NCBI RefSeq assembly: GCF_001488575.1
Contig: NZ_LN831302.1
Coordinates: 1,984,001 to 2,048,000 of the forward strand
Direction: 5' to 3'
Length of the DNA: 64,000 nucleotides
From: Halobacterium hubeiense
GTDB lineage: Archaea; Halobacteriota; Halobacteria; Halobacteriales; Halobacteriaceae
The notes beneath the pieces are model-generated. The model worked only from the letters and a program-made list of their open reading frames with translations. It ran no database searches and was not told where the DNA came from. Shown here in pieces: positions 1-64,000 of this stretch (the first letter of the stretch is position 1; every line of letters begins with the position of its first letter). The position numbers were made by a program, and so were the translations under genes.

Positions 1-382
1 CGGGTTCGACGCCGAGCACGCGGTAGTCCTCGCGGCGCGGCCCGCTGGCGGCGACGCCGCCGGCGGTCTGTCGGTCTCGGCTGGTGCGTCCCGCACGCCC
101 GCGGTTCCGCTCGCGGCTCCGCCCGCTCGCCCGCCCCCGCCGCTGGCGGGACTGCCGGCGCTGTTCGCGCTCGTACTGCTCGCGGGAGACGCGGCGCTTG
201 CGGTACGCCAGCTCGGCGAGCCGGCCCGACGCGTGCAGGTAGAAGACGGCGCCGGCGAGCCCGAACGGCACCGCGACGCCGAGCGCGACCGGACTGTAGA
301 CGACGCCCAGCACGCCGAACACGACGCCGAGGACGCCGAACGTGCCCGCCATCCCCCAGACGATGCTCGCGTCGGTCCTCAC
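1..382 (-). CDS. J-domain membrane protein (C-terminus outside window)
   Basis: This frame stays open off the left edge, so only the first ~127 residues are visible. A GTG at 382 gives a short head, then two hydrophobic segments (about residues 10-45), then a long Arg/Ser/Gly-rich basic linker. It ends in DYRVLGVEP, which matches the start of a J domain (DnaJ family). The DnaJ-type part would face the cytoplasm and stimulate an Hsp70. The HPD motif lies outside the window, so chaperone activity cannot be confirmed. A start at the later in-frame ATG at 352 is possible. It is transcribed divergently from the zinc-finger gene at 459. Confidence 0.6.
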   Translation of the reverse strand, partial: MRTDASIVWGMAGTFGVLGVVFGVLGVVYSPVALGVAVPFGLAGAVFYLHASGRLAELAYRKRRVSREQYEREQRRQSRQRRGRASGRSRERNRGRAGRTSRDRQTAGGVAASGPRREDYRVLGVEP

Positions 383-458
383 GGTCTACGCGGGAGTTCG
401 TCGCGCGAACGTAAATCCTTGGCTCACACTCTTGGGGGTCGGCGCCGAACGTGGAGAC

Positions 459-620
459 ATGAGCGTCACCGGCCTCTGCCAGCGCTGCGAGAGCGAAGCG
501 AAGTTCAGTTGCGACCGCTGTGGCGCACTCGTCTGTCAGGCCCACTACGACCCCGCGACGGGCTACTGCACGGAGTGCGCCGCCGAAGTCCGGGGCGGTT
601 CCGGGCCGGGGCCGCGCTGA
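459..620 (+). CDS. Small zinc-finger protein, 53 aa
   Basis: A 53-residue protein with paired CxxC motifs (CQRC, CDRC), then C-x3-H and a last CTEC, a spacing able to hold two zinc ions in a treble-clef or B-box-like fold. The ATG at 459 was chosen because the zinc-binding core starts right after it; an upstream in-frame ATG at 342 would add a residue stretch antisense to the neighbouring gene. It ends 1 nt before the pyrF stop, so the two genes converge. Such small zinc proteins are abundant in haloarchaea and usually have no known partner. Confidence 0.7.
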   Translation: MSVTGLCQRCESEAKFSCDRCGALVCQAHYDPATGYCTECAAEVRGGSGPGPR

Positions 621-621
621 C

Positions 622-1425
622 CTACCGGTGTTCGTTGAGGCGGTTCTTCAGCCGTCGCGCCGCCTCGCCCGCGGCGCGCGCCCACTCCGGGGAGTCCTCG
701 CCCGCGAAGATGATGCCCCGCGTGGAGTTCACGAGCCCGACGCCCTCGTCGTTGAGGCCGTACTGGACGGCGGCTTCGGCGTCGCCGCCCTGCGCGCCCA
801 CGCCCGGCACGAGGAACGGGAGTTCGGGCACGCGGTCGCGGAGCTCCTCCAGCTCTTCGGGCGCGGTCGCGCCGACGACGAGCCCGATGTTGCCGTACTC
901 GTCGTTCCAGCCGGCGGCGCGCTCGGCGACGTGCTCGTAGAGCCGGCGGTCGTACGCCGCCAGTTCGAGGTGCTGGAAGTCCATCCCGCCGGGGTTCGAC
1001 GTCCGGCAGAGCACGAACACGCCCGCCTCCTCCTGGGAGAGGAACGGCTGGAGGGCGTCCTCGCCGAGATAGGGGTTGACCGTGATGGCGTCGGCGTACT
1101 CCAGCACGTCGGCGTACTGGCGGGCCGTGTTCCCGATGTCCGCGCGCTTGGCGTCCAGCAGGACGGGGACGTCCTTCCCGTGGGCGTACGCCACCGTCTC
1201 GCGGAGCGCGCGCCAGCCCTCGGCGTCCTCGTAGAACGCCGCGTTTGGCTTGAAGACGGCGGCGTGCTCGTGGGTGGCGTCGATGACGCGGCGGTTGAAC
1301 GCCCACCGCGGCAGGTCGTGGTCTCGTACCTCCTCGGGGAGCCGGTCGAGGTCCGGGTCGAGGCCGACGCTGACGACGGTGTCGGCGTCCTCGATGCGCG
1401 CCGCGAGGTCGTCGAAGAAGCTCAT
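622..1425 (-). CDS. pyrF: Orotidine 5'-phosphate decarboxylase
   Basis: 267 aa. It catalyses OMP to UMP, the last step of de novo pyrimidine synthesis, in the cytoplasm. The catalytic motif LLDAKRADIGNTA carries the Lys/Asp charge network (D-x-K-x-x-D). N-terminal VSVGLDPDLDRLP and the C-terminal phosphate-binding GLVNSTRGI are typical of the longer (type 2) PyrF of haloarchaea and actinobacteria. The ATG at 1425 replaces a longer frame whose first six codons have no homologous look. It is followed on the same strand only by the window-edge genes; no other pyr gene is adjacent. Confidence 0.93.
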   Translation of the reverse strand: MSFFDDLAARIEDADTVVSVGLDPDLDRLPEEVRDHDLPRWAFNRRVIDATHEHAAVFKPNAAFYEDAEGWRALRETVAYAHGKDVPVLLDAKRADIGNTARQYADVLEYADAITVNPYLGEDALQPFLSQEEAGVFVLCRTSNPGGMDFQHLELAAYDRRLYEHVAERAAGWNDEYGNIGLVVGATAPEELEELRDRVPELPFLVPGVGAQGGDAEAAVQYGLNDEGVGLVNSTRGIIFAGEDSPEWARAAGEAARRLKNRLNEHR

Positions 1426-1477
1426 ACCTCCGCGTCCCGGCAAACGGAGAAAAGCGATTCGCTTCCGGCGCGAGCGC

Positions 1478-1816
1478 TCAGACGGCGCCCATGTCGAACA
1501 GGCGGGCGGCGTGGTCCCGTTTCGCGAGCAGGACTTCCTCCAGCGACGGCGGGTTCTCGACGTCGACGTCCGCGAGGACGTCCTCGGGGACGGCGAGCGT
1601 GCGCTCGGGCACGTCGTCCTCGCCGTGGACCGAGAGGTGCGCGGGGCCGACTTTCATCACGAGCGGGAGGTCCGTTCGCGAGATGCCCTCGTCGTCGGCG
1701 TAGAGCTGCTCGTTGACCCGTTCGTGGTGACGGCTGTTGATGGCGGCGCGGTCGCCGCGCGTCGGTTCGACGTACAACCGTCCGAGGTAGTAGCCGCTGG
1801 AGAACGCCTCGAACAT
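1478..1816 (-). CDS. Conserved haloarchaeal protein, DUF5802-like
   Basis: 112 aa from the ATG at 1816. The N-terminus (MFEAFSSGYYLGRLYVEP) and the SVHGEDDVP segment are strongly reminiscent of the haloarchaea-restricted DUF5802 family. No catalytic motif, signal peptide or membrane segment is visible. The frame continues upstream to 1885, but that part crosses a likely AT-richer promoter region (1840-1875), so the internal ATG is preferred. It lies 53 bp upstream of pyrF on the same strand and could be cotranscribed with it. Function unknown. Confidence 0.75.
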   Translation of the reverse strand: MFEAFSSGYYLGRLYVEPTRGDRAAINSRHHERVNEQLYADDEGISRTDLPLVMKVGPAHLSVHGEDDVPERTLAVPEDVLADVDVENPPSLEEVLLAKRDHAARLFDMGAV

Positions 1817-1926
1817 GTGTGCCAACGTTTGCCACGGGAACACATAAGCGCTCCGGCGAACCTCTAAGTCGTCGCGCAATTCCACCGAGAGCAGACACCC
1901 TTATCCGGGCTCGCCGCTAACTCAGG

Positions 1927-2583
1927 GTGAAGATGGACTCGGGGGCCCTGCTCGACATACTCGGCAACGAGAACCGGCGACGCATCCTCCGACTGCTCGC
2001 GCGAAAGCCTTGTTACGTCACGGAAATCTCGGAGTACCTCGGGGTCAGCCCGAAGGCGGTCATCGACCACCTCCGCCGGCTGGAGGACGCCGGCCTCGTG
2101 GAGTCGGAGGTCGACGACCAGCGCCGCAAGTACTTCCACATCGCCGAGAACCTCCGGCTGGAGGTGCGGCTGTCGCCGTTCGACTTCGGCGCGAAGTCCG
2201 CGTATCCCGCGAGCGCGGACCTCGACCTGACGCGGTGCCAGCACGTCTCCATCCGCATCCGGCAGGACCGCAACGAGGACGTCGCGGACCTCGCGGGGAA
2301 GCTCCAGGAGCTGAAGGACCTCGAACGCGAGCTGTCGCTGGCCCAGCGCTGGGTGCAGGGCCGGCTCGCGGACGTCCAAGACCAGCTCGGGGAGGCGGTC
2401 GGCGACGGCAACGAGCGCCTCTACGCGGACGTGCTCGCGGCGCTGGCGTCCGGCGAGTGCTCCGCGAGCGCGGTGGCCGCGACGCTGGACGCGCCCGAGC
2501 CGCTCGTGGAGGGCGTCCTCGAAACCCTCCGCGAGCAGGACGTCGTCGAGCGCGCGGACGGCGAGTGGCACATCGCCGAGTAG
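1927..2583 (+). CDS. ArsR-type winged-helix transcriptional regulator
   Basis: 218 aa, start GTG at 1927 (ATG at 1933 is an alternative). The N-terminal ~80 residues form a winged helix: LGNENRRRILRLLARKPCYVTEISEYLG with recognition helix SPKAVIDHLRRLE and the wing DDQRRKYFHI. The middle (about residues 125-150) is a coiled coil rich in Leu and Glu, probably for dimerisation. The C-terminus (150-218) looks like a second small helical domain. No metal-binding cysteine set is seen apart from one Cys after RKP. It lies 47 bp upstream of gatD on the same strand and is possibly cotranscribed or regulatory; the ligand is unknown. Confidence 0.8.
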   Translation: MKMDSGALLDILGNENRRRILRLLARKPCYVTEISEYLGVSPKAVIDHLRRLEDAGLVESEVDDQRRKYFHIAENLRLEVRLSPFDFGAKSAYPASADLDLTRCQHVSIRIRQDRNEDVADLAGKLQELKDLERELSLAQRWVQGRLADVQDQLGEAVGDGNERLYADVLAALASGECSASAVAATLDAPEPLVEGVLETLREQDVVERADGEWHIAE

Positions 2584-2598
2584 CGCGCGAGTAGCAAC

Positions 2599-2606
2599 CT
2601 TTTCGT
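2599..2606 (+). promoter_or_regulatory. TATA box of gatD
   Basis: The T-rich block accttttc sits about 28 bases before the gatD ATG (2631), the spacing expected for a leaderless or nearly leaderless haloarchaeal transcript. Confidence 0.4.
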
Positions 2607-2630
2607 CGGCGCGCCCGGAATCCTCTCGAC

Positions 2631-3902
2631 ATGAACACTGGGGACCGCGTGCGCGTCCAGCGCGACGACACGACCCACGAGGGCGTGCTGTTGCCGTCGG
2701 CCGAACCCGACCACCTCGTCGTGAAACTCGACTCCGGCTACAACGTCGGCGTCGAGCGCGACGCGGCCGACGTCGAAGTGCTGGAGCGAGACGTCTACGA
2801 CGTCGAGAGCGACGCCGAGGAGGGCGCCGCCTCCGAGGTCGAGTTCGACGACGACCTGCCCACGATTGCGCTCATCTCCACTGGCGGGACTATCGCCTCC
2901 ACCGTGGACTACCGGACGGGCGCCGTCACCGCGCAGTTCGACGCCGAGGACGTGCTGCGGGCGGTGCCCGATTTGGCGGGCCGCGCGAACTACCGCGGGC
3001 GCGTCGTCGCGAACATCCTCTCGGAGAACATGGAGCCGCCAATCTGGCAGGAGCTCGCGGCGGCCGTCCGCGAGGAAATCGAGAACGGCGCGGACGGCGT
3101 GGTCGTGATGCACGGCACGGACACGATGCAGTACTCCGCGAGCGCGCTCTCGTTCATCCTCGACACGCCCGTCCCGGTCGTCTTCACGGGCAGCCAGCGC
3201 TCCGCGGACCGCCCCTCCTCGGACAACGTGATGAACGCCGTCTGCTCGGTGGAGGCCGCGAAGGCCGACGCCGCCGAGGTGATGGTCTGCATGCACGCCT
3301 CCGAGAGCGACGACAAGTGTGCGCTCCACCGCGGCACGCGCGTCCGCAAGAACCACACGAGCCGCCGCGACGCCTTCGAGACCGTCGGCGCGGAGCCGCT
3401 GGGCTACGTCGACTACGACGCGGCCAGCGAGGAGGCCGACGCGGAATCCCGCGGCGTCGAGTTCACGAAGGAGTACGCCGAGCGCGGCGCGACCGACCTC
3501 GACAGCAGCCCGGACCTCGACTCGGACGTGGAACTCGTGAAGTTCACGCCCGGGATGGACGACGCATTCTTCGACCTCTGCGAGGGCAAGTCCGGCGTGA
3601 TTATCGAGGGGACGGGACTCGGCCACGTCCACACGGACTTCATCGACCGCATCGAAGAGCTCGTAGAGGACGGCACGACGGTCGTGATGACCAGCCAGTG
3701 TCTGGACGGCCGGGTCTGCGACCGCGTCTACGACACGGGCCGGGACCTCCTCGACGCCGGCGTCGTCGAGGGCGAGGACATGCTCCCCGGCACCGCGAAG
3801 GTGAAGCTGATGTGGGCGCTGGCGAACACCGAGAGCGTCGCGGAGACGATGCGGACGCCGCTCGCGGGCGAAATCACCGAGCGCTCCGTCCCGTGGGAAT
3901 GA
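2631..3902 (+). CDS. gatD: Glu-tRNA(Gln) amidotransferase subunit D
   Basis: 423 aa. GatD is the glutaminase/asparaginase-like subunit of the archaeal GatDE complex. It releases ammonia that GatE uses to convert Glu-tRNA(Gln) to Gln-tRNA(Gln). The N-terminal ~80 residues are the small beta-barrel domain of GatD (MNTGDRVRVQRDD...). The L-asparaginase domain follows with the nucleophile Thr motif STGGTIAS, the second Thr-Asp pair HGTDTMQYSASAL and the FTGSQR motif. GatE is not in this window, so the two subunits are encoded apart. The stop overlaps the next ATG (ATGA at 3899-3902), implying translational coupling to the GNAT gene. Confidence 0.95.
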   Translation: MNTGDRVRVQRDDTTHEGVLLPSAEPDHLVVKLDSGYNVGVERDAADVEVLERDVYDVESDAEEGAASEVEFDDDLPTIALISTGGTIASTVDYRTGAVTAQFDAEDVLRAVPDLAGRANYRGRVVANILSENMEPPIWQELAAAVREEIENGADGVVVMHGTDTMQYSASALSFILDTPVPVVFTGSQRSADRPSSDNVMNAVCSVEAAKADAAEVMVCMHASESDDKCALHRGTRVRKNHTSRRDAFETVGAEPLGYVDYDAASEEADAESRGVEFTKEYAERGATDLDSSPDLDSDVELVKFTPGMDDAFFDLCEGKSGVIIEGTGLGHVHTDFIDRIEELVEDGTTVVMTSQCLDGRVCDRVYDTGRDLLDAGVVEGEDMLPGTAKVKLMWALANTESVAETMRTPLAGEITERSVPWE

Positions 3903-4819
3903 CGAGCGTCGAGATTCGGCCCGCGGAGCTGGCCGACTACGACGACGTGGTGGCGTTCGCCAGCGACACGTGGGCCGACCGCCGCGAGGACGGCGACTAC
4001 ATCCCCCGAATCTTCGAGGACTGGGTCGAGAGCGACGGCCCCCGCCAGCGCACGCTCGTCGCCGACACCGGCGACGACATCGCGGCGCTCGCGCAGGTCG
4101 TCCTGCTGTCCGAGCACGAGGCGTGGGCGCAGGGGATGCGCACCAACCCCGACTACCGCGGGCAGGGCGTCGGCTCGGAACTCGTCTACGCGGGCTTCGA
4201 CTGGGCGCGCGAGCGGGGCGCGACCGTCGCGCGCAACATGGTGTTCTCGTGGAACGTGATGGGGCTGGGCCACTCCCGCGCGACCGGCTTCGAGCCCGCG
4301 ACGGAGTTCCGCTGGGTCCACCCCGAACCCGAGGCCGACGCCGGCCCCGACCACGAGGTGACGGCCGACCCACACGCGGCGTGGCAGTTCTGGCAGGACA
4401 GCGCCGCCCGCGACCACCTCCGCGGGCTGGCGCTAGACACCGAGGAGTCGTGGGCGCTCTCGGAGCTCACCCGGGAGCGCCTCGCGGCGGCCGCCGACCG
4501 CGACGGCCTCCAGGTCGTGCGGGACGACGCGGGCACGCAGGGGTTCGCGTTCCGCTCGCGCACGTACGAACGCGAGGAAGACGGAGAAGACCAGACGTGG
4601 GCGGAGTACGGCGTCGGCGCGTGGGCCGACCAGTCGGCGTGCGCGTCGCTGCTGGACGCGATTGCCGCGGACGCCGCGATCGTCGGCGCGGACCGCACGC
4701 GCGTGCTGATTCCCGAGACCGCGGCGGCGGTCAGCGACGTCGCGGTCACGCGCACGGAAATCGGCGAGGAGCCGGACTTCGTGATGGCCGCCGACCTCAC
4801 CGCCGACTACCGGGCGTAG
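3899..4819 (+). CDS. GNAT-family N-acetyltransferase
   Basis: 306 aa. The N-terminal half has the acetyl-CoA-binding motif A of GNAT enzymes: MRTNPDYRGQGVGSELV, i.e. the R/Q-x-x-G-x-G/A loop. The C-terminal half (about 170-306) shows no clear acetyl-CoA loop and may be a degenerate second GNAT domain. The substrate is unknown. The ATG overlaps the gatD stop by four bases, so it should be made with GatD; conservation of that pairing would suggest a link to translation or protein modification, but this is inference. Confidence 0.82.
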   Translation: MTSVEIRPAELADYDDVVAFASDTWADRREDGDYIPRIFEDWVESDGPRQRTLVADTGDDIAALAQVVLLSEHEAWAQGMRTNPDYRGQGVGSELVYAGFDWARERGATVARNMVFSWNVMGLGHSRATGFEPATEFRWVHPEPEADAGPDHEVTADPHAAWQFWQDSAARDHLRGLALDTEESWALSELTRERLAAAADRDGLQVVRDDAGTQGFAFRSRTYEREEDGEDQTWAEYGVGAWADQSACASLLDAIAADAAIVGADRTRVLIPETAAAVSDVAVTRTEIGEEPDFVMAADLTADYRA

Positions 4820-4865
4820 GCGGCGAAACGTTTTGTCGCCGGGGGCGGTAGCCCCGGGCACTCGA

Positions 4866-6509
4866 ATGCGCGAACTCCGCGGCATCTCGCTGGACCCGGC
4901 GGACTTGACGTACCGCCAGCGGCTGATTCTCGCGTACGCCGGCGGCCTCGTCTCGGTCGTGCTCGTGTTCACGGGCCTCTACTACTGGGGGATGGCCGCG
5001 CTGGAGGCGCGCCCGCGGTCGCCGTACCAGGCGTTCAACACGGTCATCGAGGTGATGACGACGACCGGGTTCGGCGCGGACTCGCCGTGGGAGACGCCGT
5101 GGATGAACCTCTTCGTGGCGGGGATGCAGGTCTCGGGCGTCGCCGTCGGGTTCGTGACGCTGCGCGTGCTCGTCATCCCGCTGTTCGAGCGCACGCCCGT
5201 CAACCTCGACGACCAGCTCACGGTCAAGGACGGCCACGTCGTCGTCGCGGAGTACCGCCGCGACAGCGAGGTGCTGCTGGACGAGCTGGAGGCGCTGGAC
5301 GTCGACTACGTGCTCGTGGAGTCCGACCGCGAGGAGGCCGTGCGGCTCTCCGACGACGGCTACCAGGCTATCGACGGCGACCCGGAGGACAGCGAGGACC
5401 TGCAGCGCGCGAGCATCGGGAAGGCGGACGTGCTCATCACGGACACCGACGACCGGACGGCCAGCGTCGTGTTGACCGCGCTGGAGCACAACGAGAGCCT
5501 CCGGGTCGTGAGCTTCACGGCCTCGACCCGGCGGAAGGCGGCGCTCGCGGAGGTCGGCGTCGACCGCAGCGTCGCGCCGCACGCGCTCATCGGCCAGCGC
5601 CTCGCGGAGAAGGCGACGACGCCGGTCGCGGTCGGCGAGGGCGCGTCCGAGGAAGTCGCCGTCCGGGAGATTCTGGTGCGCCGGGACAGCCCGCTGCACG
5701 GCGTCCGCGTCCGCGAGTCGCCGCTCGCCAGCCACCCCGAGCTGACGCTGGTCGCGGGCTGGTTCGACGGCGAACTCCGGATGCCGCCGTCGCCCGACGA
5801 ACGCCTCACGCCGAACACCGTACTCGTCGTCGCGGGGCCGGCCGCCGTCATCGACGAGGTCGCGGGCGAAATCGCGGGCGTCCAGCGCTCTCGCGTGCGC
5901 GAGCACTCCCGGGTCGTCGTCGCCGGACTCGGCGAGGGCGGCGCGGCGGCCGTCGAGGCGCTGCCCGACGACGTGTCGGTGACGACTGTCGACGAGTCCC
6001 CGGAGGCGAACCCGGACGTCGTCGGGGACGCGACCGAGCCGGAGACGCTGGAGGCCGCGAACGTCGCGGACGCGACCGCGCTGGTCGTCACGGTGAACGA
6101 CGACGCGACCGCGCTGTTGACCGTCGCGATGGCGCGCTCGCTGTCCGACGACGTGGAGATTCTGGTCCGCGTGACGGACACAGAGAAGGCGACGGCGGCG
6201 TTCCGCGCGGGCGCAGACTACGTGCTCTCCGTCCAGCGCGTGAGCGCGCGCCTCGTCGCCGCGGAAGTCCACGGGGAGCGCGTGATGGACCCGGTGAGCC
6301 AAATTCGGCTGGTGCGCGCGGACGCGTCGCCGTTCGCCGGGCAGACGGTCGCGACGGCCAGCGACCCACAGAAGGGCTGGACGGTCGTCGGCGTCGTCCA
6401 CGACGGCGCGGTGAGCACGAATCAGGCCGCCGCAATCGAGGCCGGCGACGAGGTGTTCGTCGCGGGCAGCGACAGCGCCATCCGCGGATTCGAGCAGTCC
6501 GTGGACTGA
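4866..6509 (+). CDS. K+ channel-like protein with two TrkA/RCK domains
   Basis: 547 aa from the ATG at 4866. It has two membrane helices (about 18-42 and 78-102) flanking a pore loop whose filter reads TTTGFGADSP rather than the usual TVGYGD. Two tandem RCK units follow (about 112-340 and 350-547), each TrkA-N plus TrkA-C. The second has a good Rossmann loop (VVVAGLGEGG); in the first it has decayed (VVVAEYRRDSE), so only one nucleotide site may work. It probably conducts K+ under nucleotide control at the cell membrane. Together with the TrkA-C proteins at 7591-9962 and the channel at 10045 it forms an ion-transport neighbourhood. Confidence 0.82.
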   Translation: MRELRGISLDPADLTYRQRLILAYAGGLVSVVLVFTGLYYWGMAALEARPRSPYQAFNTVIEVMTTTGFGADSPWETPWMNLFVAGMQVSGVAVGFVTLRVLVIPLFERTPVNLDDQLTVKDGHVVVAEYRRDSEVLLDELEALDVDYVLVESDREEAVRLSDDGYQAIDGDPEDSEDLQRASIGKADVLITDTDDRTASVVLTALEHNESLRVVSFTASTRRKAALAEVGVDRSVAPHALIGQRLAEKATTPVAVGEGASEEVAVREILVRRDSPLHGVRVRESPLASHPELTLVAGWFDGELRMPPSPDERLTPNTVLVVAGPAAVIDEVAGEIAGVQRSRVREHSRVVVAGLGEGGAAAVEALPDDVSVTTVDESPEANPDVVGDATEPETLEAANVADATALVVTVNDDATALLTVAMARSLSDDVEILVRVTDTEKATAAFRAGADYVLSVQRVSARLVAAEVHGERVMDPVSQIRLVRADASPFAGQTVATASDPQKGWTVVGVVHDGAVSTNQAAAIEAGDEVFVAGSDSAIRGFEQSVD

Positions 6510-7265
6510 CTACGCGAGCCGCGCCGGGTCGCCCGCGTAGTCGGCGACGCCCGGGTAGTCGGCGATGACGCCGTCCACGCCGGCGTCGGCGCAGGCGACG
6601 GCGTCCTGCCAGTCCGTGACGGTCCACGCGTTGACAGTGCGGCCGTCGCGGTGCGCGTGGTCGACGACGGACTCGGTGAGGCCGTCGACGGGCGCGTGGA
6701 GCGCGCGGCAGTCGAACTCGCTGGCGCGCGTGAGCCCGCGGTCCGTGTCCAGACACAGCGCCGCGCGCGGGGTGTCCGGCAGGACTTCGGTGGCGGCTTC
6801 GAGCGCACCGTCGAAGAAGGAGGAGAGCACGACCGGCGCGTCGCAGTCCCCGAGCGCGTCCGCGACGGCCTCGACGAACGGCCGCCACGCCGCCGCGTCT
6901 GGTCCGGCGAGGCCGAGGCGGGCGTCCTCGTTGCCGGGGTTCTTCAGTTCGACGTGGAACTCCACGCCCGCCGGCACGAGGGCGACGACGTCGGCCAGCG
7001 TCGGCACGCCCTCGCCGCTCCCGAACACGTCCGCGGCCGCGAGCGTCTCGGGGTCGGCGTCCCAGACGAACCCCTCGGCGTCGGTGACGCCCCGGGAGTC
7101 CCCCTCGCCGTCGAGGCGCTGGTCGTGGAACACGACCGGCGTACCGTCGGCCGCGGGCTGGACGTCCACCTCGATGCCGTCGGCGTGCTCGCGGGCGACG
7201 CGGACCGCCGCCGCGGTGTTCTCGGGCGCGACGCCGGCGAACCCGCGGTGGGCGATGGTGAACAT
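6510..7265 (-). CDS. Glycerophosphoryl diester phosphodiesterase
   Basis: 251 aa. GDPD family TIM barrel that hydrolyses glycerophosphodiesters to sn-glycerol 3-phosphate (here probably from archaeal lipid head groups) and an alcohol. Motifs: IAHRGFAGVAPENTAAA (catalytic His-Arg and Glu-Asn), GIEVDVQ and VVFHDQRLD (metal ligands and general acid His), and FHVELKNP. No signal peptide, so it is cytoplasmic. The ATG overlaps the TGA of the SAMP gene upstream (TGATG at 7267-7263), so they are translationally coupled. Confidence 0.9.
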   Translation of the reverse strand: MFTIAHRGFAGVAPENTAAAVRVAREHADGIEVDVQPAADGTPVVFHDQRLDGEGDSRGVTDAEGFVWDADPETLAAADVFGSGEGVPTLADVVALVPAGVEFHVELKNPGNEDARLGLAGPDAAAWRPFVEAVADALGDCDAPVVLSSFFDGALEAATEVLPDTPRAALCLDTDRGLTRASEFDCRALHAPVDGLTESVVDHAHRDGRTVNAWTVTDWQDAVACADAGVDGVIADYPGVADYAGDPARLA

Positions 7266-7537
7266 CAGCCGCCGCTCACCGGCGGGAACAGCGCGAGCTC
7301 GTCGCCCGAGTCCAGTTCCGTGTCGAGGCCGTCGTCGTGGGCGACGTTCTCGCCGTTTCGCAGGACGTTGATGTGCTCGTGGACGTCGCCGTCGTCGGTC
7401 AGCACGCGGTCCCGGAGGGCGGGGCGGTCGGCGAGCAACGCGTCGAGGGCGTCGCCGACCGTCTGGGCCGACTCGTCGACGGTGATTCGGCGGTCGCCGC
7501 CGACCTCCGCGAGGTCCGCGAACAGCTTCCACTCCAT
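7265..7537 (-). CDS. samp1: Ubiquitin-like small archaeal modifier protein (SAMP1/MoaD type)
   Basis: 90 aa with a beta-grasp fold look (MEWKLFADLAEVGG at the start) ending in ...ALFPPVSGG. The terminal Gly-Gly is required for adenylation by a UbaA/E1-like enzyme and for isopeptide linkage to lysines (sampylation) or thiocarboxylate formation for molybdopterin synthesis. The size and the LRNGENVAHDDGLDTELDSGDE segment fit the SAMP1 group of haloarchaea. Which of modifier or MoaD role dominates cannot be told from sequence. Its stop overlaps the next ATG. Confidence 0.88.
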   Translation of the reverse strand: MEWKLFADLAEVGGDRRITVDESAQTVGDALDALLADRPALRDRVLTDDGDVHEHINVLRNGENVAHDDGLDTELDSGDELALFPPVSGG

Positions 7538-7590
7538 GCACGACAGTGGGCGGCGGCGACGCATAGGTGCTACGGGGTCGGCAGGGCGTG

Positions 7591-8745
7591 CTACTGGCTC
7601 GGCGACTCGTCGTCCGACTCCTCGGCGACGGCCGCGGCGGCGTCCACGCGACGCGCGACGTCCGGCCGCGCGACCACGTAGAGCGTGTCGCCGGCGGCCA
7701 GCACCCGGGACGCGCTCGGGATGGCGTCCACGCCCGCGTCGCCGCGGACCGCGACGACGGTGCCCTCGACGGTCTCGACGGCCGTGCCGTCGAGCGCGCT
7801 CCCCGCGGCGACCGTGACGACGACCATCGTCTCGTCGGCGGCCCGCAGCAGGGACGCGAACTGGCGGTCCGCGCCCGGCTCGTACGGCAGCGTGAGCAGC
7901 CGGTAGTCGCCGCCCGCGAGATTGCGAGCGTCGTACTCGTCCAGCGACAGCGTCACGGTGTCCTCGTGGGTCGCGCGAATCTCGGCGGTGGCGACGCGCT
8001 CGGCCGGCTGCTCGTCGGTGCGCGGCCGCCACACCTGCACGAGGTCGCCGGGACCGGCGGCGTTCGGCGGGTCCGCGCGCACCGCGACGGCCGCGGTTCC
8101 GGGCGGGAGCGTCGGCCCGATGCCGGCAGTGCGGCTGCCGAGCGCGAGGTAGGTCGCCGTGCCGTCGTCGGCGAGTTCGACGTCCACGTAGCCGACGTCG
8201 TAGTCGTCCTTGAGGCGGGTGACGACGCGCTCGCGGAGCTCCTCGACGGTGAGCCGGCGCGGGAAGATGAGTGTCTTCCCGGCCAGCTCCGCTTTGACGT
8301 CGTCGCCGACCGGGTCGTAGCCCTCGATGTCGGCGATGTCCTCGGGGAGTTCGACCGCGACCACGCGGCCGACGGCCTTGACGAGCCGGCCGACCTCGCC
8401 TTCGAGTTCGCGGACCCCGGTCGCGGCCAGAATCTGGACGCCGGCGCGGTCGCCGGCGCGGCGCGCGGCGGGCGCGACCAGCACCGCCGCGCCGAACACG
8501 GCGAGGTTGAACACGACCGCTTCCAGCGACAGCACGTCCATCTCGCCCGCGATGGCCTGCCCGAGCGCGACCCGTGTGTTGAGGTAGAACGCGACCACGG
8601 AGACGTCCACGAGCATCGCCACGCCGAACGGGAGCTCCTGCCGGAAGTACCACCGGAACGCCACCGCGAGGACGCCGACCGCCAGCCCCGCCGCGAGGAT
8701 GACGCCGCCGCCCTGCGCCAGTTCGGTCGGCGACACCGGCATCAC
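7591..8745 (-). CDS. Membrane protein with TrkA-C domains (partner of next gene)
   Basis: 384 aa, start GTG 8745 (ATG 8742 follows directly). About three hydrophobic helices occupy residues 10-100, then an alpha/beta region. Two TrkA-C-like units follow (about 205-290 and 300-375; GDLVQVWRP, GGDYRLLTLPYE, SRVLAAGDTLYVVA). No TrkA-N Rossmann loop and no pore filter are visible, so this is not a channel by itself. The gene upstream (8742-9962) has the same architecture and overlaps by four bases, so the two probably form one complex, perhaps a K+-transport regulator. Ligand unknown. Confidence 0.72.
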   Translation of the reverse strand: MMPVSPTELAQGGGVILAAGLAVGVLAVAFRWYFRQELPFGVAMLVDVSVVAFYLNTRVALGQAIAGEMDVLSLEAVVFNLAVFGAAVLVAPAARRAGDRAGVQILAATGVRELEGEVGRLVKAVGRVVAVELPEDIADIEGYDPVGDDVKAELAGKTLIFPRRLTVEELRERVVTRLKDDYDVGYVDVELADDGTATYLALGSRTAGIGPTLPPGTAAVAVRADPPNAAGPGDLVQVWRPRTDEQPAERVATAEIRATHEDTVTLSLDEYDARNLAGGDYRLLTLPYEPGADRQFASLLRAADETMVVVTVAAGSALDGTAVETVEGTVVAVRGDAGVDAIPSASRVLAAGDTLYVVARPDVARRVDAAAAVAEESDDESPSQ

Positions 8746-9962
8746 TTCGCCACCTCCTCGAAGGCGTCGAGTTCGCGGCGCGGACCGGCGACGAACAGCT
8801 CGTCACCGGCCGCCAGCGCCACGTCGCCGCTCGGGGCGACCGTCCACGAGCCGTCGTGGCGGACCGCCAGCACGGTGACACCGTACGTCTCCCGGAGGTT
8901 CGCGTCCGCGAGCGTGGTGTCCACGACGGGCGCGTCCGCGCGCAGCGTGAGCCGGCGGACGCGCTGGCCGCCGCGGCGCAACAGCCCGAGCAGTTCGTAC
9001 TCGCGGCGGGTGCCGCGGGCGCGCACGACGATGCGCGTGCGGTCGGCGGCGAGCAGCGCCTCCGCGTCCGGGCGCTGGACGGCGACGGTGACCCGTCCCT
9101 CCCCGCCGGTCGTCGTCGGCGCGGGCTTCGCGGACGGCTCGGCGTCCTCGGATTCGTCGTCGTCCGCGGGCGCGGTCGGTTCCGCCGCGGGCTTCCCGCC
9201 GGACTTCGCGGAGACGACGGTGCCGTCCACGCGGGAGTCGCCCGCTAGCACCGATACTTCGTCGCCGCGCGCGATGCCCGTGGGGACGAGCGCGGGCACC
9301 GACACCGCGCGCTTCCCGACGGGCGTGCGCTTGGAGACGCCGGCGGCGGGCGGCGCCGCGGCGACGGTCGCGCGGCCGTGCTCGTCGACGGTGACGGACG
9401 CCTCCTCGACGTCGAAGTCCGAGCGCAGGCGATCGACGAACCGCCCCTCCAGCTCCGAGAGCGGGAGGTCCGCGGGGAAGCGCCACTCGGCGTCCCGAAT
9501 CGACGTGCGCAGCGACTCCGGGAGCGGCGGGTAGCCTTCGAGGTCGCGGACGCCGCCGACGACGCTCACCGCGACCTCGTCGCGGCCGCCGACGAGTTCG
9601 ATGGCGTCGGTGTGGAGCGTGCGCTCGCGCAGCGACTTCAGGCTGATGCGGCGCGGGAGCGTCGCGCCCATCTTGTCGCCGACCGAGTGCGTGTAGAAGG
9701 TCAGCATCGCGACCACCAGCAGCGCTACGACCAGCGTCGTGGAGTTCGCGGCCTGCGTGATGGTGGGGTCCGCGAACGCGAGGAAGCCGCCGTTGACGCC
9801 GGCGAGCGCGACGCCCAGCACGACGACACCGAACGCGGGCACGGAGAGACCGGTGACGTACCGGAAGATGAACCCGAACCCGAACGACACCAGCGCGGGA
9901 ATCACGCCGGCCAGCAGTCCGAGGTAGATGCCGTGCAGCGCTTGCACGGGAGCGGAGGTCAT
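8742..9962 (-). CDS. Membrane protein with TrkA-C domains
   Basis: 406 aa from the ATG at 9962. Three or four helices in residues 1-110 precede a cytoplasmic part with an Ala/Asp/Glu-rich linker (about 235-265). The C-terminal TrkA-C domain ends SGDVALAAGDELFVAGPRRELDAF, typical of RCK-C domains that bind small nucleotides such as c-di-AMP in bacteria. It overlaps the following gene by four bases. Divergent from the K+ channel at 10045 with 82 bp between the two starts, so the region may be co-regulated. Confidence 0.72.
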   Translation of the reverse strand: MTSAPVQALHGIYLGLLAGVIPALVSFGFGFIFRYVTGLSVPAFGVVVLGVALAGVNGGFLAFADPTITQAANSTTLVVALLVVAMLTFYTHSVGDKMGATLPRRISLKSLRERTLHTDAIELVGGRDEVAVSVVGGVRDLEGYPPLPESLRTSIRDAEWRFPADLPLSELEGRFVDRLRSDFDVEEASVTVDEHGRATVAAAPPAAGVSKRTPVGKRAVSVPALVPTGIARGDEVSVLAGDSRVDGTVVSAKSGGKPAAEPTAPADDDESEDAEPSAKPAPTTTGGEGRVTVAVQRPDAEALLAADRTRIVVRARGTRREYELLGLLRRGGQRVRRLTLRADAPVVDTTLADANLRETYGVTVLAVRHDGSWTVAPSGDVALAAGDELFVAGPRRELDAFEEVAK

Positions 9963-10012
9963 ACCTCCCGGCACTCCCGCCCGGGACAAAACGCTACCGA
10001 CGCGTGCCGCCG

Positions 10013-10020
10013 TATTTAAG
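10013..10020 (+). promoter_or_regulatory. TATA box of the K+ channel gene
   Basis: The octamer tatttaag lies centred 29 bases before the ATG at 10045, so the transcript should start at or next to the start codon. It lies in the 82-bp divergent region shared with the gene at 9962. Confidence 0.7.
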
Positions 10021-10044
10021 GCGGGCGACCACGCCCGTGGTGAC

Positions 10045-11199
10045 ATGGACGTACCGGGCGCGAAGCGGGTGACCGGCCGGGTTGCCGTCGCGTTGACCCT
10101 CGCGGTCGCCGCGCTGTCGGTCGGCGTCGGCATCCTCGGCATCGTGGACCCGACCGCGAACTTCGGGCCGGTGGCGCAGTACATCCCTCCCGCAATCAGT
10201 CAGACCGCGGGGTTCACGGGCTCGCTGACCGGGTTCCTGATGGTGATGAGCGCGTTCGGGCTGCGCCGCGGCCTCCGGGTGGCGTGGTACTCGACGCTGG
10301 TGTTGCTCCCGATTACCGCCGGCCAGGGGCTCGTGCAGGCGACGCCGTACTCGGTGCCGCTGGTGGTGCTGTCGGTCGTCGCGTTCCCCGTGCTGGCGGT
10401 CGCGCGCAGCCGCTTCGACGAGCCGATTTCGCTGTCCACGAGCCAACTGGCGGCGGGCGGCGCGCTCGCCGGCGTGCAGGCGTACGGCACCATCGGCACG
10501 TGGGCGCTCCGCGGCGAACGCGGGTTCACGGGCGTGAACACGATGCTGGACGCGTTCTACTACACGCTCGTCACGTCCAGCACCGTCGGCTACGGCGACG
10601 TCACCCCGGTCACGCAGGAGGCGCGGCTGTTCTCGCTGTCCGTGCTCGTGCTCGGCACCGCGAGTTTCGCCGTCGCGCTCGGCGCGCTGCTCGGCCCCGC
10701 GCTGGAAGCCCGGTTCGCGAGCGCACTCGGACGCATGACACAGAGCGACCTAGAGTCCCTCGACGGCCACGTCGTCGTCGCGGGCTACGGCGACCTGACG
10801 GAACCGATTCTGACCGAACTCGCGGCCAGCGGCCGACAGTTCCTCGTGGTGGCGCGCGGCGGCACCGACACGTCGGAGCTCCGCGACCGCGACATCGACG
10901 TGCTCGCCGGCGACCCGACCGACGAGAAGACGCTGGACCGCGCCGGCATCGAGCGCGCGCGAGCGGTCGTCACCGCCACGAACGACGACGGCGAGGACGC
11001 GCTCGCGATACTCACGGTCCGCGAGACCTACCCGGACGTGCGCGTGGTCGCCGCCGCCACCGAGCAGGAGAACGAGCCGAAGCTCCGCCGCGCGGGCGCG
11101 GACACGGTCATCAGTCCCGCGGTCATCGGCGGGCGGCTGCTCGCGCGCTCCGCGCTCGGCGACGAGCACGCCGAGGAAGAGGCCGCCGACCTCGAATAG
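10045..11199 (+). CDS. Potassium channel with C-terminal RCK domain
   Basis: 384 aa. About five hydrophobic segments (14-35, 50-73, 79-120, 133-157, 195-217) surround a pore helix and the classical K+ selectivity filter TVGYGD at residues 180-185. The cytoplasmic C-terminus (about 238-370) is a TrkA-N/RCK domain: GHVVVAGYGDLTEPIL is the nucleotide-binding loop, and the TNDDGEDALAILTVRE segment follows. The ATG at 10045 is fixed by the TATA box at 10013. It has more N-terminal helices than a plain 2-TM RCK channel. Function: gated K+ flux across the plasma membrane. Confidence 0.9.
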   Translation: MDVPGAKRVTGRVAVALTLAVAALSVGVGILGIVDPTANFGPVAQYIPPAISQTAGFTGSLTGFLMVMSAFGLRRGLRVAWYSTLVLLPITAGQGLVQATPYSVPLVVLSVVAFPVLAVARSRFDEPISLSTSQLAAGGALAGVQAYGTIGTWALRGERGFTGVNTMLDAFYYTLVTSSTVGYGDVTPVTQEARLFSLSVLVLGTASFAVALGALLGPALEARFASALGRMTQSDLESLDGHVVVAGYGDLTEPILTELAASGRQFLVVARGGTDTSELRDRDIDVLAGDPTDEKTLDRAGIERARAVVTATNDDGEDALAILTVRETYPDVRVVAAATEQENEPKLRRAGADTVISPAVIGGRLLARSALGDEHAEEEAADLE

Positions 11200-11212
11200 G
11201 CGGCGCGTCGGG

Positions 11213-12643
11213 TCACGCCGTATGGACGATGGCGATGTCCGTGTCGAGGTCGCGGACGCGCTCGTAGGTCGGCCGCGAGAGGAACTTCGAGGCGGCCGAG
11301 CGGTCGGTGCTCGCGCCGAGGAACACGAGGTCGTAGTGGGCGTCGTTGCGCTCGACGAACTCCTCGATGGACGACCGCGAGACCCGCGTCTCGCAGCGCG
11401 TGCCCACGGTTTCGGTGAGGTTCGCGAGCATCGACTCGGTGCGGCGGCGCTCGCGCTCGGCGTCGATACACGAGCAGACGCTGATGGAGCCGTTGCCGCC
11501 GGCGAGGCGCTCGGCGTAGTCCAGCATCGCGTGGGCCACGTCGGAGGCGCTGCGCACGGGGACCATGATGCGCTTCCAGCGCGTGCGCTCGCCCGTGGAC
11601 TGGAGCGCGACCACGTCGACATCGCTGCCGAACAGCGTCCGCAGGAACGGCGTCAGCGCGTCGTCCTCGTCGCACTCGAACGGCGTCACGACGAGGTCGC
11701 AGTTCGCCTCCTCGGCGGTCGAGAGCACCGTCCCCGCGGGGTTGCCGTTCTCGACGGCGACGGCCACGTCGCAGGGGACGCCGACGGTCGTCTCGATGCG
11801 CGCGGCCTGCCGTTCGAGTTCGCGCGCGGCCGCGTCGGCCGCCCGCTCCTCCGCCGTCGAGTCGGCGTTCTCGCCCTCGCCCGCGATGCACTCGCGCTCG
11901 GCGGCCGCGATTTCCTCGTCGTCCACGACGTCCAGCAGGACGACCTTCCCGGCGTCGTGGGCGGCCGCGATGCGCGCGCCCAGCATCGCGGTCTGCTCGG
12001 CCGTCTCCCCGCGCATCGGCACGACGACGTGGTCGTCGGCCTCCGTGGTGCGGTAGAGGTAGCGGGCGCGCTCCTCGTAGACCTCGCGGCGCCACACCGC
12101 GAACACGATGGCGACCAGCGACGACGACAGCGCGACGCCGGCGACGTACGCGAACTGCGCGGTGCCCGTGATGAGCACGAGCAGCGCCGTCGAGAACGCG
12201 GTCGGGAGTTCGAGGTCCAGCGCCCACGTCGCGCCGCCGGTGAGGAAGACGCCGAGCGCGGCCGCGCCGGCGTTCACCCCCAGAGACGCCGTCGGGACGC
12301 CGTAGGCGTAGGCGGCGACCTCGACGGCCGCCCAGCCGCAGAGCGCGCCGACGGTCAGCCCGCCGACGAACGTGCGCGGGTCAGAGTACCGGCCTTCGGG
12401 CTCGGAGAACAGCGTGTACGTGCCCGAGGCCAGCGGCGGGAACAGCAGGAACGACACCGCGCCGACCGTGTTCGCCAACAGGGTCACGAGCCCGACGAGC
12501 AGCGGGACGAACAGCAGAACCGACGCGTGGAGGAGGTTGTTCGTCGTCTCCAGCCACTTCCGGAACGACCGGAGTTCGCGGCGCTCGACGCGGGCGGCTC
12601 GCCGTCGGGCCGCCGCGAGCCGCCGGCGCAACTCCGAGAACAT
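11213..12643 (-). CDS. HPP-like membrane protein with C-terminal UspA domains
   Basis: 476 aa from the ATG at 12643. An N-terminal basic stretch precedes four or five helices (about 35-195), resembling the HPP integral membrane family. Two universal stress protein-like domains follow (about 205-340 and 345-476). The first reads DDHVVVPMRGETAEQTAMLGARIA, the second WKRIMVPVRSASDVAHAMLDYAERLA and ends GASTDRSAASKFLSRPTYERV. The usual G-x2-G-x9-GS ATP loop is not intact in either. Convergent with the K+ channel gene (13 bp apart). Role unknown; a membrane-anchored stress or transport regulator is a guess. Confidence 0.7.
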   Translation of the reverse strand: MFSELRRRLAAARRRAARVERRELRSFRKWLETTNNLLHASVLLFVPLLVGLVTLLANTVGAVSFLLFPPLASGTYTLFSEPEGRYSDPRTFVGGLTVGALCGWAAVEVAAYAYGVPTASLGVNAGAAALGVFLTGGATWALDLELPTAFSTALLVLITGTAQFAYVAGVALSSSLVAIVFAVWRREVYEERARYLYRTTEADDHVVVPMRGETAEQTAMLGARIAAAHDAGKVVLLDVVDDEEIAAAERECIAGEGENADSTAEERAADAAARELERQAARIETTVGVPCDVAVAVENGNPAGTVLSTAEEANCDLVVTPFECDEDDALTPFLRTLFGSDVDVVALQSTGERTRWKRIMVPVRSASDVAHAMLDYAERLAGGNGSISVCSCIDAERERRRTESMLANLTETVGTRCETRVSRSSIEEFVERNDAHYDLVFLGASTDRSAASKFLSRPTYERVRDLDTDIAIVHTA

Positions 12644-12687
12644 GTCCACCGAGTCGGCGGCCCCGGCAGTTGGGTGTTTCGGCTGTC

Positions 12688-13416
12688 CTACGCCAGCCGC
12701 GTCACGGCGTCCAGCGAGATGTCGATGGCGCGCGCGACGTTGTTCTTCGCCTTCTCGGGGAGTTCGTCGTCGCTGTCCGCGCCCTTCTGGGTGCCGGCGA
12801 CGAGGTTGCCGTCCACGGTGCAGATGGCGCCCGCGGCGAGGCCCTTGCGGCGCGCCAGCGAGAACACGGTCGCGGCCTCCATCTCGACGGCGAGCAGGCC
12901 GGCGTCGTTCCAGTCCTCGACGAAGTCCTCGTCCTCGTTGTAGAACGCGTCGTCGCTGACGATGGGGCCGACGTGGACCTCCTCGTCGTTGTCCTCGGCT
13001 GACTGGACGAGGCTGGTGAGCGCGCCGTAGTCCGGGACCGCGGGGTAGACTTCGGACTCGTAGCGCTTGCTCGTTCCCTCCTCTTTGGCGGCGCCGGTGG
13101 CGACAATCATGTCCCCGACCTCGATGTCCTCCTGGAGCGCGCCGATGGTGCCGACGCGGAGGAACGTCTCCACGCCGACGCGGGAGAGCTCTTCGACGGC
13201 GATGGCCGCCGAGGGGCAGCCGATGCCGGTCGAGGAGATGGTGAGGTCGACGCCCTCGTAGGTGGCGTTGACGACCTTGTACTCGCGGTTCTGCGCGACG
13301 ACCTCGCTGTCGTCGCAGTGGTCGGCGATGCGGTCCACGCGGCCCGGGTCGCCGGGCAGCAACGCGATGTCGTGGACGTCGCCTTCCTCGACGAGCAAGT
13401 GGGGCTGTTTTGCCAT
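12688..13416 (-). CDS. udp: Nucleoside phosphorylase (uridine/purine type)
   Basis: 242 aa, the usual length of hexameric NP-1 nucleoside phosphorylases. It splits a nucleoside with phosphate to base and ribose 1-phosphate. Motifs: ALLPGDPGRVDRIADH (phosphate loop), STGIGCPSAAIAVEEL (signature), RVGTIGALQEDIEVGDMI, and AVEMEAATVFSLARRKGL (ribose-binding Met-Glu). Substrate preference is not certain; similarity to Udp is an inference from the overall motif set. It lies on the same strand as the sugar kinase and R15P isomerase at 14431-17143, suggesting supply of ribose 1-phosphate to that block. Confidence 0.88.
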   Translation of the reverse strand: MAKQPHLLVEEGDVHDIALLPGDPGRVDRIADHCDDSEVVAQNREYKVVNATYEGVDLTISSTGIGCPSAAIAVEELSRVGVETFLRVGTIGALQEDIEVGDMIVATGAAKEEGTSKRYESEVYPAVPDYGALTSLVQSAEDNDEEVHVGPIVSDDAFYNEDEDFVEDWNDAGLLAVEMEAATVFSLARRKGLAAGAICTVDGNLVAGTQKGADSDDELPEKAKNNVARAIDISLDAVTRLA

Positions 13417-13461
13417 GCCCGGAGCTTCGACGCTCGCGGAGAAAAAGAGCGGGGATTGCGG

Positions 13462-14394
13462 TCAGCGCGCGACTAGCCCACGCGGGCGCTCAGATTCCAA
13501 TTTAGCCGGCCACTCGGTGTCGATTTCGGTCCACGACGCGCCCCAGTCGTCGGTCTCGAACAGCCCGCGGTTCGTCGCCGCGACGGCTTCCCCGGGCCCG
13601 GTCGCTGCGAGGGCGGACGCGAGCAGGCCGTTCGGTCCCGGGAGGCCGTCACAGCGCTCCCAGTCGGCGTCCACGCCCGCTTTGCGGAAGACCGCACTGC
13701 TGGCGGTGCCGGTGTCGTGTGCGCTGCGCGGCCCGTCGGCGGCGGAGACGAGCACGCGCTCGGGGTCGCCGGGGTCGCAGGCGACGCTCCAGCAGTACGT
13801 GCGGTCCAGTTCCGCTTCTTCGGTGCGCCACGAGTCGCCGCCGTCCTCGGTGACGTAGAAGCCGTCGCCGGCCGCCGCGTACGCGAGGTCCGGCCTGTCG
13901 CCGTGCGTCGCCATCGAGTGCGTGTCGTACGGCCCCGCCGGCACGCGGTCCCGCCACGTCTCGCCGCGGTCCGGCGACCGGACGAGCGCGCCGGCTTCGA
14001 CGGCGACGTAGAGGGCGTTGGCCGTGGGTTCGAGCCAGCGGACGTGGTGGGTGGAGGGACGGGGCGGGAACGCCCAGTCGTCGCTGGAGGGGAGGTCGGT
14101 GAGACCGCCGCACTCCGCGAACGTCTCGCCGTCGGGCGCGTGGAAGACCGCGCTCGGCTCGGTCCCCGCCCAGACACCCGACTCGTGGACGGCGAATGCG
14201 GTCACGTCGCCGACGTCGGCGACGCGCGTCCACTCTGTCGGGTCGGCGTCGGACTGGCGGTAGACGCCGTTGCCGGTCCCGCAGTAGACGCCGAAGGGGC
14301 CGGCGTCGAGACACTGCACGGCGCCGGAGCGAACCGTCTGGAGGGAGCCGTCGAACGAGAGCACGCGGTCGGGGAACGCCGCGAGGAGTGGCAT
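13462..14394 (-). CDS. Asp-box (BNR/sialidase-like) beta-propeller protein
   Basis: 310 aa from the ATG at 14394. Repeated Asp-box motifs S/D-x-D-x-G-x-T-W are visible: SPDRGETWRDR, TEDGGDSWRTE and TDDWGASWTEI, the signature of BNR/YCF48-type propellers. There is no signal peptide, so the protein is probably cytoplasmic. It is not a recognisable enzyme; such repeats in archaea are mostly of unknown function. Located between the nucleoside phosphorylase and the sugar kinase on the same strand. Confidence 0.72.
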   Translation of the reverse strand: MPLLAAFPDRVLSFDGSLQTVRSGAVQCLDAGPFGVYCGTGNGVYRQSDADPTEWTRVADVGDVTAFAVHESGVWAGTEPSAVFHAPDGETFAECGGLTDLPSSDDWAFPPRPSTHHVRWLEPTANALYVAVEAGALVRSPDRGETWRDRVPAGPYDTHSMATHGDRPDLAYAAAGDGFYVTEDGGDSWRTEEAELDRTYCWSVACDPGDPERVLVSAADGPRSAHDTGTASSAVFRKAGVDADWERCDGLPGPNGLLASALAATGPGEAVAATNRGLFETDDWGASWTEIDTEWPAKLESERPRGLVAR

Positions 14395-14430
14395 GACGCG
14401 ACCTACGGAAGCCACCCACCTAAACGTGGG

Positions 14431-15321
14431 TCAGAACTGCCGGTCGAGGAACGCCTCGACTTCGGGGTACGTGGGCGCGGTGCGGGCGCCCTCGGCTCGC
14501 GCCGCGAGCGCGCCGCAGGCGTTGGCGAACTCCAGCGCGCGCTCGTAGTCGTCGGGGTGGTCGAGGAGGACGGCGATGAAGGCGGCGGCGAAGGCGTCGC
14601 CGGCGCCCGTGGTGTCCACGGGGTCGACGTCGAAGCCGGGGTGTTCGAAGGAGGCGTCGGGCGTGTGGACGGTCGCGCCCGCCGCGCCGTGTTTCACGAC
14701 GACGACGCGGTCGCCGACCTCGGACTCGGCGTACGTGGCGTCCTCCTCCAGTACTTCGAGGGCTTCGCGGTCGTTGACGAAGAGGACGTCGCAGCGCTCG
14801 ATGGTCGCCGCGTAGTCGCGCTCGTCGAGGCGGCGGCCGGGGTCGAACGAGACCGTGGCGCCGGCCTCGGTGGCGAGTTCGGCGAGGCGGGTGGCGGTCT
14901 CGGGGCGCTGGCTGGTGAGGTGGACGTGGTCGGCGTCGCGGACGTAGTCGGCGTCGACGTCCGCGGGCGCGACGGCCTCGTTGGCGCCGTCGTTGCCCAA
15001 GACCATCACCTCGCCGTCGCCGTCCACGACGAGGTACTTCACGCTCGTCTCGGCGTCCTCGACGACGCGGAGGCCGTCGAGATCGACGCCGACGCGGTCG
15101 AGTTCGCGGCGCGCGAGCAGGCCGTTCTCGTCGTCCCCGACGCTCCCGACGAGCCCGGTGTCGACGTCGAAGCCCGCGAGCGCGACCGCGGCGTTGGCGG
15201 CGCTCCCGCCCCCGGAGCGGCGCTGGGAGACGATGCGGGCTTCGCCGTCGGGCTCGGGGAGGGCGTCGACGCGGAGCGTGACGTCCCAGTTGACGTGGCC
15301 GGCGGCGACGACACGAACCAT
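14431..15321 (-). CDS. PfkB-family sugar kinase (possible ribose-1-phosphate kinase)
   Basis: 296 aa. Ribokinase/PfkB fold: first signature SGGGSAANAAVALAGFDVDTGLVG with the glycine lid, and second signature DTTGAGDAFAAAFIAVLL with catalytic Asp. The substrate is not fixed by sequence. Context is the main clue: a nucleoside phosphorylase upstream makes ribose 1-phosphate, and ribose-1,5-bisphosphate isomerase lies at 16199. A PfkB enzyme phosphorylating ribose 1-phosphate would connect them, as described for the non-carboxylating pentose bisphosphate pathway of haloarchaea. A plain ribokinase or carbohydrate kinase is the alternative. Confidence 0.85.
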   Translation of the reverse strand: MVRVVAAGHVNWDVTLRVDALPEPDGEARIVSQRRSGGGSAANAAVALAGFDVDTGLVGSVGDDENGLLARRELDRVGVDLDGLRVVEDAETSVKYLVVDGDGEVMVLGNDGANEAVAPADVDADYVRDADHVHLTSQRPETATRLAELATEAGATVSFDPGRRLDERDYAATIERCDVLFVNDREALEVLEEDATYAESEVGDRVVVVKHGAAGATVHTPDASFEHPGFDVDPVDTTGAGDAFAAAFIAVLLDHPDDYERALEFANACGALAARAEGARTAPTYPEVEAFLDRQF

Positions 15322-15345
15322 ACGTGGGTCGTCAGTGGGGCCGCG

Positions 15346-16164
15346 CTAAAACCCTGCGGGATTCGCGGCGACGAACAGCAAGACGTTGTGCGCGCCGGGG
15401 CCGAGCCCGACCGCGGTGACCACGGCGAGCAGGAGGTTGCCCTCGGCGGGGTCCTCGCGGACGTACTCGGCGAGCAGGAGGACGACGGCGGCGCCGAGGA
15501 CGGTCTTCACGAGGACGAACAGCCAGCCGACGCCGAGCACCGAGGCGGTCGGGAGGTCGGCGGCGAAGTGCATGATGGCGGCCGACAGCGGTGTCTGCTC
15601 GCCGAACCCGAGTACGTCCACGCCGACGGCGGTGGAGGTGCCGTCGAGGACGTGCGCGAACACCGCGAGCGCGCCGGCGCCGCCGACCGCGGCGGCGTCT
15701 GTAGGCCGCAGTCGCTCGACGACCCACCACGCGACGCGCCCGAGAACCGCGGCGGCGGCGACGGCGGCCAGCGGCCACGCCAGCGTCAGCGTGCCGTTCG
15801 CGAGACCGTAGTTGACTGCCGCGGCCGCGGGGAAAACGGTGAGCGCACCGCCGACGCTCGCGAGCGCGACCAGCGGGCGGGCGGTGCGGCGCGCGACGAG
15901 CCACGTCACGCCCGCGGCGGCGAACGTCGAGGCGTAGACGGTCGGCGAGCCGAAGAAGGGCGCGACGGCGTCCGGGAAGACGCCGAGCTGGAAGCAGACG
16001 TACAGTGTCGAGCCGAACGCCATCCACGGCGCGAACGCCAGCACCGTGCGGTCGGTGACGGGGGGCGACTCGCGGACGAGCAGCCACCCGACCGCCAGCA
16101 CCGCGGCAGCGACGGCGACCAGGTACGGGAGCGGCGGCGGCGCGAACCCCGAGGGCAAGACCAT
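15346..16164 (-). CDS. DUF63 family multi-pass membrane protein
   Basis: 272 aa with about seven or eight hydrophobic helices across the full length. The C-terminal signature VVTAVGLGPGAHNVL and the HVLDGTSTAVGVDVLGFGEQTPLS segment match the archaea-specific DUF63 family. No enzymatic or transport mechanism is known for this family. It sits between the PfkB kinase and R15P isomerase with short gaps (24 and 34 bp), so it is very likely cotranscribed; a role as transporter for the pathway is a speculation. Confidence 0.8.
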   Translation of the reverse strand: MVLPSGFAPPPLPYLVAVAAAVLAVGWLLVRESPPVTDRTVLAFAPWMAFGSTLYVCFQLGVFPDAVAPFFGSPTVYASTFAAAGVTWLVARRTARPLVALASVGGALTVFPAAAAVNYGLANGTLTLAWPLAAVAAAAVLGRVAWWVVERLRPTDAAAVGGAGALAVFAHVLDGTSTAVGVDVLGFGEQTPLSAAIMHFAADLPTASVLGVGWLFVLVKTVLGAAVVLLLAEYVREDPAEGNLLLAVVTAVGLGPGAHNVLLFVAANPAGF

Positions 16165-16198
16165 ACCGGGAGGGTGGACGCGCCGACGGAAAACCTTG

Positions 16199-17143
16199 TT
16201 ATTCCTCCGCCCACGGCTCGCTGGTGCCCTCGCCGTACTGCTCGCGCATCAGCGTGACGACGCTCTCGGGCGGGAACTGCCCGCGCTCCGTGACGATGGC
16301 ATCGACGTACCGCGGTGGCGTCACGTCGAACGCGGGGTTCTCGACGTCCACGTCGCCGACCTCGGCGCGCTCCTCGTCACTGAGGACTTCTGTCTCGTCG
16401 CGCATCTCGATTTCGACGGTGTGGCCGGTGAGCGTGTCCGGGTGGAGCTTCAGCGTCTGCGCGGCGACCATCACGGGGACGCCGCGCTCGCGGGCGGAGA
16501 CCGCGAGCATGCTGGTGCCGATCTTGTTGACGACGGAGCCGTCGGCGGCGATGGAGTCCGCGCCGACGAGCACGTGGTCGACGTCGTCGAGGTAGCGCCG
16601 CGCGGCGTTGTCCACGACCATCGTCACCGGGACGTCCCACTCGCGGAGCTGCTTGGCGGTGATGTGGCCCTGCTTTCGGGGACGGGTCTCCTTGACGACG
16701 GCCTCGATTTCCTTGCCGTCGTCGAGGGCGGCCTCGACGCACGCCAGCGCGTCCGTGGAGTGGCAGTGCGTCATGATGGTGTCGCCGTCCCGCAGGCGGT
16801 TTGCGCCGATGGCGCCGAGGTCGTCCTGGGCGCGGTCCAGTTGGTCGCGGAACCGCTCGGCGGCCTCAATAGTGGACGCGCGGAGGGCTGCCACGGTGTC
16901 CCCCTCGACCTCGTTGAGCACGTAGCGGAGCGCGTTCGGCAGGCTGACCGCCGTGGGGCGGGTGTTCCGCAGGCGGCGCGCGGCCGCCCGCAGTTCCTCG
17001 CGGAACTGTGCGGGCGCGTCGGCGTCGCTGTCGCGGGCCTGCGCCTCCAGCGCCTCCGCGGCGGCGCGCGCGATGGTCGCGGCACCCCGGACTTCCATCT
17101 CCGCGATGTCCTCGGCGGTCGTCTCGACCTCCGGTGCGAGCAT
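16199..17143 (-). CDS. Ribose-1,5-bisphosphate isomerase (eIF2B-alpha-like)
   Basis: 314 aa. It belongs to the eIF2B/MtnA superfamily and converts ribose 1,5-bisphosphate to ribulose 1,5-bisphosphate in nucleoside degradation. Catalytic Cys is in MTHCHSTDALACVEAA and catalytic Asp in VLVGADSIAADGSVVNKIGT, both where the characterised Thermococcus enzyme has them. The N-terminal ~120 residues are helical as in R15P isomerases. The alternative, a translation initiation factor 2B subunit, is less likely given those residues and the nearby kinase and phosphorylase. No RuBisCO gene is in this window. Confidence 0.87.
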   Translation of the reverse strand: MLAPEVETTAEDIAEMEVRGAATIARAAAEALEAQARDSDADAPAQFREELRAAARRLRNTRPTAVSLPNALRYVLNEVEGDTVAALRASTIEAAERFRDQLDRAQDDLGAIGANRLRDGDTIMTHCHSTDALACVEAALDDGKEIEAVVKETRPRKQGHITAKQLREWDVPVTMVVDNAARRYLDDVDHVLVGADSIAADGSVVNKIGTSMLAVSARERGVPVMVAAQTLKLHPDTLTGHTVEIEMRDETEVLSDEERAEVGDVDVENPAFDVTPPRYVDAIVTERGQFPPESVVTLMREQYGEGTSEPWAEE

Positions 17144-17188
17144 GGCCGGGACGAGGCGCCGCGGCCACCTAAGCGTTGGCGAAGCCGG

Positions 17189-19555
17189 CTACTCGCCGCG
17201 CACCTCGAACTGGCCGAGGAGGTCGTTGAGCTCTTCGACGCGGTCTTCGAGGTCGCTGGCGCGGTCCGCGACCTGCGTGACCGAGGCGGTCTGCTCCTCG
17301 GCCGCGGCGGAGACGTCCTGTGCTTCCTCGGCGGTCTGGTCGCTGAGGTCCTTGACCTCGTCGGTCATCGTGACGACCTCCTCCGTGGAGGCGGCCTGCT
17401 CGTCGGTCGCCTCGTTGATGGACTGCACGCTCGTGTTCGCGGTCTCGACGCGCTCGACGATGTCGTCGAGCGATGACAGCGCGTCGTCGATGGTCTCGCT
17501 GCCCGTGTTCACGCGCTCGCCGAGCTCGTGCATGTCCTCGACGGTGTCGTCGACCTCGCCGCGGACGGACTCTACGAGGTCCGCGATTTCCGCGGCGGAG
17601 TCTTTGGTCTCCTCCGCGAGGCTCTTGACCTCGTCGGCGACCACCGCGAACCCGTCGCCGTCGGTGTCGGCGTGGCTGGCCTCGATGTTCGCGTTCAGCG
17701 CGAGCATGTTCGTCTGGTCGGCGATGTCCGTGATGACGTCGGTCACCTCGCCGATGGAGGAGACGGCGTCCTCCAGCGCCTCCACGCGTTCGATGGCGTC
17801 GTCGGCGGTCGCCTCGATGCGGTCCAGTTCCGCCATCGCGGCTTCGGCCTGCTCGGCGCCGCGCTCGCCCTCCGCGGCCGCCTCGTCGACGGTCGCGGCG
17901 ACGTCGTCGGCGCTGGCGGCGATTTCCTCGACGGTCGCGGACAGCGACGTCACCTCGTCGCCGACCTCGTCGAGATTCTCGCGTTGCGTCTCGGCGCTCG
18001 CGGAGATGCCCTGCACGCTGTCGCTGACCTGCTCGCTCGCGTTCCGAATCTCGCCCGCGCTCGTCGCGACGTCCCGGCTGGAGTCGTCGACGGCGTCCGC
18101 GATGTCCCGCACGCGCTGGATGGTGCCCTCGAGGTCGTCCATCATCTCGTTGAACGCGTCCGCGATGGCCTGCATCTCCTCGCTGTCGGCGTCCGGGTCG
18201 AGGCGCCGCGTGAGGTCGCCGTCCGCCGCGGCCGCCATCTCCTCGCTGAACGCGTCGGCGGTCGCCTCCAGTTCGTCGTTGAGGCGCTCGGCCTCCTCGC
18301 GGGTCTGCTCGGCGTCGGCGCGCGCGGTCTCGATGTCCGTGATGAGCGTCTTCAGGCGCTCGTGCATCTCCGAGAGGGAGTTGCCGAACGACCCCGGGAG
18401 GTCCTCGTCGAGGACGTCGTCGTCGAACTTCTGTGCGGCGAGCGCGTCCGCCTGGTCGGCGGCCGTCCGCAAGTACGACCGCATCGAGCGGAACGACCCG
18501 ACGAGCTGGCCGACCTCGTCGACGCGGCGGGTCTCGGGGAGGTCGGCGTCGAGGCGGCCGGCCGCGATGGCGTTCGCGCGGTCGGCGACCGCTTCGAGCG
18601 CGTTCGACGTGCGGCGCCCGACGGTCAGCCCGACGGCGGCGACGCCGACGAGCGCGATGACGACCAGCGCCGCGACGCTCGTGGTGACCTGCGACTGGAG
18701 CGCGTACGCGTCGCCGCGCGGCACGTGGTACGCGAGCACCCAGTTCGTGCCGACGACGGGCGTGTACGCGGTGGCGTAGTTGCCGTCGTCCATGCCGGTG
18801 CGCTCGCTCACGACGGCGAACGTGGTGTCGCCCTCGCGGGCGGTCTCGACGCCGCTCGGGAGCGTGCCGTCGCTGGTCGTGTACGGCTCCAGCAGCGCGC
18901 GGTTGCGGTTGTCGAAGACGACGTCGCCGTCCCCGCCGACGACTTTCACGTCACCGGTCGCCTCGGGGGAGTTGAACGACTGCGAGCGGTCGGCCAGCGA
19001 CGCGGTCAGCACGACCGCGCGCCCGGACTCCCCGACGGGCGTCGAGAACGCGACAACGGGCTCGCTGCCCGCCTCGTAGGGCTCGGAGAGCGCCACGTCG
19101 CCGACGCCCTCGCGGAGCGTGGACAGCCACGGCGCGTCGTCGGGCGAGACCGTCGAGCCGGCGAGGTCGTCGTCCGTGCTGGCGAGGACGTCGCCGGCCG
19201 CCGAGTCGACGTAGTGGATGGAGTAGACGTCCGTCGGGAGCGTCGCGAACGTGCGTTCGAGGCGCGCGCTGGCGTTCGCGTCGTCGCCCTCGAAGTCGTT
19301 GGCGATGAACCGCGTGGTCGCCTGCTTCTGACTCACCCAGTCGTTGAGCGCGGCGGCCTGCTGGTCGGCGATGCCGGAGACGTCGGCCTCCGTGTCGGCG
19401 CCGACGGTCTCCTGGGTCTGGAGGTGGACGACGCCGCCGGCGGCCGCGAGCACGAGGACGACCGCCAGCAGGAGGGCGTTGAACTTCAGCGAGTAGCTGC
19501 GGCGCAGCCGGTCGGGGAGGAAGCGTTCGAGGCGGCCGTCGATGCGGTCGCTCAC
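17189..19555 (-). CDS. basT: Halobacterial transducer (methyl-accepting), BasT-like
   Basis: 788 aa. Topology: a cytoplasmic head, TM1 at about 25-44, an extracellular sensor region of about 245 residues (dCache-like), TM2 at 292-312, HAMP to about 365, a second HAMP-like stretch, then a long coiled coil. The CheA/CheW-binding tip is at about 605-650 ([20 protein letters not shown]). It signals ligand binding to the chemotaxis kinase and flagellar motor. The start overlaps the end of the binding-protein gene by four bases (19552-19555). That pairing and layout resemble the BasB/BasT amino-acid taxis pair of Halobacterium, hence the name, which is an inference. CosT-type is the main alternative. 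Confidence 0.85.
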
Positions 19556-20784
19556 TCGCCGTCACCCCCGAAGTACGACCGCTGGAGCAACTCCAGCGTC
19601 TGGACGCTCCCGGACTGGACGCGCTCGACGAGGTACGACGACAGCGGTTCGAGGTTCGGCTGGAGGTCGACGCCGCCGGAGGCGCCGCGGTAGTTCACCT
19701 CGCGGCCGGCGTCGAACAGCGTGCTCGCGCGGTCGAACTGGCCGACGCTCACGGAGTGGCCGGTGCCGCCGGCGACCGCGCGCAGCGACTGCGCGATGGC
19801 CGTCGAGGAGACGTCGTCGGCGCGCTCGCCGGCCAGCGCCGCGAGCATCGCGGCGTCGTAGGCGTTGGTCGTGTACGCCATCAGCGGCTGGAGGTCCGAG
19901 AGCTCGCGCTGGAGCCGCTGGGTGCCAACGGTGCGCGCGGACGCCACCGACGGCGTGTAGACGCCGGCGTAGTCGTCGTCGGTCGCGTCCACGGACATGC
20001 CGGCGCTGACGACGACGTCGCCGTCGTAGTCCGCGCTCACGAGTTCGTCCAGCACGGCGGCCGACGGGCCGGGCGTCCCGACGAAGACGACCGCGTCGGG
20101 GTCGCCGCTGAGTGCGGCGCTGACGCGGGTCTCGGGGCTCGGGTCAGAGGGCGCGAACGGGACCGTCGCGCGGACGGTGGTGTCGGTCGCGCTCTCGAGG
20201 CCCTCGACGAGCGCGCCGCCGAACGCGTCGTCGACGTAGAGGACGGTGGCGTCGTCGGCGTCGGCGTACCGGGCGTCGTCGAGAATCTTCGCCATCGCGG
20301 CGGCCTGCTGGCGGTCGTTCGGGCACGTCCGGCCGAAGAACTTGGCGTCGTCGGTGCGGCCGGCGGACGCCAGCGAGGGGCTGGTGCTGGACGGACTGAG
20401 CATCAGCACGCCGTCCTCGGCGGGGCGGTCGGCCAGCGACGTGGTGACGCTGCTGAGGACCGCGCCGACGATGGCGACCGCGCCGTCGTCGACCAGCGAC
20501 TGGTAGGCGTCCGCGGCGGTCTCGGGGTCCGCGGCGGTGTCGGCTGGCTGGTGGACGACGGTGCGCCCGTGGATGCCGCCCGCCGCGTTGACGTCTGCGA
20601 CGGCGGCGTCGATTGCGCGCTCGTGGTGGGACGCGAACGTCGCGAGCGTTCCTTCGCCGGAGAGCGGGAGCAACGAGCCGACGGTCACGGGCTCGTCGCT
20701 GCCGCCGAGGCCGAGACAGCCCGCGCCGCCGGTCAGCGCGGTGGCCGTCGCGGCGAGCCACCCGCGCCTACTGACTTGGTGCAT
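19552..20784 (-). CDS. basB: Periplasmic-type binding lipoprotein, BasB-like
   Basis: 410 aa. The N-terminus [25 protein letters not shown] has a Tat twin-arginine motif and a lipobox (GAGC), so it is a Tat-exported lipoprotein anchored outside the membrane. The body is a type-1 periplasmic-binding fold of the Leu/Ile/Val family ([44 protein letters not shown]). No ABC permease or ATPase is adjacent, so it should act as a receptor for the transducer that overlaps it rather than in uptake. A TATA box lies 24-31 bp upstream. The ligand is probably an amino acid, by analogy with BasB; this is inferred. Confidence 0.85.
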
Positions 20785-20807
20785 ACCACCGACAGCCGAA
20801 TTCCCTT

Positions 20808-20815
20808 ACTTAAGG
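20808..20815 (-). promoter_or_regulatory. TATA box of the binding-protein/transducer operon
   Basis: On the minus strand the sequence ccttaagt lies centred about 27 bases before the ATG at 20784. It faces the deoC promoter at 20875 in the 121-bp divergent region. Confidence 0.65.
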
Positions 20816-20874
20816 TTTGAGGCCGCGTTATCAGAAGCGACAACTCAGCGCCCGTCAGTCGAACTCATCGCCAA

Positions 20875-20882
20875 TATTTTAA
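20875..20882 (+). promoter_or_regulatory. TATA box of deoC
   Basis: The octamer tattttaa lies 24-31 bases before the deoC ATG at 20906, which fits a leaderless start. A second AT-rich block (20892-20899) is too close to the ATG to be the box. Confidence 0.65.
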
Positions 20883-20905
20883 CGAAAGATGCTTTTTATT
20901 ACCAC

Positions 20906-21544
20906 ATGAACCGCGAGGACCTCGCCGCGCGCATCGACCACACCGTGCTCGGCCCCGAGACGACCCCAGCCGACGTCGAGCGCGTCGTCGAGGAAGCCGA
21001 CGAGTACGGGATGAACGTCTGCATCCCGCCGTGTTACGTCGCCGACGTGCGCAGCTACGCCCCCGACGACCTCACGGTCGCGACCGTCGTCGGGTTCCCG
21101 CACGGCCAGCACGCCACCGAGGCGAAAGCTGACGAGGCGCGCGTCGCCCACGAGGACGGCGCGGACGAACTCGACGTCGTGACGAACGTCGGCCGCCTGA
21201 AGGCCGGCGAACTGGACGCCGTGCGCGAGGACCTCGAAGCGGTCGTGGACGCCACGCCGCTCCCGGTGAAGGTCATCATCGAGACGCCGCTGCTCGACGA
21301 CGCGGAGAAACGCGACGCGTGTCAGGCCGCGAAGGACGCGGGCGCGGACATGGTGAAGACCGCGACCGGGTTCTCCGACGGCGGCGCGACCGTGCCGGAC
21401 GTGGAGCTGATGAGCGAGTACCTCCCCGTGAAGGCCAGCGGCGGCGTCGGCGACTACGCGGACGCGCAGGCGATGTTCGACGCGGGCGCCGAGCGCATCG
21501 GCGCCTCGTCGGGCGTGAACGTCGTGGAGACGTTCGACGAGTAG
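20906..21544 (+). CDS. deoC: Deoxyribose-phosphate aldolase
   Basis: 212 aa, short as in archaeal DeoC. It cleaves 2-deoxy-D-ribose 5-phosphate to glyceraldehyde 3-phosphate and acetaldehyde. Visible sites: IDHTVLGPE at the start, [10 protein letters not shown] (Asp), KVIIETPLL and the Schiff-base lysine in [14 protein letters not shown], then [10 protein letters not shown] (second Lys). Start fixed by the TATA box. It is divergent from the transducer operon and fits with the nucleoside phosphorylase and R15P isomerase upstream as part of nucleoside salvage, although it is not in their operon. Confidence 0.95.
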
Positions 21545-21617
21545 GCGGGGCTCGCCGGGAGCGTCGCCGGCTATCGTCGTACTTTTGCCCGCGGGCGGCC
21601 AACGATTGGGTCAACGC

Positions 21618-22871
21618 ATGGCCCAGTACCACATCGAGACGTACGGGTGTACCTCGAACCGCGGCGAGAGCCGCGAAATCGAGCGGCGCCTCCGCGACGC
21701 CGGCCACCACAAGGTCGAGGGGGCCGACGAGGCGGACGTCGCCATCCTCAACACCTGTACGGTCGTGGAGAAGACGGAGCGCAACATGCTCCGGCGGGCC
21801 GAGGAACTCGAGGACGAGACGGCCGACCTCATCGTCACGGGCTGCATGGCGCTCGCGCAGGGCGAGGAGTTCGCGCAAGCGGACGTGGACGCCCAAGTCC
21901 TGCACTGGGACGACGTGCCCGAGGCCGTGACGAACGGCGAGTGCCCGACGACGACGCCGGACGCCGAGCCGATTCTGGACGGCGTCATCGGCATCCTCCC
22001 CATCGCCCGCGGCTGCATGAGCAACTGCTCGTACTGCATCACGAAGCAGGCGACCGGGCGCGTGGACTCCCCGCCCGTCGAGGAGAACGTCGAGAAGGCG
22101 CGCGCGCTCGTCCACGCCGGCGCGAAGGAGATTCGCATCACCGGCCAGGACACCGGCGTCTACGGCTGGGACGACGGCGAGCGCAAGCTCCCCGAGCTAC
22201 TGGAGCGCATCGCCACCGAAATCGAGGGCGACTTCCGCGTCCGCGTCGGGATGGCGAACCCGGGCGGCGTCCACGGCATCCGCGAGGAACTCGCGGCAGT
22301 GTTCGCCGAGCACGACGAGATTTACAACTTCCTGCACGGGCCCGTGCAGTCCGGCAGCGACGACGTGCTCGAAGACATGCGCCGTCAGCACGAGGTCGAG
22401 CAGTACGTCGACATCGTGGAGACCTTCGACGACTACTTGGAGGAGTGGACGCTCTCGACGGACTTCATCGTCGGCTTCCCCACCGAGACCGACCACGACC
22501 ACGAGCAGTCGATGGCGCTCCTGCGGGAGACGCGCCCGGAGAAAATCAACGTCACGCGGTTCTCCAAGCGCCCCGGCACCGACGCCGCCGAGCTGAAGGG
22601 ACTCGGCGGCCAGACGAAGAAGGACCGCTCGAAGGCGATGACCGACCTGAAGATGGACGTGGTCGGCGACGCCCACGAGGAGATGGTCGGCACCGAGCGG
22701 AACGTCCTCGTCACCGAGGAAGGGACCGGCGACTCCGTGAAGTGCTACGACGACAGCTACCGACAGATTATCGTCCAGAACGCCAGCGAGCACGGGCTCG
22801 AACCCGGGGACTTCGCGACCGTCGAGGTCACCGGCCACCAGACCGTCTACGCGTTCGGCGAGCCCGTCTGA
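21618..22871 (+). CDS. tRNA (t6A37) methylthiotransferase, archaeal MtaB/CDKAL1 type
   Basis: 417 aa. Radical SAM enzyme that adds the 2-methylthio group to N6-threonylcarbamoyladenosine 37 of tRNA. N-terminal UPF0004 domain with cysteines in TYGCTSN, LNTCTV and VTGCMA (auxiliary 4Fe-4S cluster). Radical SAM motif RGCMSNCSYCITKQATG (CxxxCxxC). C-terminal TRAM domain (about 355-417). The ATG at 21618 is preferred over an upstream GTG because the methylthiotransferase domain starts immediately. No tRNA gene is nearby. Confidence 0.93.
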   Translation: MAQYHIETYGCTSNRGESREIERRLRDAGHHKVEGADEADVAILNTCTVVEKTERNMLRRAEELEDETADLIVTGCMALAQGEEFAQADVDAQVLHWDDVPEAVTNGECPTTTPDAEPILDGVIGILPIARGCMSNCSYCITKQATGRVDSPPVEENVEKARALVHAGAKEIRITGQDTGVYGWDDGERKLPELLERIATEIEGDFRVRVGMANPGGVHGIREELAAVFAEHDEIYNFLHGPVQSGSDDVLEDMRRQHEVEQYVDIVETFDDYLEEWTLSTDFIVGFPTETDHDHEQSMALLRETRPEKINVTRFSKRPGTDAAELKGLGGQTKKDRSKAMTDLKMDVVGDAHEEMVGTERNVLVTEEGTGDSVKCYDDSYRQIIVQNASEHGLEPGDFATVEVTGHQTVYAFGEPV

Positions 22872-22874
22872 TTC

Positions 22875-23375
22875 TCAGGCCTCGACCTGTCCCGCGGCCC
22901 GGCGCGCGCCGTACTCGATGCCGACGGTGAGCGCGGTCGCAGCCAGCAGCACGGGAGCGGCGAGCGCCGCCCACAGCCACAGGACGTCCGTCTCGCCGCC
23001 GATTCGGAGGAAGTAGTACCACGTCGCGGTGACGGCGGCGAACGCGGCGACCGGGCCGGCGACGAGCTGCCACCGCGCGAACGCGTACGCGGCGAGGCCG
23101 ACCTGCGCGGCGAGGACGACGAACGCGAGCGCGAGCCAGCCGGCGAGCACGTGCAGACCGCCGTAGTCGGGGAACGGGTACGCCGCCGAGTACCGGGCGA
23201 CCCACCACAGGGCGAGCGACGCGACGGCGACGGGAACGCCGACGAGCGCGGCGGCCCGCCGAGGCGGCTTGTCGGCGGCGCGGAAAGTGGCGAGTGCGGC
23301 GACGAGACCGGCGCTGGCCGCGACGGCGAGTGTCAGGGCGGTGCTGCCGAGTACCGGCCACGGCTGTCCGGGCAT
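22875..23375 (-). CDS. Uncharacterised membrane protein, 166 aa
   Basis: About five hydrophobic helices (residues 8-30, 38-58, 73-95, 100-125, 133-155). No recognised motif; the segment WWVARYSAAYPFPDYGGLHV between helices 2 and 3 is the only distinctive hydrophilic part. Convergent with the methylthiotransferase gene, 3 bp between the stops. I do not recognise the family. Confidence 0.6.
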   Translation of the reverse strand: MPGQPWPVLGSTALTLAVAASAGLVAALATFRAADKPPRRAAALVGVPVAVASLALWWVARYSAAYPFPDYGGLHVLAGWLALAFVVLAAQVGLAAYAFARWQLVAGPVAAFAAVTATWYYFLRIGGETDVLWLWAALAAPVLLAATALTVGIEYGARRAAGQVEA

Positions 23376-23437
23376 ACGCGAGCGGTCGCGCCGGCGTCAC
23401 TTGACGGTGCGGGAACGCTCGCAGCCGCCGCGAGCAC

Positions 23438-23584
23438 TCACCGCTTCGTCTGGACGTTCGTGCTCCCGCAGCCGGGGCACTTCGTCATCGACCCGAGCGT
23501 CGGGTGCGTGCCGGACTCCCAGTCGCCGTTCGGCGGGGCGGTGCGACCGCACTCGAGACACTGGAGCTGTCGGGCCTCGCTCAT
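23438..23584 (-). CDS. Small zinc-ribbon protein, 48 aa
   Basis: MSEARQLQCLECGRTAPP at the start and KCPGCGSTNVQ near the end give two CxxC pairs 27 residues apart, a classical zinc ribbon. The ATG at 23584 was chosen; the open frame extends upstream but with arginine-rich shadow composition. Function unknown; haloarchaea have many such single-ribbon proteins. Confidence 0.7.
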   Translation of the reverse strand: MSEARQLQCLECGRTAPPNGDWESGTHPTLGSMTKCPGCGSTNVQTKR

Positions 23585-23646
23585 GAGCGGCGCTTCGGCG
23601 CGCGCCCTGAAAGAAGTTCCTGCCGTTCCGGCGGCGAGCGCGCGGG

Positions 23647-24540
23647 CTACGCGGGCCCGTCGTCTTTCCACTCGCCGAGCTCCTTCGGGTCCACGTGGAC
23701 GAACACGTCGTCGACCTCGGGAATCTCGCGCACCGACTGGATGATTTCGGTCTCGATGTCGTGGGCCTCGTACAGCGTCATCTCGCCCTCAACCTCGACG
23801 TGGAGGCTGACGTCGACCTCCGGGCCGACGTAGTGGGCGACGACGTCGTGGGCGCCCTCCACCTTGGGGTGGGTGAGCGCGCGGTCGAGAATCTCCCGCC
23901 GGAGGTCTTCGGGGGGTGCGGCCCCCACGAGGTAGTTGACGTTGTCGCGGACGATTTCGTAGCCCGTGTAGAGGATGCCGAGCGCGACCACGAGCGCCGC
24001 CAGCGGGTCCAAAATCGGGTAGCCGGCGGCCGAACCGAGCACGCCCGCCAGCGCCGCGCCCGCGGTGAGGATGTCGTTGCGGTTGTCGAGCGCGGTCGCG
24101 CGAATCGCCGGCGAGTGGTGGCGCTCCGCGACGTCCAGACAGTAGTAGTAGAGCGCGTACTTCCCGAGCGCGGTCCCGGCGAGCACGACGACGCCCGCGA
24201 TGCCGGCGCTGCGGCCGTACGACCCCGCCATCAGGGACGTGGACGCCGACCAGATGACGCCCGCGCCGGCCGCGAGCACGCCGACCGCGACGAACAGCGA
24301 GACGAACGGCTCGATGCGCTCGTGGCCGTGCGGGTGCTCGAAGTCCGGCGGCTGCGTCGTGAGGTAGAGGCCGCCGAGCACGACCAGCGAGTACGCCACG
24401 TCAGCGAGGCTGTTGACGGCCTCGGAGCCGACGGCGATGCTGCCCGTCGTCCACCAGACGACGCCCTTCGCGGCGACGAGCGCGAGGTTCGCCGCGAAGA
24501 CGACGCCGCCGACGCGTCGGACCGCGGAACGCCGCTCCAT
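23647..24540 (-). CDS. Cation diffusion facilitator, metal site of Mn type
   Basis: 297 aa from the ATG at 24540 (GTG at 24543 is possible). Six helices (to about residue 200), then the cytoplasmic ferredoxin-like domain (about 205-290) with the HYVGPEVDVSLHVEV strand. The transmembrane site residues differ from zinc transporters: TM2 reads NSLAD where YiiP has DSLVD, and TM5 reads DNRND where YiiP has HYQSD. An Asn-Asp/Asp-Asp site without His is typical of Mn(II)-exporting members (MntE-like), so manganese efflux is more likely than zinc. Not demonstrated. Confidence 0.87.
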   Translation of the reverse strand: MERRSAVRRVGGVVFAANLALVAAKGVVWWTTGSIAVGSEAVNSLADVAYSLVVLGGLYLTTQPPDFEHPHGHERIEPFVSLFVAVGVLAAGAGVIWSASTSLMAGSYGRSAGIAGVVVLAGTALGKYALYYYCLDVAERHHSPAIRATALDNRNDILTAGAALAGVLGSAAGYPILDPLAALVVALGILYTGYEIVRDNVNYLVGAAPPEDLRREILDRALTHPKVEGAHDVVAHYVGPEVDVSLHVEVEGEMTLYEAHDIETEIIQSVREIPEVDDVFVHVDPKELGEWKDDGPA

Positions 24541-24580
24541 CACTCCGACGTATCCGACCCGGGCGGTTCGGTGTTTCGAT

Positions 24581-25123
24581 TCAGTCGAAATCGAGGAACG
24601 GGGCGCCCGAGTCGGTGGGTTCGGCGGCCTCGTGGGCGGCGAACGCCTCGTGGAGGCGGTCGTAGGACTCGTCGAGCGCCTCCACGATGACTTTCGTGTC
24701 GCCGATGACGGGCATGAAGTTCGTGTCGCCGCTCCAGCGCGGCACGACGTGCGTGTGGAGGTGGTCGTCGATGCTGCCGCCCGCGGCGTCCCCGCCGAGG
24801 TTGAGGCCGGCGTTGAACCCCGCCGGCCCGAACGCGTCCTCGATGGCGTCGAACGTCGCCTGCTTGAGGCGGGCGTGACTGAGCAGCGTCTCGTCGTCGA
24901 GGTCGGTGTAGTCGCCGGTGTGGGCGTGCGGGATGACCATGCAGTGGCCGGGGCTGTAGGGGTAGTTGTTCAGCATCACGAACGCGTGCTCGGCGCGCGC
25001 GACCACGAGGTGTTCGCGGTCGTCGCCGCGCTCGGGGTACTCGCAGAACACGCAGTCGACGTCCTCGTTCTTGTCCTCGCGTTCCACCCACTCGATGCGC
25101 CACGGCGCGAACACCTGGTCCAT
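24581..25123 (-). CDS. HIT-family nucleotide hydrolase/transferase
   Basis: 180 aa. Histidine-triad motif near DDHLHTHVVPRW (H-x-H-x-H-hydrophobic) and an N-terminal CVFC pair that, with an internal His, is the zinc site of the Hit1/Ap4A-hydrolase-like branch. It probably acts on adenosine nucleotides in the cytoplasm. The start ATG at 25123 leads straight into the conserved MDQVFAPWRIEWVE region. Same strand as the CDF gene, 40 bp apart. Confidence 0.9.
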   Translation of the reverse strand: MDQVFAPWRIEWVEREDKNEDVDCVFCEYPERGDDREHLVVARAEHAFVMLNNYPYSPGHCMVIPHAHTGDYTDLDDETLLSHARLKQATFDAIEDAFGPAGFNAGLNLGGDAAGGSIDDHLHTHVVPRWSGDTNFMPVIGDTKVIVEALDESYDRLHEAFAAHEAAEPTDSGAPFLDFD

Positions 25124-25243
25124 ACCGGGGCGTCGGCGGCCCGCGTCAGGTGCTTTTCGGTGGCGAGTATGTCAACTGTTCACATTCACCGCTTTGGGGG
25201 GTTACTTACGTCCGGCGTCCGTTATTGGAAACGAGTGGTACCG

Positions 25244-25444
25244 ATGGCCAGCAAGACCCCACAGGCGGACGCCATGACCGAGCCGTGCGAGACCTGCGGT
25301 CGCGAGACCCCGCACACGGTCACCGTCGAACTCCGGACGGAGAGTGCCGACGACCAGAACGCGGCGTTCTCCCGGGAGCCGTATCGCGTCACGACCTGCC
25401 GGGAGTGCGGCGACGTGCGCGCCAAGCGCATGAACAACGCGTGA
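25244..25444 (+). CDS. Small zinc-binding protein, 66 aa
   Basis: 66 aa from the ATG at 25244. Two CxxC pairs (CETCGRETPHTV and CRECGDVR) with a beta-rich spacer, giving one zinc ribbon. The pattern resembles the haloarchaeal DUF7835 group. The long frame upstream of this start is antisense to the HIT gene and is not coding. Function unknown. Confidence 0.75.
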   Translation: MASKTPQADAMTEPCETCGRETPHTVTVELRTESADDQNAAFSREPYRVTTCRECGDVRAKRMNNA

Positions 25445-25542
25445 CACCCTCATTTTCGCCCTGCAATCGAAGCAAACGCGGGAGGCGGACTCGAACGCCG
25501 CAGTCGCCGGTCCGTCCTCCGGTCGCTGGCTAACCGCGGCGG

Positions 25543-26433
25543 TCAGTTCGTCGTGACTTCACAGCCGTCCTCGGTGACGACGAGCGTGTGCTCGTCCTGA
25601 CTGACGAGCGCGCCCTCGCGCTCCTTCAGCACCGGGTACGACCGCACCACGTCCGCCATTTCGAGGCGCCGCAGGCTCATCTCCGCGCGCGGCGCGTCCA
25701 GCCACCGCGCCGCGAACGGCAGGCCGTCGAACTGTTCGAGGTCGTCCAGCAGCTGGCGCGCGCGGCGGTCCCGGACGCTGCCCTCGCCGACGACTTCGTA
25801 GATTTCGGTGGCCGAGCCCTCCGAGACCTTCCCCGTCCCGTCGGTCGCGAACGGCTCGATGGCGAGCACGTCCCCGACCTCCAGTTCGGTGCCCGACTCC
25901 AGTTCGCGGTTCGGGACGTTCGGCCCCGTGTGCGCGTCGAAGACGTCCACGCCGTGGCCGGTCAGATTCACCACGGGGTTGTAGCCGTACGCCTCGATGA
26001 CGTCCTGAATCTCGGCGCCGATTTCGCCCGTGTGGACGCCCGGCTCGACGGCGTCCACGGCGGCGTCGAGGGCTTCCTCGGCGGCCTCCACGAGTTCGGG
26101 GTTCCCGGAGAGGTCGACGGTCGTCGCGGCGTCCGCGATGTGGCCGTCCACGTGCACGCCGACGTCCAGACACACCATCTCCTCGCCGAACTCCGTGTCG
26201 TCGTCCGCACCCGGCGCCGCGTGGCTCGCCTCCTCGTCCACGCTGATGTTCACGGGGAACGCCGGCTCCCCGCCGAGCTCGCGGATGCGCTCCTCCGCGA
26301 ACTCCGCGACCTCCAGTTGCGTGACGCCGACCTCCACGCGGTCGGCCGCCTCCTCCATCACTTCGGTCAGAATCTCGCCGGCCTCGACGTACTTCTCGTA
26401 GGCCTCGGAACCGACTTCCACGCTGTCTGCCAT
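25543..26433 (-). CDS. map: Methionine aminopeptidase, type II
   Basis: 296 aa. Removes the N-terminal Met from nascent proteins. Pita-bread fold with the five dinuclear-metal ligands visible: Asp in VCLDVGVHVDG and HIADAATTV, His in VNLTGHGVDVFDAH, Glu in LAIEPFATDG, and a last Glu near the C-terminus. The insert between the two halves (about 200-260) makes it the type II form usual in archaea. The ATG at 26433 gives the expected MADSVEVGSEAYEKYVEAG start; 54 further upstream codons run into the repeat array and were rejected. Confidence 0.94.
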   Translation of the reverse strand: MADSVEVGSEAYEKYVEAGEILTEVMEEAADRVEVGVTQLEVAEFAEERIRELGGEPAFPVNISVDEEASHAAPGADDDTEFGEEMVCLDVGVHVDGHIADAATTVDLSGNPELVEAAEEALDAAVDAVEPGVHTGEIGAEIQDVIEAYGYNPVVNLTGHGVDVFDAHTGPNVPNRELESGTELEVGDVLAIEPFATDGTGKVSEGSATEIYEVVGEGSVRDRRARQLLDDLEQFDGLPFAARWLDAPRAEMSLRRLEMADVVRSYPVLKEREGALVSQDEHTLVVTEDGCEVTTN

Positions 26434-26746
26434 ACCACGGAGTTGGCCCGAACGCGGGAAAGAGGTTGCGGGACTAGGCGCGCGACGCCCGAAACGAACG
26501 CTCGTGACCGAACGCGAGAGGTGCTTCCCGTCCCGTAACGCGGGTCTCCGCTCACTTCCGCGCCGCTCGCGGGTCGCTTCGCTCCCCGCTCGCAATAACG
26601 AGGACCCTCACTTCGTTCGGCTCCTCGCTGCTCACGGCTCCCTGCGGTCGCCGTTCGCGATACCGAGGGCTCTCACTCCGTTCGAGCCCTCGCCGCTCAC
26701 GCGTCGCTACGCTCCGCGTTCGCAGTTCCGAGACGCTTCGCTTCGC
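26434..26746. other. 313-bp gene-free stretch holding a hairpin array
   Basis: Between the map start and the isoaspartyl-peptidase stop. The first ~100 bases are unremarkable and should contain the map promoter. The rest (26540-26746) is the 65-bp-period array described as a separate entry. No small gene was found here. Confidence 0.7.
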
Positions 26747-26760
26747 TCAGCGTCTCGCTG
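26540..26760. repeat. 65-bp-period tandem array of hairpins
   Basis: Units begin at 26600, 26665 and 26730 (exact 65-bp spacing), with a shorter unit from 26540. Each begins with an inverted repeat whose arm differs between units: GAGGA/TCCTC, GAGGGCTC/GAGCCCTC and GAGACGCT/AGCGTCTC. Each loop holds a cact(t/c)cgttcg- or cttcgcttcg-like sequence. A looser shared block follows (cgctgctcacg..., cgccgctcacg...). The last unit overlaps the stop region of the minus-strand peptidase gene, so the array may act as its transcript 3' end. Arms that vary but still pair suggest the structure matters, not the exact sequence. Confidence 0.65.
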
Positions 26761-27625
26761 TCTGCATCTGCTCGGAGTTGAACGCCTCCCCGACCGTCCC
26801 GTCGCTCCCGAGCACGATGACGCCCGCCGACGACCCGGTGAGCTCGCCGAACTCCTCAATTGCGCGGTCGGCGGCGGCCTGCGCGTCCAGCCCGGATTCG
26901 AGGTGCCGGACCGCGCGCCGCGTCAGCGTCGCCTTCGCGATGTCCTCGCCGGCGCCCGTCGCGGACGCCGCACCCGCGGGCGCGGCGTAGAACCCCGAGC
27001 CGATTTGCGGGACGTCGCCGACGCGGCCCGCGAGCGCGAGCCAGCGGCCGCCGGTCGAGGTCGCCGCGGCGAGGTCGTCGCCGTCGAACGCGACCGCGCC
27101 GACCGTGTCGTGGTCCTTCTGGTCGCGGCCCTCGGGGTCCGTGGAACCGAACTTGTCCTGAATCCACTCCAGGTGGTCGAGCGGGCTCCCCTCGAGGTGG
27201 TCGTCGAGGTCGTCCCAGCGCTCTCGGGTGTCCTCGCTCCAGAGGTCGCACGCCACGTCCACGCCCACGTCGTCGGCGAAATCGACCGCGTGGACGCCGT
27301 TCAACAGGACGTGGGGTGTTTCCTCCATCACGGCGCGCGCGACCGAGATAGCGGCCTCGACGCCGGGCATCGACGCCGCCGCGCCCGCGTCGCGGTCGGA
27401 TGTCATCACGCCCGCGTCGGTGCGAATCACGCCGTCGGACTGGACCGCGCCCCCCGTCCCGGCGTTGAATCGGGTGTCGGCTTCGAGGACGCGAATCGCG
27501 GCTTCGACCGCGTCCACGGGGTCGTTCTCGCTCGCGCCGGCGTCGGCCGCCTCGTCGAGCGTCGCCTGTCGCGGCACCGGCTCCTCGACGGTCGTGCCCG
27601 CGCCGCCGTGTACGATGACTTGCAT
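26747..27625 (-). CDS. Isoaspartyl peptidase / L-asparaginase (Ntn hydrolase)
   Basis: 292 aa. Type-2 asparaginase precursor (MQVIVHGGAGTTVEEP start) that self-cleaves before the Thr in DHDTVGAVAFDGDDLAAATSTGG; the new N-terminal Thr is the nucleophile. GSGFYA and GAGEDIAK are the substrate loops. It hydrolyses isoaspartyl dipeptides and asparagine and is a protein-repair or amino-acid recycling enzyme. The last codons run into a hairpin (arm at 26730-26737) just before and across the stop. Confidence 0.9.
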   Translation of the reverse strand: MQVIVHGGAGTTVEEPVPRQATLDEAADAGASENDPVDAVEAAIRVLEADTRFNAGTGGAVQSDGVIRTDAGVMTSDRDAGAAASMPGVEAAISVARAVMEETPHVLLNGVHAVDFADDVGVDVACDLWSEDTRERWDDLDDHLEGSPLDHLEWIQDKFGSTDPEGRDQKDHDTVGAVAFDGDDLAAATSTGGRWLALAGRVGDVPQIGSGFYAAPAGAASATGAGEDIAKATLTRRAVRHLESGLDAQAAADRAIEEFGELTGSSAGVIVLGSDGTVGEAFNSEQMQTARR

Positions 27626-27733
27626 ACGGCGACCTGCCGGGGCCGGACGCTTAGTGTGTGCGGATTCCCGTCACGTCGCGGGCGGAGCGTCGCGCTACGT
27701 GGCGTGTTGACGTGCCTGCGCGAAACAGCAGTC

Positions 27734-27740
27734 CTTTTAG
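27734..27740 (+). promoter_or_regulatory. TATA box of icd
   Basis: The heptamer cttttag ends 27 bases before the ATG at 27767; spacing fits a leaderless transcript. Confidence 0.6.
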
Positions 27741-27766
27741 GCGCATCGGGTGACCTTCATACGACT

Positions 27767-29026
<1,260 letters not shown>

Positions 29027-29040
29027 CTCGGTCTTCTCGC

Positions 29041-29058
29041 CCTCGGCTCGCGCCGAGG
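29041..29058 (+). terminator. Hairpin after icd
   Basis: Seven-base stem CCTCGGC/GCCGAGG with loop TCGC, 15 bases after the icd stop. There is no T-run behind it, so a role in termination or 3' end protection is only possible. Confidence 0.35.
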
Positions 29059-29130
29059 ACTTCGCGTAACGCACCACCGACGTCCCGTTCTTCTTTCGCG
29101 CGCTACCGGCCAGCGCCGCGGCGGCCACGA

Positions 29131-29140
29131 CGCATATGCG
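29131..29140 (+). promoter_or_regulatory. TATA box deciding the start of the SUI1-type gene
   Basis: cgcatatgcg lies 24-32 bases before a GTG at 29163. The ATG embedded in it (29136) would itself be in frame, but a start codon inside the TATA box is not possible for a transcript starting about 27 bases later. Confidence 0.6.
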
Positions 29141-29162
29141 TCCCGACAGCGTACGTGCTGGC

Positions 29163-29456
29163 GTGCCAGAGGACGACGACTTCGGCGGCATCGACGTACC
29201 GGGAATGGAGGACATCGCGCGCGCCGAACAGGAGCTGTCCGTGCGCGTCGAGCGCCGAACCTACGACAAGCCGGTCACGGTCGTCGAGGGGTTCGACCCG
29301 GACGTCACCGACGTCGGGGACGTGGCGACGACGCTAAAGAAGCGCCTCGGCGCCGGCGGCACGGCCAAGGAGACCAGCGTCGAAGTGCAGGGCGACCACA
29401 CCGACCGCGTGAAAGACATTCTCGAAGAAGAAGAAGGCTTCAACGTCGAGCGGTAG
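29163..29456 (+). CDS. sui1: SUI1/YciH-type translation initiation factor (aIF1)
   Basis: 97 aa from the GTG at 29163. The C-terminal domain reads KPVTVVEGFDPDVTDVGDVATTLKKRLGAGGTAKETSVEVQGDH, the core of the SUI1 domain that binds near the P site and monitors start-codon choice. The N-terminal ~25 residues are acidic, as in haloarchaea. The longer frame from 29136 is excluded by the TATA box. It is convergent with the cupin gene (1 bp apart). Confidence 0.9.
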   Translation: MPEDDDFGGIDVPGMEDIARAEQELSVRVERRTYDKPVTVVEGFDPDVTDVGDVATTLKKRLGAGGTAKETSVEVQGDHTDRVKDILEEEEGFNVER

Positions 29457-29457
29457 C

Positions 29458-29796
29458 TCAGTCCTGCCAGTCGGGGTTCTCCCGGGGCGGCGAGAAGATG
29501 TCGACGCCGCGAGCGACTTCGTCGCCCTCGTTGAGTGCGGCGTGGGGCTCCCCGCCCGGAATCGTGTAGCCGTCGCCGGCGCCGACCGTGAACTCCTCGC
29601 CGTCCACGAGGAACGTGAGTTCGCCCTCGTAGACGAAGCCGGCCTGCTCGTGGTGGTGGTCGTGCTCGGGGACGTCCGCACCGGGCTCGATTTCGAAGTG
29701 CTGGACGCTCATGTTCTCGCTGACCGCCAGTTCCGCGAGGTAGACGCCGTCGACTGCTTCCACGGGGTCGTGGGTCGCGAGGGAGCCTGTCTCCAT
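29458..29796 (-). CDS. Small cupin-domain protein
   Basis: 112 aa single cupin. Metal ligands are visible in VPEHDHHHEQAGFVYEGELTF (G-x5-H-x-H pattern and Glu) and the second motif GGEPHAALNEGDE has the last His. It binds a divalent metal; substrate unknown. Start ATG at 29796. Convergent with the SUI1-type gene. Confidence 0.85.
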   Translation of the reverse strand: METGSLATHDPVEAVDGVYLAELAVSENMSVQHFEIEPGADVPEHDHHHEQAGFVYEGELTFLVDGEEFTVGAGDGYTIPGGEPHAALNEGDEVARGVDIFSPPRENPDWQD

Positions 29797-29846
29797 GCGC
29801 GAGCCGACGGCGCGCGCCCGCAAAAAGCTCCGCGTGGCGGCGACGC

Positions 29847-30176
29847 TTAGAGCGGGGTCGCGGGCACGCCGACGCGCCGGTGGCGCTGGTAGACGTAGGC
29901 CGCGGCGACGAACGGCGCGACGGCGGGGACGACCATCACGTAGTACAGCACGGACGGCGTCCACGAGCGCTCTGCGGCGAGGTACTGCCGGTCGAAGTGG
30001 ACGAACGCCGGCGAGCACAGCGCGAGCGCGAACCCGACGAGGATGACCGCGAGCAACGGGAGCATCGAGAACACGTCGGGCGGGAGGACGAGACTGAGCG
30101 CGAGCGCGACGGGGAACGTGGCGGCGAGGGCGGCAATCGGCTGCCACCAGCGGTCGCCGCGGTGAGAGGCGGTCAC
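29847..30176 (-). CDS. Uncharacterised membrane protein, 109 aa
   Basis: From the GTG at 30176. Three hydrophobic helices (about 16-36, 40-58 and 78-98), with SPAFVHFDRQYLAAERSWTP between helices 2 and 3. A TTG at 30206 would add ten residues that lie in the divergent promoter region. No family recognised. Divergent from the gene at 30273. Confidence 0.55.
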   Translation of the reverse strand: MTASHRGDRWWQPIAALAATFPVALALSLVLPPDVFSMLPLLAVILVGFALALCSPAFVHFDRQYLAAERSWTPSVLYYVMVVPAVAPFVAAAYVYQRHRRVGVPATPL

Positions 30177-30240
30177 GTCGGGAGCGACGACGCGGACCGC
30201 AATCAAGGTTGCCCGCGTTCGCGGCCCGCGCGGACGGGAC

Positions 30241-30248
30241 GTTTATCA
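30241..30248 (+). promoter_or_regulatory. TATA box of the DUF5817-like gene
   Basis: gtttatca ends 24 bases before the ATG at 30273. Shared divergent region of 96 bp with the membrane gene on the minus strand. Confidence 0.6.
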
Positions 30249-30272
30249 GCGACGCCGCCCGACTCGGAGGTG

Positions 30273-30797
30273 ATGACGTACGCCGTCGTCGGCTGCTCGG
30301 ACTGCGGCGCGCTGTGGGTCGTGGAGGGCCGCCCCGACACCTCGGGGTGTCCGCGCTGCGAGACCCGCCACCAGTTCTCGAAGCTCCGGAAGTTCGTGGA
30401 GACCGACGACGAGGACCACGCCCGCGAGGTGCGGGCGTCGATGCTCGCGAACCGCGCTGGCCACGGCGAGGCGTTCGCGGAGCTGGACGACTTCACGACG
30501 CTCGGCGACTTCGCCGAGGACGCGGGGATGAGCGACGACGAGTTCCTCGACGCGGCGGGCGTGGACACCGAGGAGGTGTCGGCCGTCGAGGAGCGCGTCG
30601 AGCAGTCCGGGCGGAGTCTCGGGAAGCGGGAGGCCGTGCGGACGGCGCTCCGGGAGCTCGACGAACCCACGGAGTCAGAGGTGAAGGCGTTCGCCGCGGA
30701 GCACGGCGTCGGCGGCGACTACGTCGAGCGCGCGCTCGACAAACTCCGGCGCGCCGGCGACGTCACCGAGACCGACGGCGGCTTGCGGTTGTTGTAG
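30273..30797 (+). CDS. DUF5817-like zinc-ribbon protein
   Basis: 174 aa from the ATG at 30273. N-terminal zinc ribbon (GCSDCGALWVVEGRPDTSGCPRC) is followed by an acidic helical region and a C-terminal winged-helix-like end (EVKAFAAEHGVGGDYVERALDKLRRAGDVTE), with GLRLL finishing it. This combination is typical of the haloarchaeal DUF5817 family. The winged-helix end suggests nucleic-acid binding. The frame upstream of the ATG crosses the TATA box and is not used. Confidence 0.8.
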   Translation: MTYAVVGCSDCGALWVVEGRPDTSGCPRCETRHQFSKLRKFVETDDEDHAREVRASMLANRAGHGEAFAELDDFTTLGDFAEDAGMSDDEFLDAAGVDTEEVSAVEERVEQSGRSLGKREAVRTALRELDEPTESEVKAFAAEHGVGGDYVERALDKLRRAGDVTETDGGLRLL

Positions 30798-30843
30798 CCG
30801 GCGACCCACACGTTCTTGCCGGTGGCTGTGCACCGTTCCGACG

Positions 30844-31185
30844 ATGGACGGACGGACGGCGCGCGTCTGGCAGGTCGTCGTGGGGGTAGCGCTCGTGAGC
30901 GGCGCCGCGGTCGTCGTGCTGGCGAGCACGGACCCGTCGTGGCCGGTGCCGGGCGCGTCCACGCTCGCGGTACTGGCTGGCGTGGGGGCGGCCGGGTTCG
31001 CGCTCGCGGCCGTCGTGCGCGTGCTCGCCGGCGACCACCAGCACGGCGTCGGCCACCTGCTCGCGGTGTGCGGCTGGCTGCTCTTGCTCGTGGGCGAGGC
31101 CGTCGAGAGCGAGGCGACGACCGTCGGCGGCGTCGCAGTCGTGCTCGCGGCGGGAGCGTACCTCGTCTGGCTGGCGGTAGATTAG
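30844..31185 (+). CDS. Uncharacterised membrane protein, 113 aa
   Basis: Four hydrophobic helices (about 9-28, 38-62, 68-85 and 92-112), with VLAGDHQHGVGHLL between helices 2 and 3. No motif recognised. The stop overlaps the stop of the small minus-strand gene at 31182 by three bases. Confidence 0.6.
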   Translation: MDGRTARVWQVVVGVALVSGAAVVVLASTDPSWPVPGASTLAVLAGVGAAGFALAAVVRVLAGDHQHGVGHLLAVCGWLLLLVGEAVESEATTVGGVAVVLAAGAYLVWLAVD

Positions 31186-31316
31186 AGCGGGCCGCCGGAG
31201 AGCGCGCGCAGCAGCGTCAGCGCGAGCACGAGCACGGTGAGCAGGAGCTTCAGCACGCGGAGCACGCTCACCACCCGCGACCGGCCGTCCGGCTCGTCGT
31301 CGGTGTGGGCGTTCAT
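31182..31316 (-). CDS. Small membrane protein, 44 aa
   Basis: MNAHTDDEPDGRSR then a single hydrophobic helix (about residues 19-38, LKLLLTVLVLALTLL) and a short tail. It is below the usual size cut-off for annotation. Support: the ATG at 31316 is preceded at 31336-31345 by an AT-rich block (ttatttt on the minus strand) at the proper leaderless distance. Codon third positions are GC-rich like those of neighbours. Function unknown. Confidence 0.55.
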   Translation of the reverse strand: MNAHTDDEPDGRSRVVSVLRVLKLLLTVLVLALTLLRALSGGPL

Positions 31317-31384
31317 ATTCTACTCGACGACCACCGGGAAAATAACTCCGCGTCTGCCGCGGACTGAAACTGAAAGTGGCCCCG

Positions 31385-32596
31385 TCAGCGCCCGAGTTCC
31401 TCGTGGGCCGAGGAGAGGTGGCGGGACGCCAGCGCCGAGAGCAGGCTGAGTTCCCCGGCGAGCGCGCCCGCCGCGATGATTTCCGCGAGCGCGTCCGCGT
31501 TCGAACCGGCTGGGTCGCCGCCGCCGCGCACGCCCAGCACGTCCAAGGCTTCGCGCTGGGTCGGGAGCTTCGTGCCGCCGCCGACGGTGCCGACTTCGAG
31601 GCTCGCGAGGTTCACCGAGGCGTACAGCTCGTCCCCGCGGTCCTCGACGGTCGTGATGGCGTTCGACCCCTCGACGACCTGCGCGGCGTCCTGCCCGGTC
31701 GCGAGGAAGACGGCCGCGACGGTGTTCGCGGCGTGCGCGTTGAACCCGAGGCTGCCGGCCTTCGCGGAGCCAATCAGGTTCTTCCGCGTGTTCGCCTCCT
31801 CGATGGCCTCGGGGGTGGTGTCGAAGCGCTCCTCGACGACCTCGCGAGGGATGGTGACGTCCGCGGTGACGGTGCGGCCGCGGCCCTCCACGGCGTTGAT
31901 GGCGGCGGGCTTCTTGTCCGAGCAGAGGTTCCCGGAGAGCGCGACGAGTTCCGCGGGCGACTCCGCCTCCACCACGTCCGCCGCCGCTTCGGTGGCGATG
32001 GTGGCCATGTTCATCCCCATCGCGTCCTTCGTGTCGTAGGCGAACCGGAGGTAGACGCTGTCCCCGACGACGTACGGCGTGACCTCGGTGAGTTCGCCGT
32101 GACTCGTCGTGCCCTCGGCGGCCTCGCGGAGCGCGTCGAAGTTCTCTTCGACCCACTCCGCGACCTCGGCGCCCTCGGTGACGTCTTCGACGCGGAAGAC
32201 CGGCGCGCGCGTCATCCCGACTTTCGTCACGCGGGCGTTCGCGCCGCCCGCCGCGGTAATCGCCGAGCAGCCGCGGTTGACCGAGGCGACGAGCGCGCCC
32301 TCCGTGGTCGCCAGCGGGAGGTAGAACTCGCCGTCCGCAGCGCCGCCCGAGACGGACAGCGGGCCGGCGACGCCCAGCGGGAGCTGGGTGCCGCCCGCGA
32401 GGTTCTCGACGTTCGGGTCCACCTCGTCGGCGTCGAACGCGAACGCGCCCGACGCGTCGAGGGTGGCGTCCGTCTCGCGTTCGAGGAGTTCGCGGCGCGC
32501 CGCGGCCGCGGTGTCGGCGTCCGCGTGGTCTTCGAGCTCGTAGAGCCGGAGGTCGCCGGCCTGCACGCGGTCGGCGAGGTCGCTGGCGTCGGTCAT
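31385..32596 (-). CDS. hmgA: 3-hydroxy-3-methylglutaryl-CoA reductase (class I)
   Basis: 403 aa. Makes mevalonate for archaeal isoprenoid lipids with NADPH. Motifs: ENLAGGTQLPLGVAGPL (ENVIG-type CoA region with catalytic Glu), DAMGMNMATIATEA (NADPH-binding), SDKKPAAINAVEGRG (catalytic Lys), and GTVGGGTKLPTQREAL. Near the C-terminus SSAHEELGR carries the catalytic His. It is cytoplasmic without membrane domain, like the Haloferax enzyme. Start ATG at 32596. Confidence 0.95.
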   Translation of the reverse strand: MTDASDLADRVQAGDLRLYELEDHADADTAAAARRELLERETDATLDASGAFAFDADEVDPNVENLAGGTQLPLGVAGPLSVSGGAADGEFYLPLATTEGALVASVNRGCSAITAAGGANARVTKVGMTRAPVFRVEDVTEGAEVAEWVEENFDALREAAEGTTSHGELTEVTPYVVGDSVYLRFAYDTKDAMGMNMATIATEAAADVVEAESPAELVALSGNLCSDKKPAAINAVEGRGRTVTADVTIPREVVEERFDTTPEAIEEANTRKNLIGSAKAGSLGFNAHAANTVAAVFLATGQDAAQVVEGSNAITTVEDRGDELYASVNLASLEVGTVGGGTKLPTQREALDVLGVRGGGDPAGSNADALAEIIAAGALAGELSLLSALASRHLSSAHEELGR

Positions 32597-32703
32597 ACCC
32601 GTGGGTACTCGCGCGGCGCCCTGAAGGTTGCCCTTTCGGCCGGTGTGCGGCGCCGCCGGCCGCTTCCCGAACGTCTAAGCGGCCGGCCGCCCGCCTTCGA
32701 GAC

Positions 32704-34221
32704 ATGACTGCGGCAGCCGACCTCGTGCTGCGAAACGGCGAGGTCCACACGCTCGGCGACTCCGAGGAGACCTACGACGCGGTGGCGGTCCGGGACGGTC
32801 GCGTCGTCCGACTCGCCAACGACTACGACGCGGAGTTCCTCGTCGGCACGGGCACCGAGGTCATCGACCTCGACGGCGGCGTCGTCCTCCCCGGGTTCGT
32901 GGACGCGCACACGCACATGGAGACGGTCGGCCAGCACGGCGTCCACGCGGACCTCCGCGGCGCCAGCGGGCCCGAGGAAGTCACGGAGCGCCTCCGAGCG
33001 CGGGCCGCGGAGACGGACGACGAGTGGGTGCTGGGCTACGGCTACGACGAGTCCGCGTGGGACGCCGACGACCTCCACCAGTCCGACCTCGACGCCGTCA
33101 GCGACGAGCGCCCGGTGGCGGCCATCCGCGAGGACATGCACACCGCGACCGTGAACGCCGCCGCGCTCGACGCGTACGGCGACGAGATGCCCGACGGCGA
33201 CGTGCTCGGCGACGGCCGCATCGTGGAGAACGCCGTCGAAGTCGTGTACGCGGCGACCGAGCCCGACCCCGAGGAGACCGAGGACCTACTGCGCGCGGCC
33301 CAGCGGGAGGCCAACGAGCGGGGCGTCACCGCCGTCCACGACATGGTGCGGCAGTCGCACTCGCCGCGGGCGTTCCGCGAGTTGGACCTCGCAGGCGAAC
33401 TGACCGTGCGCGTGCGCTTGAACTACTGGAGCGACCACCTCGACGCGCTCCTCGAAACCGGCCTCCGCACGAACCACGGCTCCGAGATGGTCGAAGTCGG
33501 CGGCGTGAAGACGTACACCGACGGGAGCCTCGGCGGCCACACCGCGAAGCTCTCCGAGCCGTACGCCGACACCCCCGACGAGACCGGGCAGTGGGTCGTC
33601 GAGCCCGACGAACTCCGGGAGTTCGTGGCGCGCGCGGACGACGCCGGCCTGCAGGTGACCGCGCACGCAATCGGCGACGAGGCCATCGACGCGGTGCTGG
33701 ACGCTTACGAGGACTGCGCGGACGCCGGCGCGAGCCGCCACCGCATCGAGCACGTCGAACTCGCCAGCGACGACGCCATCGAGCGGATGAGTGAGTTGGA
33801 CGTGGTGGCGTCGATGCAGCCGAACTTCCTGAAGTGGGCGGGTAGCGAAGGGCTCTACGAGGACCGCCTCGGCACGGAGCGCCGCGAGGCAAGCAATCGC
33901 TTCCCCGCCTACCGCGACGCGGACGTGCCGCTGGCGTTCGGCAGCGACTGCATGCCCCTCGACCCCCTCTTGGGCGTTCACTACGCCGTGAACCCGCCCG
34001 CGGAGTCGCAGGCGCTCTCGGTCACGGACGCCCTGCGCGCGTACACCGCCGGCGGCGCGTACGCCGGCTTCCGCGAGGACGAACAGGGAACAATCGAGGA
34101 GGGCGCGCTCGCGGACTTCGTGGTGCTGGACGAGTCGCCGTGGGAGCAGCCCGAGGCGATTCGGGACATCGACGTGACGGCGACCGTCGTGGACGGCAAG
34201 GTCGTCTACCGCGCGGACTGA
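32704..34221 (+). CDS. Amidohydrolase, YtcJ-like
   Basis: 505 aa. Amidohydrolase/metal-dependent hydrolase fold of the YtcJ branch. HxH metal motif in FVDAHTHMETVG, middle conserved strand VKTYTDGSLGGHTAKL, His ligand in VTAHAIGDEAIDAVL, and final Asp in PLAFGSDCMPLDP. Composite beta-sandwich at both ends (1-50 and 440-505). The substrate is unknown; this branch includes amidases of varied specificity. It is divergent from hmgA (107 bp). Confidence 0.85.
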   Translation: MTAAADLVLRNGEVHTLGDSEETYDAVAVRDGRVVRLANDYDAEFLVGTGTEVIDLDGGVVLPGFVDAHTHMETVGQHGVHADLRGASGPEEVTERLRARAAETDDEWVLGYGYDESAWDADDLHQSDLDAVSDERPVAAIREDMHTATVNAAALDAYGDEMPDGDVLGDGRIVENAVEVVYAATEPDPEETEDLLRAAQREANERGVTAVHDMVRQSHSPRAFRELDLAGELTVRVRLNYWSDHLDALLETGLRTNHGSEMVEVGGVKTYTDGSLGGHTAKLSEPYADTPDETGQWVVEPDELREFVARADDAGLQVTAHAIGDEAIDAVLDAYEDCADAGASRHRIEHVELASDDAIERMSELDVVASMQPNFLKWAGSEGLYEDRLGTERREASNRFPAYRDADVPLAFGSDCMPLDPLLGVHYAVNPPAESQALSVTDALRAYTAGGAYAGFREDEQGTIEEGALADFVVLDESPWEQPEAIRDIDVTATVVDGKVVYRAD

Positions 34222-34258
34222 CACAACGACTACGGGGCTGGGCGGGCTACGGCCGGGC

Positions 34259-34417
34259 ATGGCCGAAGCCGCCCTGTTCGTGCTGTTCGCCCTCTTCGCC
34301 GTCGCCGCGCCGCTCGTGCTCTACTCGCTGGTGCGCTCGGAGGCGGAGGACACCGACCGGATGAGCCGCGAGGAGGCCCGCGAGCGCGTGTCCCGCGAAC
34401 GGGACGACCGCCGGTAG
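34259..34417 (+). CDS. Small membrane-anchored protein, 52 aa
   Basis: MAEAALFVLFALFAVAAPLV forms one N-terminal helix, then a charged amphipathic tail (SEAEDTDRMSREEARERVSRERDDRR). Start ATG at 34259, stop one base before the gpmI stop on the other strand. The abrupt hydrophobic-then-acid/Arg pattern is consistent with a real protein. It follows the amidohydrolase by 37 bp. Function unknown. Confidence 0.55.
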   Translation: MAEAALFVLFALFAVAAPLVLYSLVRSEAEDTDRMSREEARERVSRERDDRR

Positions 34418-35947
34418 CTACTCCAGCAGCGACTCGCCGGTCATCGCCGTCGGTTTCTCGACGCCGAGCAGGTCCAACAGCGTCGGCGACACGTCCCGGA
34501 GCGCGCCGTCGTCGCGGACGTCGGTGGCGCCCTCGTCGCCCTCCTCCGCGGGGAGGTGGACGAACGGGACGGGGTTGAACGTGTGCGCGGTGTGGGGGTC
34601 GTCGCGGGTACCCATGTCGTCGGCGTTCCCGTGGTCGGCGGTGAGGAGGACGTCGGCGCCGGCCTCGCGGAGCGCGGGGACGAGCCTGGCGAGCTGGCTA
34701 TCGACGGTCTCGACGGCCTCGATGGCGGCCTCGTAGTCGCCGGTGTGGCCGACCATGTCGGGGTTCGCGTAGTTCAACACGAGCACGTCCGGGTCGTCGG
34801 CGTCGAGCACGTCGAGCGCGACGTCGGTGACGCCCGCGGCGCTCATCTCGGGCGCGAGGTCGTACGTCGGGACGTCCGGGCTCTCGACGATTTCCCGGCG
34901 CTCGCCCGCGAACTCCACCTCGCGGCCGCCGTTCAGGAAGTACGTCACGTGGGGGTACTTCTCGGACTCGGCGACCCGCAGTTGGGTCAGGGAGTGCTCG
35001 GCGAGCACTTCACCGAGTGTGTCCGCGGGGCGCTCGGACTCGAAGGCGACCGGGAGGTCGAACGTCTCGTCGTAGTCGGTCATTGTCGCCACCGGCACCG
35101 CCGGCGGCTCGGTCGTGACGCCCTCGGCCTCCCAGTCCTCGGGGCGGATGTCGGCGAGCATCCGGACGAGCTGGCGCGCGCGGTCCGCGCGGAAGTTGCA
35201 GAACACGACCGCGTCGCCCTCGTTGAGCGCGTCACCTCCCCGGACAATCGTCGGCTCGACAAATTCGTCCGTGTCGCCGCGGTCGTAGCTCTCCTGAACT
35301 GCTTCGACCGCGGAGTCGGCGCGGTGGTCGCCGTCCCGGTTCACGATGGCGTCGTAGGCGCGCTTCGTGCGCTCCCAGTTCTGGTCGCGGTCCATCGCGT
35401 AGTACCGCCCGGTGACGGTGGCGACGTCGCCGGTGCCGTACTCGTCGGCGACCTCCTGGAGCGTCTGGAGGTAGTCTTCGCCGCCGTGGGGCGCGGTGTC
35501 GCGGCCGTCCGTGAACGCGTGCGTGGTCGCCGGGAGGTCGCGTCTCGCCGCGCATTCGAGGAGCGCGTGGAGATGTTCGTGGTCGGAGTGAACGCCGCCG
35601 TCGCTGACCAGACCCATCACGTGGAGGCGCCCGCCGGTGCGTTCGACGTGGTCGAGCGCGCCGCTGATGGCGTCGTTCTGACAGAGTTCGCCGTCCGCGA
35701 TGGCGTCGTTGATGCGGGTGTACTCTTGGAGGACGACCCGGCCGGAGCCGATGGTAAGGTGGCCGACCTCGCTGTTGCCCATCTGACCGCGCGGGAGCCC
35801 GACCTCGCGGCCGTGAGTGGTCAGCGTGCCGGAGCCGCCGCGGCGCGAGTACTCGTCGAAGGTCGGCGTGTCCGCGGCTTCGACTGCGTTCAGGTGGTCG
35901 TGGTCGGCGAGCCCCCAGCCGTCGAGAATCACCAGCGCGGCCTGCAT
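34418..35947 (-). CDS. gpmI: Phosphoglycerate mutase, 2,3-BPG-independent
   Basis: 509 aa, typical length for the binuclear Mn-dependent GpmI. Interconverts 3- and 2-phosphoglycerate in glycolysis and gluconeogenesis. Catalytic Ser in GQMGNSEVGHLTIGSGRVV, N-terminal VILDGWGLADH (metal Asp), FTDGRDTAP, the RYYAMDRDQNW motif, and the metal-binding LNYANPDMVGHTGDYEAA and TADHGNADDMG. Start ATG at 35947. It is the bacterial-type (GpmI) enzyme rather than the archaeal ApgM type. Confidence 0.95.
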   Translation of the reverse strand: MQAALVILDGWGLADHDHLNAVEAADTPTFDEYSRRGGSGTLTTHGREVGLPRGQMGNSEVGHLTIGSGRVVLQEYTRINDAIADGELCQNDAISGALDHVERTGGRLHVMGLVSDGGVHSDHEHLHALLECAARRDLPATTHAFTDGRDTAPHGGEDYLQTLQEVADEYGTGDVATVTGRYYAMDRDQNWERTKRAYDAIVNRDGDHRADSAVEAVQESYDRGDTDEFVEPTIVRGGDALNEGDAVVFCNFRADRARQLVRMLADIRPEDWEAEGVTTEPPAVPVATMTDYDETFDLPVAFESERPADTLGEVLAEHSLTQLRVAESEKYPHVTYFLNGGREVEFAGERREIVESPDVPTYDLAPEMSAAGVTDVALDVLDADDPDVLVLNYANPDMVGHTGDYEAAIEAVETVDSQLARLVPALREAGADVLLTADHGNADDMGTRDDPHTAHTFNPVPFVHLPAEEGDEGATDVRDDGALRDVSPTLLDLLGVEKPTAMTGESLLE

Positions 35948-35997
35948 GGTCGGGAGTCCGCAGGCCGCCCGTATTTACGTGTCGCCTGCGGCCGGCG

Positions 35998-36261
35998 TCA
36001 GTCGCCGTCGGGCGCGCGGGCGTCCGGCGTCTCGCCGACGTCGAACTCGGCGCCGCAGTCCGCGCACACCATGTGGCGGCCGGGGACGGTGCGCTGTGCG
36101 GCGACGAGCCCGCACTCGGGGCAGACGCTGTACGGTCGCTCCTCGGCGGGTGCGCCGGGCTCTACGGCCATCCGAATCCAGGCGTCGGAGTCGGCCTCGT
36201 CGTAGAGTTCCACGCCGTCGTCGGTGCGTCGCCAGTTGACCGTGGAGTCGTCCCGCGACAT
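35998..36261 (-). CDS. Small zinc-ribbon protein, 87 aa
   Basis: One zinc ribbon: VCPECGLVAAQ and VCADCGAEF. An acidic N-terminus (MSRDDSTVNWRRTDDGVELYDE) precedes a strand-like WIRMAVEP. A minus-strand AT-rich box at 36285-36293 (tttaact) lies at leaderless distance from the ATG at 36261. Likely family: haloarchaeal DUF7129; this name is tentative. Function unknown. Confidence 0.7.
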   Translation of the reverse strand: MSRDDSTVNWRRTDDGVELYDEADSDAWIRMAVEPGAPAEERPYSVCPECGLVAAQRTVPGRHMVCADCGAEFDVGETPDARAPDGD

Positions 36262-36421
36262 CTACTTCGCCCTCTCTCCCGCGACCATTTAACTATTCTG
36301 ACAAAAGTTAGCTCGCCCGCGAGTAAACGCCGCCATCCGGCGGTTAGCGCGAGTAAAGAAATCGCGGGTCGGGGCCGCGCGAACGGCGGGGTATTTGGCG
36401 CTCCGCGCCCGAGGGGAGTCC

Positions 36422-37669
36422 ATGACCCTCGACCCCGTCCACTTCGACGGCATCGCGGACCTCGCGAGCCGCATCCGCCACGAGGTGGACGCCGAGGAGC
36501 ACCGCGACGTCGCCGAGGAGACGTGGGCGAACTACCTCGACCCGCTGTACGGCGACGACGGCCCCGTGCTCGAACCGCTCGACGAACAGCGCCGCTCCGC
36601 CGCGGATGTCGAGGAACTGGCGCTCCAGCCGTCGCCGTTCGACACCGCCCACGGCCTCGACTCCGGCACCATCAACCCGAAGACGTTCAAGAACGGGCTC
36701 GTGTTGGACCTCGCGCAGGCCGCGATGAGCGCGACGCCCAGCGACCTCGACCTCCACCGCTCGCGCACCGTCATCACGAGCGTCCACTCCAACGACGCCA
36801 CCGTCCGCACCGACACCGACTGGCGCAAGTGGGACGAGGGGTACAGCCGCGGCCGCATCGTCCACACCACGCCGCTGGCCCGCGACCAGGAGCGCGTCGT
36901 CCACGGGCTCGCGCTCTACCTCGCGGAGAGCCACCACGCCCTCGAACACGCCGACGCCGTGGACGACCTCCTCCTCCTAGATGGCCCGGTCTACCCGAAG
37001 CAGCTCGTGAACTGGGCGGACCGCCACGCCAGCCTCGCGGACCTCGTCACCGAGAACGAGCTCGTCGGCGAAGTGCTGGAGAACTACGTGCGCCTCGTCG
37101 AGCGCCTCGCCGAGAAGGACGTGCCGCTGGCGGGCTTCGTGAAGAGTCCGGCGAGCCAGGCGCTCGTGCGCGCGCTCCGCGACCGCGGCCGGCCGACCCC
37201 GTGGGCCAGCGACGCCGCGTTCTTCGGGCAGGTGCTGGAGCGCCGCGAGTTCGACGGCCAGGAGTACCACCGCATCACGGACGAACTCGCGTGGACGGGG
37301 TGGTTCACGTCCACGCTCGGCGCCGACGGCGTGTTCGCGGACGCGAGCGAACTCGGCGTCGAACGCGAACTCCCCGCGGAGTGCTACGAGGTCGCGTTCT
37401 TCGTTGTCTACGACCCCCGCACGGACCTCGTGCACAAGGTCGAGTTGCCGCGCGCGTTCGCCGACAGCGAGGACTGCCGGGACGCCGTCGAGCGCTACGT
37501 CACCAGTCAGGTCGCCGCGGAAGCCGGGCCGCCGAAGCCCGTCGGGAAGGCCGACGAGCTCGCGCGCATCGGCGCCACCGAGAAGGAGGAACTCGTGCGC
37601 AAGCTCGAACGCTCCTTCGACAGCCGCCGCGACGAGAACTACGACGACCAGCGCTGGCCCGACGCCTGA
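36422..37669 (+). CDS. nurA: DNA double-strand-break repair nuclease NurA
   Basis: 415 aa from the ATG at 36422. NurA is the 5'-3' nuclease that works with the HerA translocase and Mre11-Rad50 in DNA end resection. The catalytic-type motif HGLDSGTINPKTFKNGL carries the first Asp; a second conserved site is DLLLLDGPVYPKQL, and a C-terminal FFVVYDPRTDLVHKVELPR fits the NurA fold. HerA is encoded about 3 kb downstream at 40520 on the same strand, with an ABC pair and a small gene between. Confidence 0.85.
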   Translation: MTLDPVHFDGIADLASRIRHEVDAEEHRDVAEETWANYLDPLYGDDGPVLEPLDEQRRSAADVEELALQPSPFDTAHGLDSGTINPKTFKNGLVLDLAQAAMSATPSDLDLHRSRTVITSVHSNDATVRTDTDWRKWDEGYSRGRIVHTTPLARDQERVVHGLALYLAESHHALEHADAVDDLLLLDGPVYPKQLVNWADRHASLADLVTENELVGEVLENYVRLVERLAEKDVPLAGFVKSPASQALVRALRDRGRPTPWASDAAFFGQVLERREFDGQEYHRITDELAWTGWFTSTLGADGVFADASELGVERELPAECYEVAFFVVYDPRTDLVHKVELPRAFADSEDCRDAVERYVTSQVAAEAGPPKPVGKADELARIGATEKEELVRKLERSFDSRRDENYDDQRWPDA

Positions 37670-37693
37670 TTGCGCGGTCCGCGAACCCGCGTC

Positions 37694-37703
37694 CATCTTT
37701 AAG
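37694..37703 (+). promoter_or_regulatory. TATA box of the ABC exporter operon
   Basis: catctttaag ends 26 bases before the ATG at 37729, so the two-gene exporter operon starts from its own promoter and is not just read through from nurA. Confidence 0.6.
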
Positions 37704-37728
37704 CACGGGCAGCCAGCAGTTCCCGGCA

Positions 37729-38487
37729 ATGACCGACCGCGCCATCGAGACGCGCAATCTCACGAAGCGGTACGGCGACGAGACCGCCGTCGAGGGACTG
37801 GAGCTGGCCATCCCCGCTGGCAGCGTCTACGGCTTCCTCGGGCCGAACGGCGCCGGGAAGACGACCACGATGCGGATGCTCACGACGCTCACGAGACCCA
37901 CCGACGGTACCGCGACGGTCGCGGGCGCGAACGTCGCGGACCGCGACGCCGTCGTCTCGAACGTCGGTTACCTCCCCGAGGAGCCGCCGCTGCACGCCGA
38001 ACTCACGGGCCGCGAGCAACTCCGCTACATCGCCGGTCTCCGCGACCTCCCCGAGAGCGAGGCCGAGGCGCGCATCGACGACCTGCTCGACCGCTTCTCG
38101 CTGGCCGGCGACGCCGACAAGCGCATCTCCGCGTACTCCAAGGGGATGAAACAGAAGGTCGGCATCATCCAGGCGATGCTCCACGACCCGGACGTGCTGT
38201 TCCTCGACGAGCCCACGTCCGGGCTGGACCCGCGGGCCGCCCGCACCGTCCGCGACACCATCGCCGACCTCACCGAGGGCGACGCGACCGTCTTCCTCTC
38301 GACGCACATCCTCCCGGTGGTGGACGAACTCGCGGACACCGTCGGCGTCCTCTACGACGGCCGCCTCGTCACCGAGGGCTCCCCCGACCACCTCAAGACC
38401 CGCGCGGAAGCCGGCGACGAGCGCACGCTCGAAGACGTCTTCCTCGAAGTCACCGGCGGCATCGGCGACGCCGCCGAGGAGGGCTGA
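37729..38487 (+). CDS. ABC transporter ATP-binding protein
   Basis: 252 aa. Walker A FLGPNGAGKTTTMRML, Q-loop VGYLPEEPPL, signature AYSKGMKQKVGI (a variant of LSGGQ), Walker B DVLFLDEPTSGLD and the switch His in STHILPVVDEL. Of the Nat/CcmA type for export or for ABC-2 membrane proteins. The stop is 1 bp before the permease ATG, so the two are one operon. Substrate unknown. Confidence 0.92.
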   Translation: MTDRAIETRNLTKRYGDETAVEGLELAIPAGSVYGFLGPNGAGKTTTMRMLTTLTRPTDGTATVAGANVADRDAVVSNVGYLPEEPPLHAELTGREQLRYIAGLRDLPESEAEARIDDLLDRFSLAGDADKRISAYSKGMKQKVGIIQAMLHDPDVLFLDEPTSGLDPRAARTVRDTIADLTEGDATVFLSTHILPVVDELADTVGVLYDGRLVTEGSPDHLKTRAEAGDERTLEDVFLEVTGGIGDAAEEG

Positions 38488-38488
38488 G

Positions 38489-40096
38489 ATGCCGGCGTTC
38501 CCGGACCCCGACCACGCCGTCCGCATCGCCGCGAACGAGCTCCGCATCGCGTGGCGGAAGCTCCGCGGGAAGAGCACCGCCCAGCTCGCGTCCGTCGGCA
38601 TCGTCGTCCTCTTCGGCGTCGCGTTCACCGCAGCGGCCGCCTACGGCGCGTACCTCGGCGGTCGCGGCGTCGCGACCGACCCCGGCGACGTGAGTTCGCT
38701 CCTCGGCCTCGTGCCCGCCGCGCTCGCCACCCTCACGCTGTTCATGGCAGCGTACATGACCGTCATCCAGCTCGGCGACGTCGACGCCCGCGACGGCTAC
38801 CTCACGACGGTCCCCGCGCGAGACGTGGTCGGCGGGCTGCTGCTCGCTGGCTACGTGCGCGCGTCCGGTCTGTTCGTCGCGCCGCTGCTGGTCGCGTCGG
38901 TCGCGTTCGCGGTCGGCGCGGGCTCGCCGCTATCGCTCCCGCTTGCCGCGCTCGCCGTGCTCGCACTCACCGCCACCGCGTTCCTCGTCGGCTTCCCGGT
39001 CGGCGCCGCGATAGCTTACCTCGGCAGCCGGTCGGCGCTCGTCGCGCGATTCAAGACCGTCATCGGCGCCGTCGTCTTCCTCGCGTACTTCTGGCTCATC
39101 GTCTCCGGCACGTTCGACGAGGTCGTCGACCCGATCCTCGACGTCGCGGAAGCCTCGCCGGTGTCGTGGTACGCCGACCTCGCCACCCTCGCCGTCGTCC
39201 CGGGCGCGAGCGCGGCGAAAGCCGGAGCCGTCGTCGTCGGCTCGGTCGTCCTCGGCGCGGGCGGCGTGCTCGCGAGCGTCCGGCTCTCCGAGCGCCGCTG
39301 GTACACCGAGAGCGTCGAAGCCGGCGAGCGCGAGACCGACTCCGTCGCCGGCGGTCGGCTCGACCGCCTCGTCGGCCGACGCCCCGCGTGGGTCGCGCGC
39401 AAGAGCTGGCTGCGCGCCCGCCGCGCCCCCATCCGACTCGTCTTCGTCGCGTACCCGGCGTTCCTGCTCGTGACGCCAGTGCAGGCCAGCGTCGAAGCCG
39501 GCCGCGTCACCGCGTCGCTCCCGCCGTCGGTCGCGCTGTACGGCGCGTGGATGACCGGCGCCGCGTTCACGCTCAACCCCCTCGGCGACGAGGGCGCGGT
39601 GCTCCCGGTCACCGCGATTTCCGGCGTCTCCGGCCGCGAGTTCGTCGGCGGGCTCGTCGTCGCCAGCGCCGTCTTCGGCGCCCCCCTCACGCTCGCGGTC
39701 GCCGGCGGGCTCGCGCTCGCCAGCCCGCTCCCGCCCGTCGCGCTCGCGTGCACGGTCGTCGCTGCCGTCGTCCTCCCGGTCCTCGCCGCCGCGCTCGCGG
39801 CCGGCGTCGGCACGACCTACCCGAAGTACGACGCCACCAACGTCAGCCGCAGCCGCGAGGTCGTCGTCCCGTCGATGTGGGCGTTCGGCGTCTACACGCT
39901 CGCGTTCCTGCTCACCGCCGGCATCGCTACCGCCGTCCAAGTCCCCGCGGCCGCCGGCGCGCTCGCGAACGCGGTCGGCGTCACCGACGCCGCTGCCCAC
40001 GTCGGCGCGCTCGCTGTCGGCGTGCTCCTCACGGGCGTACTGGCGACCGTCTCGGTCAGAATCGCGGTGCGCGCGTTCGACGACTACACCGCCTAG
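38489..40096 (+). CDS. ABC-2-like transporter permease
   Basis: 535 aa with about 12 hydrophobic helices in two groups (residues 30-260 and 330-530) separated by a charged loop (RRAPIRLVFVA region). No binding protein is adjacent, consistent with an exporter. Immediately follows its ATPase at 37729. The stop overlaps the stop of a minus-strand gene at 40093 by three bases. Confidence 0.82.
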   Translation: MPAFPDPDHAVRIAANELRIAWRKLRGKSTAQLASVGIVVLFGVAFTAAAAYGAYLGGRGVATDPGDVSSLLGLVPAALATLTLFMAAYMTVIQLGDVDARDGYLTTVPARDVVGGLLLAGYVRASGLFVAPLLVASVAFAVGAGSPLSLPLAALAVLALTATAFLVGFPVGAAIAYLGSRSALVARFKTVIGAVVFLAYFWLIVSGTFDEVVDPILDVAEASPVSWYADLATLAVVPGASAAKAGAVVVGSVVLGAGGVLASVRLSERRWYTESVEAGERETDSVAGGRLDRLVGRRPAWVARKSWLRARRAPIRLVFVAYPAFLLVTPVQASVEAGRVTASLPPSVALYGAWMTGAAFTLNPLGDEGAVLPVTAISGVSGREFVGGLVVASAVFGAPLTLAVAGGLALASPLPPVALACTVVAAVVLPVLAAALAAGVGTTYPKYDATNVSRSREVVVPSMWAFGVYTLAFLLTAGIATAVQVPAAAGALANAVGVTDAAAHVGALAVGVLLTGVLATVSVRIAVRAFDDYTA

Positions 40097-40434
40097 AGTT
40101 GGGCCTCGTGCTCGGGCTCGACCTCGATAGCGACGTCCTCGGGGTCGACGCCGATGCGCGCGAACTGCGTGCGGACGTGCTCGCGGGCCGCCTCCAGCGC
40201 CTTCTCGCGCGTGTCGAACCCGCGCGGCATCGGCGACTCGAAGGCGACGTTGACGTCCTGCCCGCCGACTTCCTGGGTGCTCCCGCCGCTCTCGACGGCG
40301 TAGAACTCGTCGCAGACCCAGACGTACGGCGCCGCCTCGTCGGGCGCGCCCTTGAACGACGGGGCGTCCTCGCCGCGCTCGTACAGCGTCCCCGTCAGCG
40401 TCGTCCCGGCCGCCGAACCGCGCACCAGCAACAT
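40093..40434 (-). CDS. Conserved haloarchaeal protein, DUF7113-like
   Basis: 113 aa from the ATG at 40434. Starts MLLVRGSAAGTTLTGTLYERGEDAPSF, with VWVCDEFYAVESGGST and a C-terminal acidic helix (EAAREHVRTQFARIGVD). No catalytic motif is visible. The DUF number is tentative. Convergent with the ABC permease. Confidence 0.65.
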   Translation of the reverse strand: MLLVRGSAAGTTLTGTLYERGEDAPSFKGAPDEAAPYVWVCDEFYAVESGGSTQEVGGQDVNVAFESPMPRGFDTREKALEAAREHVRTQFARIGVDPEDVAIEVEPEHEAQL

Positions 40435-40519
40435 GGCCCGTCGTACGGGCGCGAGCGGCATAAGCCCGCGGACGCCCGCGAGGGAAAGCGGTTAGTGCGC
40501 GCGCCGCCACGACCGGAGC

Positions 40520-42304
40520 ATGAGCGACCTCGGGGACTTCGCGGACCACGACGGCGGCGACGACGCGGCCGACGCCGACAGCGACGACGACTTCCAGCGC
40601 CCGGAGCTCGACGACACCGGCAGCGACGACGGCCTCGGCGCGCTGGCGGTCTCCGAAGGCCTGCGCATCCACGAGGACGGCCAGGAGACCGCGCTGAAGG
40701 CGTACGTCACCGCGGGCAACCGGTCGTCGGTCCGACTGGGCTCCTACCTCGTCGCGCCGTACCCCGGCGGCGAGAAGCTGTTCTGCAAGATTACTGGCCT
40801 GGAGTACGTGCAGGCGTTCCAGAGCGACGACGCCACCGAGATTCACGCCCGGCGCGCGATGCGCTCCGAAAGCGTCGACGAGCAGGACTACAAGTTCCTC
40901 GCGGAGCTGGACCCCGTCGCCGTCCTCTACCGCGATGGGGACGACCTCAAGCGCCGGATGGCCGACCGCGTGCCCAAGCCGGAGACGGTCGTCCGGGAAG
41001 CCGACGACGCCACCGAAATCAAGACCGGGCTCAAAATCCCGGAGGACGGCGTGTTCCTCGGCCACCTCTCCGTGGGCGGCGAGAAGGTCCGGACTGCCGC
41101 GGAGCCGCCGACCATCGACTACCGCGTGAAAGACGACTACGAAGCCGGCGACCCGCTCGTGTTCCGACACACGCTGGTCGCGGGCGGTACCGGCTCCGGG
41201 AAGACCCACTCCGCGAAGAACGTGCTCCGGCAGTACCTCCACGAGGACCGCCGCTACCCCGTTGACGCGGGCGGCGCGGAGCGCCGGATGGCGGTCGTCC
41301 AGTTCGACCCGCAGGACGAGTACGCGCAGATGCACGACGACAACCCCGACGCCGACGCCAACGACGAGCGCCGCTGGGAGACGCAGGGACTGGCGCACGG
41401 CGGCCACGACGACACGGTCGCGTTCGTGCCGAAGGTCGGGTCGGCGTCGTACGCCGCCGACCACCACGACGCCGAGCGCGTCGAGTTCACGGTGCCGTTC
41501 TCGATGGTGCGGGACAACCCGTGGCTGGTGGCGTCCAGCGGCCTCAACGACAACCAGTACGGCGCGCTCCGGCTGCTGTTAGACCGGTTCTTCGGACAGT
41601 ACGGGCAGGGCGGCACGTACGAGGAGTTCTGCTCGTTCCTCGACGACCCCGCGCTCAAGGAGGAGCTCGACGAGTCCGGGCGCGTCCACGAGGCGACCTA
41701 CGAGGCCGTGCTGCGGCGCGTCCACGGAATGCCCTCGGGACTGTTCGACCAGGACGCGCGCCCGATTACGGAGCTCGTGGAGAACCGCCAGTTCGTCCGC
41801 CCGGGCCGGCTGTCGGTAGTGCCGACCTACCACATCAGTAACTCGCGGGCCGCGGAGACGGTGGTGCTGGCGGTGTCGAGCCTGCTCGTCGACCAGAAGC
41901 TCTCGAACGACCCCGACTACGAGTCCATCAAGGAGACGCCGCTGGTGGTCGGGATGGACGAGGCGCACAACTTCCTCGCGGACGCCGACAGCGTGCAGGC
42001 GAACCAGGTCGTCGGGAAGTTCACGGAGGCCGCCAAGCAGGGCCGCAAGGAGCGCCTCGGCCTGTTCCTCATCACGCAGGACCCGCAGGACATCGCCGAC
42101 CCCGTGTTCAAGCAGGTGAACACGACGGTCGTGTTGAACCTCGGGGACGAGGACGCCATCAACGCCGTGAACATTCCGGCGTCGCTGCAGTCGAAAGTCC
42201 CCTACATGGAGAAGGGGCAGATGGTCGTCTACTCGCCGGACAACTCCGAACCGGTCGAGATTCAGGGACTGCCGACGTGTCTGACGCGACACGGCCGGGA
42301 CTGA
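40520..42304 (+). CDS. herA: HerA-family DNA translocase/helicase
   Basis: 594 aa. FtsK-HerA ATPase that pumps DNA with NurA at broken ends. Very acidic N-terminus (1-40), HAS-barrel (about 45-140), then the RecA core: Walker A AGGTGSGKTHSAKN (about 221-234), RMAVVQFDPQDEYAQM (Walker-B-like strand), VVGMDEAHNFLADADS (Walker B), and RLGLFLITQDPQDIADPV (sensor/Gln). C-terminal QGLPTCLTRHGRD. The nuclease partner NurA is at 36422. A DNA-repair role is known for the family. Confidence 0.92.
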   Translation: MSDLGDFADHDGGDDAADADSDDDFQRPELDDTGSDDGLGALAVSEGLRIHEDGQETALKAYVTAGNRSSVRLGSYLVAPYPGGEKLFCKITGLEYVQAFQSDDATEIHARRAMRSESVDEQDYKFLAELDPVAVLYRDGDDLKRRMADRVPKPETVVREADDATEIKTGLKIPEDGVFLGHLSVGGEKVRTAAEPPTIDYRVKDDYEAGDPLVFRHTLVAGGTGSGKTHSAKNVLRQYLHEDRRYPVDAGGAERRMAVVQFDPQDEYAQMHDDNPDADANDERRWETQGLAHGGHDDTVAFVPKVGSASYAADHHDAERVEFTVPFSMVRDNPWLVASSGLNDNQYGALRLLLDRFFGQYGQGGTYEEFCSFLDDPALKEELDESGRVHEATYEAVLRRVHGMPSGLFDQDARPITELVENRQFVRPGRLSVVPTYHISNSRAAETVVLAVSSLLVDQKLSNDPDYESIKETPLVVGMDEAHNFLADADSVQANQVVGKFTEAAKQGRKERLGLFLITQDPQDIADPVFKQVNTTVVLNLGDEDAINAVNIPASLQSKVPYMEKGQMVVYSPDNSEPVEIQGLPTCLTRHGRD

Positions 42305-42374
42305 CCACCGCCCCGTCGGGCGGTCCGCGGCCCATAGAACTTTCACCCGGGCTGGTCAATTTCGAGGCGACACC

Positions 42375-42800
42375 ATGACGAAGATTCTCGTTCCCGTCGA
42401 CGGCTCCGAGCAGTCCAAAGAAGCACTCGAATACGCCCTCGAACACTTCAAGGACGCCGAAATCACGGCTATCAACGTCATCGACCCCATCGAGGCCGGC
42501 TACACGGCGCAGGCGACCGTGCCGGGCTACTCCGAGGAGTGGTTCGAGCAGGCGAAAGACGCCGCCGAGGAGCTGTTCGACGAGGCCGAAGAGACCGCCG
42601 GCGAGTACGACACGGACATCGACACGACCACCGAAGTCGGGCGACCGAGCCGCGCCATCGTCGAGTACGCCGAGGAGAACGACTTCGACCACGTCGTGAT
42701 GGGGAGCCACGGCCGCTCGGGCGTCTCCCGCATCCTCCTCGGCAGCGTCGCCGAGAGCGTCGTGCGGCGTTCGCCGGTGCCGGTGACAATCGTCCGCTAG
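42375..42800 (+). CDS. Universal stress protein UspA
   Basis: 141 aa single-domain Usp. The ATP-binding motif is intact: VMGSHGRSGVSRILLGSVAESV (G-x2-G-x9-GS). Start MTKILVPVDGSEQSKEAL is typical. Cytoplasmic, a dimer by family; induced by stress in other organisms. Downstream (42801-43128) lies a gene-free stretch with a dispersed repeat. Confidence 0.93.
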   Translation: MTKILVPVDGSEQSKEALEYALEHFKDAEITAINVIDPIEAGYTAQATVPGYSEEWFEQAKDAAEELFDEAEETAGEYDTDIDTTTEVGRPSRAIVEYAEENDFDHVVMGSHGRSGVSRILLGSVAESVVRRSPVPVTIVR

Positions 42801-43128
42801 AGCTGACAGGCGGCGCGAAGTACGCAGGCTGGTTCGCCGCACTCCCGCCTCAACCGACCTGCGCTGGATTCAGGTCACGGCCCGGGTTGGTCCCGCTCTC
42901 CTACTTGAACCTACGCAGCAGGTAGGCTTCTGCCAATCGAACAACCGACGAGCTAGCATCCGCGAGCGAGCGGCTTGAAAAGCCCGAGCGAAGCGGTTCA
43001 CTGCACGAGCGAACGAAGTGAGCGAGTGCAGGCCGACGACTGAGCGGAACGTAGTGGAGCAAAGGAGGAGTGCTTTTGGTGTCGGTTTTGCCGAGCGCGC
43101 CGAAGGCGCGCGCAGCGCAAAAGCGCCC
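42801..43128. other. 328-bp gene-free stretch
   Basis: Lies between the uspA stop and the stop of the minus-strand ATPase gene (convergent). The first ~150 bp have short inverted repeats, for example cctac(gcagcag)gtagg near 42910. The remainder is copy A of the dispersed repeat (42950-43128). No small gene with a promoter was found here. Confidence 0.6.
42950..43128 (-). repeat. Dispersed structured element, copy A
   Basis: Read on the minus strand it starts at the ATPase gene's stop codon and runs to about 42950. It shares, in order, the blocks CTTTTGCGCTGCG, CTCGGCAAAA, CCAAAAGCAC, AGTCG, GTGAA, CGCTCGGGCTTT, CAAGCCGCT and ATGCTAGC with copy B at 58373. Between those blocks, hairpins differ in sequence but keep pairing: here GCGCGCC-TTCG-GGCGCGC and TGCACGAGC/GCTCGTGCA-like arms. 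See findings. Confidence 0.65.
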
Positions 43129-44304
43129 TCAGAAGATATTCGCCTGCCGATACACGGAGATACCCTGGTGGGTAATCTCGTAGGGCTTGGTCTCGCGGGA
43201 GTGGTTGGCGTCCCGAATCTTCTGAATCTCGACGGCGAGCCGCGTCTCCCGGAAGTCCTCGGGGCGGATGTAGCGGAGGACGACGACGGCGTCGGTGAGG
43301 TACTCGATGATGCCGTGGCGGGAGGCGAAGGGGTTGTCCTCTGAGGCTTCGCTGGTGAGCATCGTGGTGACGCCGGCGTCCTTGAGCGCTTTCGTGAAGT
43401 CGTAGATTTCGGTGCGGCGCACGGATTGGTCGTCGTACATCATCTCCAGCAGGGAGACGGAGTCGAGGACGAGGCGGCTGGCGCCGAACTCCTCGACGAG
43501 CCGCGGGAGCTCGTTGCGGATGCTGGTGAGGGAGTTGGCCATCTCGATCGGGTCGATGTCGATGACGGCGAGGTTGCCTTCCTCGGTGTGGCGGTCGAAC
43601 TCCCAGCCCTTCTCGGTGGCGCTCTGGACGACGCGCTGGCGGGACTCCTCTAAGGTGATGTAGACGGCGCGCTCGCCGTTCTGGATGGCTTCGTGGAGGA
43701 ACTGGAGGCCGAACGTGGTCTTCCCGGTGCCGGCGCCGCCGATGGCGACGATGAGCGAGCGCTCGGGGACGCCGCCCTGCACCATCTCGTCGAGCCCCTC
43801 GATGCCGAAGTCGATGCGCGGGATGTCCGAGTCGTACTCTTCTTCCTCCTCGAAGCCGCCGGGACCGCCCGCGCCGACGTCGCCGTCGAGGTCGAACCCG
43901 AAGTCGTCCTCACCGCCTGGTGCGGCAGCACCGGCGCCGCCACCGCCGCCGAACGCCGCCGCGAAGTCGTCCTCGAAGAGGTCGTCGTCCTCGCTGCCTC
44001 CGCCCGAGGGCTCACCGCCACCGCCGAACGCCGCCGCGAAGTCGTCGACCTCGCTCTCGGGACCCGGCTCGACTCCGTCCTCGGGCTCGGCCGGCGTCGG
44101 CGACCCCGCGGTCGGCTCGTCGGACTCCGACGCTGCCTCGCCGAACGATTCCGGCGGCTCGGCTGTCTCCTCACCGGATTTGGACTCCAGCGGCTCGGCT
44201 GTCGGCGCCTCCGATTCGGCGTCGGACGGCTCCTCGTCGCTGTCCGTCTCGGTCTCCTCCGCGAAGGCTTTCTCGAACCAGTCTTCGTCGTCCTCGTCAG
44301 CCAC
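43129..44304 (-). CDS. KaiC/RadA-superfamily ATPase with long acidic N-terminus (HTR-like)
   Basis: 391 aa from the GTG at 44304 (no ATG is available upstream without antisense sequence). Residues 1-160 are low-complexity Asp/Glu/Gly/Ser. Residues 165-391 are a KaiC-like RecA domain: Walker [14 protein letters not shown] (about 188-200), Walker B RLVLDSVS (about 277-284), and the [15 protein letters not shown] entry. The N-terminal part repeats [11 protein letters not shown] (residues 87-97 and 112-122), and an earlier DWFEKAF looks related. A signalling ATPase that may bind a partner through these motifs; the partner is unknown. The dispersed repeat begins right after its stop. Confidence 0.8.
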
Positions 44305-44391
44305 GATGACGCCTCCGTACCGCGGCGCACTGCGCCGTCGGCTCCATATCGGGGTGGTCGGGTCACAGCGAAAAGTAGTTTCCGCCGCCCG

Positions 44392-44401
44392 CGGGTTTTT
44401 C
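44392..44401 (+). promoter_or_regulatory. TATA-like box of NAD kinase gene
   Basis: ggtttttcaa lies 25-34 bases before the ATG at 44426, in the 121-bp divergent region with the ATPase gene. Confidence 0.5.
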
Positions 44402-44425
44402 AAGTGCGGCACCCCGAGTGGGCGT

Positions 44426-45253
44426 ATGCGCGTTGGAATCGTCGCACAGCGGGGGAACTCGCGGGCCGCGTATCTCGCCGCGGACGTCCGCGAGATGCTC
44501 GCTGGCGAGGACGCGGAAGTGTGGCTGGACACGGCGACGGCGGACGCACTCGACGGCGACGGCCACGAGGTCGCGGAGTTCGACGCCTGCGACCTCGTGG
44601 TGAGCATCGGCGGGGACGGCACGTTCCTGTTCGCGGCGCGGGGCGCGAGGTCGACGCCGGTGCTGGGCGTGAACCTCGGGGAGGTCGGCTTCCTGAACGC
44701 GGTCGCGCCGGAGGACGCCGTCGCGGCAGTCCGTCGGGAGGTCGAGCGCTACCGGGAGACCGACGAAGTACGCCACCGCGAGGTGCCGCGGGCGGCGGCG
44801 TCGGGGGAGCGCGAGTGGTCGCTGACGCCGGCACTCAACGAGGTCGTGATTCAGGGCGACCAGCGCGGCCACGGCCGCGGCATCGACCTCGAAGTGCGCG
44901 TGGACGGGTCGCTGTTCGAGGCGACGCACGCCGACGGCGTCCTGATTGCGACGCCCACCGGGAGCACCGCGTACAATCTCAGCGAGGGCGGCCCGCTCGT
45001 ACAGCCGGGCGTGGACGCGTTCGTCGTCACCGGAATGTGCGCCGAGGAGGCGATGCCGCCGCTGTTGACACCGGTCGGCGGCGAGGTGACGGTGCGCGTG
45101 GACGGCCCGGAGTACGCGGTCGTCTCCAGCGACGGGTCGAACCGACAGCGCGTGCAGACGCCGGAAGTCATCACCGTGGAGGCGGCCGACGAGCCCGCGC
45201 GCGTCGCCGGCCCGGACTCGGATTTCTTCCAGGCGCTGAACAAGCTCAAGTAG
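44426..45253 (+). CDS. nadK: NAD kinase
   Basis: 275 aa. Phosphorylates NAD to NADP. GGDG motif in [20 protein letters not shown]-binding loop [22 protein letters not shown], and [21 protein letters not shown] (the conserved GSTAY). Start ATG at 44426 with the [11 protein letters not shown] head typical for haloarchaea; a TATA-like block lies upstream. Cytoplasmic. Followed by mptA after 70 bp. Confidence 0.94.
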
Positions 45254-45323
45254 CGGCTCGGCGAACGAGAGCGGGTCGCCGGAACGGAAAGGGTTAGTGA
45301 GCTACCAGCCTTATCGCGGGTCA

Positions 45324-46256
45324 ATGAGCAAGCAGCTGCCGGACGTGCAGGCGACGGAGCCGGAGGTTGCAGTGGGGTTGAGTCAGGTCGGCGTGACGGG
45401 CGTCGAGAAGCTCGTGAAAATCGCCCGCGAGGACAAGCGCCCCATCGTGTTGACCGCGGAGTTCGAGGTGTACGTGGACCTCCCGCAGGGCCGGAAGGGC
45501 ATCGACATGAGCCGGAACATGGAGGTCATCGACGAGACCCTCGAGGACGCCGTCTCCGAGCCGGTCTACCGGGTCGAGGAGATGTGCGGGGAGACCGCCG
45601 AGCGCCTGCTGGAGAAGCACGAGTATACGACGACGGCCACCGTCGAGATGGAGGCGGAGCTGATGATTCAGGACGAGACGCCCGCGAGCGGCCTGCCGAC
45701 GCAGGGCACCGTGGACATCGTCGCGTCCGCGACCGCCGAGGAGGGCGAGCCGACCCGCGAGGAGATCGGCGCGCGCGTCGTCGGCATGACCGTCTGCCCG
45801 TGCAGTCAGCAGATGATGAGTCAGACCGCCCGCGAGAAGCTCGCTGACCTCGGCGTCGGCGAGGACGACGTCCGGGAGTTCCTGCAGGAGGTCCCGCAGG
45901 CCGGGCACAGCCAGCGCGGGCACGCAACGCTCACCATCGAGACCTCCGGCGACCCCGACGTGGACCTGATGGACGTCGTGGACGTCGCGCGGGACTCGAT
46001 GAGCGCGCGCATCTACAACCTCGCGAAGCGCCCCGACGAGGACCACATGACCTACGCCGCGCACGCGAACGCGAAGTTCGTGGAGGACTGCGTGCGCTCG
46101 ATGGCGGAGGGCGTCGTCGCGGAGTTCGACCACCTCGACGACGACGCGGTGGTGACGATGAAGCAGTCCAACGACGAGTCCATCCACCAGCACAACGCCC
46201 ACGCCGAGCGCGTCGCGGAGTTCGGCGCGCTCGAACAGGAAGTCAACGGGGAGTGA
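45324..46256 (+). CDS. mptA: GTP cyclohydrolase MptA
   Basis: 310 aa. Fe(II)-dependent type IB (FolE2-related) enzyme that turns GTP into 7,8-dihydro-D-neopterin 2',3'-cyclic phosphate in archaeal pterin synthesis. The metal-binding Cys is in [23 protein letters not shown], with the ligand-type Glu and His later ([18 protein letters not shown]). N-terminus [24 protein letters not shown] is the family signature. A 9-codon longer start exists but the ATG at 45324 fits the conserved head. Confidence 0.95.
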
Positions 46257-46266
46257 GCCGCGGCGG

Positions 46267-47163
46267 TCAGTCTGTTCTCTCGGTCCGAGTGAGTCGCGCG
46301 ACGAACCCCGCGGCGAGCGGGTACGACCACGCGGTCCCGCGGGCGGCCTGCACCGCGGCGACGACGGCGAACGCGACAGTCACCGCCCAACTGAGCGCCG
46401 ACAGCGCGAACAGCGCGAGGCCCAGGAGGGCGACCGCGGTGGCGTACGGTTCGGGGACCAGCGGCCCGGAGACGGCGTAGCCGAGGACGTGGCCGTCGTC
46501 GGCGCCCGCGGCGAGCGTGAGCGTCGACGCGACGTTGAACGCCAGCACGGAGAGATACCAGTCGAGGGCGTGACCGGCGTTCGCTCGCGTGAACGACTGC
46601 TCGCTGGCGACGTACGCCAGCGCCGCGGCGACGGCGGCCGCGGCGAGACCGACCCTCGGGGAGCCCGAGAGCGCAATCGCGGCGCCGAACGCGGCGAGCA
46701 CGACGACGTGGACCGCGACGCCGGCGACGGACTGCTCGGCTCGGCCGTCGCTCGCGGCGGGCGTCTCGGCGGCCTCGGCGACGGCGTGCTCCGGGCTGTA
46801 GAGGGAGGCGACGCGAGCGCGCTTGAGGAGGTACGCGGCGCCGACCACACCGGTGAGAAGCGAGTGGACTGTCACGTACGCGGCCGCGACGAGGAGGACG
46901 CCGCCGCCGACCCAGAGCCGGCGGTCCGGCGACCACGGCGCGCCGCTGGCCGCGACGGCACCCGCGTCGACGTACAGCGCGGCGAAGAAGACCGGGACGA
47001 GCACGAACAGGAGCGCGCCGACGACCGCGACGCCCGCCAGCGACCACGGGCTCGCGAGCAGCGATTCTGGGGACGCGACCGCCAGCCACGTGGCCCACGC
47101 GAGGTGAACGAGCGTGATACCGGCGACGACGTACAACGACCGCGTAGTTTGCACGTGCGGCAC
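46267..47163 (-). CDS. Uncharacterised membrane protein with DUF4870-like C-terminus
   Basis: 298 aa from the GTG at 47163 (GTG at 47154 is possible). About eight hydrophobic segments. The segment ANAGHALDWYLSVLAFNVASTL is reminiscent of the Tic20/DUF4870 family (H-A-x-x-x-x-Q-x-F pattern partly kept). A linker near residue 110-130 is charged. No transport motif. Convergent with mptA. Confidence 0.6.
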   Translation of the reverse strand: MPHVQTTRSLYVVAGITLVHLAWATWLAVASPESLLASPWSLAGVAVVGALLFVLVPVFFAALYVDAGAVAASGAPWSPDRRLWVGGGVLLVAAAYVTVHSLLTGVVGAAYLLKRARVASLYSPEHAVAEAAETPAASDGRAEQSVAGVAVHVVVLAAFGAAIALSGSPRVGLAAAAVAAALAYVASEQSFTRANAGHALDWYLSVLAFNVASTLTLAAGADDGHVLGYAVSGPLVPEPYATAVALLGLALFALSALSWAVTVAFAVVAAVQAARGTAWSYPLAAGFVARLTRTERTD

Positions 47164-47228
47164 TCGTCAACAGTCACGGATACGTATTTCGTCTGTTACG
47201 CGAGCGGCGAAAAGAAACGGGGCGGCGG

Positions 47229-48029
47229 TCAGTCCAGCGTCGCGGCGTCGGTCCACGTCTCCGCAAACACCTCGTAGACGTCGGCGGCGAACGTGGAGTC
47301 GTGGAGGTCTATCATCGCGAACGACTCGTCGGGCTCGACGGGATTGGTCACTTCCAGACAGACTTCGGCGTCGTCGACGATGGTGACGTTGCCCTCGACG
47401 GTGGGACCGATGCGGACCTCGTAGCCGGGGTGTTCGGCGAGCACGGCGACGTAGCGCTCGTTGACCGCCTCCGGGATGTTCGAGGACAGCTCCTGTGAGA
47501 TGAGCACGGAGACGTCCACGCCGCGTTCGAGCGCGTCTTCGAGGTGGTCGACGATGCGGCTGGTGGTGTCCGCGACCTCGAAGCTCGTGGACTCGAAGCC
47601 CGCGACCAGCCGGACGGAGTCGTCGGCGGCGTCGATGCGCTCCAGCAGGAGGTCGAGCGAGTCGTCGGGGCCGAGCGCGGCCGTCCAGAACCCCTCCTCG
47701 GGCTCGGAGGGCGTGCGGAGGTCGGCTTCGAGCTCGTCGACGACGGCCTCGTACTGGTCGGCCTTCTCGCGGAGCTCGCGCTTGCGGTCCTCCAGCAGGC
47801 GGTCGAGGGCGGTGTCGGGCTCGACGGCGACGTACTTCTTCGGGCGGCTGGCGGCCTGACTGCGCACGAGGTGCTGTGACTCGATGCTCCCGAGCACGTC
47901 GTAGATGCGGCCCATCGGGACGCCGCTCTCCTCGGACAACTCCTTGGCGGTTGCCGGCCCGGTTCGGAGGAGCGCGCGGTACGCGCTGGCTTCGTACTCC
48001 GAGAGGCCGAGGTCCCTCAAGTCAGCCAT
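47229..48029 (-). CDS. TrmB-family transcriptional regulator
   Basis: 266 aa. N-terminal winged helix (LGLSEYEASAYRALLRTGPATAKELSEESGVPMGRIYDVLGSIE) for DNA binding, a coiled-coil linker (about 90-115: DRKRELREKADQYEAVVDELEADL), and a C-terminal TrmB effector domain with PLD-like look (VDVSVLISQELSSNIP...). TrmB regulators in haloarchaea respond to sugars and control sugar metabolism; the ligand of this one is unknown. Start ATG at 48029. Confidence 0.88.
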   Translation of the reverse strand: MADLRDLGLSEYEASAYRALLRTGPATAKELSEESGVPMGRIYDVLGSIESQHLVRSQAASRPKKYVAVEPDTALDRLLEDRKRELREKADQYEAVVDELEADLRTPSEPEEGFWTAALGPDDSLDLLLERIDAADDSVRLVAGFESTSFEVADTTSRIVDHLEDALERGVDVSVLISQELSSNIPEAVNERYVAVLAEHPGYEVRIGPTVEGNVTIVDDAEVCLEVTNPVEPDESFAMIDLHDSTFAADVYEVFAETWTDAATLD

Positions 48030-48087
48030 CTCGTCGTCGGTTCGAGAGCCGGCGTGAAAAACACTGCGCCAGTTTACGGGCGGACAG

Positions 48088-48183
48088 TCACTCGGGCGGG
48101 TCCGGCGGCCGCGCCTCGATGTACGGGAGTTCGTCGAGCAGTTCGTCGAGGGGGACCGTGGCGTCGGATTGCTCGCGAGCCAT
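48088..48183 (-). CDS. Possible small protein, 31 aa
   Basis: Starts MAREQSDATVPLDELLDE and continues to 31 residues, acidic with a Pro-rich tail, no helix for the membrane. The ATG at 48183 and stop at 48090 fill part of the 230-bp gap between TrmB and the thioredoxin-like gene. Codon GC3 resembles its neighbours, but no clear TATA box sits at the right distance, so this is a tentative call. Confidence 0.4.
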   Translation of the reverse strand: MAREQSDATVPLDELLDELPYIEARPPDPPE

Positions 48184-48259
48184 CACCAAAAGCAAGGGCG
48201 CGAACCACCTTGAAACCCGATTTAGAGGGGTTCAGTGGGTGGTGGTGGCCTCCCGAGCG

Positions 48260-49882
48260 CTATTGAGTGCTCGCGACGAGGTCCGCCAGCGCTTCCGGGG
48301 AGTCGACGGCGTCGCTGGTGCCGTCGGCTTCGACGAGCCACGCGGTCCCAGCCTCGCCGTCGGCGTTCGGGACGACGACCTTCTCGTGGTCGGCCATGCG
48401 GAGCGCGGCGCGGTGGAGGTCGCTACCGGCCTCGTCGGCGACTTCGACTACGAGCGGGTCACTGACGACGCGGGAGGCCGCGGTGCCGTACGCCGCGACC
48501 TGCGGCCCCATGCGCTCGGCGGCGCCCGCGAACGCGCCGACGGCGTCCGACGCGGCCTCGTGGTAGCGGGCGTCCCGCGTGAGGTAGTGGAGGTCCACGA
48601 GCGCGTCCGCCATCACGGCAGTGTCGTCGATTGGGCGGAGCGGCTGGTCGAGCAGGCCGGCGCCCTCCAGCGGGCCGTCGAGGAACGCGCCCGTCGCGTC
48701 CTGCAGGTCGTCGATGGTGGCGTCGGCGACGGTGACGGCGGTGTCGAGGTAGTCGCCGCCCAACACCTGCGCGGCCGTCGCGAACGCCTGCACGACGCGC
48801 GCGCGGTCCGCGAGCAAGCCCGTGGGGGCGTCCGGCTCGTCGAAGTGCCGGACGGTCGCGCCGTCCACGAGCGCCTCCCGGAGGTAGTCGAGCGTGCGCT
48901 CGGCGTACCGGGTCGCGGTGTCGTCGTCGGTGTACGCCGCGAACGACAGGAGGGCGTCCGCGGTGAGCGCGTTCACGTCCGCGTACGCCGTCTCGTCCAC
49001 GGGAGGTTCGGCGTGGCTCGCGCGCTCGTCGGCGGACTGCTCGAAGTACTCGCCGGCGGCCTGACTCCCGCCGAACGCCTCGCCCGTCCACAGCGTGCCC
49101 GTCGCGTAGTCGATGGTGTGCTCGGCGGGCTCGCGGTAGTCCTCGCTGCCCGTGTGCAGGTACGCCGACGCGAACGCCCGCAGGAGGCTGGCGTTCTCCG
49201 CGAGCACCTTCTCGCGCTGGGGGTCCGACCAGTCGCGGCCGTGCGCGAACCGGAAGAACCCGCCGTCCACGTCGTCCGCGAGGTTGCGTCGGACCGCATC
49301 GAGCGTGCGCAGCGCCTGGTCGCGCTCGCGCTTCAGCGCGAACTCGACTGTGGCGGGGAGCGGGAACTTCTCGTCGGTCCCCCAGCCGCCGTGCTCGCCG
49401 TCGAACTGCTCGCCGAGCTGGCCCGCGAGCAGGCGCTCGATGTCGGCGTTCACGGGGCCGACTGGCGGCTCGCCGCCGCGGAGTGCGCGCGGCTCGCTCC
49501 CCGCGTCCTCGCCCTTTTCGTCGTACGTCTCGCGGACGCGCTGGAGCACCTGCCGGAACCCCTCCGGTTCGAGGAACGTCGCGCCCGCAATGTGGTCGCC
49601 CGCGGGCGTCACGAACACCGTCGAGGGGAACCCGCCCATGTTGTACCGCTCCCGCACGCGCGGGTGGCGGTCGGCGTCCACGCGCACCGGCACGAAGTCG
49701 TCGTTGACGTTCGCGGCGATGCGCGGCTCCGCGTACGTGCGCTCGTCCATCTGCCGGCACCAGTCGCTCCACGACGCTACCAGCGACACCAGCAGCGGCA
49801 CGTCGCGGTCGGCGGCCTCCGCGAAGGCCTCCTCGCCCCACTCGCGCCACTCCACGCGCGTCGCGTCGGCGGACTCGTCCAT
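48260..49882 (-). CDS. Thioredoxin-domain protein, YyaL/DUF255 type
   Basis: 540 aa. N-terminal thioredoxin fold (about 1-125) followed by an (alpha/alpha)6 toroid like six-hairpin glycosidases (about 165-540), the layout of the YyaL/spermatogenesis-associated 20 family. Where that family has W-C-H-W-C, this protein has WSDWCRQMDE: only the second Cys remains, so dithiol redox chemistry is unlikely. Shorter than many relatives (about 700 aa). Function unknown; ATG at 49882. Confidence 0.8.
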   Translation of the reverse strand: MDESADATRVEWREWGEEAFAEAADRDVPLLVSLVASWSDWCRQMDERTYAEPRIAANVNDDFVPVRVDADRHPRVRERYNMGGFPSTVFVTPAGDHIAGATFLEPEGFRQVLQRVRETYDEKGEDAGSEPRALRGGEPPVGPVNADIERLLAGQLGEQFDGEHGGWGTDEKFPLPATVEFALKRERDQALRTLDAVRRNLADDVDGGFFRFAHGRDWSDPQREKVLAENASLLRAFASAYLHTGSEDYREPAEHTIDYATGTLWTGEAFGGSQAAGEYFEQSADERASHAEPPVDETAYADVNALTADALLSFAAYTDDDTATRYAERTLDYLREALVDGATVRHFDEPDAPTGLLADRARVVQAFATAAQVLGGDYLDTAVTVADATIDDLQDATGAFLDGPLEGAGLLDQPLRPIDDTAVMADALVDLHYLTRDARYHEAASDAVGAFAGAAERMGPQVAAYGTAASRVVSDPLVVEVADEAGSDLHRAALRMADHEKVVVPNADGEAGTAWLVEADGTSDAVDSPEALADLVASTQ

Positions 49883-49981
49883 ACGTTCGCTGCGCGGCGA
49901 ACCCGGGAAACCGTTTCGACACGGGCGAGCGCCGCCCCGCCCAACAGAAAGGCTATGAATCGCCGTCGGCTACCCCGGCGT

Positions 49982-50578
49982 ATGCCCCGAGTCCGGTGGC
50001 TGTTCCTCGCGCTGCTCGTCGTCCCGCTGGCGGACGCCCTCTTCCTGGTGTTCGTCGCGGGGCAGGTCGGCTGGCAGGTGACGGTCGCGCTCGTCGTCCT
50101 GACCGCCCTGCTCGGCACGCTGTTCGTGCGCGCGGAAGGCCGCCACACCCTCCGACGCATCCAGCGCGCGCTCGCGCAAAGGAAGACGCCGACCGACGAA
50201 CTCGTCGACGGCGGCCTGCTCATCGCCGCCGGCGCGTTCCTCCTCACGCCCGGCCTCCTGACGGACGCGCTGGGCTTCCTGCTGGTGTTCCCGCTGACGC
50301 GCCACCCGTTCCGGTACGCCGTCAAGGAGTGGGTCATCAAGCCCAAGCTCGACTCGAAGACCGGCGGGTTCGCCACCGGGAACGTCTACACGTTCGGCTT
50401 CCCCGGCGGCGACGACGGCGACGCCGGGCCGTTCGCCGGCGCGGGCGGCAACGGCGGCGGCGGTGGGCCGTTCGGCCCGGGCGCAGCGGGCGGCAGCGGC
50501 GACGACGACACCATCGACCTCGACGAGGACGCCTACGACGTGGAATTCGAGGACGGCGACGACGCCGACACCCGGTAA
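49982..50578 (+). CDS. fxsA: FxsA family membrane protein
   Basis: 198 aa from the ATG at 49982. FxsA/YtzA-like: four helices with the family core KTPTDELVDGGLLIAAGAFLLTPGLLTD (conserved D-G-x-L). The C-terminal ~80 residues are an unusual Gly/Asp-rich tail (GGNGGGGGPFGPG and acidic DDDTIDLDEDAYDVEFEDGDDADTR) typical of haloarchaea. The in-frame ATG at 49955 adds MNRRRLPRR; the AT-rich block at 49951-49960 fits as TATA for the later start, so that was chosen. Role unclear; in bacteria, suppression of phage exclusion is reported. Confidence 0.8.
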   Translation: MPRVRWLFLALLVVPLADALFLVFVAGQVGWQVTVALVVLTALLGTLFVRAEGRHTLRRIQRALAQRKTPTDELVDGGLLIAAGAFLLTPGLLTDALGFLLVFPLTRHPFRYAVKEWVIKPKLDSKTGGFATGNVYTFGFPGGDDGDAGPFAGAGGNGGGGGPFGPGAAGGSGDDDTIDLDEDAYDVEFEDGDDADTR

Positions 50579-50609
50579 CGCACGACGGCGCGCTGTAGAA
50601 AGGAAACCC

Positions 50610-50618
50610 TTAATTGTA
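50610..50618 (+). promoter_or_regulatory. TATA box of tRNA-Ile
   Basis: ttaattgta lies about 27-35 bases before the mature 5' end at 50645. It is the only clear box between the fxsA stop and the tRNA. Confidence 0.55.
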
Positions 50619-50644
50619 CCAGCGGCAAACGTCGGGATGCGTTC

Positions 50645-50718
50645 GGGCCAGTAGCTCAATTAGGTAGAGCGCCACTCTGATAAGGTGGAAGCTTCCGGTT
50701 CAAATCCGGACTGGCCCA
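50645..50718 (+). tRNA. tRNA-Ile (anticodon GAU)
   Basis: All four arms fold: acceptor GGGCCAG/CTGGCCC, D arm GCTC/GAGC, anticodon stem CCACT/GGTGG with loop CTGATAA (GAT at 34-36), T arm TCCGG/CCGGA with loop TTCAAAT, discriminator A. No intron. CCA is not encoded. Confidence 0.95.
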
Positions 50719-50800
50719 CTCCAATTCCTCCGCGATACCACCCGCGTAGGAGTGGCTGTTCTCCCGAACCGTTTTGCGCTCTGACCGCCACTACCCACGC

Positions 50801-51103
50801 ATGACCGACGACGTATCCGAGATCGTGGACGACCTCCACGAGCGGGCGGCGGCGTTGAGCGAGGACGACGCGGCGCTCGGGGAGCTGTTCACGCCGAACT
50901 TCATGCGGCGGCACACGGAGGCGGCGACGTTCCGGGGGTTCCTCGACGACAGCGAGTGGGAGGTGGCGACGCGGTCGGACTTCGCGGCCATCGACGAGGC
51001 GGCGTTCGACGAGTACGTCGCGGCGCGCACGTCGTTCGCCGACTGGGAGGCGATGCTCGGGCAGGCCAGCGAGGAGTGGATGGCGCGCCAGCTCGTCGAG
51101 TAG
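50801..51103 (+). CDS. Conserved hypothetical protein, 100 aa
   Basis: Acidic helical protein (MTDDVSEIVDDLHERAAALSEDDAALGELFTPNFMRR...). There is no membrane segment or metal motif. Starts at the ATG 50801 (a TTG-type frame at 50774 is the longer alternative). A run of five Ts at 51106-51110 directly follows the stop and could act as an intrinsic terminator. Function not recognised. Confidence 0.6.
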   Translation: MTDDVSEIVDDLHERAAALSEDDAALGELFTPNFMRRHTEAATFRGFLDDSEWEVATRSDFAAIDEAAFDEYVAARTSFADWEAMLGQASEEWMARQLVE

Positions 51104-51105
51104 GG

Positions 51106-51110
51106 TTTTT
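51106..51110 (+). terminator. T-run after the 100-aa gene
   Basis: gggttttt starts right after the TAG at 51101-51103. Archaeal RNA polymerase often stops at oligo-T of this length. Confidence 0.45.
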
Positions 51111-51210
51111 GCACGCGCTGCGACTGCGCGCCGCTTTGAGTAGGGGTGGGCGGGTACGGGAAGGTGGGCGCCGACCCCACCCCGGTGCCCGTTGGTCCCC
51201 TCCCCCGCTG

Positions 51211-51263
51211 GTCGTCGAGGCCGACTTCCCCCGAACGCCCCCACTTCGTTCGGCCTCGACGAC
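51211..51263. repeat. 14-bp perfect inverted repeat
   Basis: GTCGTCGAGGCCGA (51211-51224) pairs fully with TCGGCCTCGACGAC (51250-51263), loop 25 bases. Could be a transcript hairpin or a protein-binding site. Not a known terminator form because no T-run follows. Confidence 0.7.
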
Positions 51264-51434
51264 GCGGGTTACAGTGTCCCCGCTGGCGCGTCGCGACGCA
51301 CGTCGCAGCCAGCACCTTCGTTCCGTGAACGCCGCGTAGCCGTCGGCACGGGGAGTGTCCGGCGACGTGAGACCGCCCAGCGGTGCGAGCGCGGAACCGG
51401 GGCTTTGACGCGGCCGGAGCGCGAACCCCGGCGT

Positions 51435-51641
51435 ATGGATTCACGCGTGGCGCTCGGACTCGTCATCGCCGCGGGGGTCGTGCTCCCCGGGGTCGCGGAC
51501 TACTTCCTGCATCAGGCCGGCTTCGAGACGGCGGGCGCGGTCGTGTGGGGCGTCGGCTACGCGTCGATGGCGCTGGTCGTGTGGTACGGCTGGATTCGCC
51601 CGCTGGACCTCACCGGTCCGGGCGGCGGAACGGAACCTTAA
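51435..51641 (+). CDS. Uncharacterised membrane protein, 68 aa
   Basis: Two hydrophobic helices (about 5-24 and 31-50), a short Gly/Thr/Pro tail (LDLTGPGGGTEP). Start ATG at 51435. The stop TAA (51639-51641) overlaps the TATA box of the next gene. No family recognised. Confidence 0.6.
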   Translation: MDSRVALGLVIAAGVVLPGVADYFLHQAGFETAGAVVWGVGYASMALVVWYGWIRPLDLTGPGGGTEP

Positions 51642-51645
51642 AGGG
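51637..51645 (+). promoter_or_regulatory. TATA box of the 88-aa membrane protein
   Basis: ccttaaagg lies 27-35 bases before the ATG at 51672 and includes the stop codon of the gene before it. Confidence 0.6.
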
Positions 51646-51671
51646 GATTTCGCGGCGAAATCCAGCCAGCA

Positions 51672-51938
51672 ATGGCGTTCACACCGCTGCCCCTCGTCGA
51701 CGACTTCCTCGTGAGCTACCACGTCGGGCACGCGCTCCTCGTCCTGTTCGCGTTGTCCATCGTCGGCAGCATCCCACTCGGCTCCCGGAAGGTCGTGGCT
51801 CTGAACGCGTCGCTTTTCGGCGTCATCTTCTTCGTGACGCCCGCCTCCCAGCTCGGCGGCGACCCGTTCACGTACCGGTTCCTCGGCGTCGCGCTGCTCG
51901 TCGTCGCGCCGATTCTGTTCACGACCGCGCGCGAGTAG
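51672..51938 (+). CDS. Uncharacterised membrane protein, 88 aa
   Basis: Three hydrophobic segments (about 10-32, 41-60 and 66-86) with VTPASQLGGDPFTYRFLGVALL as the most distinctive part. Start ATG at 51672, promoted by the TATA box at 51637. Family not recognised. Confidence 0.65.
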   Translation: MAFTPLPLVDDFLVSYHVGHALLVLFALSIVGSIPLGSRKVVALNASLFGVIFFVTPASQLGGDPFTYRFLGVALLVVAPILFTTARE

Positions 51939-52008
51939 CCGCGGAACCACCGGCCGCGCCGCCGCCGGACGCCATCGGATTCTCTCTGCGCTCCCGCGCG
52001 AGCAGCTC

Positions 52009-53040
52009 CTACTCGCCGACGAGGTCGTCGTAGCGCGCGCCCGTCTGCTTCAGCGTTTCTTCAGAGTAGAGGCGCTCGTGGTCGAACGGCAGGTAGTCGG
52101 CGGCGAGTTCGTCGATTTTCTCGTCGACGGCGTCGCTCTCGCGGCCGTGAATCATCGTGAAGAGGTTGTACGGCCAGTCCTGTTCGGGGCGGCGCGGGCG
52201 GTGGTAGCAGAGCGTCACGTAGGGGAGCTGGCCGACCTCGACGCCGCGCTCGTCGAGTTCGTCGTCTGGGACGTCCCAGACGACCATGCAGTTGGCGTCG
52301 AAGCCGGTGACGACGTGGTTGACGACGCAGCCGACGCGCTTGATGCAGCCGTCCGCGAGCAGGCGCTCGGTGGCGTCGAGGACGTCTTCGACCGGCGCGC
52401 CGATGGCGTCCGCGACGTCCCGGTACGGCGTCCGCGACAGCGGGAAGCCGTCCTGAATCGCGAGCAGGAGGTCGGCGTCCAGCGTCGAGAGGTCGCCCGC
52501 CGCGCTCTCGCTGATGCGGGTCGCGGAGACGTCCGTGCTGTCGAGGCTCTCCCGAGCGAACCGGTCGCCGTTCACGACCGGGAACTCCAAGTCGATGTAG
52601 TAGTCGGTGAGCATCGGGAGGTTCAGCACCTCGCAGCCGGTCCGGGCCTCGATTTCCGCGAGAATCTCGTCGCGCTTCTCGCGGCTGCCGGCGGTGACGA
52701 CGAACCACTGGTTGTACGCGTGGGCGCGGCGGTAGTTGTGGTTGACCTGCCGGTAGCCGTTGATGACCTCCGCGACCTCGTCGTAACGGTCGGCTGGCGC
52801 GCGCACCGCGGCGAGCGTCGACGACCCGATGACCGGGGGGTTGAGGACGGCGCCGAACCGCCGGAAGACGCCGTCGTCGTAGAGGCGTTCGACGCGTTCG
52901 AGCGCGTCGGCTTCCGTGACGCCGAGGTCGTCGGCGACGGCTTCGAACGGGCGCTCCCGAATCGGGAACCCGCTCTGGTACTCGTCGATGAGGCGTGCGT
53001 CCACGTCGTCGACGCGTTCGCGCCAGTCGGCGGCAGCCAT
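52009..53040 (-). CDS. Siroheme decarboxylase, fused AhbA-AhbB type
   Basis: 343 aa, twice the size of a single AhbA or AhbB subunit. The two halves are homologous Lrp/AsnC-like units with winged helix plus RAM domain: DDVDARLIDEYQSGFPIRERPF opens the first, DLSTLDADLLLAIQDGFPLSRTPY the second. RRAHAYNQWFVVTAG (half 1) and YHRPRRPEQDWPYNLFTMIHG (half 2) are the signatures of siroheme decarboxylase, which makes 12,18-didecarboxysiroheme in the archaeal heme pathway. Often annotated as an AsnC regulator; the active-site-type motifs speak against that. ATG at 53040. Confidence 0.85.
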   Translation of the reverse strand: MAAADWRERVDDVDARLIDEYQSGFPIRERPFEAVADDLGVTEADALERVERLYDDGVFRRFGAVLNPPVIGSSTLAAVRAPADRYDEVAEVINGYRQVNHNYRRAHAYNQWFVVTAGSREKRDEILAEIEARTGCEVLNLPMLTDYYIDLEFPVVNGDRFARESLDSTDVSATRISESAAGDLSTLDADLLLAIQDGFPLSRTPYRDVADAIGAPVEDVLDATERLLADGCIKRVGCVVNHVVTGFDANCMVVWDVPDDELDERGVEVGQLPYVTLCYHRPRRPEQDWPYNLFTMIHGRESDAVDEKIDELAADYLPFDHERLYSEETLKQTGARYDDLVGE

Positions 53041-53134
53041 TACCCGTCGGTTGGCACTGCGTCGGCTACTGTTTACCGGTTCGCGGCCGCCGGAATCGGG
53101 TGGATTTACGCCGGTGGAGACGCAACGATTCGAC

Positions 53135-54193
53135 ATGAGCGATTCGCACGGCGAGTGGCCGCTGCAGCGCCTGATGACGGAAGTCGTCGGCTCCGGGCCG
53201 AAGTCCGCCGAGGACATGACCCGCGAGCAAGCGACGGAGGCCTTCGAGCGCATCCTCGACCTGACGCCCGACCAGACGACGCTGGGCGCGTTCTGGCTGG
53301 CGAACCGCTGGAAGCGCAACAACGGCGAGGAACTCGGCGCGTACGTGGACGTGATGCGCCGCGAGAGCGTCGTCGCCGCCGAGCCCGACGCCGACCCCGT
53401 GGACTGCGGCGCGAACTACGACGGGAAAGGCGACTCCGCAATCTTGGGCGTCGCCGCGGGCGTCGTCGCCGCGGCCGCCGGCACGCCGGTCGTCGTCCAC
53501 TCCGGCGACCGCGTCCCCACGCAGAAACAGGACGCCTACAAGCACGTCCTCGACGAACTCGGCGTGCGCACCGACCTCGAACCCGAGGAGTCCGCCGAGA
53601 TGGTCGACGAGCACGGCTTCGGCTTCTACTACCAGCCGAACTTCAACCCCGTCGTGGACGCGCTGTGGGACCGCCGCGACAACATGGGCGTGCGGACGTT
53701 CGTGAACACCGTCGAGACGCTCGCGAACCCCGCGAACGCCGACACCCACCTCGGCTCGTTCTACCATCTCGCGTTCGCGAAGAAGGTCGTCGAGACCGCC
53801 CGCGAGAGCGAGGACGTCGGCTTCGACCGCGTGCTGATGTTCCAGGGGATGGAGGGCTACGACGACGTCCGCCCCGGCTCCACGACGGTCGCGGAGTGGT
53901 CCGAGGGCGAGGAGCTGGAGGACTTCACCATCGAGACCGACGAGTACGGCATGGACATCGAGAGCGCGGACCTCGAAGTCGAGGACGTCGCCGCTGACTC
54001 CGCGGAAATCACGGCGGACGTGCTGGCGGGCGACCGCCGCGACCAGTTCGCGGACGCCGTGAAGCTCAACGCCGCGCTCCGCATGTACGCCGGCGAGGAC
54101 GTCGACTCCCTCGACGAGGGCATCGAGGCGGCCGAGGAAGTAATCACCAACGGCCGCGCGGAGAGCCTGCTCGCGGACCTCTGCTCGTTCTGA
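53135..54193 (+). CDS. Anthranilate phosphoribosyltransferase-like protein (TrpD family)
   Basis: 352 aa. Helical N-terminal domain (WPLQRLMTEVVGSGPKSAEDMTREQATEAF) and nucleoside-phosphorylase-III-type core. The PRPP loop normally GTGGD is changed to YDGKGDSAILGVA, and the KHGNR loop to VHSGDRVPTQKQDAY, so ordinary TrpD activity is doubtful. Closer to the TrpD2/YbiB side group (nucleic-acid binding in bacteria) or to an unknown transferase. Divergent from the siroheme decarboxylase with 94 bp between. No trp gene adjacent. Confidence 0.72.
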   Translation: MSDSHGEWPLQRLMTEVVGSGPKSAEDMTREQATEAFERILDLTPDQTTLGAFWLANRWKRNNGEELGAYVDVMRRESVVAAEPDADPVDCGANYDGKGDSAILGVAAGVVAAAAGTPVVVHSGDRVPTQKQDAYKHVLDELGVRTDLEPEESAEMVDEHGFGFYYQPNFNPVVDALWDRRDNMGVRTFVNTVETLANPANADTHLGSFYHLAFAKKVVETARESEDVGFDRVLMFQGMEGYDDVRPGSTTVAEWSEGEELEDFTIETDEYGMDIESADLEVEDVAADSAEITADVLAGDRRDQFADAVKLNAALRMYAGEDVDSLDEGIEAAEEVITNGRAESLLADLCSF

Positions 54194-54232
54194 GTAGGTA
54201 GCGTTATCCGGCGCGACGGCGTTCTCCGTGGT

Positions 54233-54775
54233 ATGACCAAGAAGGCGACCCTCCACACGAGCGAGGGCGACATCGAGGTCGAGCTGTACGACGAGCGAGC
54301 GCCGACGACGGTCGAGAACTTCGTCAAGCTCGCGAAGGACGACCCCGCCGCGGGCGCCGACCCCGCGCCCGACACGAAGACGTGGGAGGACCCCGAGAGC
54401 GGCGAGATTCGCGGCGACTCGCTGTACCGCGACGTCGCGTTCCACCGCGTCATCGAGGGCTTCATGATTCAGGGCGGCGACCCCACCGAGAGCGGCCGCG
54501 GCGGCCCCGGCTACGAGTTCGAGGACGAGTTCCACGACGACCTCCGCCACGACGGCCCCGGCGTGCTGTCGATGGCGAACTCCGGCCCGGACACGAACGG
54601 CAGCCAGTTCTTCATCACCCTGGACGCCCAGCCCCACCTCGACGACCGCCACGCGGTCTTCGGGAAGGTCACGGACGGCATGGACGTCGTCGAAGCCATC
54701 GGCAGCGTCGAGACCGACCGCAACGACCAGCCCGAGCGCGACGTCGTCCTCGAATCCGTCGAGATTCACGACTGA
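54233..54775 (+). CDS. Peptidyl-prolyl cis-trans isomerase, cyclophilin type
   Basis: 180 aa. Cyclophilin core: FHRVIEGFMIQGGDP (catalytic Arg-Phe), GPGVLSMANSGPDTNGSQFFI and LDDRHAVFGKVTDGMDV. The N-terminal half has an insertion (ADPAADAPDTKTW-like acidic loop, about 41-60) as in haloarchaeal relatives. Cytoplasmic, no signal peptide. Start ATG at 54233 right after an AT-containing segment (tagcgttatcc) at 54199. Confidence 0.93.
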   Translation: MTKKATLHTSEGDIEVELYDERAPTTVENFVKLAKDDPAAGADPAPDTKTWEDPESGEIRGDSLYRDVAFHRVIEGFMIQGGDPTESGRGGPGYEFEDEFHDDLRHDGPGVLSMANSGPDTNGSQFFITLDAQPHLDDRHAVFGKVTDGMDVVEAIGSVETDRNDQPERDVVLESVEIHD

Positions 54776-54781
54776 GCCGGC

Positions 54782-56395
54782 TCATTCGCTGCGGAGGCTG
54801 ACGAACGGCGGACTCGGCTGGAGCGTGGCCGCGCGGCTGGCGCTGTCATCGCTCGTCGGTGTCCGGCGGCGCTCGACCGCGAGGGCGTCGGCGTCCTGGG
54901 AGACCGCGACCACTTGGTCGGCGGCGCCCGCGTAGAACGCCGCGAGCGTCTCCGGGACGGAGTCGCCGACGACGTTGAGGACGGTGTCGCGGCTGCCGAA
55001 GACGCCGTCGTCGTTCTCGTAGCGGGCGGCCCGCGCGTCCGCCTCACCGAGTATCTCCACTTCTCCCGCGATGTTCCCGACGACGAGCAGCGGCGCGTCG
55101 CGGCGCGCGGCCGTCGTCTCGTTGGCGGCGGCCAGCGACGACTCCCGGAGGTCGAAGACGTTCCGGCCGTCGGGCCAGCCGCCGAACGGGTCGAGAACGA
55201 ACAGTCGGTCGTCGCCGAGCGCGTCCACCAGGGAGTCGTCGGCGGCCGCGAACGCGTCCGCGAGCGTTCCGCGGTCGAGCGTCGGCGGCGGCGTCAGCGA
55301 CACCGCCGTCCCCGAGGCCGCGGCCGTCGCGACGAGTTGGGCGAGCAGGCCGTCGACCGCATCGGTGGCCGCGTCGTATCGGAGCACCGCCTGCCCGCCG
55401 ACGACGAGGCCACCGCCGAGGAGGTCGTCCAAGCCGGGGACGCCCGTGTCCAGCGTGGGCGCGTCGGCTAGGCGGCTACGGCGGTCGGCGTCGGCGGCGG
55501 TGAGCACGCCCTCGACTTCCCCGAGCATCGCGGTCTGCTCGGAGCGCGCGTCGCGGATGGCGGCGACGTCGTCGTCGATGGCGGTCGCGCGCTCTGCGAG
55601 CGTCTCGCAGCGCTCTGCAACGGCTTCTGTGGTCTGAGCTTGGTCGTCGGTCGCCGTCGACACCGACGCGATACCGGCCGCGGTCTCCTCGACGGTCTCC
55701 GCCACCGCGTCGAGACTCGCCATGGCGTCGGCGGTCTGGTCGGCGCCGCGCTCGATTTCGTCGGCCGCCTCGTCGAGTTGGGCGACGGTCTCCTCGGTGG
55801 CCGCCCGGACGGCGTCGAGGGCGTCCTCGATGTCGTCGGCCTGCTCCTGTGACTCGGCCGCCAGCTCCTTGATTTCGTCCGCGACCACCGCGAACCCGTC
55901 GTTGTCGCCGTCCGTTCGCGCGGCCTCGATGGACGCGTTCAGCGCGAGCATGTTCGTCTGGTCGGCGATGCGGTCGATGCCGGCGAGCGCGTCCGCGATG
56001 CGGTCGATCCGGTCGCGGAGCGCGTCGACCTCCGCGACAACGTTCTCGCTCACCGTGCGGACGTCTTCCATGGTGTCGATGGCGTCCTGGGCGGCGTCGC
56101 GGCCGTCGGCTGTCTCGGCGGCCGCGCGCTCGCTCTGCTCACTGACCTCCGTCGCGGTCGCCGCGATCTCCTGGATGGTCGCGGACAGCGACCCGACCTC
56201 GTCGACGACCCACTCGGCGTCCGCGACCTGCTCGCTGGTCCGGTCGTCGATAGCGGCGAGCTGGTCGTCGACGGTCGTCGACGCGGCGTGGACGACATCG
56301 AGGGCGCCGTGAGCGTTAGCGAGCGACCGGTCCTCGGTCACCGCGACGGACGTGGCGTCGGCTTCGTCAGCCGGCGTGGGCTGGTCAGAACTCAT
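54782..56395 (-). CDS. Soluble transducer fused to a degenerate RecA/KaiC-like domain
   Basis: 537 aa from the ATG at 56395, no membrane helix. Residues about 25-300 are a methyl-accepting coiled coil with a CheA/CheW tip at 139-180 ([20 protein letters not shown]). Residues about 314-500 resemble the entry of KaiC-like ATPases: TLDTGVPGLDDLLGGGLVVGG, the position of Walker A being VLRYDAATDAVDG without GKT. LFVLDPFGG is a possible Walker B strand and APLLVVGN a later strand. It therefore probably cannot hydrolyse ATP but may bind a ligand or partner. The gene lies beside a PAS histidine kinase on the other strand. Confidence 0.8.
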   Translation of the reverse strand: MSSDQPTPADEADATSVAVTEDRSLANAHGALDVVHAASTTVDDQLAAIDDRTSEQVADAEWVVDEVGSLSATIQEIAATATEVSEQSERAAAETADGRDAAQDAIDTMEDVRTVSENVVAEVDALRDRIDRIADALAGIDRIADQTNMLALNASIEAARTDGDNDGFAVVADEIKELAAESQEQADDIEDALDAVRAATEETVAQLDEAADEIERGADQTADAMASLDAVAETVEETAAGIASVSTATDDQAQTTEAVAERCETLAERATAIDDDVAAIRDARSEQTAMLGEVEGVLTAADADRRSRLADAPTLDTGVPGLDDLLGGGLVVGGQAVLRYDAATDAVDGLLAQLVATAAASGTAVSLTPPPTLDRGTLADAFAAADDSLVDALGDDRLFVLDPFGGWPDGRNVFDLRESSLAAANETTAARRDAPLLVVGNIAGEVEILGEADARAARYENDDGVFGSRDTVLNVVGDSVPETLAAFYAGAADQVVAVSQDADALAVERRRTPTSDDSASRAATLQPSPPFVSLRSE

Positions 56396-56589
56396 GCGGT
56401 CCCCCTGTCGCCGCCGGCCGCGAGGCGACGCTCGCCGGCCGAGTCGTGGTTGTTGGTAACACGGCGTCATCGGAGGAGTTTTTCGCCATCCGACAAAACA
56501 GTTCCCACTCGGACAAAATATGCTAATCTACACGTCTTTCGTGGAGGTTTTCCACAGCACCCGAGACAATTGCCGAGATACGTAGACGT

Positions 56590-56597
56590 TTATCGCA
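56590..56597 (+). promoter_or_regulatory. TATA box of the histidine kinase gene
   Basis: tttatcgc lies about 29-36 bases before the GTG at 56626. A second AT block (cgaataacg, 56605-56613) would suit the ATG at 56638 as start instead. Confidence 0.45.
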
Positions 56598-56625
56598 TCT
56601 TCGTCGAATAACGAGTTGAGCAATC

Positions 56626-57681
56626 GTGGACGAACACATGGAGCAGTCCAGCGCGGACGCCGCGAGCCGGTACGCCCACCTCATCGAACACATCCAGGAC
56701 GCCGTGGTCGAGTTCGAGCTCGTCGGCGGCGACCCGGTCGTCCGCCGCGTCAACGAGGCGTTCGTCGACAGCTTCGGCTACGAGCGAGCCGCCATCGTCG
56801 ACGAACCGCTCAACGACTGGATCGTCCCCGAGTGGCTCCGCGAGGAAGCGCAAGCGCTCGACGAACGCACGTTCTCCGGGGAAATAAACTACCAGCGCGT
56901 CCGCCGAGAGACGACCGGCGGACTGCGGGAGTTCCTCTACCGCGGCATCCCGTACGCCGGGGACGGCGCGACCACCGACGGGTTCGCCGTCTACACCGAC
57001 CTGACGGACATCACGCGAACCGAACGCCGGCTGGAAGTGATGAACCGAGTGCTCCAGCACAACCTGCGGAACAAGGCCAACATCGTCCTCGCGTACACGA
57101 CCGAGCTGCTCGCGGAGTTCGACGAACAGCGCGCACACCGAACCGAAGCCGCCGCCCGCATCGAGGGGGCCGCCCGCGACCTCGAAACGCTGACCGGAGA
57201 AGCCGCAGACATCAATACCGTCCTAAAGTCCACCGCAGACGGCCGGACGACCGACTGCGTGCCCCTGATCCGAGACGTCGTCGACGAACACCGCCGCAAC
57301 TGGCCGGCAGCGAGCGTCGAGACTGACCTCCCCGCGTCGCTGGTCGTGCGCGCCAACCGTCGGCTCCGGTTCGCCGTCGACGCGCTCGTGGAGAACGCCC
57401 TCGAACACAACCCCAGCGACGAACCCAGTGTCCACGTGCGCGCTGCACCCGCCGACTCGGACGGGTGGGTGACCATCCGAGTCGACGACGACGGCCCGAC
57501 GATTCCCGACGACGAACGCGACGTCGTCACCGGCGACGGCGACATCACCGCCACCCGCCACGGTAGCGGCCTCGGGCTCTGGCTCGTCAAGTGGACGACC
57601 GAGCTGTTCGGCGGCGAACTCACGTTCGCGACCAGCGACCTCGGCGGCAACAGCGTCCGCCTTCGCCTCCCCAGCGCGTGA
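56626..57681 (+). CDS. PAS-domain sensor histidine kinase
   Basis: 351 aa from the GTG at 56626 (ATG 56638 possible). Soluble. PAS domain at about 15-137 (YAHLIEHIQDAVVEFEL...), dimerisation helix with phospho-acceptor His145 in VLQHNLRNKANIVLAYT. ATPase domain has N box (VDALVENALEHNPSDEPS), and G boxes VDDDGPTIPDDERDVV and GSGLGLWLVKWTTELFGG. No receiver domain. A cytoplasmic redox or light PAS sensor is possible; the ligand is unknown. Cognate response regulator not adjacent. Confidence 0.9.
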   Translation: MDEHMEQSSADAASRYAHLIEHIQDAVVEFELVGGDPVVRRVNEAFVDSFGYERAAIVDEPLNDWIVPEWLREEAQALDERTFSGEINYQRVRRETTGGLREFLYRGIPYAGDGATTDGFAVYTDLTDITRTERRLEVMNRVLQHNLRNKANIVLAYTTELLAEFDEQRAHRTEAAARIEGAARDLETLTGEAADINTVLKSTADGRTTDCVPLIRDVVDEHRRNWPAASVETDLPASLVVRANRRLRFAVDALVENALEHNPSDEPSVHVRAAPADSDGWVTIRVDDDGPTIPDDERDVVTGDGDITATRHGSGLGLWLVKWTTELFGGELTFATSDLGGNSVRLRLPSA

Positions 57682-57733
57682 CCGCACGCCATCACCGACA
57701 AAACCAAACAGGTCGACCACCGATACGTGAACA

Positions 57734-58075
57734 ATGACCGACGACGCCGACGCCGTCGACCCCAGCGACATCGGCGAGAGCGACGCCCCGTCAGTCGAGG
57801 AGAAGCCCTACAAGCTCGTCTTCGAGGCGAACAAGTGCTTCGGCGCGGGCAAGTGCGCGGAAGTCTCGGCGAACTGGGAGATGGACATCACCTCCGGCAT
57901 GGGCAAGCCCGTCTCGTACTTCTTCGACGAGGACGACTTAGACCACAACATCGCCGCCGCCGACGCCTGCCCCGCGAAGAAAGGCGACGGCGTCATCCAC
58001 GTCGTCGACCGCCGCACCAACGAGGAAATCGCGCCCGACCCCCACGGCGACGGCACGCTCTCCGTCGACTGGTAG
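57734..58075 (+). CDS. Ferredoxin of 3Fe-4S type
   Basis: 113 aa. Cysteines are C-x5-C (NKCFGAGKCAEV) and a single later C-P (DACPAKKGDGVIH), i.e. three ligands, as in [3Fe-4S] ferredoxins of the P450-reducing kind. The fourth ligand position of 4Fe-4S types is missing. An acidic N-terminal extension (MTDDADAVDPSDIGESD) is haloarchaeal. Small soluble electron carrier; partner unknown, no cytochrome P450 nearby. The ATG at 57734 follows the kinase gene by 52 bp. Confidence 0.85.
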   Translation: MTDDADAVDPSDIGESDAPSVEEKPYKLVFEANKCFGAGKCAEVSANWEMDITSGMGKPVSYFFDEDDLDHNIAAADACPAKKGDGVIHVVDRRTNEEIAPDPHGDGTLSVDW

Positions 58076-58285
58076 CGCGTGCGTCCCGGTCTCACTCGGC
58101 GCGCTCTGGACGACCGTCACGCTCGTCGCCATCTCGGCCGTCACCGCGCTCGCGCTCGGCCCCGACTGGACGGTCAGCCACCGCTTCGCCATCATCGGCG
58201 CGAGCGTCGGCTGGGGCGCCTCGGTCGCCATCCGCCGCCGCGCCTGACCGTAACCGACTTCTCCCCGCGGCCGCCACGACGTAAT

Positions 58286-58368
58286 GCGAGGGTGGCCGAG
58301 CGGCCAAAGGCGGCGGGCTTAAGACCCGCTCCCGTAGGGGTTCGTGGGTTCGAATCCCACCTCTCGCA
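58286..58368 (+). tRNA. tRNA-Leu (anticodon UAA)
   Basis: Class II tRNA: acceptor GCGAGGG/CTCTCGC (one G-T pair), D arm GGCCGAGCGGCC-like, anticodon stem GCGGG/CCCGC with loop CTTAAGA (TAA at 34-36), long variable arm (TCCCGTAGGGG), T arm GTGGG/CCCAC with loop TTCGAAT. Discriminator A at 58368, no CCA. The dispersed element starts four bases later. Confidence 0.94.
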
Positions 58369-58372
58369 TACG

Positions 58373-58560
58373 ACCTTTTGCGCTGCGGGCGCGCTGCGCG
58401 CGCCCTCGGCAAAAGCTCGGCCAAAAGCACAGCGTCGCTCCAGCGCGCCTTCGGCGCTTAGTCGCTCCTCGGCCCGCGAGCCGGAGGCTCGCGGTGAATC
58501 GCGACGCTCGGGCTTTGCAAGCCGCTTGCGTTGCGAATGCTAGCAGCGATTCTCGGCTCG
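58373..58560 (+). repeat. Dispersed structured element, copy B
   Basis: Plus strand, starting four bases after tRNA-Leu. Shares ordered blocks with copy A at 42950-43128 (CTTTTGCGCTGCG, CTCGGCAAAA, CCAAAAGCAC, AGTCG, GTGAA, CGCTCGGGCTTT, CAAGCCGCT, ATGCTAGC). Hairpins between them differ but still pair: GGGCGCGC-TGC-GCGCGCCC and CGCGAGCC-GGAG-GCTCGCG. The minus-strand crcB stop at 58572 lies just after it. Confidence 0.65.
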
Positions 58561-58571
58561 GTAGCGTCGAG

Positions 58572-58928
58572 CTAGCCCACCAGAAGCCAAGCTAAACCAA
58601 TCGCCACACCAGCGCCGATTAGATTCCCGAGCGCGTGGAACGCGGCCGCGCCGAATCGCTTGTCCTCGACGAGGCCGACGACGTCCACGCTGAACGAGGA
58701 GAACGTCGTGAACGCGCCGCAGGCGCCCGTGCCGAGCAGCAGCATCGCGTCGTCGCTCGCGCCGGCGAACGTGAGCGCGGCGAGCGCGAACGACCCGACG
58801 ACGTTCACGACGAGCGTGCTGGCGGGGTAGTCCTCGGTCTGGACGAGTTCGCCGACGGCGAACCGGAGGACGGCGCCGAGCGCGCCGCCGAGGCCGACGA
58901 GCATCGGGGATGGTAACGAGAGGTCCAT
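58572..58928 (-). CDS. crcB: Fluoride channel subunit CrcB (second gene of pair)
   Basis: 118 aa from the ATG at 58928 (GTG 58931 possible). Four helices. Motifs of Fluc: GLGGALGAVLRFAVGEL (G-x-x-G-A-x-x-R), NVVGSFALAAL (Asn of the pore) and GACGAFTTFSSFSVDVVGLV (the Phe-box). It expels fluoride. The start overlaps the TGA of the partner gene at 58928 (TGATG), so translation is coupled; the two subunits are likely a heterodimer in antiparallel orientation. There is no fluoride riboswitch in the sequence that I can see. Confidence 0.9.
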   Translation of the reverse strand: MDLSLPSPMLVGLGGALGAVLRFAVGELVQTEDYPASTLVVNVVGSFALAALTFAGASDDAMLLLGTGACGAFTTFSSFSVDVVGLVEDKRFGAAAFHALGNLIGAGVAIGLAWLLVG

Positions 58929-59308
58929 CACGCGCCACCTCCGTAGCGGACGACGAGTGCGCGGCCGACGGCCACGCCGAGAAAGCCGAGCGCGTAGTTC
59001 GCGGCGACGTTCGCAACCATCAGCGCGGGCGGGGCGCCCGCGGTCTGGACGGCGAACGTACTGTACGTCGTCAGCGAGGAGAGGAAACCGGTGCCGAGGA
59101 GTCGCCGCGCGCGCTCCCCGAGGGCATCACGCTCGGCGGCGGCGTAGACGAGCGCGCCGAGCGCGAAGCTCCCGACAGCGTTGACGGCGAGCGTGCCGGG
59201 CAGACCGGGCGCGAGCAGCGCGACCGCGTACCGGACGTTCGCGCCCGCGAACCCGCCGACGGCGACGAGCGCGACGACGGCAATCGTGGCGCGGGAGTCG
59301 TGGCGCAT
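58928..59308 (-). CDS. crcB: Fluoride channel subunit CrcB (first gene of pair)
   Basis: 126 aa, four helices. Motifs: AVGGFAGANVRYAVALL (G-x-x-G-A-x-x-R), VNAVGSFALGALVY (pore Asn) and GFLSSLTTYSTFAVQTAG (Phe-box with Thr and Phe). With the overlapping partner gene it should make the dual-topology fluoride exporter seen in archaea with two crcB genes. Start ATG at 59308. Divergent from the gene at 59410. Confidence 0.9.
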   Translation of the reverse strand: MRHDSRATIAVVALVAVGGFAGANVRYAVALLAPGLPGTLAVNAVGSFALGALVYAAAERDALGERARRLLGTGFLSSLTTYSTFAVQTAGAPPALMVANVAANYALGFLGVAVGRALVVRYGGGA

Positions 59309-59409
59309 CGGTGCGAGCGAATCACCGGAACGTGCGCGGCAGCGCTACTTACGGGCGTCGAAGTCCCGGAGCGCAACACCCAACTGCGAGCGCCGCCTCC
59401 TAGGGCGTA

Positions 59410-59883
59410 ATGACTGACATCGAGCAGGAGCTGGCCGACCACGGGCAGTTCGCCCGCGACGACGGCGCGTTCGTCCCGACGACGAACGACTGGGACGCCA
59501 CCGTCTCGGCCGACGACGAGACCGTCGAAATCACGGTCGTCGTGCCGACGCTGGACGCCGCGACCAACGACGAGGTGGCCGAGGTCGTCGAAGACGGCTG
59601 GTACGACACGTTCGAGCGCCGCGTCGTCGACGCAGACAGCGTCACGCTCGCGAACGACGTCGAGGTCCAGTCCGTCTCCCGCGCGGGTGGCGACATCACT
59701 GTCGAAATCACGTTCTCCCCGCGCACCGGGAAGGCGGCCGACGACGCGCTCGCGCTCGTGAACTACGTCGAGGGGACGTGGTTCCAGGGCGTCATCCCCG
59801 GCTACGACTACGTCGAGAAGGTCGAACAGATGCGCCAGCAGGCCGCGCAGAACGCCCAGAGCACCGAGGGCACGCCGCTGTAA
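59410..59883 (+). CDS. Conserved haloarchaeal protein, DUF5813-like
   Basis: 157 aa. Starts MTDIEQELADHGQFARDDGAFVPTTNDWDATVSAD, with VEGTWFQGVIPGYDYVEKVEQMR near the end; this fits DUF5813 (haloarchaea-specific; the number is tentative). No metal or catalytic motif. C-terminal helix rich in Gln (QQAAQNAQST). ATG at 59410. Convergent with the dehydrogenase gene. Confidence 0.7.
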   Translation: MTDIEQELADHGQFARDDGAFVPTTNDWDATVSADDETVEITVVVPTLDAATNDEVAEVVEDGWYDTFERRVVDADSVTLANDVEVQSVSRAGGDITVEITFSPRTGKAADDALALVNYVEGTWFQGVIPGYDYVEKVEQMRQQAAQNAQSTEGTPL

Positions 59884-59889
59884 CCCGGC

Positions 59890-60936
59890 TCAGAACTCCT
59901 GTTCCTGCGGGTCGTGGGTTTCGAGGTACGACTCCAGCCACTGCTTCTGGTCGTCGACGCGGGGCGTGCGCTCGGCGTACGCGTAGTCGAACAGCTCGTC
60001 GACGTCCGGCTCGCCGACTGATTCGGCGGCGTCGATGGCGGCGTCCAGTTCGGCCTCGGCGTCGTCCCAGCAGGACTCCACGAACGCGTCGTCTATCGCG
60101 CCCTGCTCGCGGAGGTACGACTCGAAGCGCTCCAGCGGGTCCGCGGTCCGCCACTCGGGGAGGTCCTCGTCGTCGGGCCGGTAGCGCTCGGGGTCGTCGC
60201 TGGTGGTGTGTGCGCCCTGCCGGTACGTGAGGCTCTCGACGAGCACGGGTTCGCCCGCTCGGGCGTCGTCGAGCGCGTCGCCGACGGTCTCGTAGACGGC
60301 GACGGGGTCGTTGCCGTCTACCTGCACGCCCTCGAAGCCGTATGCCTCCGCTTTCACCGCGATGGAGTCGCTCGCGGTCTGTTTCTCGCGGGGCAGGGAG
60401 ATGGCCCAGTTGTTGTTCTCGCAGAGGAAGACGACGGGCGCGTCGAAGACGCCCGCGAAGTTCATCGCCTCGTGGAAGTCGCCCTCGCTGGTCGCGCCGT
60501 CCCCGAAGTACGCGACCACCGCGTCCGCGTCCCCGGTGTAGTTCATCGCCATCCCGGCGCCGACGGCGTGCGGGAGCTGGCTGGCGATGGGGACCGCCTG
60601 CGGGAAGTTGTTCACGTCGTGGTCGGAGTGGAACTCCGCGTACCCCCGCCGGAACAGGAGGATGTCGCTGGCGGGGACGCCGCGGGCCAACTGCATCGCG
60701 TTCGAGCGGTACGTTGGGAACAGCCAGTCGCCGTCGGCCATCGCGTGCGCGGCGCCGACCTGCGAGCCCTCCTGCCCGCGGAACGGCGGGTAGCCCGGCA
60801 TCCAGCCGCGGCGCTGCAGCGAGAGCGCGCGCTCGTCGAACTCCCGCGCGAGGACCATGTCTCGAAGGAGGTCGCGTGCGGTCGCCTCGTCGACGGCCGT
60901 GTCGGCGAGGTCCCGCTCCCCGATAGCGCGGTGCAT
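59890..60936 (-). CDS. 2-oxoacid dehydrogenase E1 alpha-type subunit
   Basis: 348 aa. ThDP-binding E1 alpha: FRGQEGSQVGAAHAM at the start, GDGATSEGDFHEAMNFAG (thiamine diphosphate motif, GDG...N) and CENNNWAISLPREKQTAS. The C-terminal loop region of E1 alpha (SLTYRQGAHTTSDDPERYRP) is present. It would decarboxylate pyruvate or branched 2-oxoacids, but no E1 beta, E2 or E3 gene is next to it, so the partner must lie elsewhere. Start ATG at 60936. Confidence 0.85.
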   Translation of the reverse strand: MHRAIGERDLADTAVDEATARDLLRDMVLAREFDERALSLQRRGWMPGYPPFRGQEGSQVGAAHAMADGDWLFPTYRSNAMQLARGVPASDILLFRRGYAEFHSDHDVNNFPQAVPIASQLPHAVGAGMAMNYTGDADAVVAYFGDGATSEGDFHEAMNFAGVFDAPVVFLCENNNWAISLPREKQTASDSIAVKAEAYGFEGVQVDGNDPVAVYETVGDALDDARAGEPVLVESLTYRQGAHTTSDDPERYRPDDEDLPEWRTADPLERFESYLREQGAIDDAFVESCWDDAEAELDAAIDAAESVGEPDVDELFDYAYAERTPRVDDQKQWLESYLETHDPQEQEF

Positions 60937-61001
60937 GTCGGGCTCGTCGCCGCACAGTCACTTACCGATAGCGAAAAACGGCCCGAGCACCAAGCCCGGG
61001 T

Positions 61002-61316
61002 ATGGTCTCGGTCGTCACCGCCGCCGGCGTCGGCGTCATCGTGCTCGTGCACACCGCGATTGCCGCCGTCGGCGCGCGCTACTTCCGCATCACCCTCGAG
61101 ACGCGGTGGGGGTCGGTGCTGTACACCGCAATCCTGATTCCGCTGGTCTACGTCGTCACGACGCTCGCACTCGGCGTGCTCGGGCTCGGCGCCGGTGCGT
61201 TCGAGGACCCGGGACAGCTCATCGTCGTGACGTGGGCGTTCCCGTTCTTCCTCGGGTGGTCCATCGACCTGTTCTGGATTCCCGCCCCCGAGGAGCTAGA
61301 AGACCTCCCGGAGTGA
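61002..61316 (+). CDS. Uncharacterised membrane protein, DUF7991-like
   Basis: 104 aa with three helices (about 5-26, 40-62, 74-95), starting MVSVVTAAGVGVIVLVHTAI. Distinctive loop ARYFRITLETRWGSVLYT. The DUF number is tentative. The ATG at 61002 follows the dehydrogenase start divergently (65 bp). It overlaps the end of the minus-strand gene by 21 bp. Confidence 0.65.
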   Translation: MVSVVTAAGVGVIVLVHTAIAAVGARYFRITLETRWGSVLYTAILIPLVYVVTTLALGVLGLGAGAFEDPGQLIVVTWAFPFFLGWSIDLFWIPAPEELEDLPE

Positions 61317-61727
61317 GTGAACGACGAACAGCGCGCTCAGCGTCGGGACGACCGTGAGTTCGCCGAACCCCGCGAGCGCCGCGACGGCCTCCCAGACGTA
61401 GACCGTGCCGAGCGCGCCGAACGTCGTCGCGGCGACGAGCGCGCCGCCGACGACCCTGACTCCCGCGACGGCGCCCGCGTCGGCCGTGAGCGCGAGCGCG
61501 GCGTCGGCGAGGTCGAAAACGACGAGCGCCGCGAGGACGACGCGTTTCGAGACGCGGCGCCGCGGCCCCTCGCCGGGCGCCGGCCACAGGAGGCGGAAGT
61601 CCTCGGGGAACAGCGGCGGCAGGCGAATCGGCGGCAGGGAGAACGACAGCCGGCCGCCCTCGTCCTGCCGCCCGCGTTCGCGGTCGGCGGCGTCGTCGCG
61701 GCTCGCCGCCTCGTCGTCGTCCACCAT
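61296..61727 (-). CDS. Uncharacterised membrane protein, 143 aa
   Basis: Starts MVDDDEAASRDDAADRERGR, an acidic/basic N-terminus of about 60 residues, with a Pro-rich LPPIRLPPLFPEDFRLLWPAP region, followed by two or three helices (about 65-85, 88-110, 115-135). The convergent overlap with the previous gene is 21 bp. No family recognised. Confidence 0.6.
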   Translation of the reverse strand: MVDDDEAASRDDAADRERGRQDEGGRLSFSLPPIRLPPLFPEDFRLLWPAPGEGPRRRVSKRVVLAALVVFDLADAALALTADAGAVAGVRVVGGALVAATTFGALGTVYVWEAVAALAGFGELTVVPTLSALFVVHSLREVF

Positions 61728-61880
61728 CAACTACACCGTCGGCGCCAACCCGTTAGGCTTCCCGGACGGCGCCACGTTCGGGCGAACGCTCTTGACGAGG
61801 CGCGGACACGTCCCCACGACGGCCCTCCACAGACAGTTCGACGACGCGCTGTTCGCGTCGTCGCCGTCTGGTGGGAGTGA

Positions 61881-62468
61881 CTACTCGGCGAGCAAGCGGT
61901 CGAGGACGTTCTCGGCGTCCGCCAGCACTTCCTCCGGGGACTGCGTGGCGTCGATGCGGACGAACCGCTCGGGCTCGTACTCGGCCAGCTGCTCGTAGTT
62001 CTCGCGGACCCGGGAGAGGAACTCCACCTGCTCGAACTTGTTCGTCGCGCCGGCGCGGGCGGCGCCGGTCTCGGGGTCCACGTCGAAGAACAGCGTGACG
62101 TCCGGCGGGCGCGTCCACGGCTGGTGGACGCCGCGGACGTACTCCATCGGGCGGTCGACGACGCCGTCGAGGGCGACGCCCTGGTACGCGTACCGGGAGT
62201 CCGAGTACCGGTCCGAGATGACGACGTCGCCGGCGTCCAGCGCGGGCTCGATGACCCGCGAGAGGTGGTCGGCGTGGTCGGCGGTGTAGAGGAACAGTTC
62301 GGCCAGCGGGTCGGCGCCGTCCTCGCCGATGGACCGCCGGACGGCGTCGCCGTACCACGAGTCGGTGGGCTCGCGCGTGAACGTGAAGCCGTCGCCGCGG
62401 GCCTCGCGCAGCGCCTCCCAGACAGTGGTCTTGCCGCTGCCGTCGATGCCCTCCAGCGTGACGAGCAT
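61881..62468 (-). CDS. tmk: Thymidylate kinase
   Basis: 195 aa. Phosphorylates dTMP to dTDP. P-loop [39 protein letters not shown] (DRY) and the [14 protein letters not shown] segment in the lid area. Start ATG at 62468. Cytoplasmic, dimer by family. Divergent from the epimerase-like gene (135 bp). Confidence 0.94.
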
Positions 62469-62570
62469 GCCCGAACGACGGCGACGGACGTACTAACGGC
62501 TTCGGGTTCCACGCCGCCGCGCGCCGGAGCCGGCCGTTCCCGCCGGTAGATTGCCGCCGTCGCCGGGCAT

Positions 62571-62577
62571 AGTTTTA
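62571..62577 (+). promoter_or_regulatory. TATA box of the epimerase-like gene
   Basis: agtttta ends about 27 bases before the ATG at 62604, favouring it over the GTG at 62598. Confidence 0.6.
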
Positions 62578-62603
62578 GGGAGTTCCCGGCCGTCTTCGTG
62601 GAC

Positions 62604-63485
62604 ATGGACGTGCTCGTCACCGGCGGAACGGGATTCATCGGGACGCATCTGTGCCGCGAACTCGACGACCGAGGCCACGAGGTGACTGCGCTCTCGCGGC
62701 ACCCCGAGGAGGCGGCGCTCCCGGAGTCCGTGGAGACCGTCGTCGGCGACGTGACCGCCTACGACTCGATTCAGTCGGCGGTCGAGGGACAGGACGCGGT
62801 CGTGAACCTCGTCGCGCTGTCGCCGCTGTTCAAGCCGAAGGGCGGCGACGACCGCCACTTCGAGGTCCACCTCGGCGGCACCGAGAACGTCGTCGAGGCC
62901 GCGGAGGAGGCCGGCGTGGACTACCTCCTCCAGCTGTCCGCGCTGGGCGCGGACCCGGACGGCCCGACGGCGTACATCCGGTCGAAGGGACGCGCCGAGG
63001 AGGTCGTGCGCAACTCCGAGCTGGCGTACACCATCGTGCGGCCGTCGGTCGTGTTCGGCGAGGGCGGGGAGTTCGTCTCGTTCACGAAGCAGCTGACGAC
63101 GCCATACGTCACGGGGCTGCCCGGCGGCGGCAAGACGCGGTTCCAGCCCATCTGGGTCGGCGACCTCGTGGGGCTGCTCGCAGACGCAATCGAGGACGAC
63201 GAGCACTGGGGGGAGACCTACGAGTTCGGCGGCCCGGACGTGTTGACGCTCGGCGACGTGACGCGGCTGGTCTACCGCTCGGAGGGGAAGTCCGTCCGGA
63301 TTCTACCCGTGCCGATGCCCCTGGCCGGCATCGGGATGCGGCTGGCGGACCCGCTGCCGTTCATCCCGTTCGGCGGCGACCAGTACCGGTCGCTGAAGTT
63401 CGACAACACGGTGAGCACCAACGACGTCTCGGCGTTCGGCGTGGACGAGTCCGAGTTGACGACGCTGTCGGCGTATCTGGAGTGA
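62604..63485 (+). CDS. NAD(P)-binding protein, nucleotide-sugar epimerase / NDUFA9-like
   Basis: 293 aa. Short-chain dehydrogenase, extended type: VTGGTGFIGTHLCREL (TGxxGxxG), YIRSKGRAEEVV (Y-x3-K), and IVRPSVVFGEGGEFVSF. The atypical central part (ALSPLFKPKGGDDRHFEVHLGG) is typical of NDUFA9-like or UbiH/atypical epimerases, so an assembly factor for complex I is as likely as a sugar epimerase. Soluble. Start ATG at 62604 from its TATA box. Confidence 0.8.
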   Translation: MDVLVTGGTGFIGTHLCRELDDRGHEVTALSRHPEEAALPESVETVVGDVTAYDSIQSAVEGQDAVVNLVALSPLFKPKGGDDRHFEVHLGGTENVVEAAEEAGVDYLLQLSALGADPDGPTAYIRSKGRAEEVVRNSELAYTIVRPSVVFGEGGEFVSFTKQLTTPYVTGLPGGGKTRFQPIWVGDLVGLLADAIEDDEHWGETYEFGGPDVLTLGDVTRLVYRSEGKSVRILPVPMPLAGIGMRLADPLPFIPFGGDQYRSLKFDNTVSTNDVSAFGVDESELTTLSAYLE

Positions 63486-63676
63486 GCGAAGAGTCAACTG
63501 GAACACACTACCCGTCAAACGTAAATACCCCGAAGAATTGCGTCGGCGGCGGTCCGACGAGAACCGGGGGACTGCACGCCGGCTGGCGAAAACGGAGACC
63601 GCCACAGAACCGTCGGACACGCGTCTGCAAAAGCCTTATACCCTCGTTTCCACTCTAACTGTGCAAAGGGTTCCGT

Positions 63677-64000
63677 ATGAAACTGGCAATGATCGGGTTC
63701 GGCCAGGCGGGCGGTAAAATACTCGACAAGTTCCTCGAGTACGACAAGCGGCACGATTCGAACATCGTGCGTGCCGCTATCGCCGTCAACACCGCTAAAG
63801 CCGACCTCATGGGCTTGGAGCACGTTCCACAGGAGAATCGCGTCCTCATCGGACAGTCCCGCGTGAAGGGACACGGCGTCGGCGCCGACAACGAACTCGG
63901 CGCCGAAATCGCCGAGGAAGACATCGACGAGGTGCAGGGTGCCATCGACTCCATCCCGGTCCACGAGGTTGACGCGTTCCTCGTCATCTCCGGGCTGGGC
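63677..64000 (+). CDS. cetZ: Tubulin-like CetZ protein (N-terminal part)
   Basis: The first 108 residues before the window ends. The GTP-binding start is clear: MKLAMIGFGQAGGKILDKFLEYD (GxGxxG/A-type T1 loop), with AAIAVNTAKADL (T2) and the acidic DNELGAEIAEEDIDEV. CetZ proteins are the haloarchaeal tubulin/FtsZ-family group that control cell shape. The TATA block at 63632-63640 lies about 40 bases upstream, leaving a short leader. The C-terminus is outside. Confidence 0.9.
   Translation, partial: MKLAMIGFGQAGGKILDKFLEYDKRHDSNIVRAAIAVNTAKADLMGLEHVPQENRVLIGQSRVKGHGVGADNELGAEIAEEDIDEVQGAIDSIPVHEVDAFLVISGLG

Follow-up and report, generated by a model that had tools for sequence, protein, structure and literature searches.

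A conserved haloarchaeal chemotaxis transducer joined to an inactivated KaiC-fold domain

Gene organization of the locus

The window, that is the whole stretch of 64,000 nucleotides analysed here, encodes on its minus strand a soluble methyl-accepting chemotaxis protein (MCP) whose hairpin is followed by an inactivated KaiC domain (iKaiC); the protein is hereafter referred to as the fusion. A PAS-histidine kinase is encoded divergently from it. The features of the locus are the following:

54782..56395, minus strand: MCP-iKaiC fusion gene, 537 amino acids, with the ATG at 56395 and the stop codon at 54784-54782
55466..56374, minus strand: soluble MCP hairpin, residues 8-310 (helices 8-160 and 167-310), placed by the MCPsignal match, the full-length model and hydropathy
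56156..56185, minus strand: predicted methylation site SATIQEIAAT, residues 71-80, a motif conserved in homologues
55856..55981, minus strand: signalling tip, residues 139-180, the CheA/CheW-contact region, placed by residues invariant in 26 homologues
54785..55471, minus strand: C-terminal inactivated KaiC-fold domain (C-domain), residues 309-537, placed by predicted structure, Foldseek and profile comparison
55349..55378, minus strand: P-loop position, residues 340-349 (YDAATDAVDG), without Walker A, from a family-wide motif check
55010..55102, minus strand: invariant polar patch, residues 432-462 (R432, G440, N441, E445, E451, R455, N461, D462), each identical in 43-44 of 44 members
56626..57681, plus strand: divergent PAS-histidine kinase (clade A), 351 amino acids; of the 45 genomes with the fusion, 29 have a PAS-histidine kinase adjoining it

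An earlier note on this DNA had read the open reading frame as a soluble MCP followed by a KaiC-like domain, and the gene, running from 56395 to 54782 on the minus strand with its stop codon included, is as it described. The start is backed by the orthologue in genome G014, which is 97% identical in the MCP part and 88-89% in the C-domain: it begins with the identical MSSDQPTPADE, and the bases upstream diverge. This shared start, together with 43 intact homologues elsewhere, rules out a frame error or a chimera.

A soluble chemoreceptor hairpin

Pfam MCPsignal (PF00015) matches residues 100-266 of the fusion (E = 4.4e-33), and no further Pfam domain was found above the cut-off in the C-terminal part. 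The full-length model contains an antiparallel hairpin and matches solved or modelled chemoreceptors (2ch7 and 9a69, probability 1.00) and also KaiC. The signalling tip at residues 139-180, which the earlier note had called complete, is indeed canonical: N153, A154, S155, I156, A158, A159, G167, F168, V170, V171, A172 and E174 are invariant in 26 homologues. The methylation motif [ASTG]2xx[EQ]2xx[ASTG]2, predicted from sequence, is found at residues 71-80 in all 26 of these.

No transmembrane segment was found in the fusion protein (maximum 19-residue hydropathy 1.43), nor was an N-terminal sensor domain, the first helix of the full-length model beginning at residue 8. The stretch of about 130 residues that the earlier note counted between the tip and the KaiC domain is no loose linker; it is modelled as part of one continuous helix (residues 167-310), and the KaiC fold begins at residue 310 directly after this second helix. 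Since the protein possesses neither an N-terminal sensor nor a membrane segment, the KaiC fold after the descending helix is the only candidate input domain.

Cytoplasmic chemoreceptors carry C-terminal domains such as CZB and PAS; the fusion has a KaiC fold instead. Its topology, a hairpin and then a candidate input domain at the C-terminus, is that of the bacterial TlpD-type receptors, which have a C-terminal ligand-binding domain. Cytoplasmic chemoreceptors of class V likewise have the MCP hairpin first and a C-terminal input domain (PMC9680633), and the archaeal survey in which they are described reports unidentified C-terminal domains on chemoreceptors and leaves KaiC unmentioned in its text. 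In Halobacterium salinarum, the cytosolic transducers Htr11 (Car), Htr13 and Htr15, which bind CheW2 preferentially (PMC3579733), are soluble MCPs like the fusion and belong to a chemotaxis system of the same type, but a KaiC-fold domain was not found in any description of them.

A KaiC-fold domain that has lost its ATPase motifs

A structure prediction of the C-domain, built from 26 homologues, has a mean pLDDT of 90.6 and a pTM of 0.89, and displays the KaiC/RecA fold that had been suspected from the DNA. Searched against the PDB with Foldseek, the model matches KaiC, the KaiC-like proteins PH0186, PH0284 and PH0321, and RecA/Rad51-type structures (E about 1e-9 to 1e-8, probability 1.00). 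In a profile search against PDB sequences the top match is KaiC (8zn5, E = 7e-4) and the best eight are all KaiC. The RecA-like alpha/beta core is present, as judged from both the profile and the predicted fold.

The entry motif TGVPGLDDLLGGG lies at residues 317-329, and DAATDA, at residues 341-346, occupies the P-loop position, so that the replacement of the P-loop GKT pointed out in the earlier note is real. A Walker A motif (GxxxxGK[ST]) was found in the C-domain of none of the 44 intact family members. In the profile alignment the catalytic Glu pair of KaiC falls on Pro/Thr, and the Walker B Asp position falls on Asn441, present in 43 of 44 members; a forced global alignment and the strand order of the model indicate that Asn441 likely replaces the Walker B Asp. 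Walker A, Glu pair and Walker B Asp, which mark an active KaiC ATPase, are thus all missing, the latter two as judged by profile alignment, and I infer that the C-domain is unable to hydrolyse ATP.

Thirteen residues are identical in all 44 intact members (D402, W407, N412, R432, G440, E445, E451, R455, N461, D462, D470, N474 and Y488), and N441 and Y459 are nearly invariant. The invariant patch at residues 432-462 lies partly in a lower-confidence loop of the model. One reading of this pattern is that the domain has rebuilt its site, without the Walker A lysine, to bind a nucleotide (a second messenger, or ATP/ADP) whose level it would sense while leaving it unhydrolysed. The retained KaiC/RecA fold, and the invariant charged and polar patch that follows the strand carrying Walker B, would fit such a site; however, all three catalytic elements are gone, and conservation within the domain is lowest at the P-loop segment, where insertions reach about 20 residues, which makes this reading improbable.

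It is very unlikely that the KaiC part is a decaying relic, a non-functional tail on the receptor. In most pairs its dN/dS does exceed that of the MCP part (0.32 versus 0.10 between the window and G014), one copy has an internal stop (in genome G130) and another is internally deleted (in genome G372), but dN/dS is well under 1 in all pairs (0.08-0.32 in seven close pairs), and about 15 residues are invariant or nearly so across 14 genera. The invariant residues and the low dN/dS argue that the domain is maintained for a retained function, which, as far as sequence can tell, is most likely something other than ATP hydrolysis.

Origin of the C-terminal domain

I compared the C-domain with the KaiC-related families of haloarchaea. 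In profile-profile comparison its full length aligns with domain II of the tandem KaiC proteins found in haloarchaea (E = 1.3e-45), whereas active KaiC domains match weakly and over the first ~95 residues. Domain II of the tandem proteins (e.g., L011, L014 and L059-L061) shares with the C-domain the motifs D...W....NV, R-x-D, R..RYE(D/E), D and FY..A..Q, as well as the C-terminal hairpin SP..PP(F/Y)-x-R(V/L). It differs in its setting, as it follows an active KaiC domain (GGPGTGKS), where the fusion has an MCP hairpin. From these profiles and motifs, the C-domain is derived from domain II of the tandem KaiC proteins. The P-loop is already absent from that domain II, suggesting that Walker A was probably lost before the fusion to the MCP.

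Kinship with DUF7504 (PF24336), a comparison that the earlier note had suggested, is ruled out: a Pfam match is absent, and the hhalign profile-profile probability is 0.07%, in effect zero. MEDS (PF14417) stays below the Pfam cut-off, with weak matches in two of ten members (best E = 0.008); no DUF835 (PF05763) match was found in the C-domain, and the KaiC Pfam cut-off is not reached either.

Inactivated KaiC domains, among them MEDS and DUF835 and the combinations iKaiC-REC and HalOD1-iKaiC, are an established signalling module of archaea (PMC5847659). As tabulated there (Table 2, citing Makarova et al. 2017 mBio), iKaiC is a KaiC fold without ATPase motifs in archaeal signalling proteins, and the C-domain, with its KaiC ancestry, lost ATPase motifs and attachment to a signalling domain, belongs with these. 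The tabulated domains are joined to REC, PAS or HalOD1, or sit on histidine kinases; the partner in the fusion is an MCP hairpin. The earlier proposal that this is a new type of module therefore holds in part: iKaiC modules as such were already known (PMC5847659), but none is described on a chemoreceptor in the literature surveyed. No description of an MCP-iKaiC joining was found in that literature, to which Makarova et al. 2017 (10.1128/mBio.01959-17) did not belong.

Distribution and history of the family

The C-domain was used as query against 391 genomes of the class Halobacteria. The MCP-iKaiC fusion is found in 45 genomes, 14 genera and 4 families (all matches with E up to about 1e-33), and is intact in 44 of the 391 genomes, or about one in nine of the haloarchaeal species sampled, the G130 copy being the one with the internal stop. 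Carriers include Haloarcula, Halomicroarcula, Halorientalis, Halorhabdus, Halobellus, Halosimplex, Haloferax, Salinibaculum, Salinadaptatus, Halonotius, Halorubrum and Halohasta. The matches examined between E = 1e-25 and 1e-9 have an active KaiC domain (GGPGTGKS) and then a degenerate second one. The fusion is therefore far from confined to a single genome, as it occurs in 44 others, in 43 of them intact; a soluble chemotaxis transducer joined to an ATPase-dead KaiC/RecA-fold domain, as first proposed from the letters alone, is conserved across haloarchaea.

CheA was found in 43 of the 45 fusion genomes, and CheB in the remaining two. Among fusion-less genomes of the window's family, 15 of 24 have CheA and 9 of 24 are without a CheA match (Fisher p = 2e-5 in comparison with the fusion genomes, uncorrected for relatedness). 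Together with the conservation of the tip and the presence of the methylation motif in 26 of 26 homologues, this co-occurrence points to a working chemotaxis transducer as the most likely role.

The family tree splits into two subfamilies, subfamily 1 with 31 members (including the broken copy of G130) and subfamily 2 with 14. Both the window gene and the orthologue from G014 fall inside the Haloarcula-type clade (support 100/100). In the window's genus, the fusion is present in 2 of 13 genomes and absent from 11, and the genes that flank it, for a peptidyl-prolyl isomerase and a ferredoxin-like protein, are direct neighbours in 9 of the 11 other species, with roughly 50-140 bp between. This nesting, the sparse presence and the adjoining flanks suggest that the genus probably acquired the fusion by lateral transfer, at a site that differs among its species. 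At this variable site (54776-57733 in the window) the fusion and the PAS-histidine kinase stand in two genomes, the window's and G014; two species (L163, L164) have there a gene for a cytochrome-oxidase-like protein of ~600 amino acids.

Two damaged genes were also observed. Genome G372 has an internally deleted MCP-iKaiC remnant (L177, 1536-1820), in which roughly the first 70 residues run into roughly the final 94 of the C-domain; it lies directly 5' of a clade-B PAS-histidine kinase, and intact fusions of subfamily 2 stand at two loci of the same genome. In the window's own genome, an MCP homologue (L006, G000:C1:1328082-1328963) has an in-frame TGA in the matched stretch, and is possibly a pseudogene.

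Neighbouring genes and candidate partners

A PAS-histidine kinase is the immediate neighbour of the fusion, usually directly downstream, in 29 of the 31 subfamily 1 genomes, and is adjacent in none of the 14 subfamily 2 members. It is co-directional and downstream in Haloarcula, Haloferax and others, and in the Haloarcula group its frame abuts or slightly overlaps the stop codon of the fusion, in an operon-like manner. In the window and in G014 the kinase is divergent, with 230 bp between the starts, and in G112 it lies tail-to-tail. The kinases of these three genomes belong to a different clade from the co-directional ones, which suggests that the association with the fusion probably arose more than once. 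In G014 the kinase gene (L108, 2268-3249) is frameshifted, residues 1-47 and 69-351 being in different frames.

The kinase clade of the window, clade A, occurs in 34 genomes, just 9 of which have the fusion, and the clade-B kinase also stands without the fusion in several genomes, weakening the idea of a dedicated partner kinase for the window gene. As both clades occur alone, the functional link between fusion and kinase is suggestive only; these lone kinases, and the kinase-less loci of subfamily 2, speak against an obligatory role of the kinase.

The C-domain could alternatively be a docking platform for the PAS-histidine kinase or for an active KaiC-like ATPase, comparable to KaiC/SasA, and report the state of its partner to the chemoreceptor array. 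KaiC folds commonly work through protein contacts, one of the PDB matches (6x61) is the CI domain of KaiC bound to SasA, and the kinase adjoins the fusion in three arrangements with kinases of two clades. On the other hand, subfamily 2 shares the invariant residues although it lacks an adjacent kinase, kinases exist without the fusion, and the Foldseek match to 6x61 reflects the KaiC fold rather than an interface. I regard docking as possible, if clearly short of probable. The fuller proposal is that a PAS-histidine kinase, or an ATPase of the KaiC type, docks on the dead KaiC domain and thereby passes its own state on to the chemotaxis array. This is rather unlikely; if true, it would place a direct junction of KaiC-type, two-component and chemosensory signalling in a receptor family not recognised so far.

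A specific partner had been put forward in the earlier note, namely the second KaiC-like gene of the window (43129-44304), which I identified as TIGR03880 (KaiC_arch_3) with an acidic repeat N-terminus. Some 11 kb separate the two genes in both the window and G014, which is all that would favour a partnership of the C-domain with this ATPase; outside the genus they are not near each other, the TIGR03880 gene is found in 66 of the 69 genomes tested with or without the fusion, and in two fusion carriers (G082 and G242) it stays below the E-value threshold. The co-occurrence check lends the partnership no support, and I regard it as very unlikely.

An ammonium transporter (Amt) gene is found upstream of the fusion, in divergent orientation, in Haloarcula, Halomicroarcula, Halosimplex, Salinibaculum and one MAG (L062-L068, L074, L079 and L080, about 3 to 4.6 kb in each), and in L079 a GlnK-like stretch is joined to the Amt frame. 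In Haloferax, Halorientalis, Halonotius and the window no Amt was seen next to the fusion, so ammonium sensing is mentioned here only as an idea.

Proposed role and significance

I consider it likely that the fusion is a cytosolic chemotaxis transducer with an inactivated KaiC domain as its input. The coiled-coil hairpin (residues ~8-310) would dock on CheW/CheA and be adapted through CheR/CheB methylation, and the C-domain (310-537), recruited from the ATPase-dead second domain of tandem KaiC proteins and itself devoid of ATP hydrolysis, would serve as the sensory module. It may bind an intracellular small molecule, or else a protein partner, at the invariant patch, and the resulting conformational change could pass straight into the descending helix and alter CheA activity. 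In one large subfamily, the fusion would act in the pathway of the PAS-histidine kinase encoded beside it. The input function, the binding at the patch and the action of the kinase with the fusion are the inferred parts of this scheme.

The fusion is a real and conserved receptor type of haloarchaea; what appears new, against the literature surveyed, is the joining of MCP and iKaiC, with the domain traced to a particular KaiC subfamily. It would add a class of input domain to the chemoreceptors, one in which an MCP puts an ATPase-dead KaiC domain to new use, for sensing or for docking, and offers a testable entry into the proposed role of archaeal KaiC-like proteins as signalling hubs. Several of the carriers, Haloarcula and Haloferax species among them, are in culture, which makes the function of this receptor accessible to experiment.
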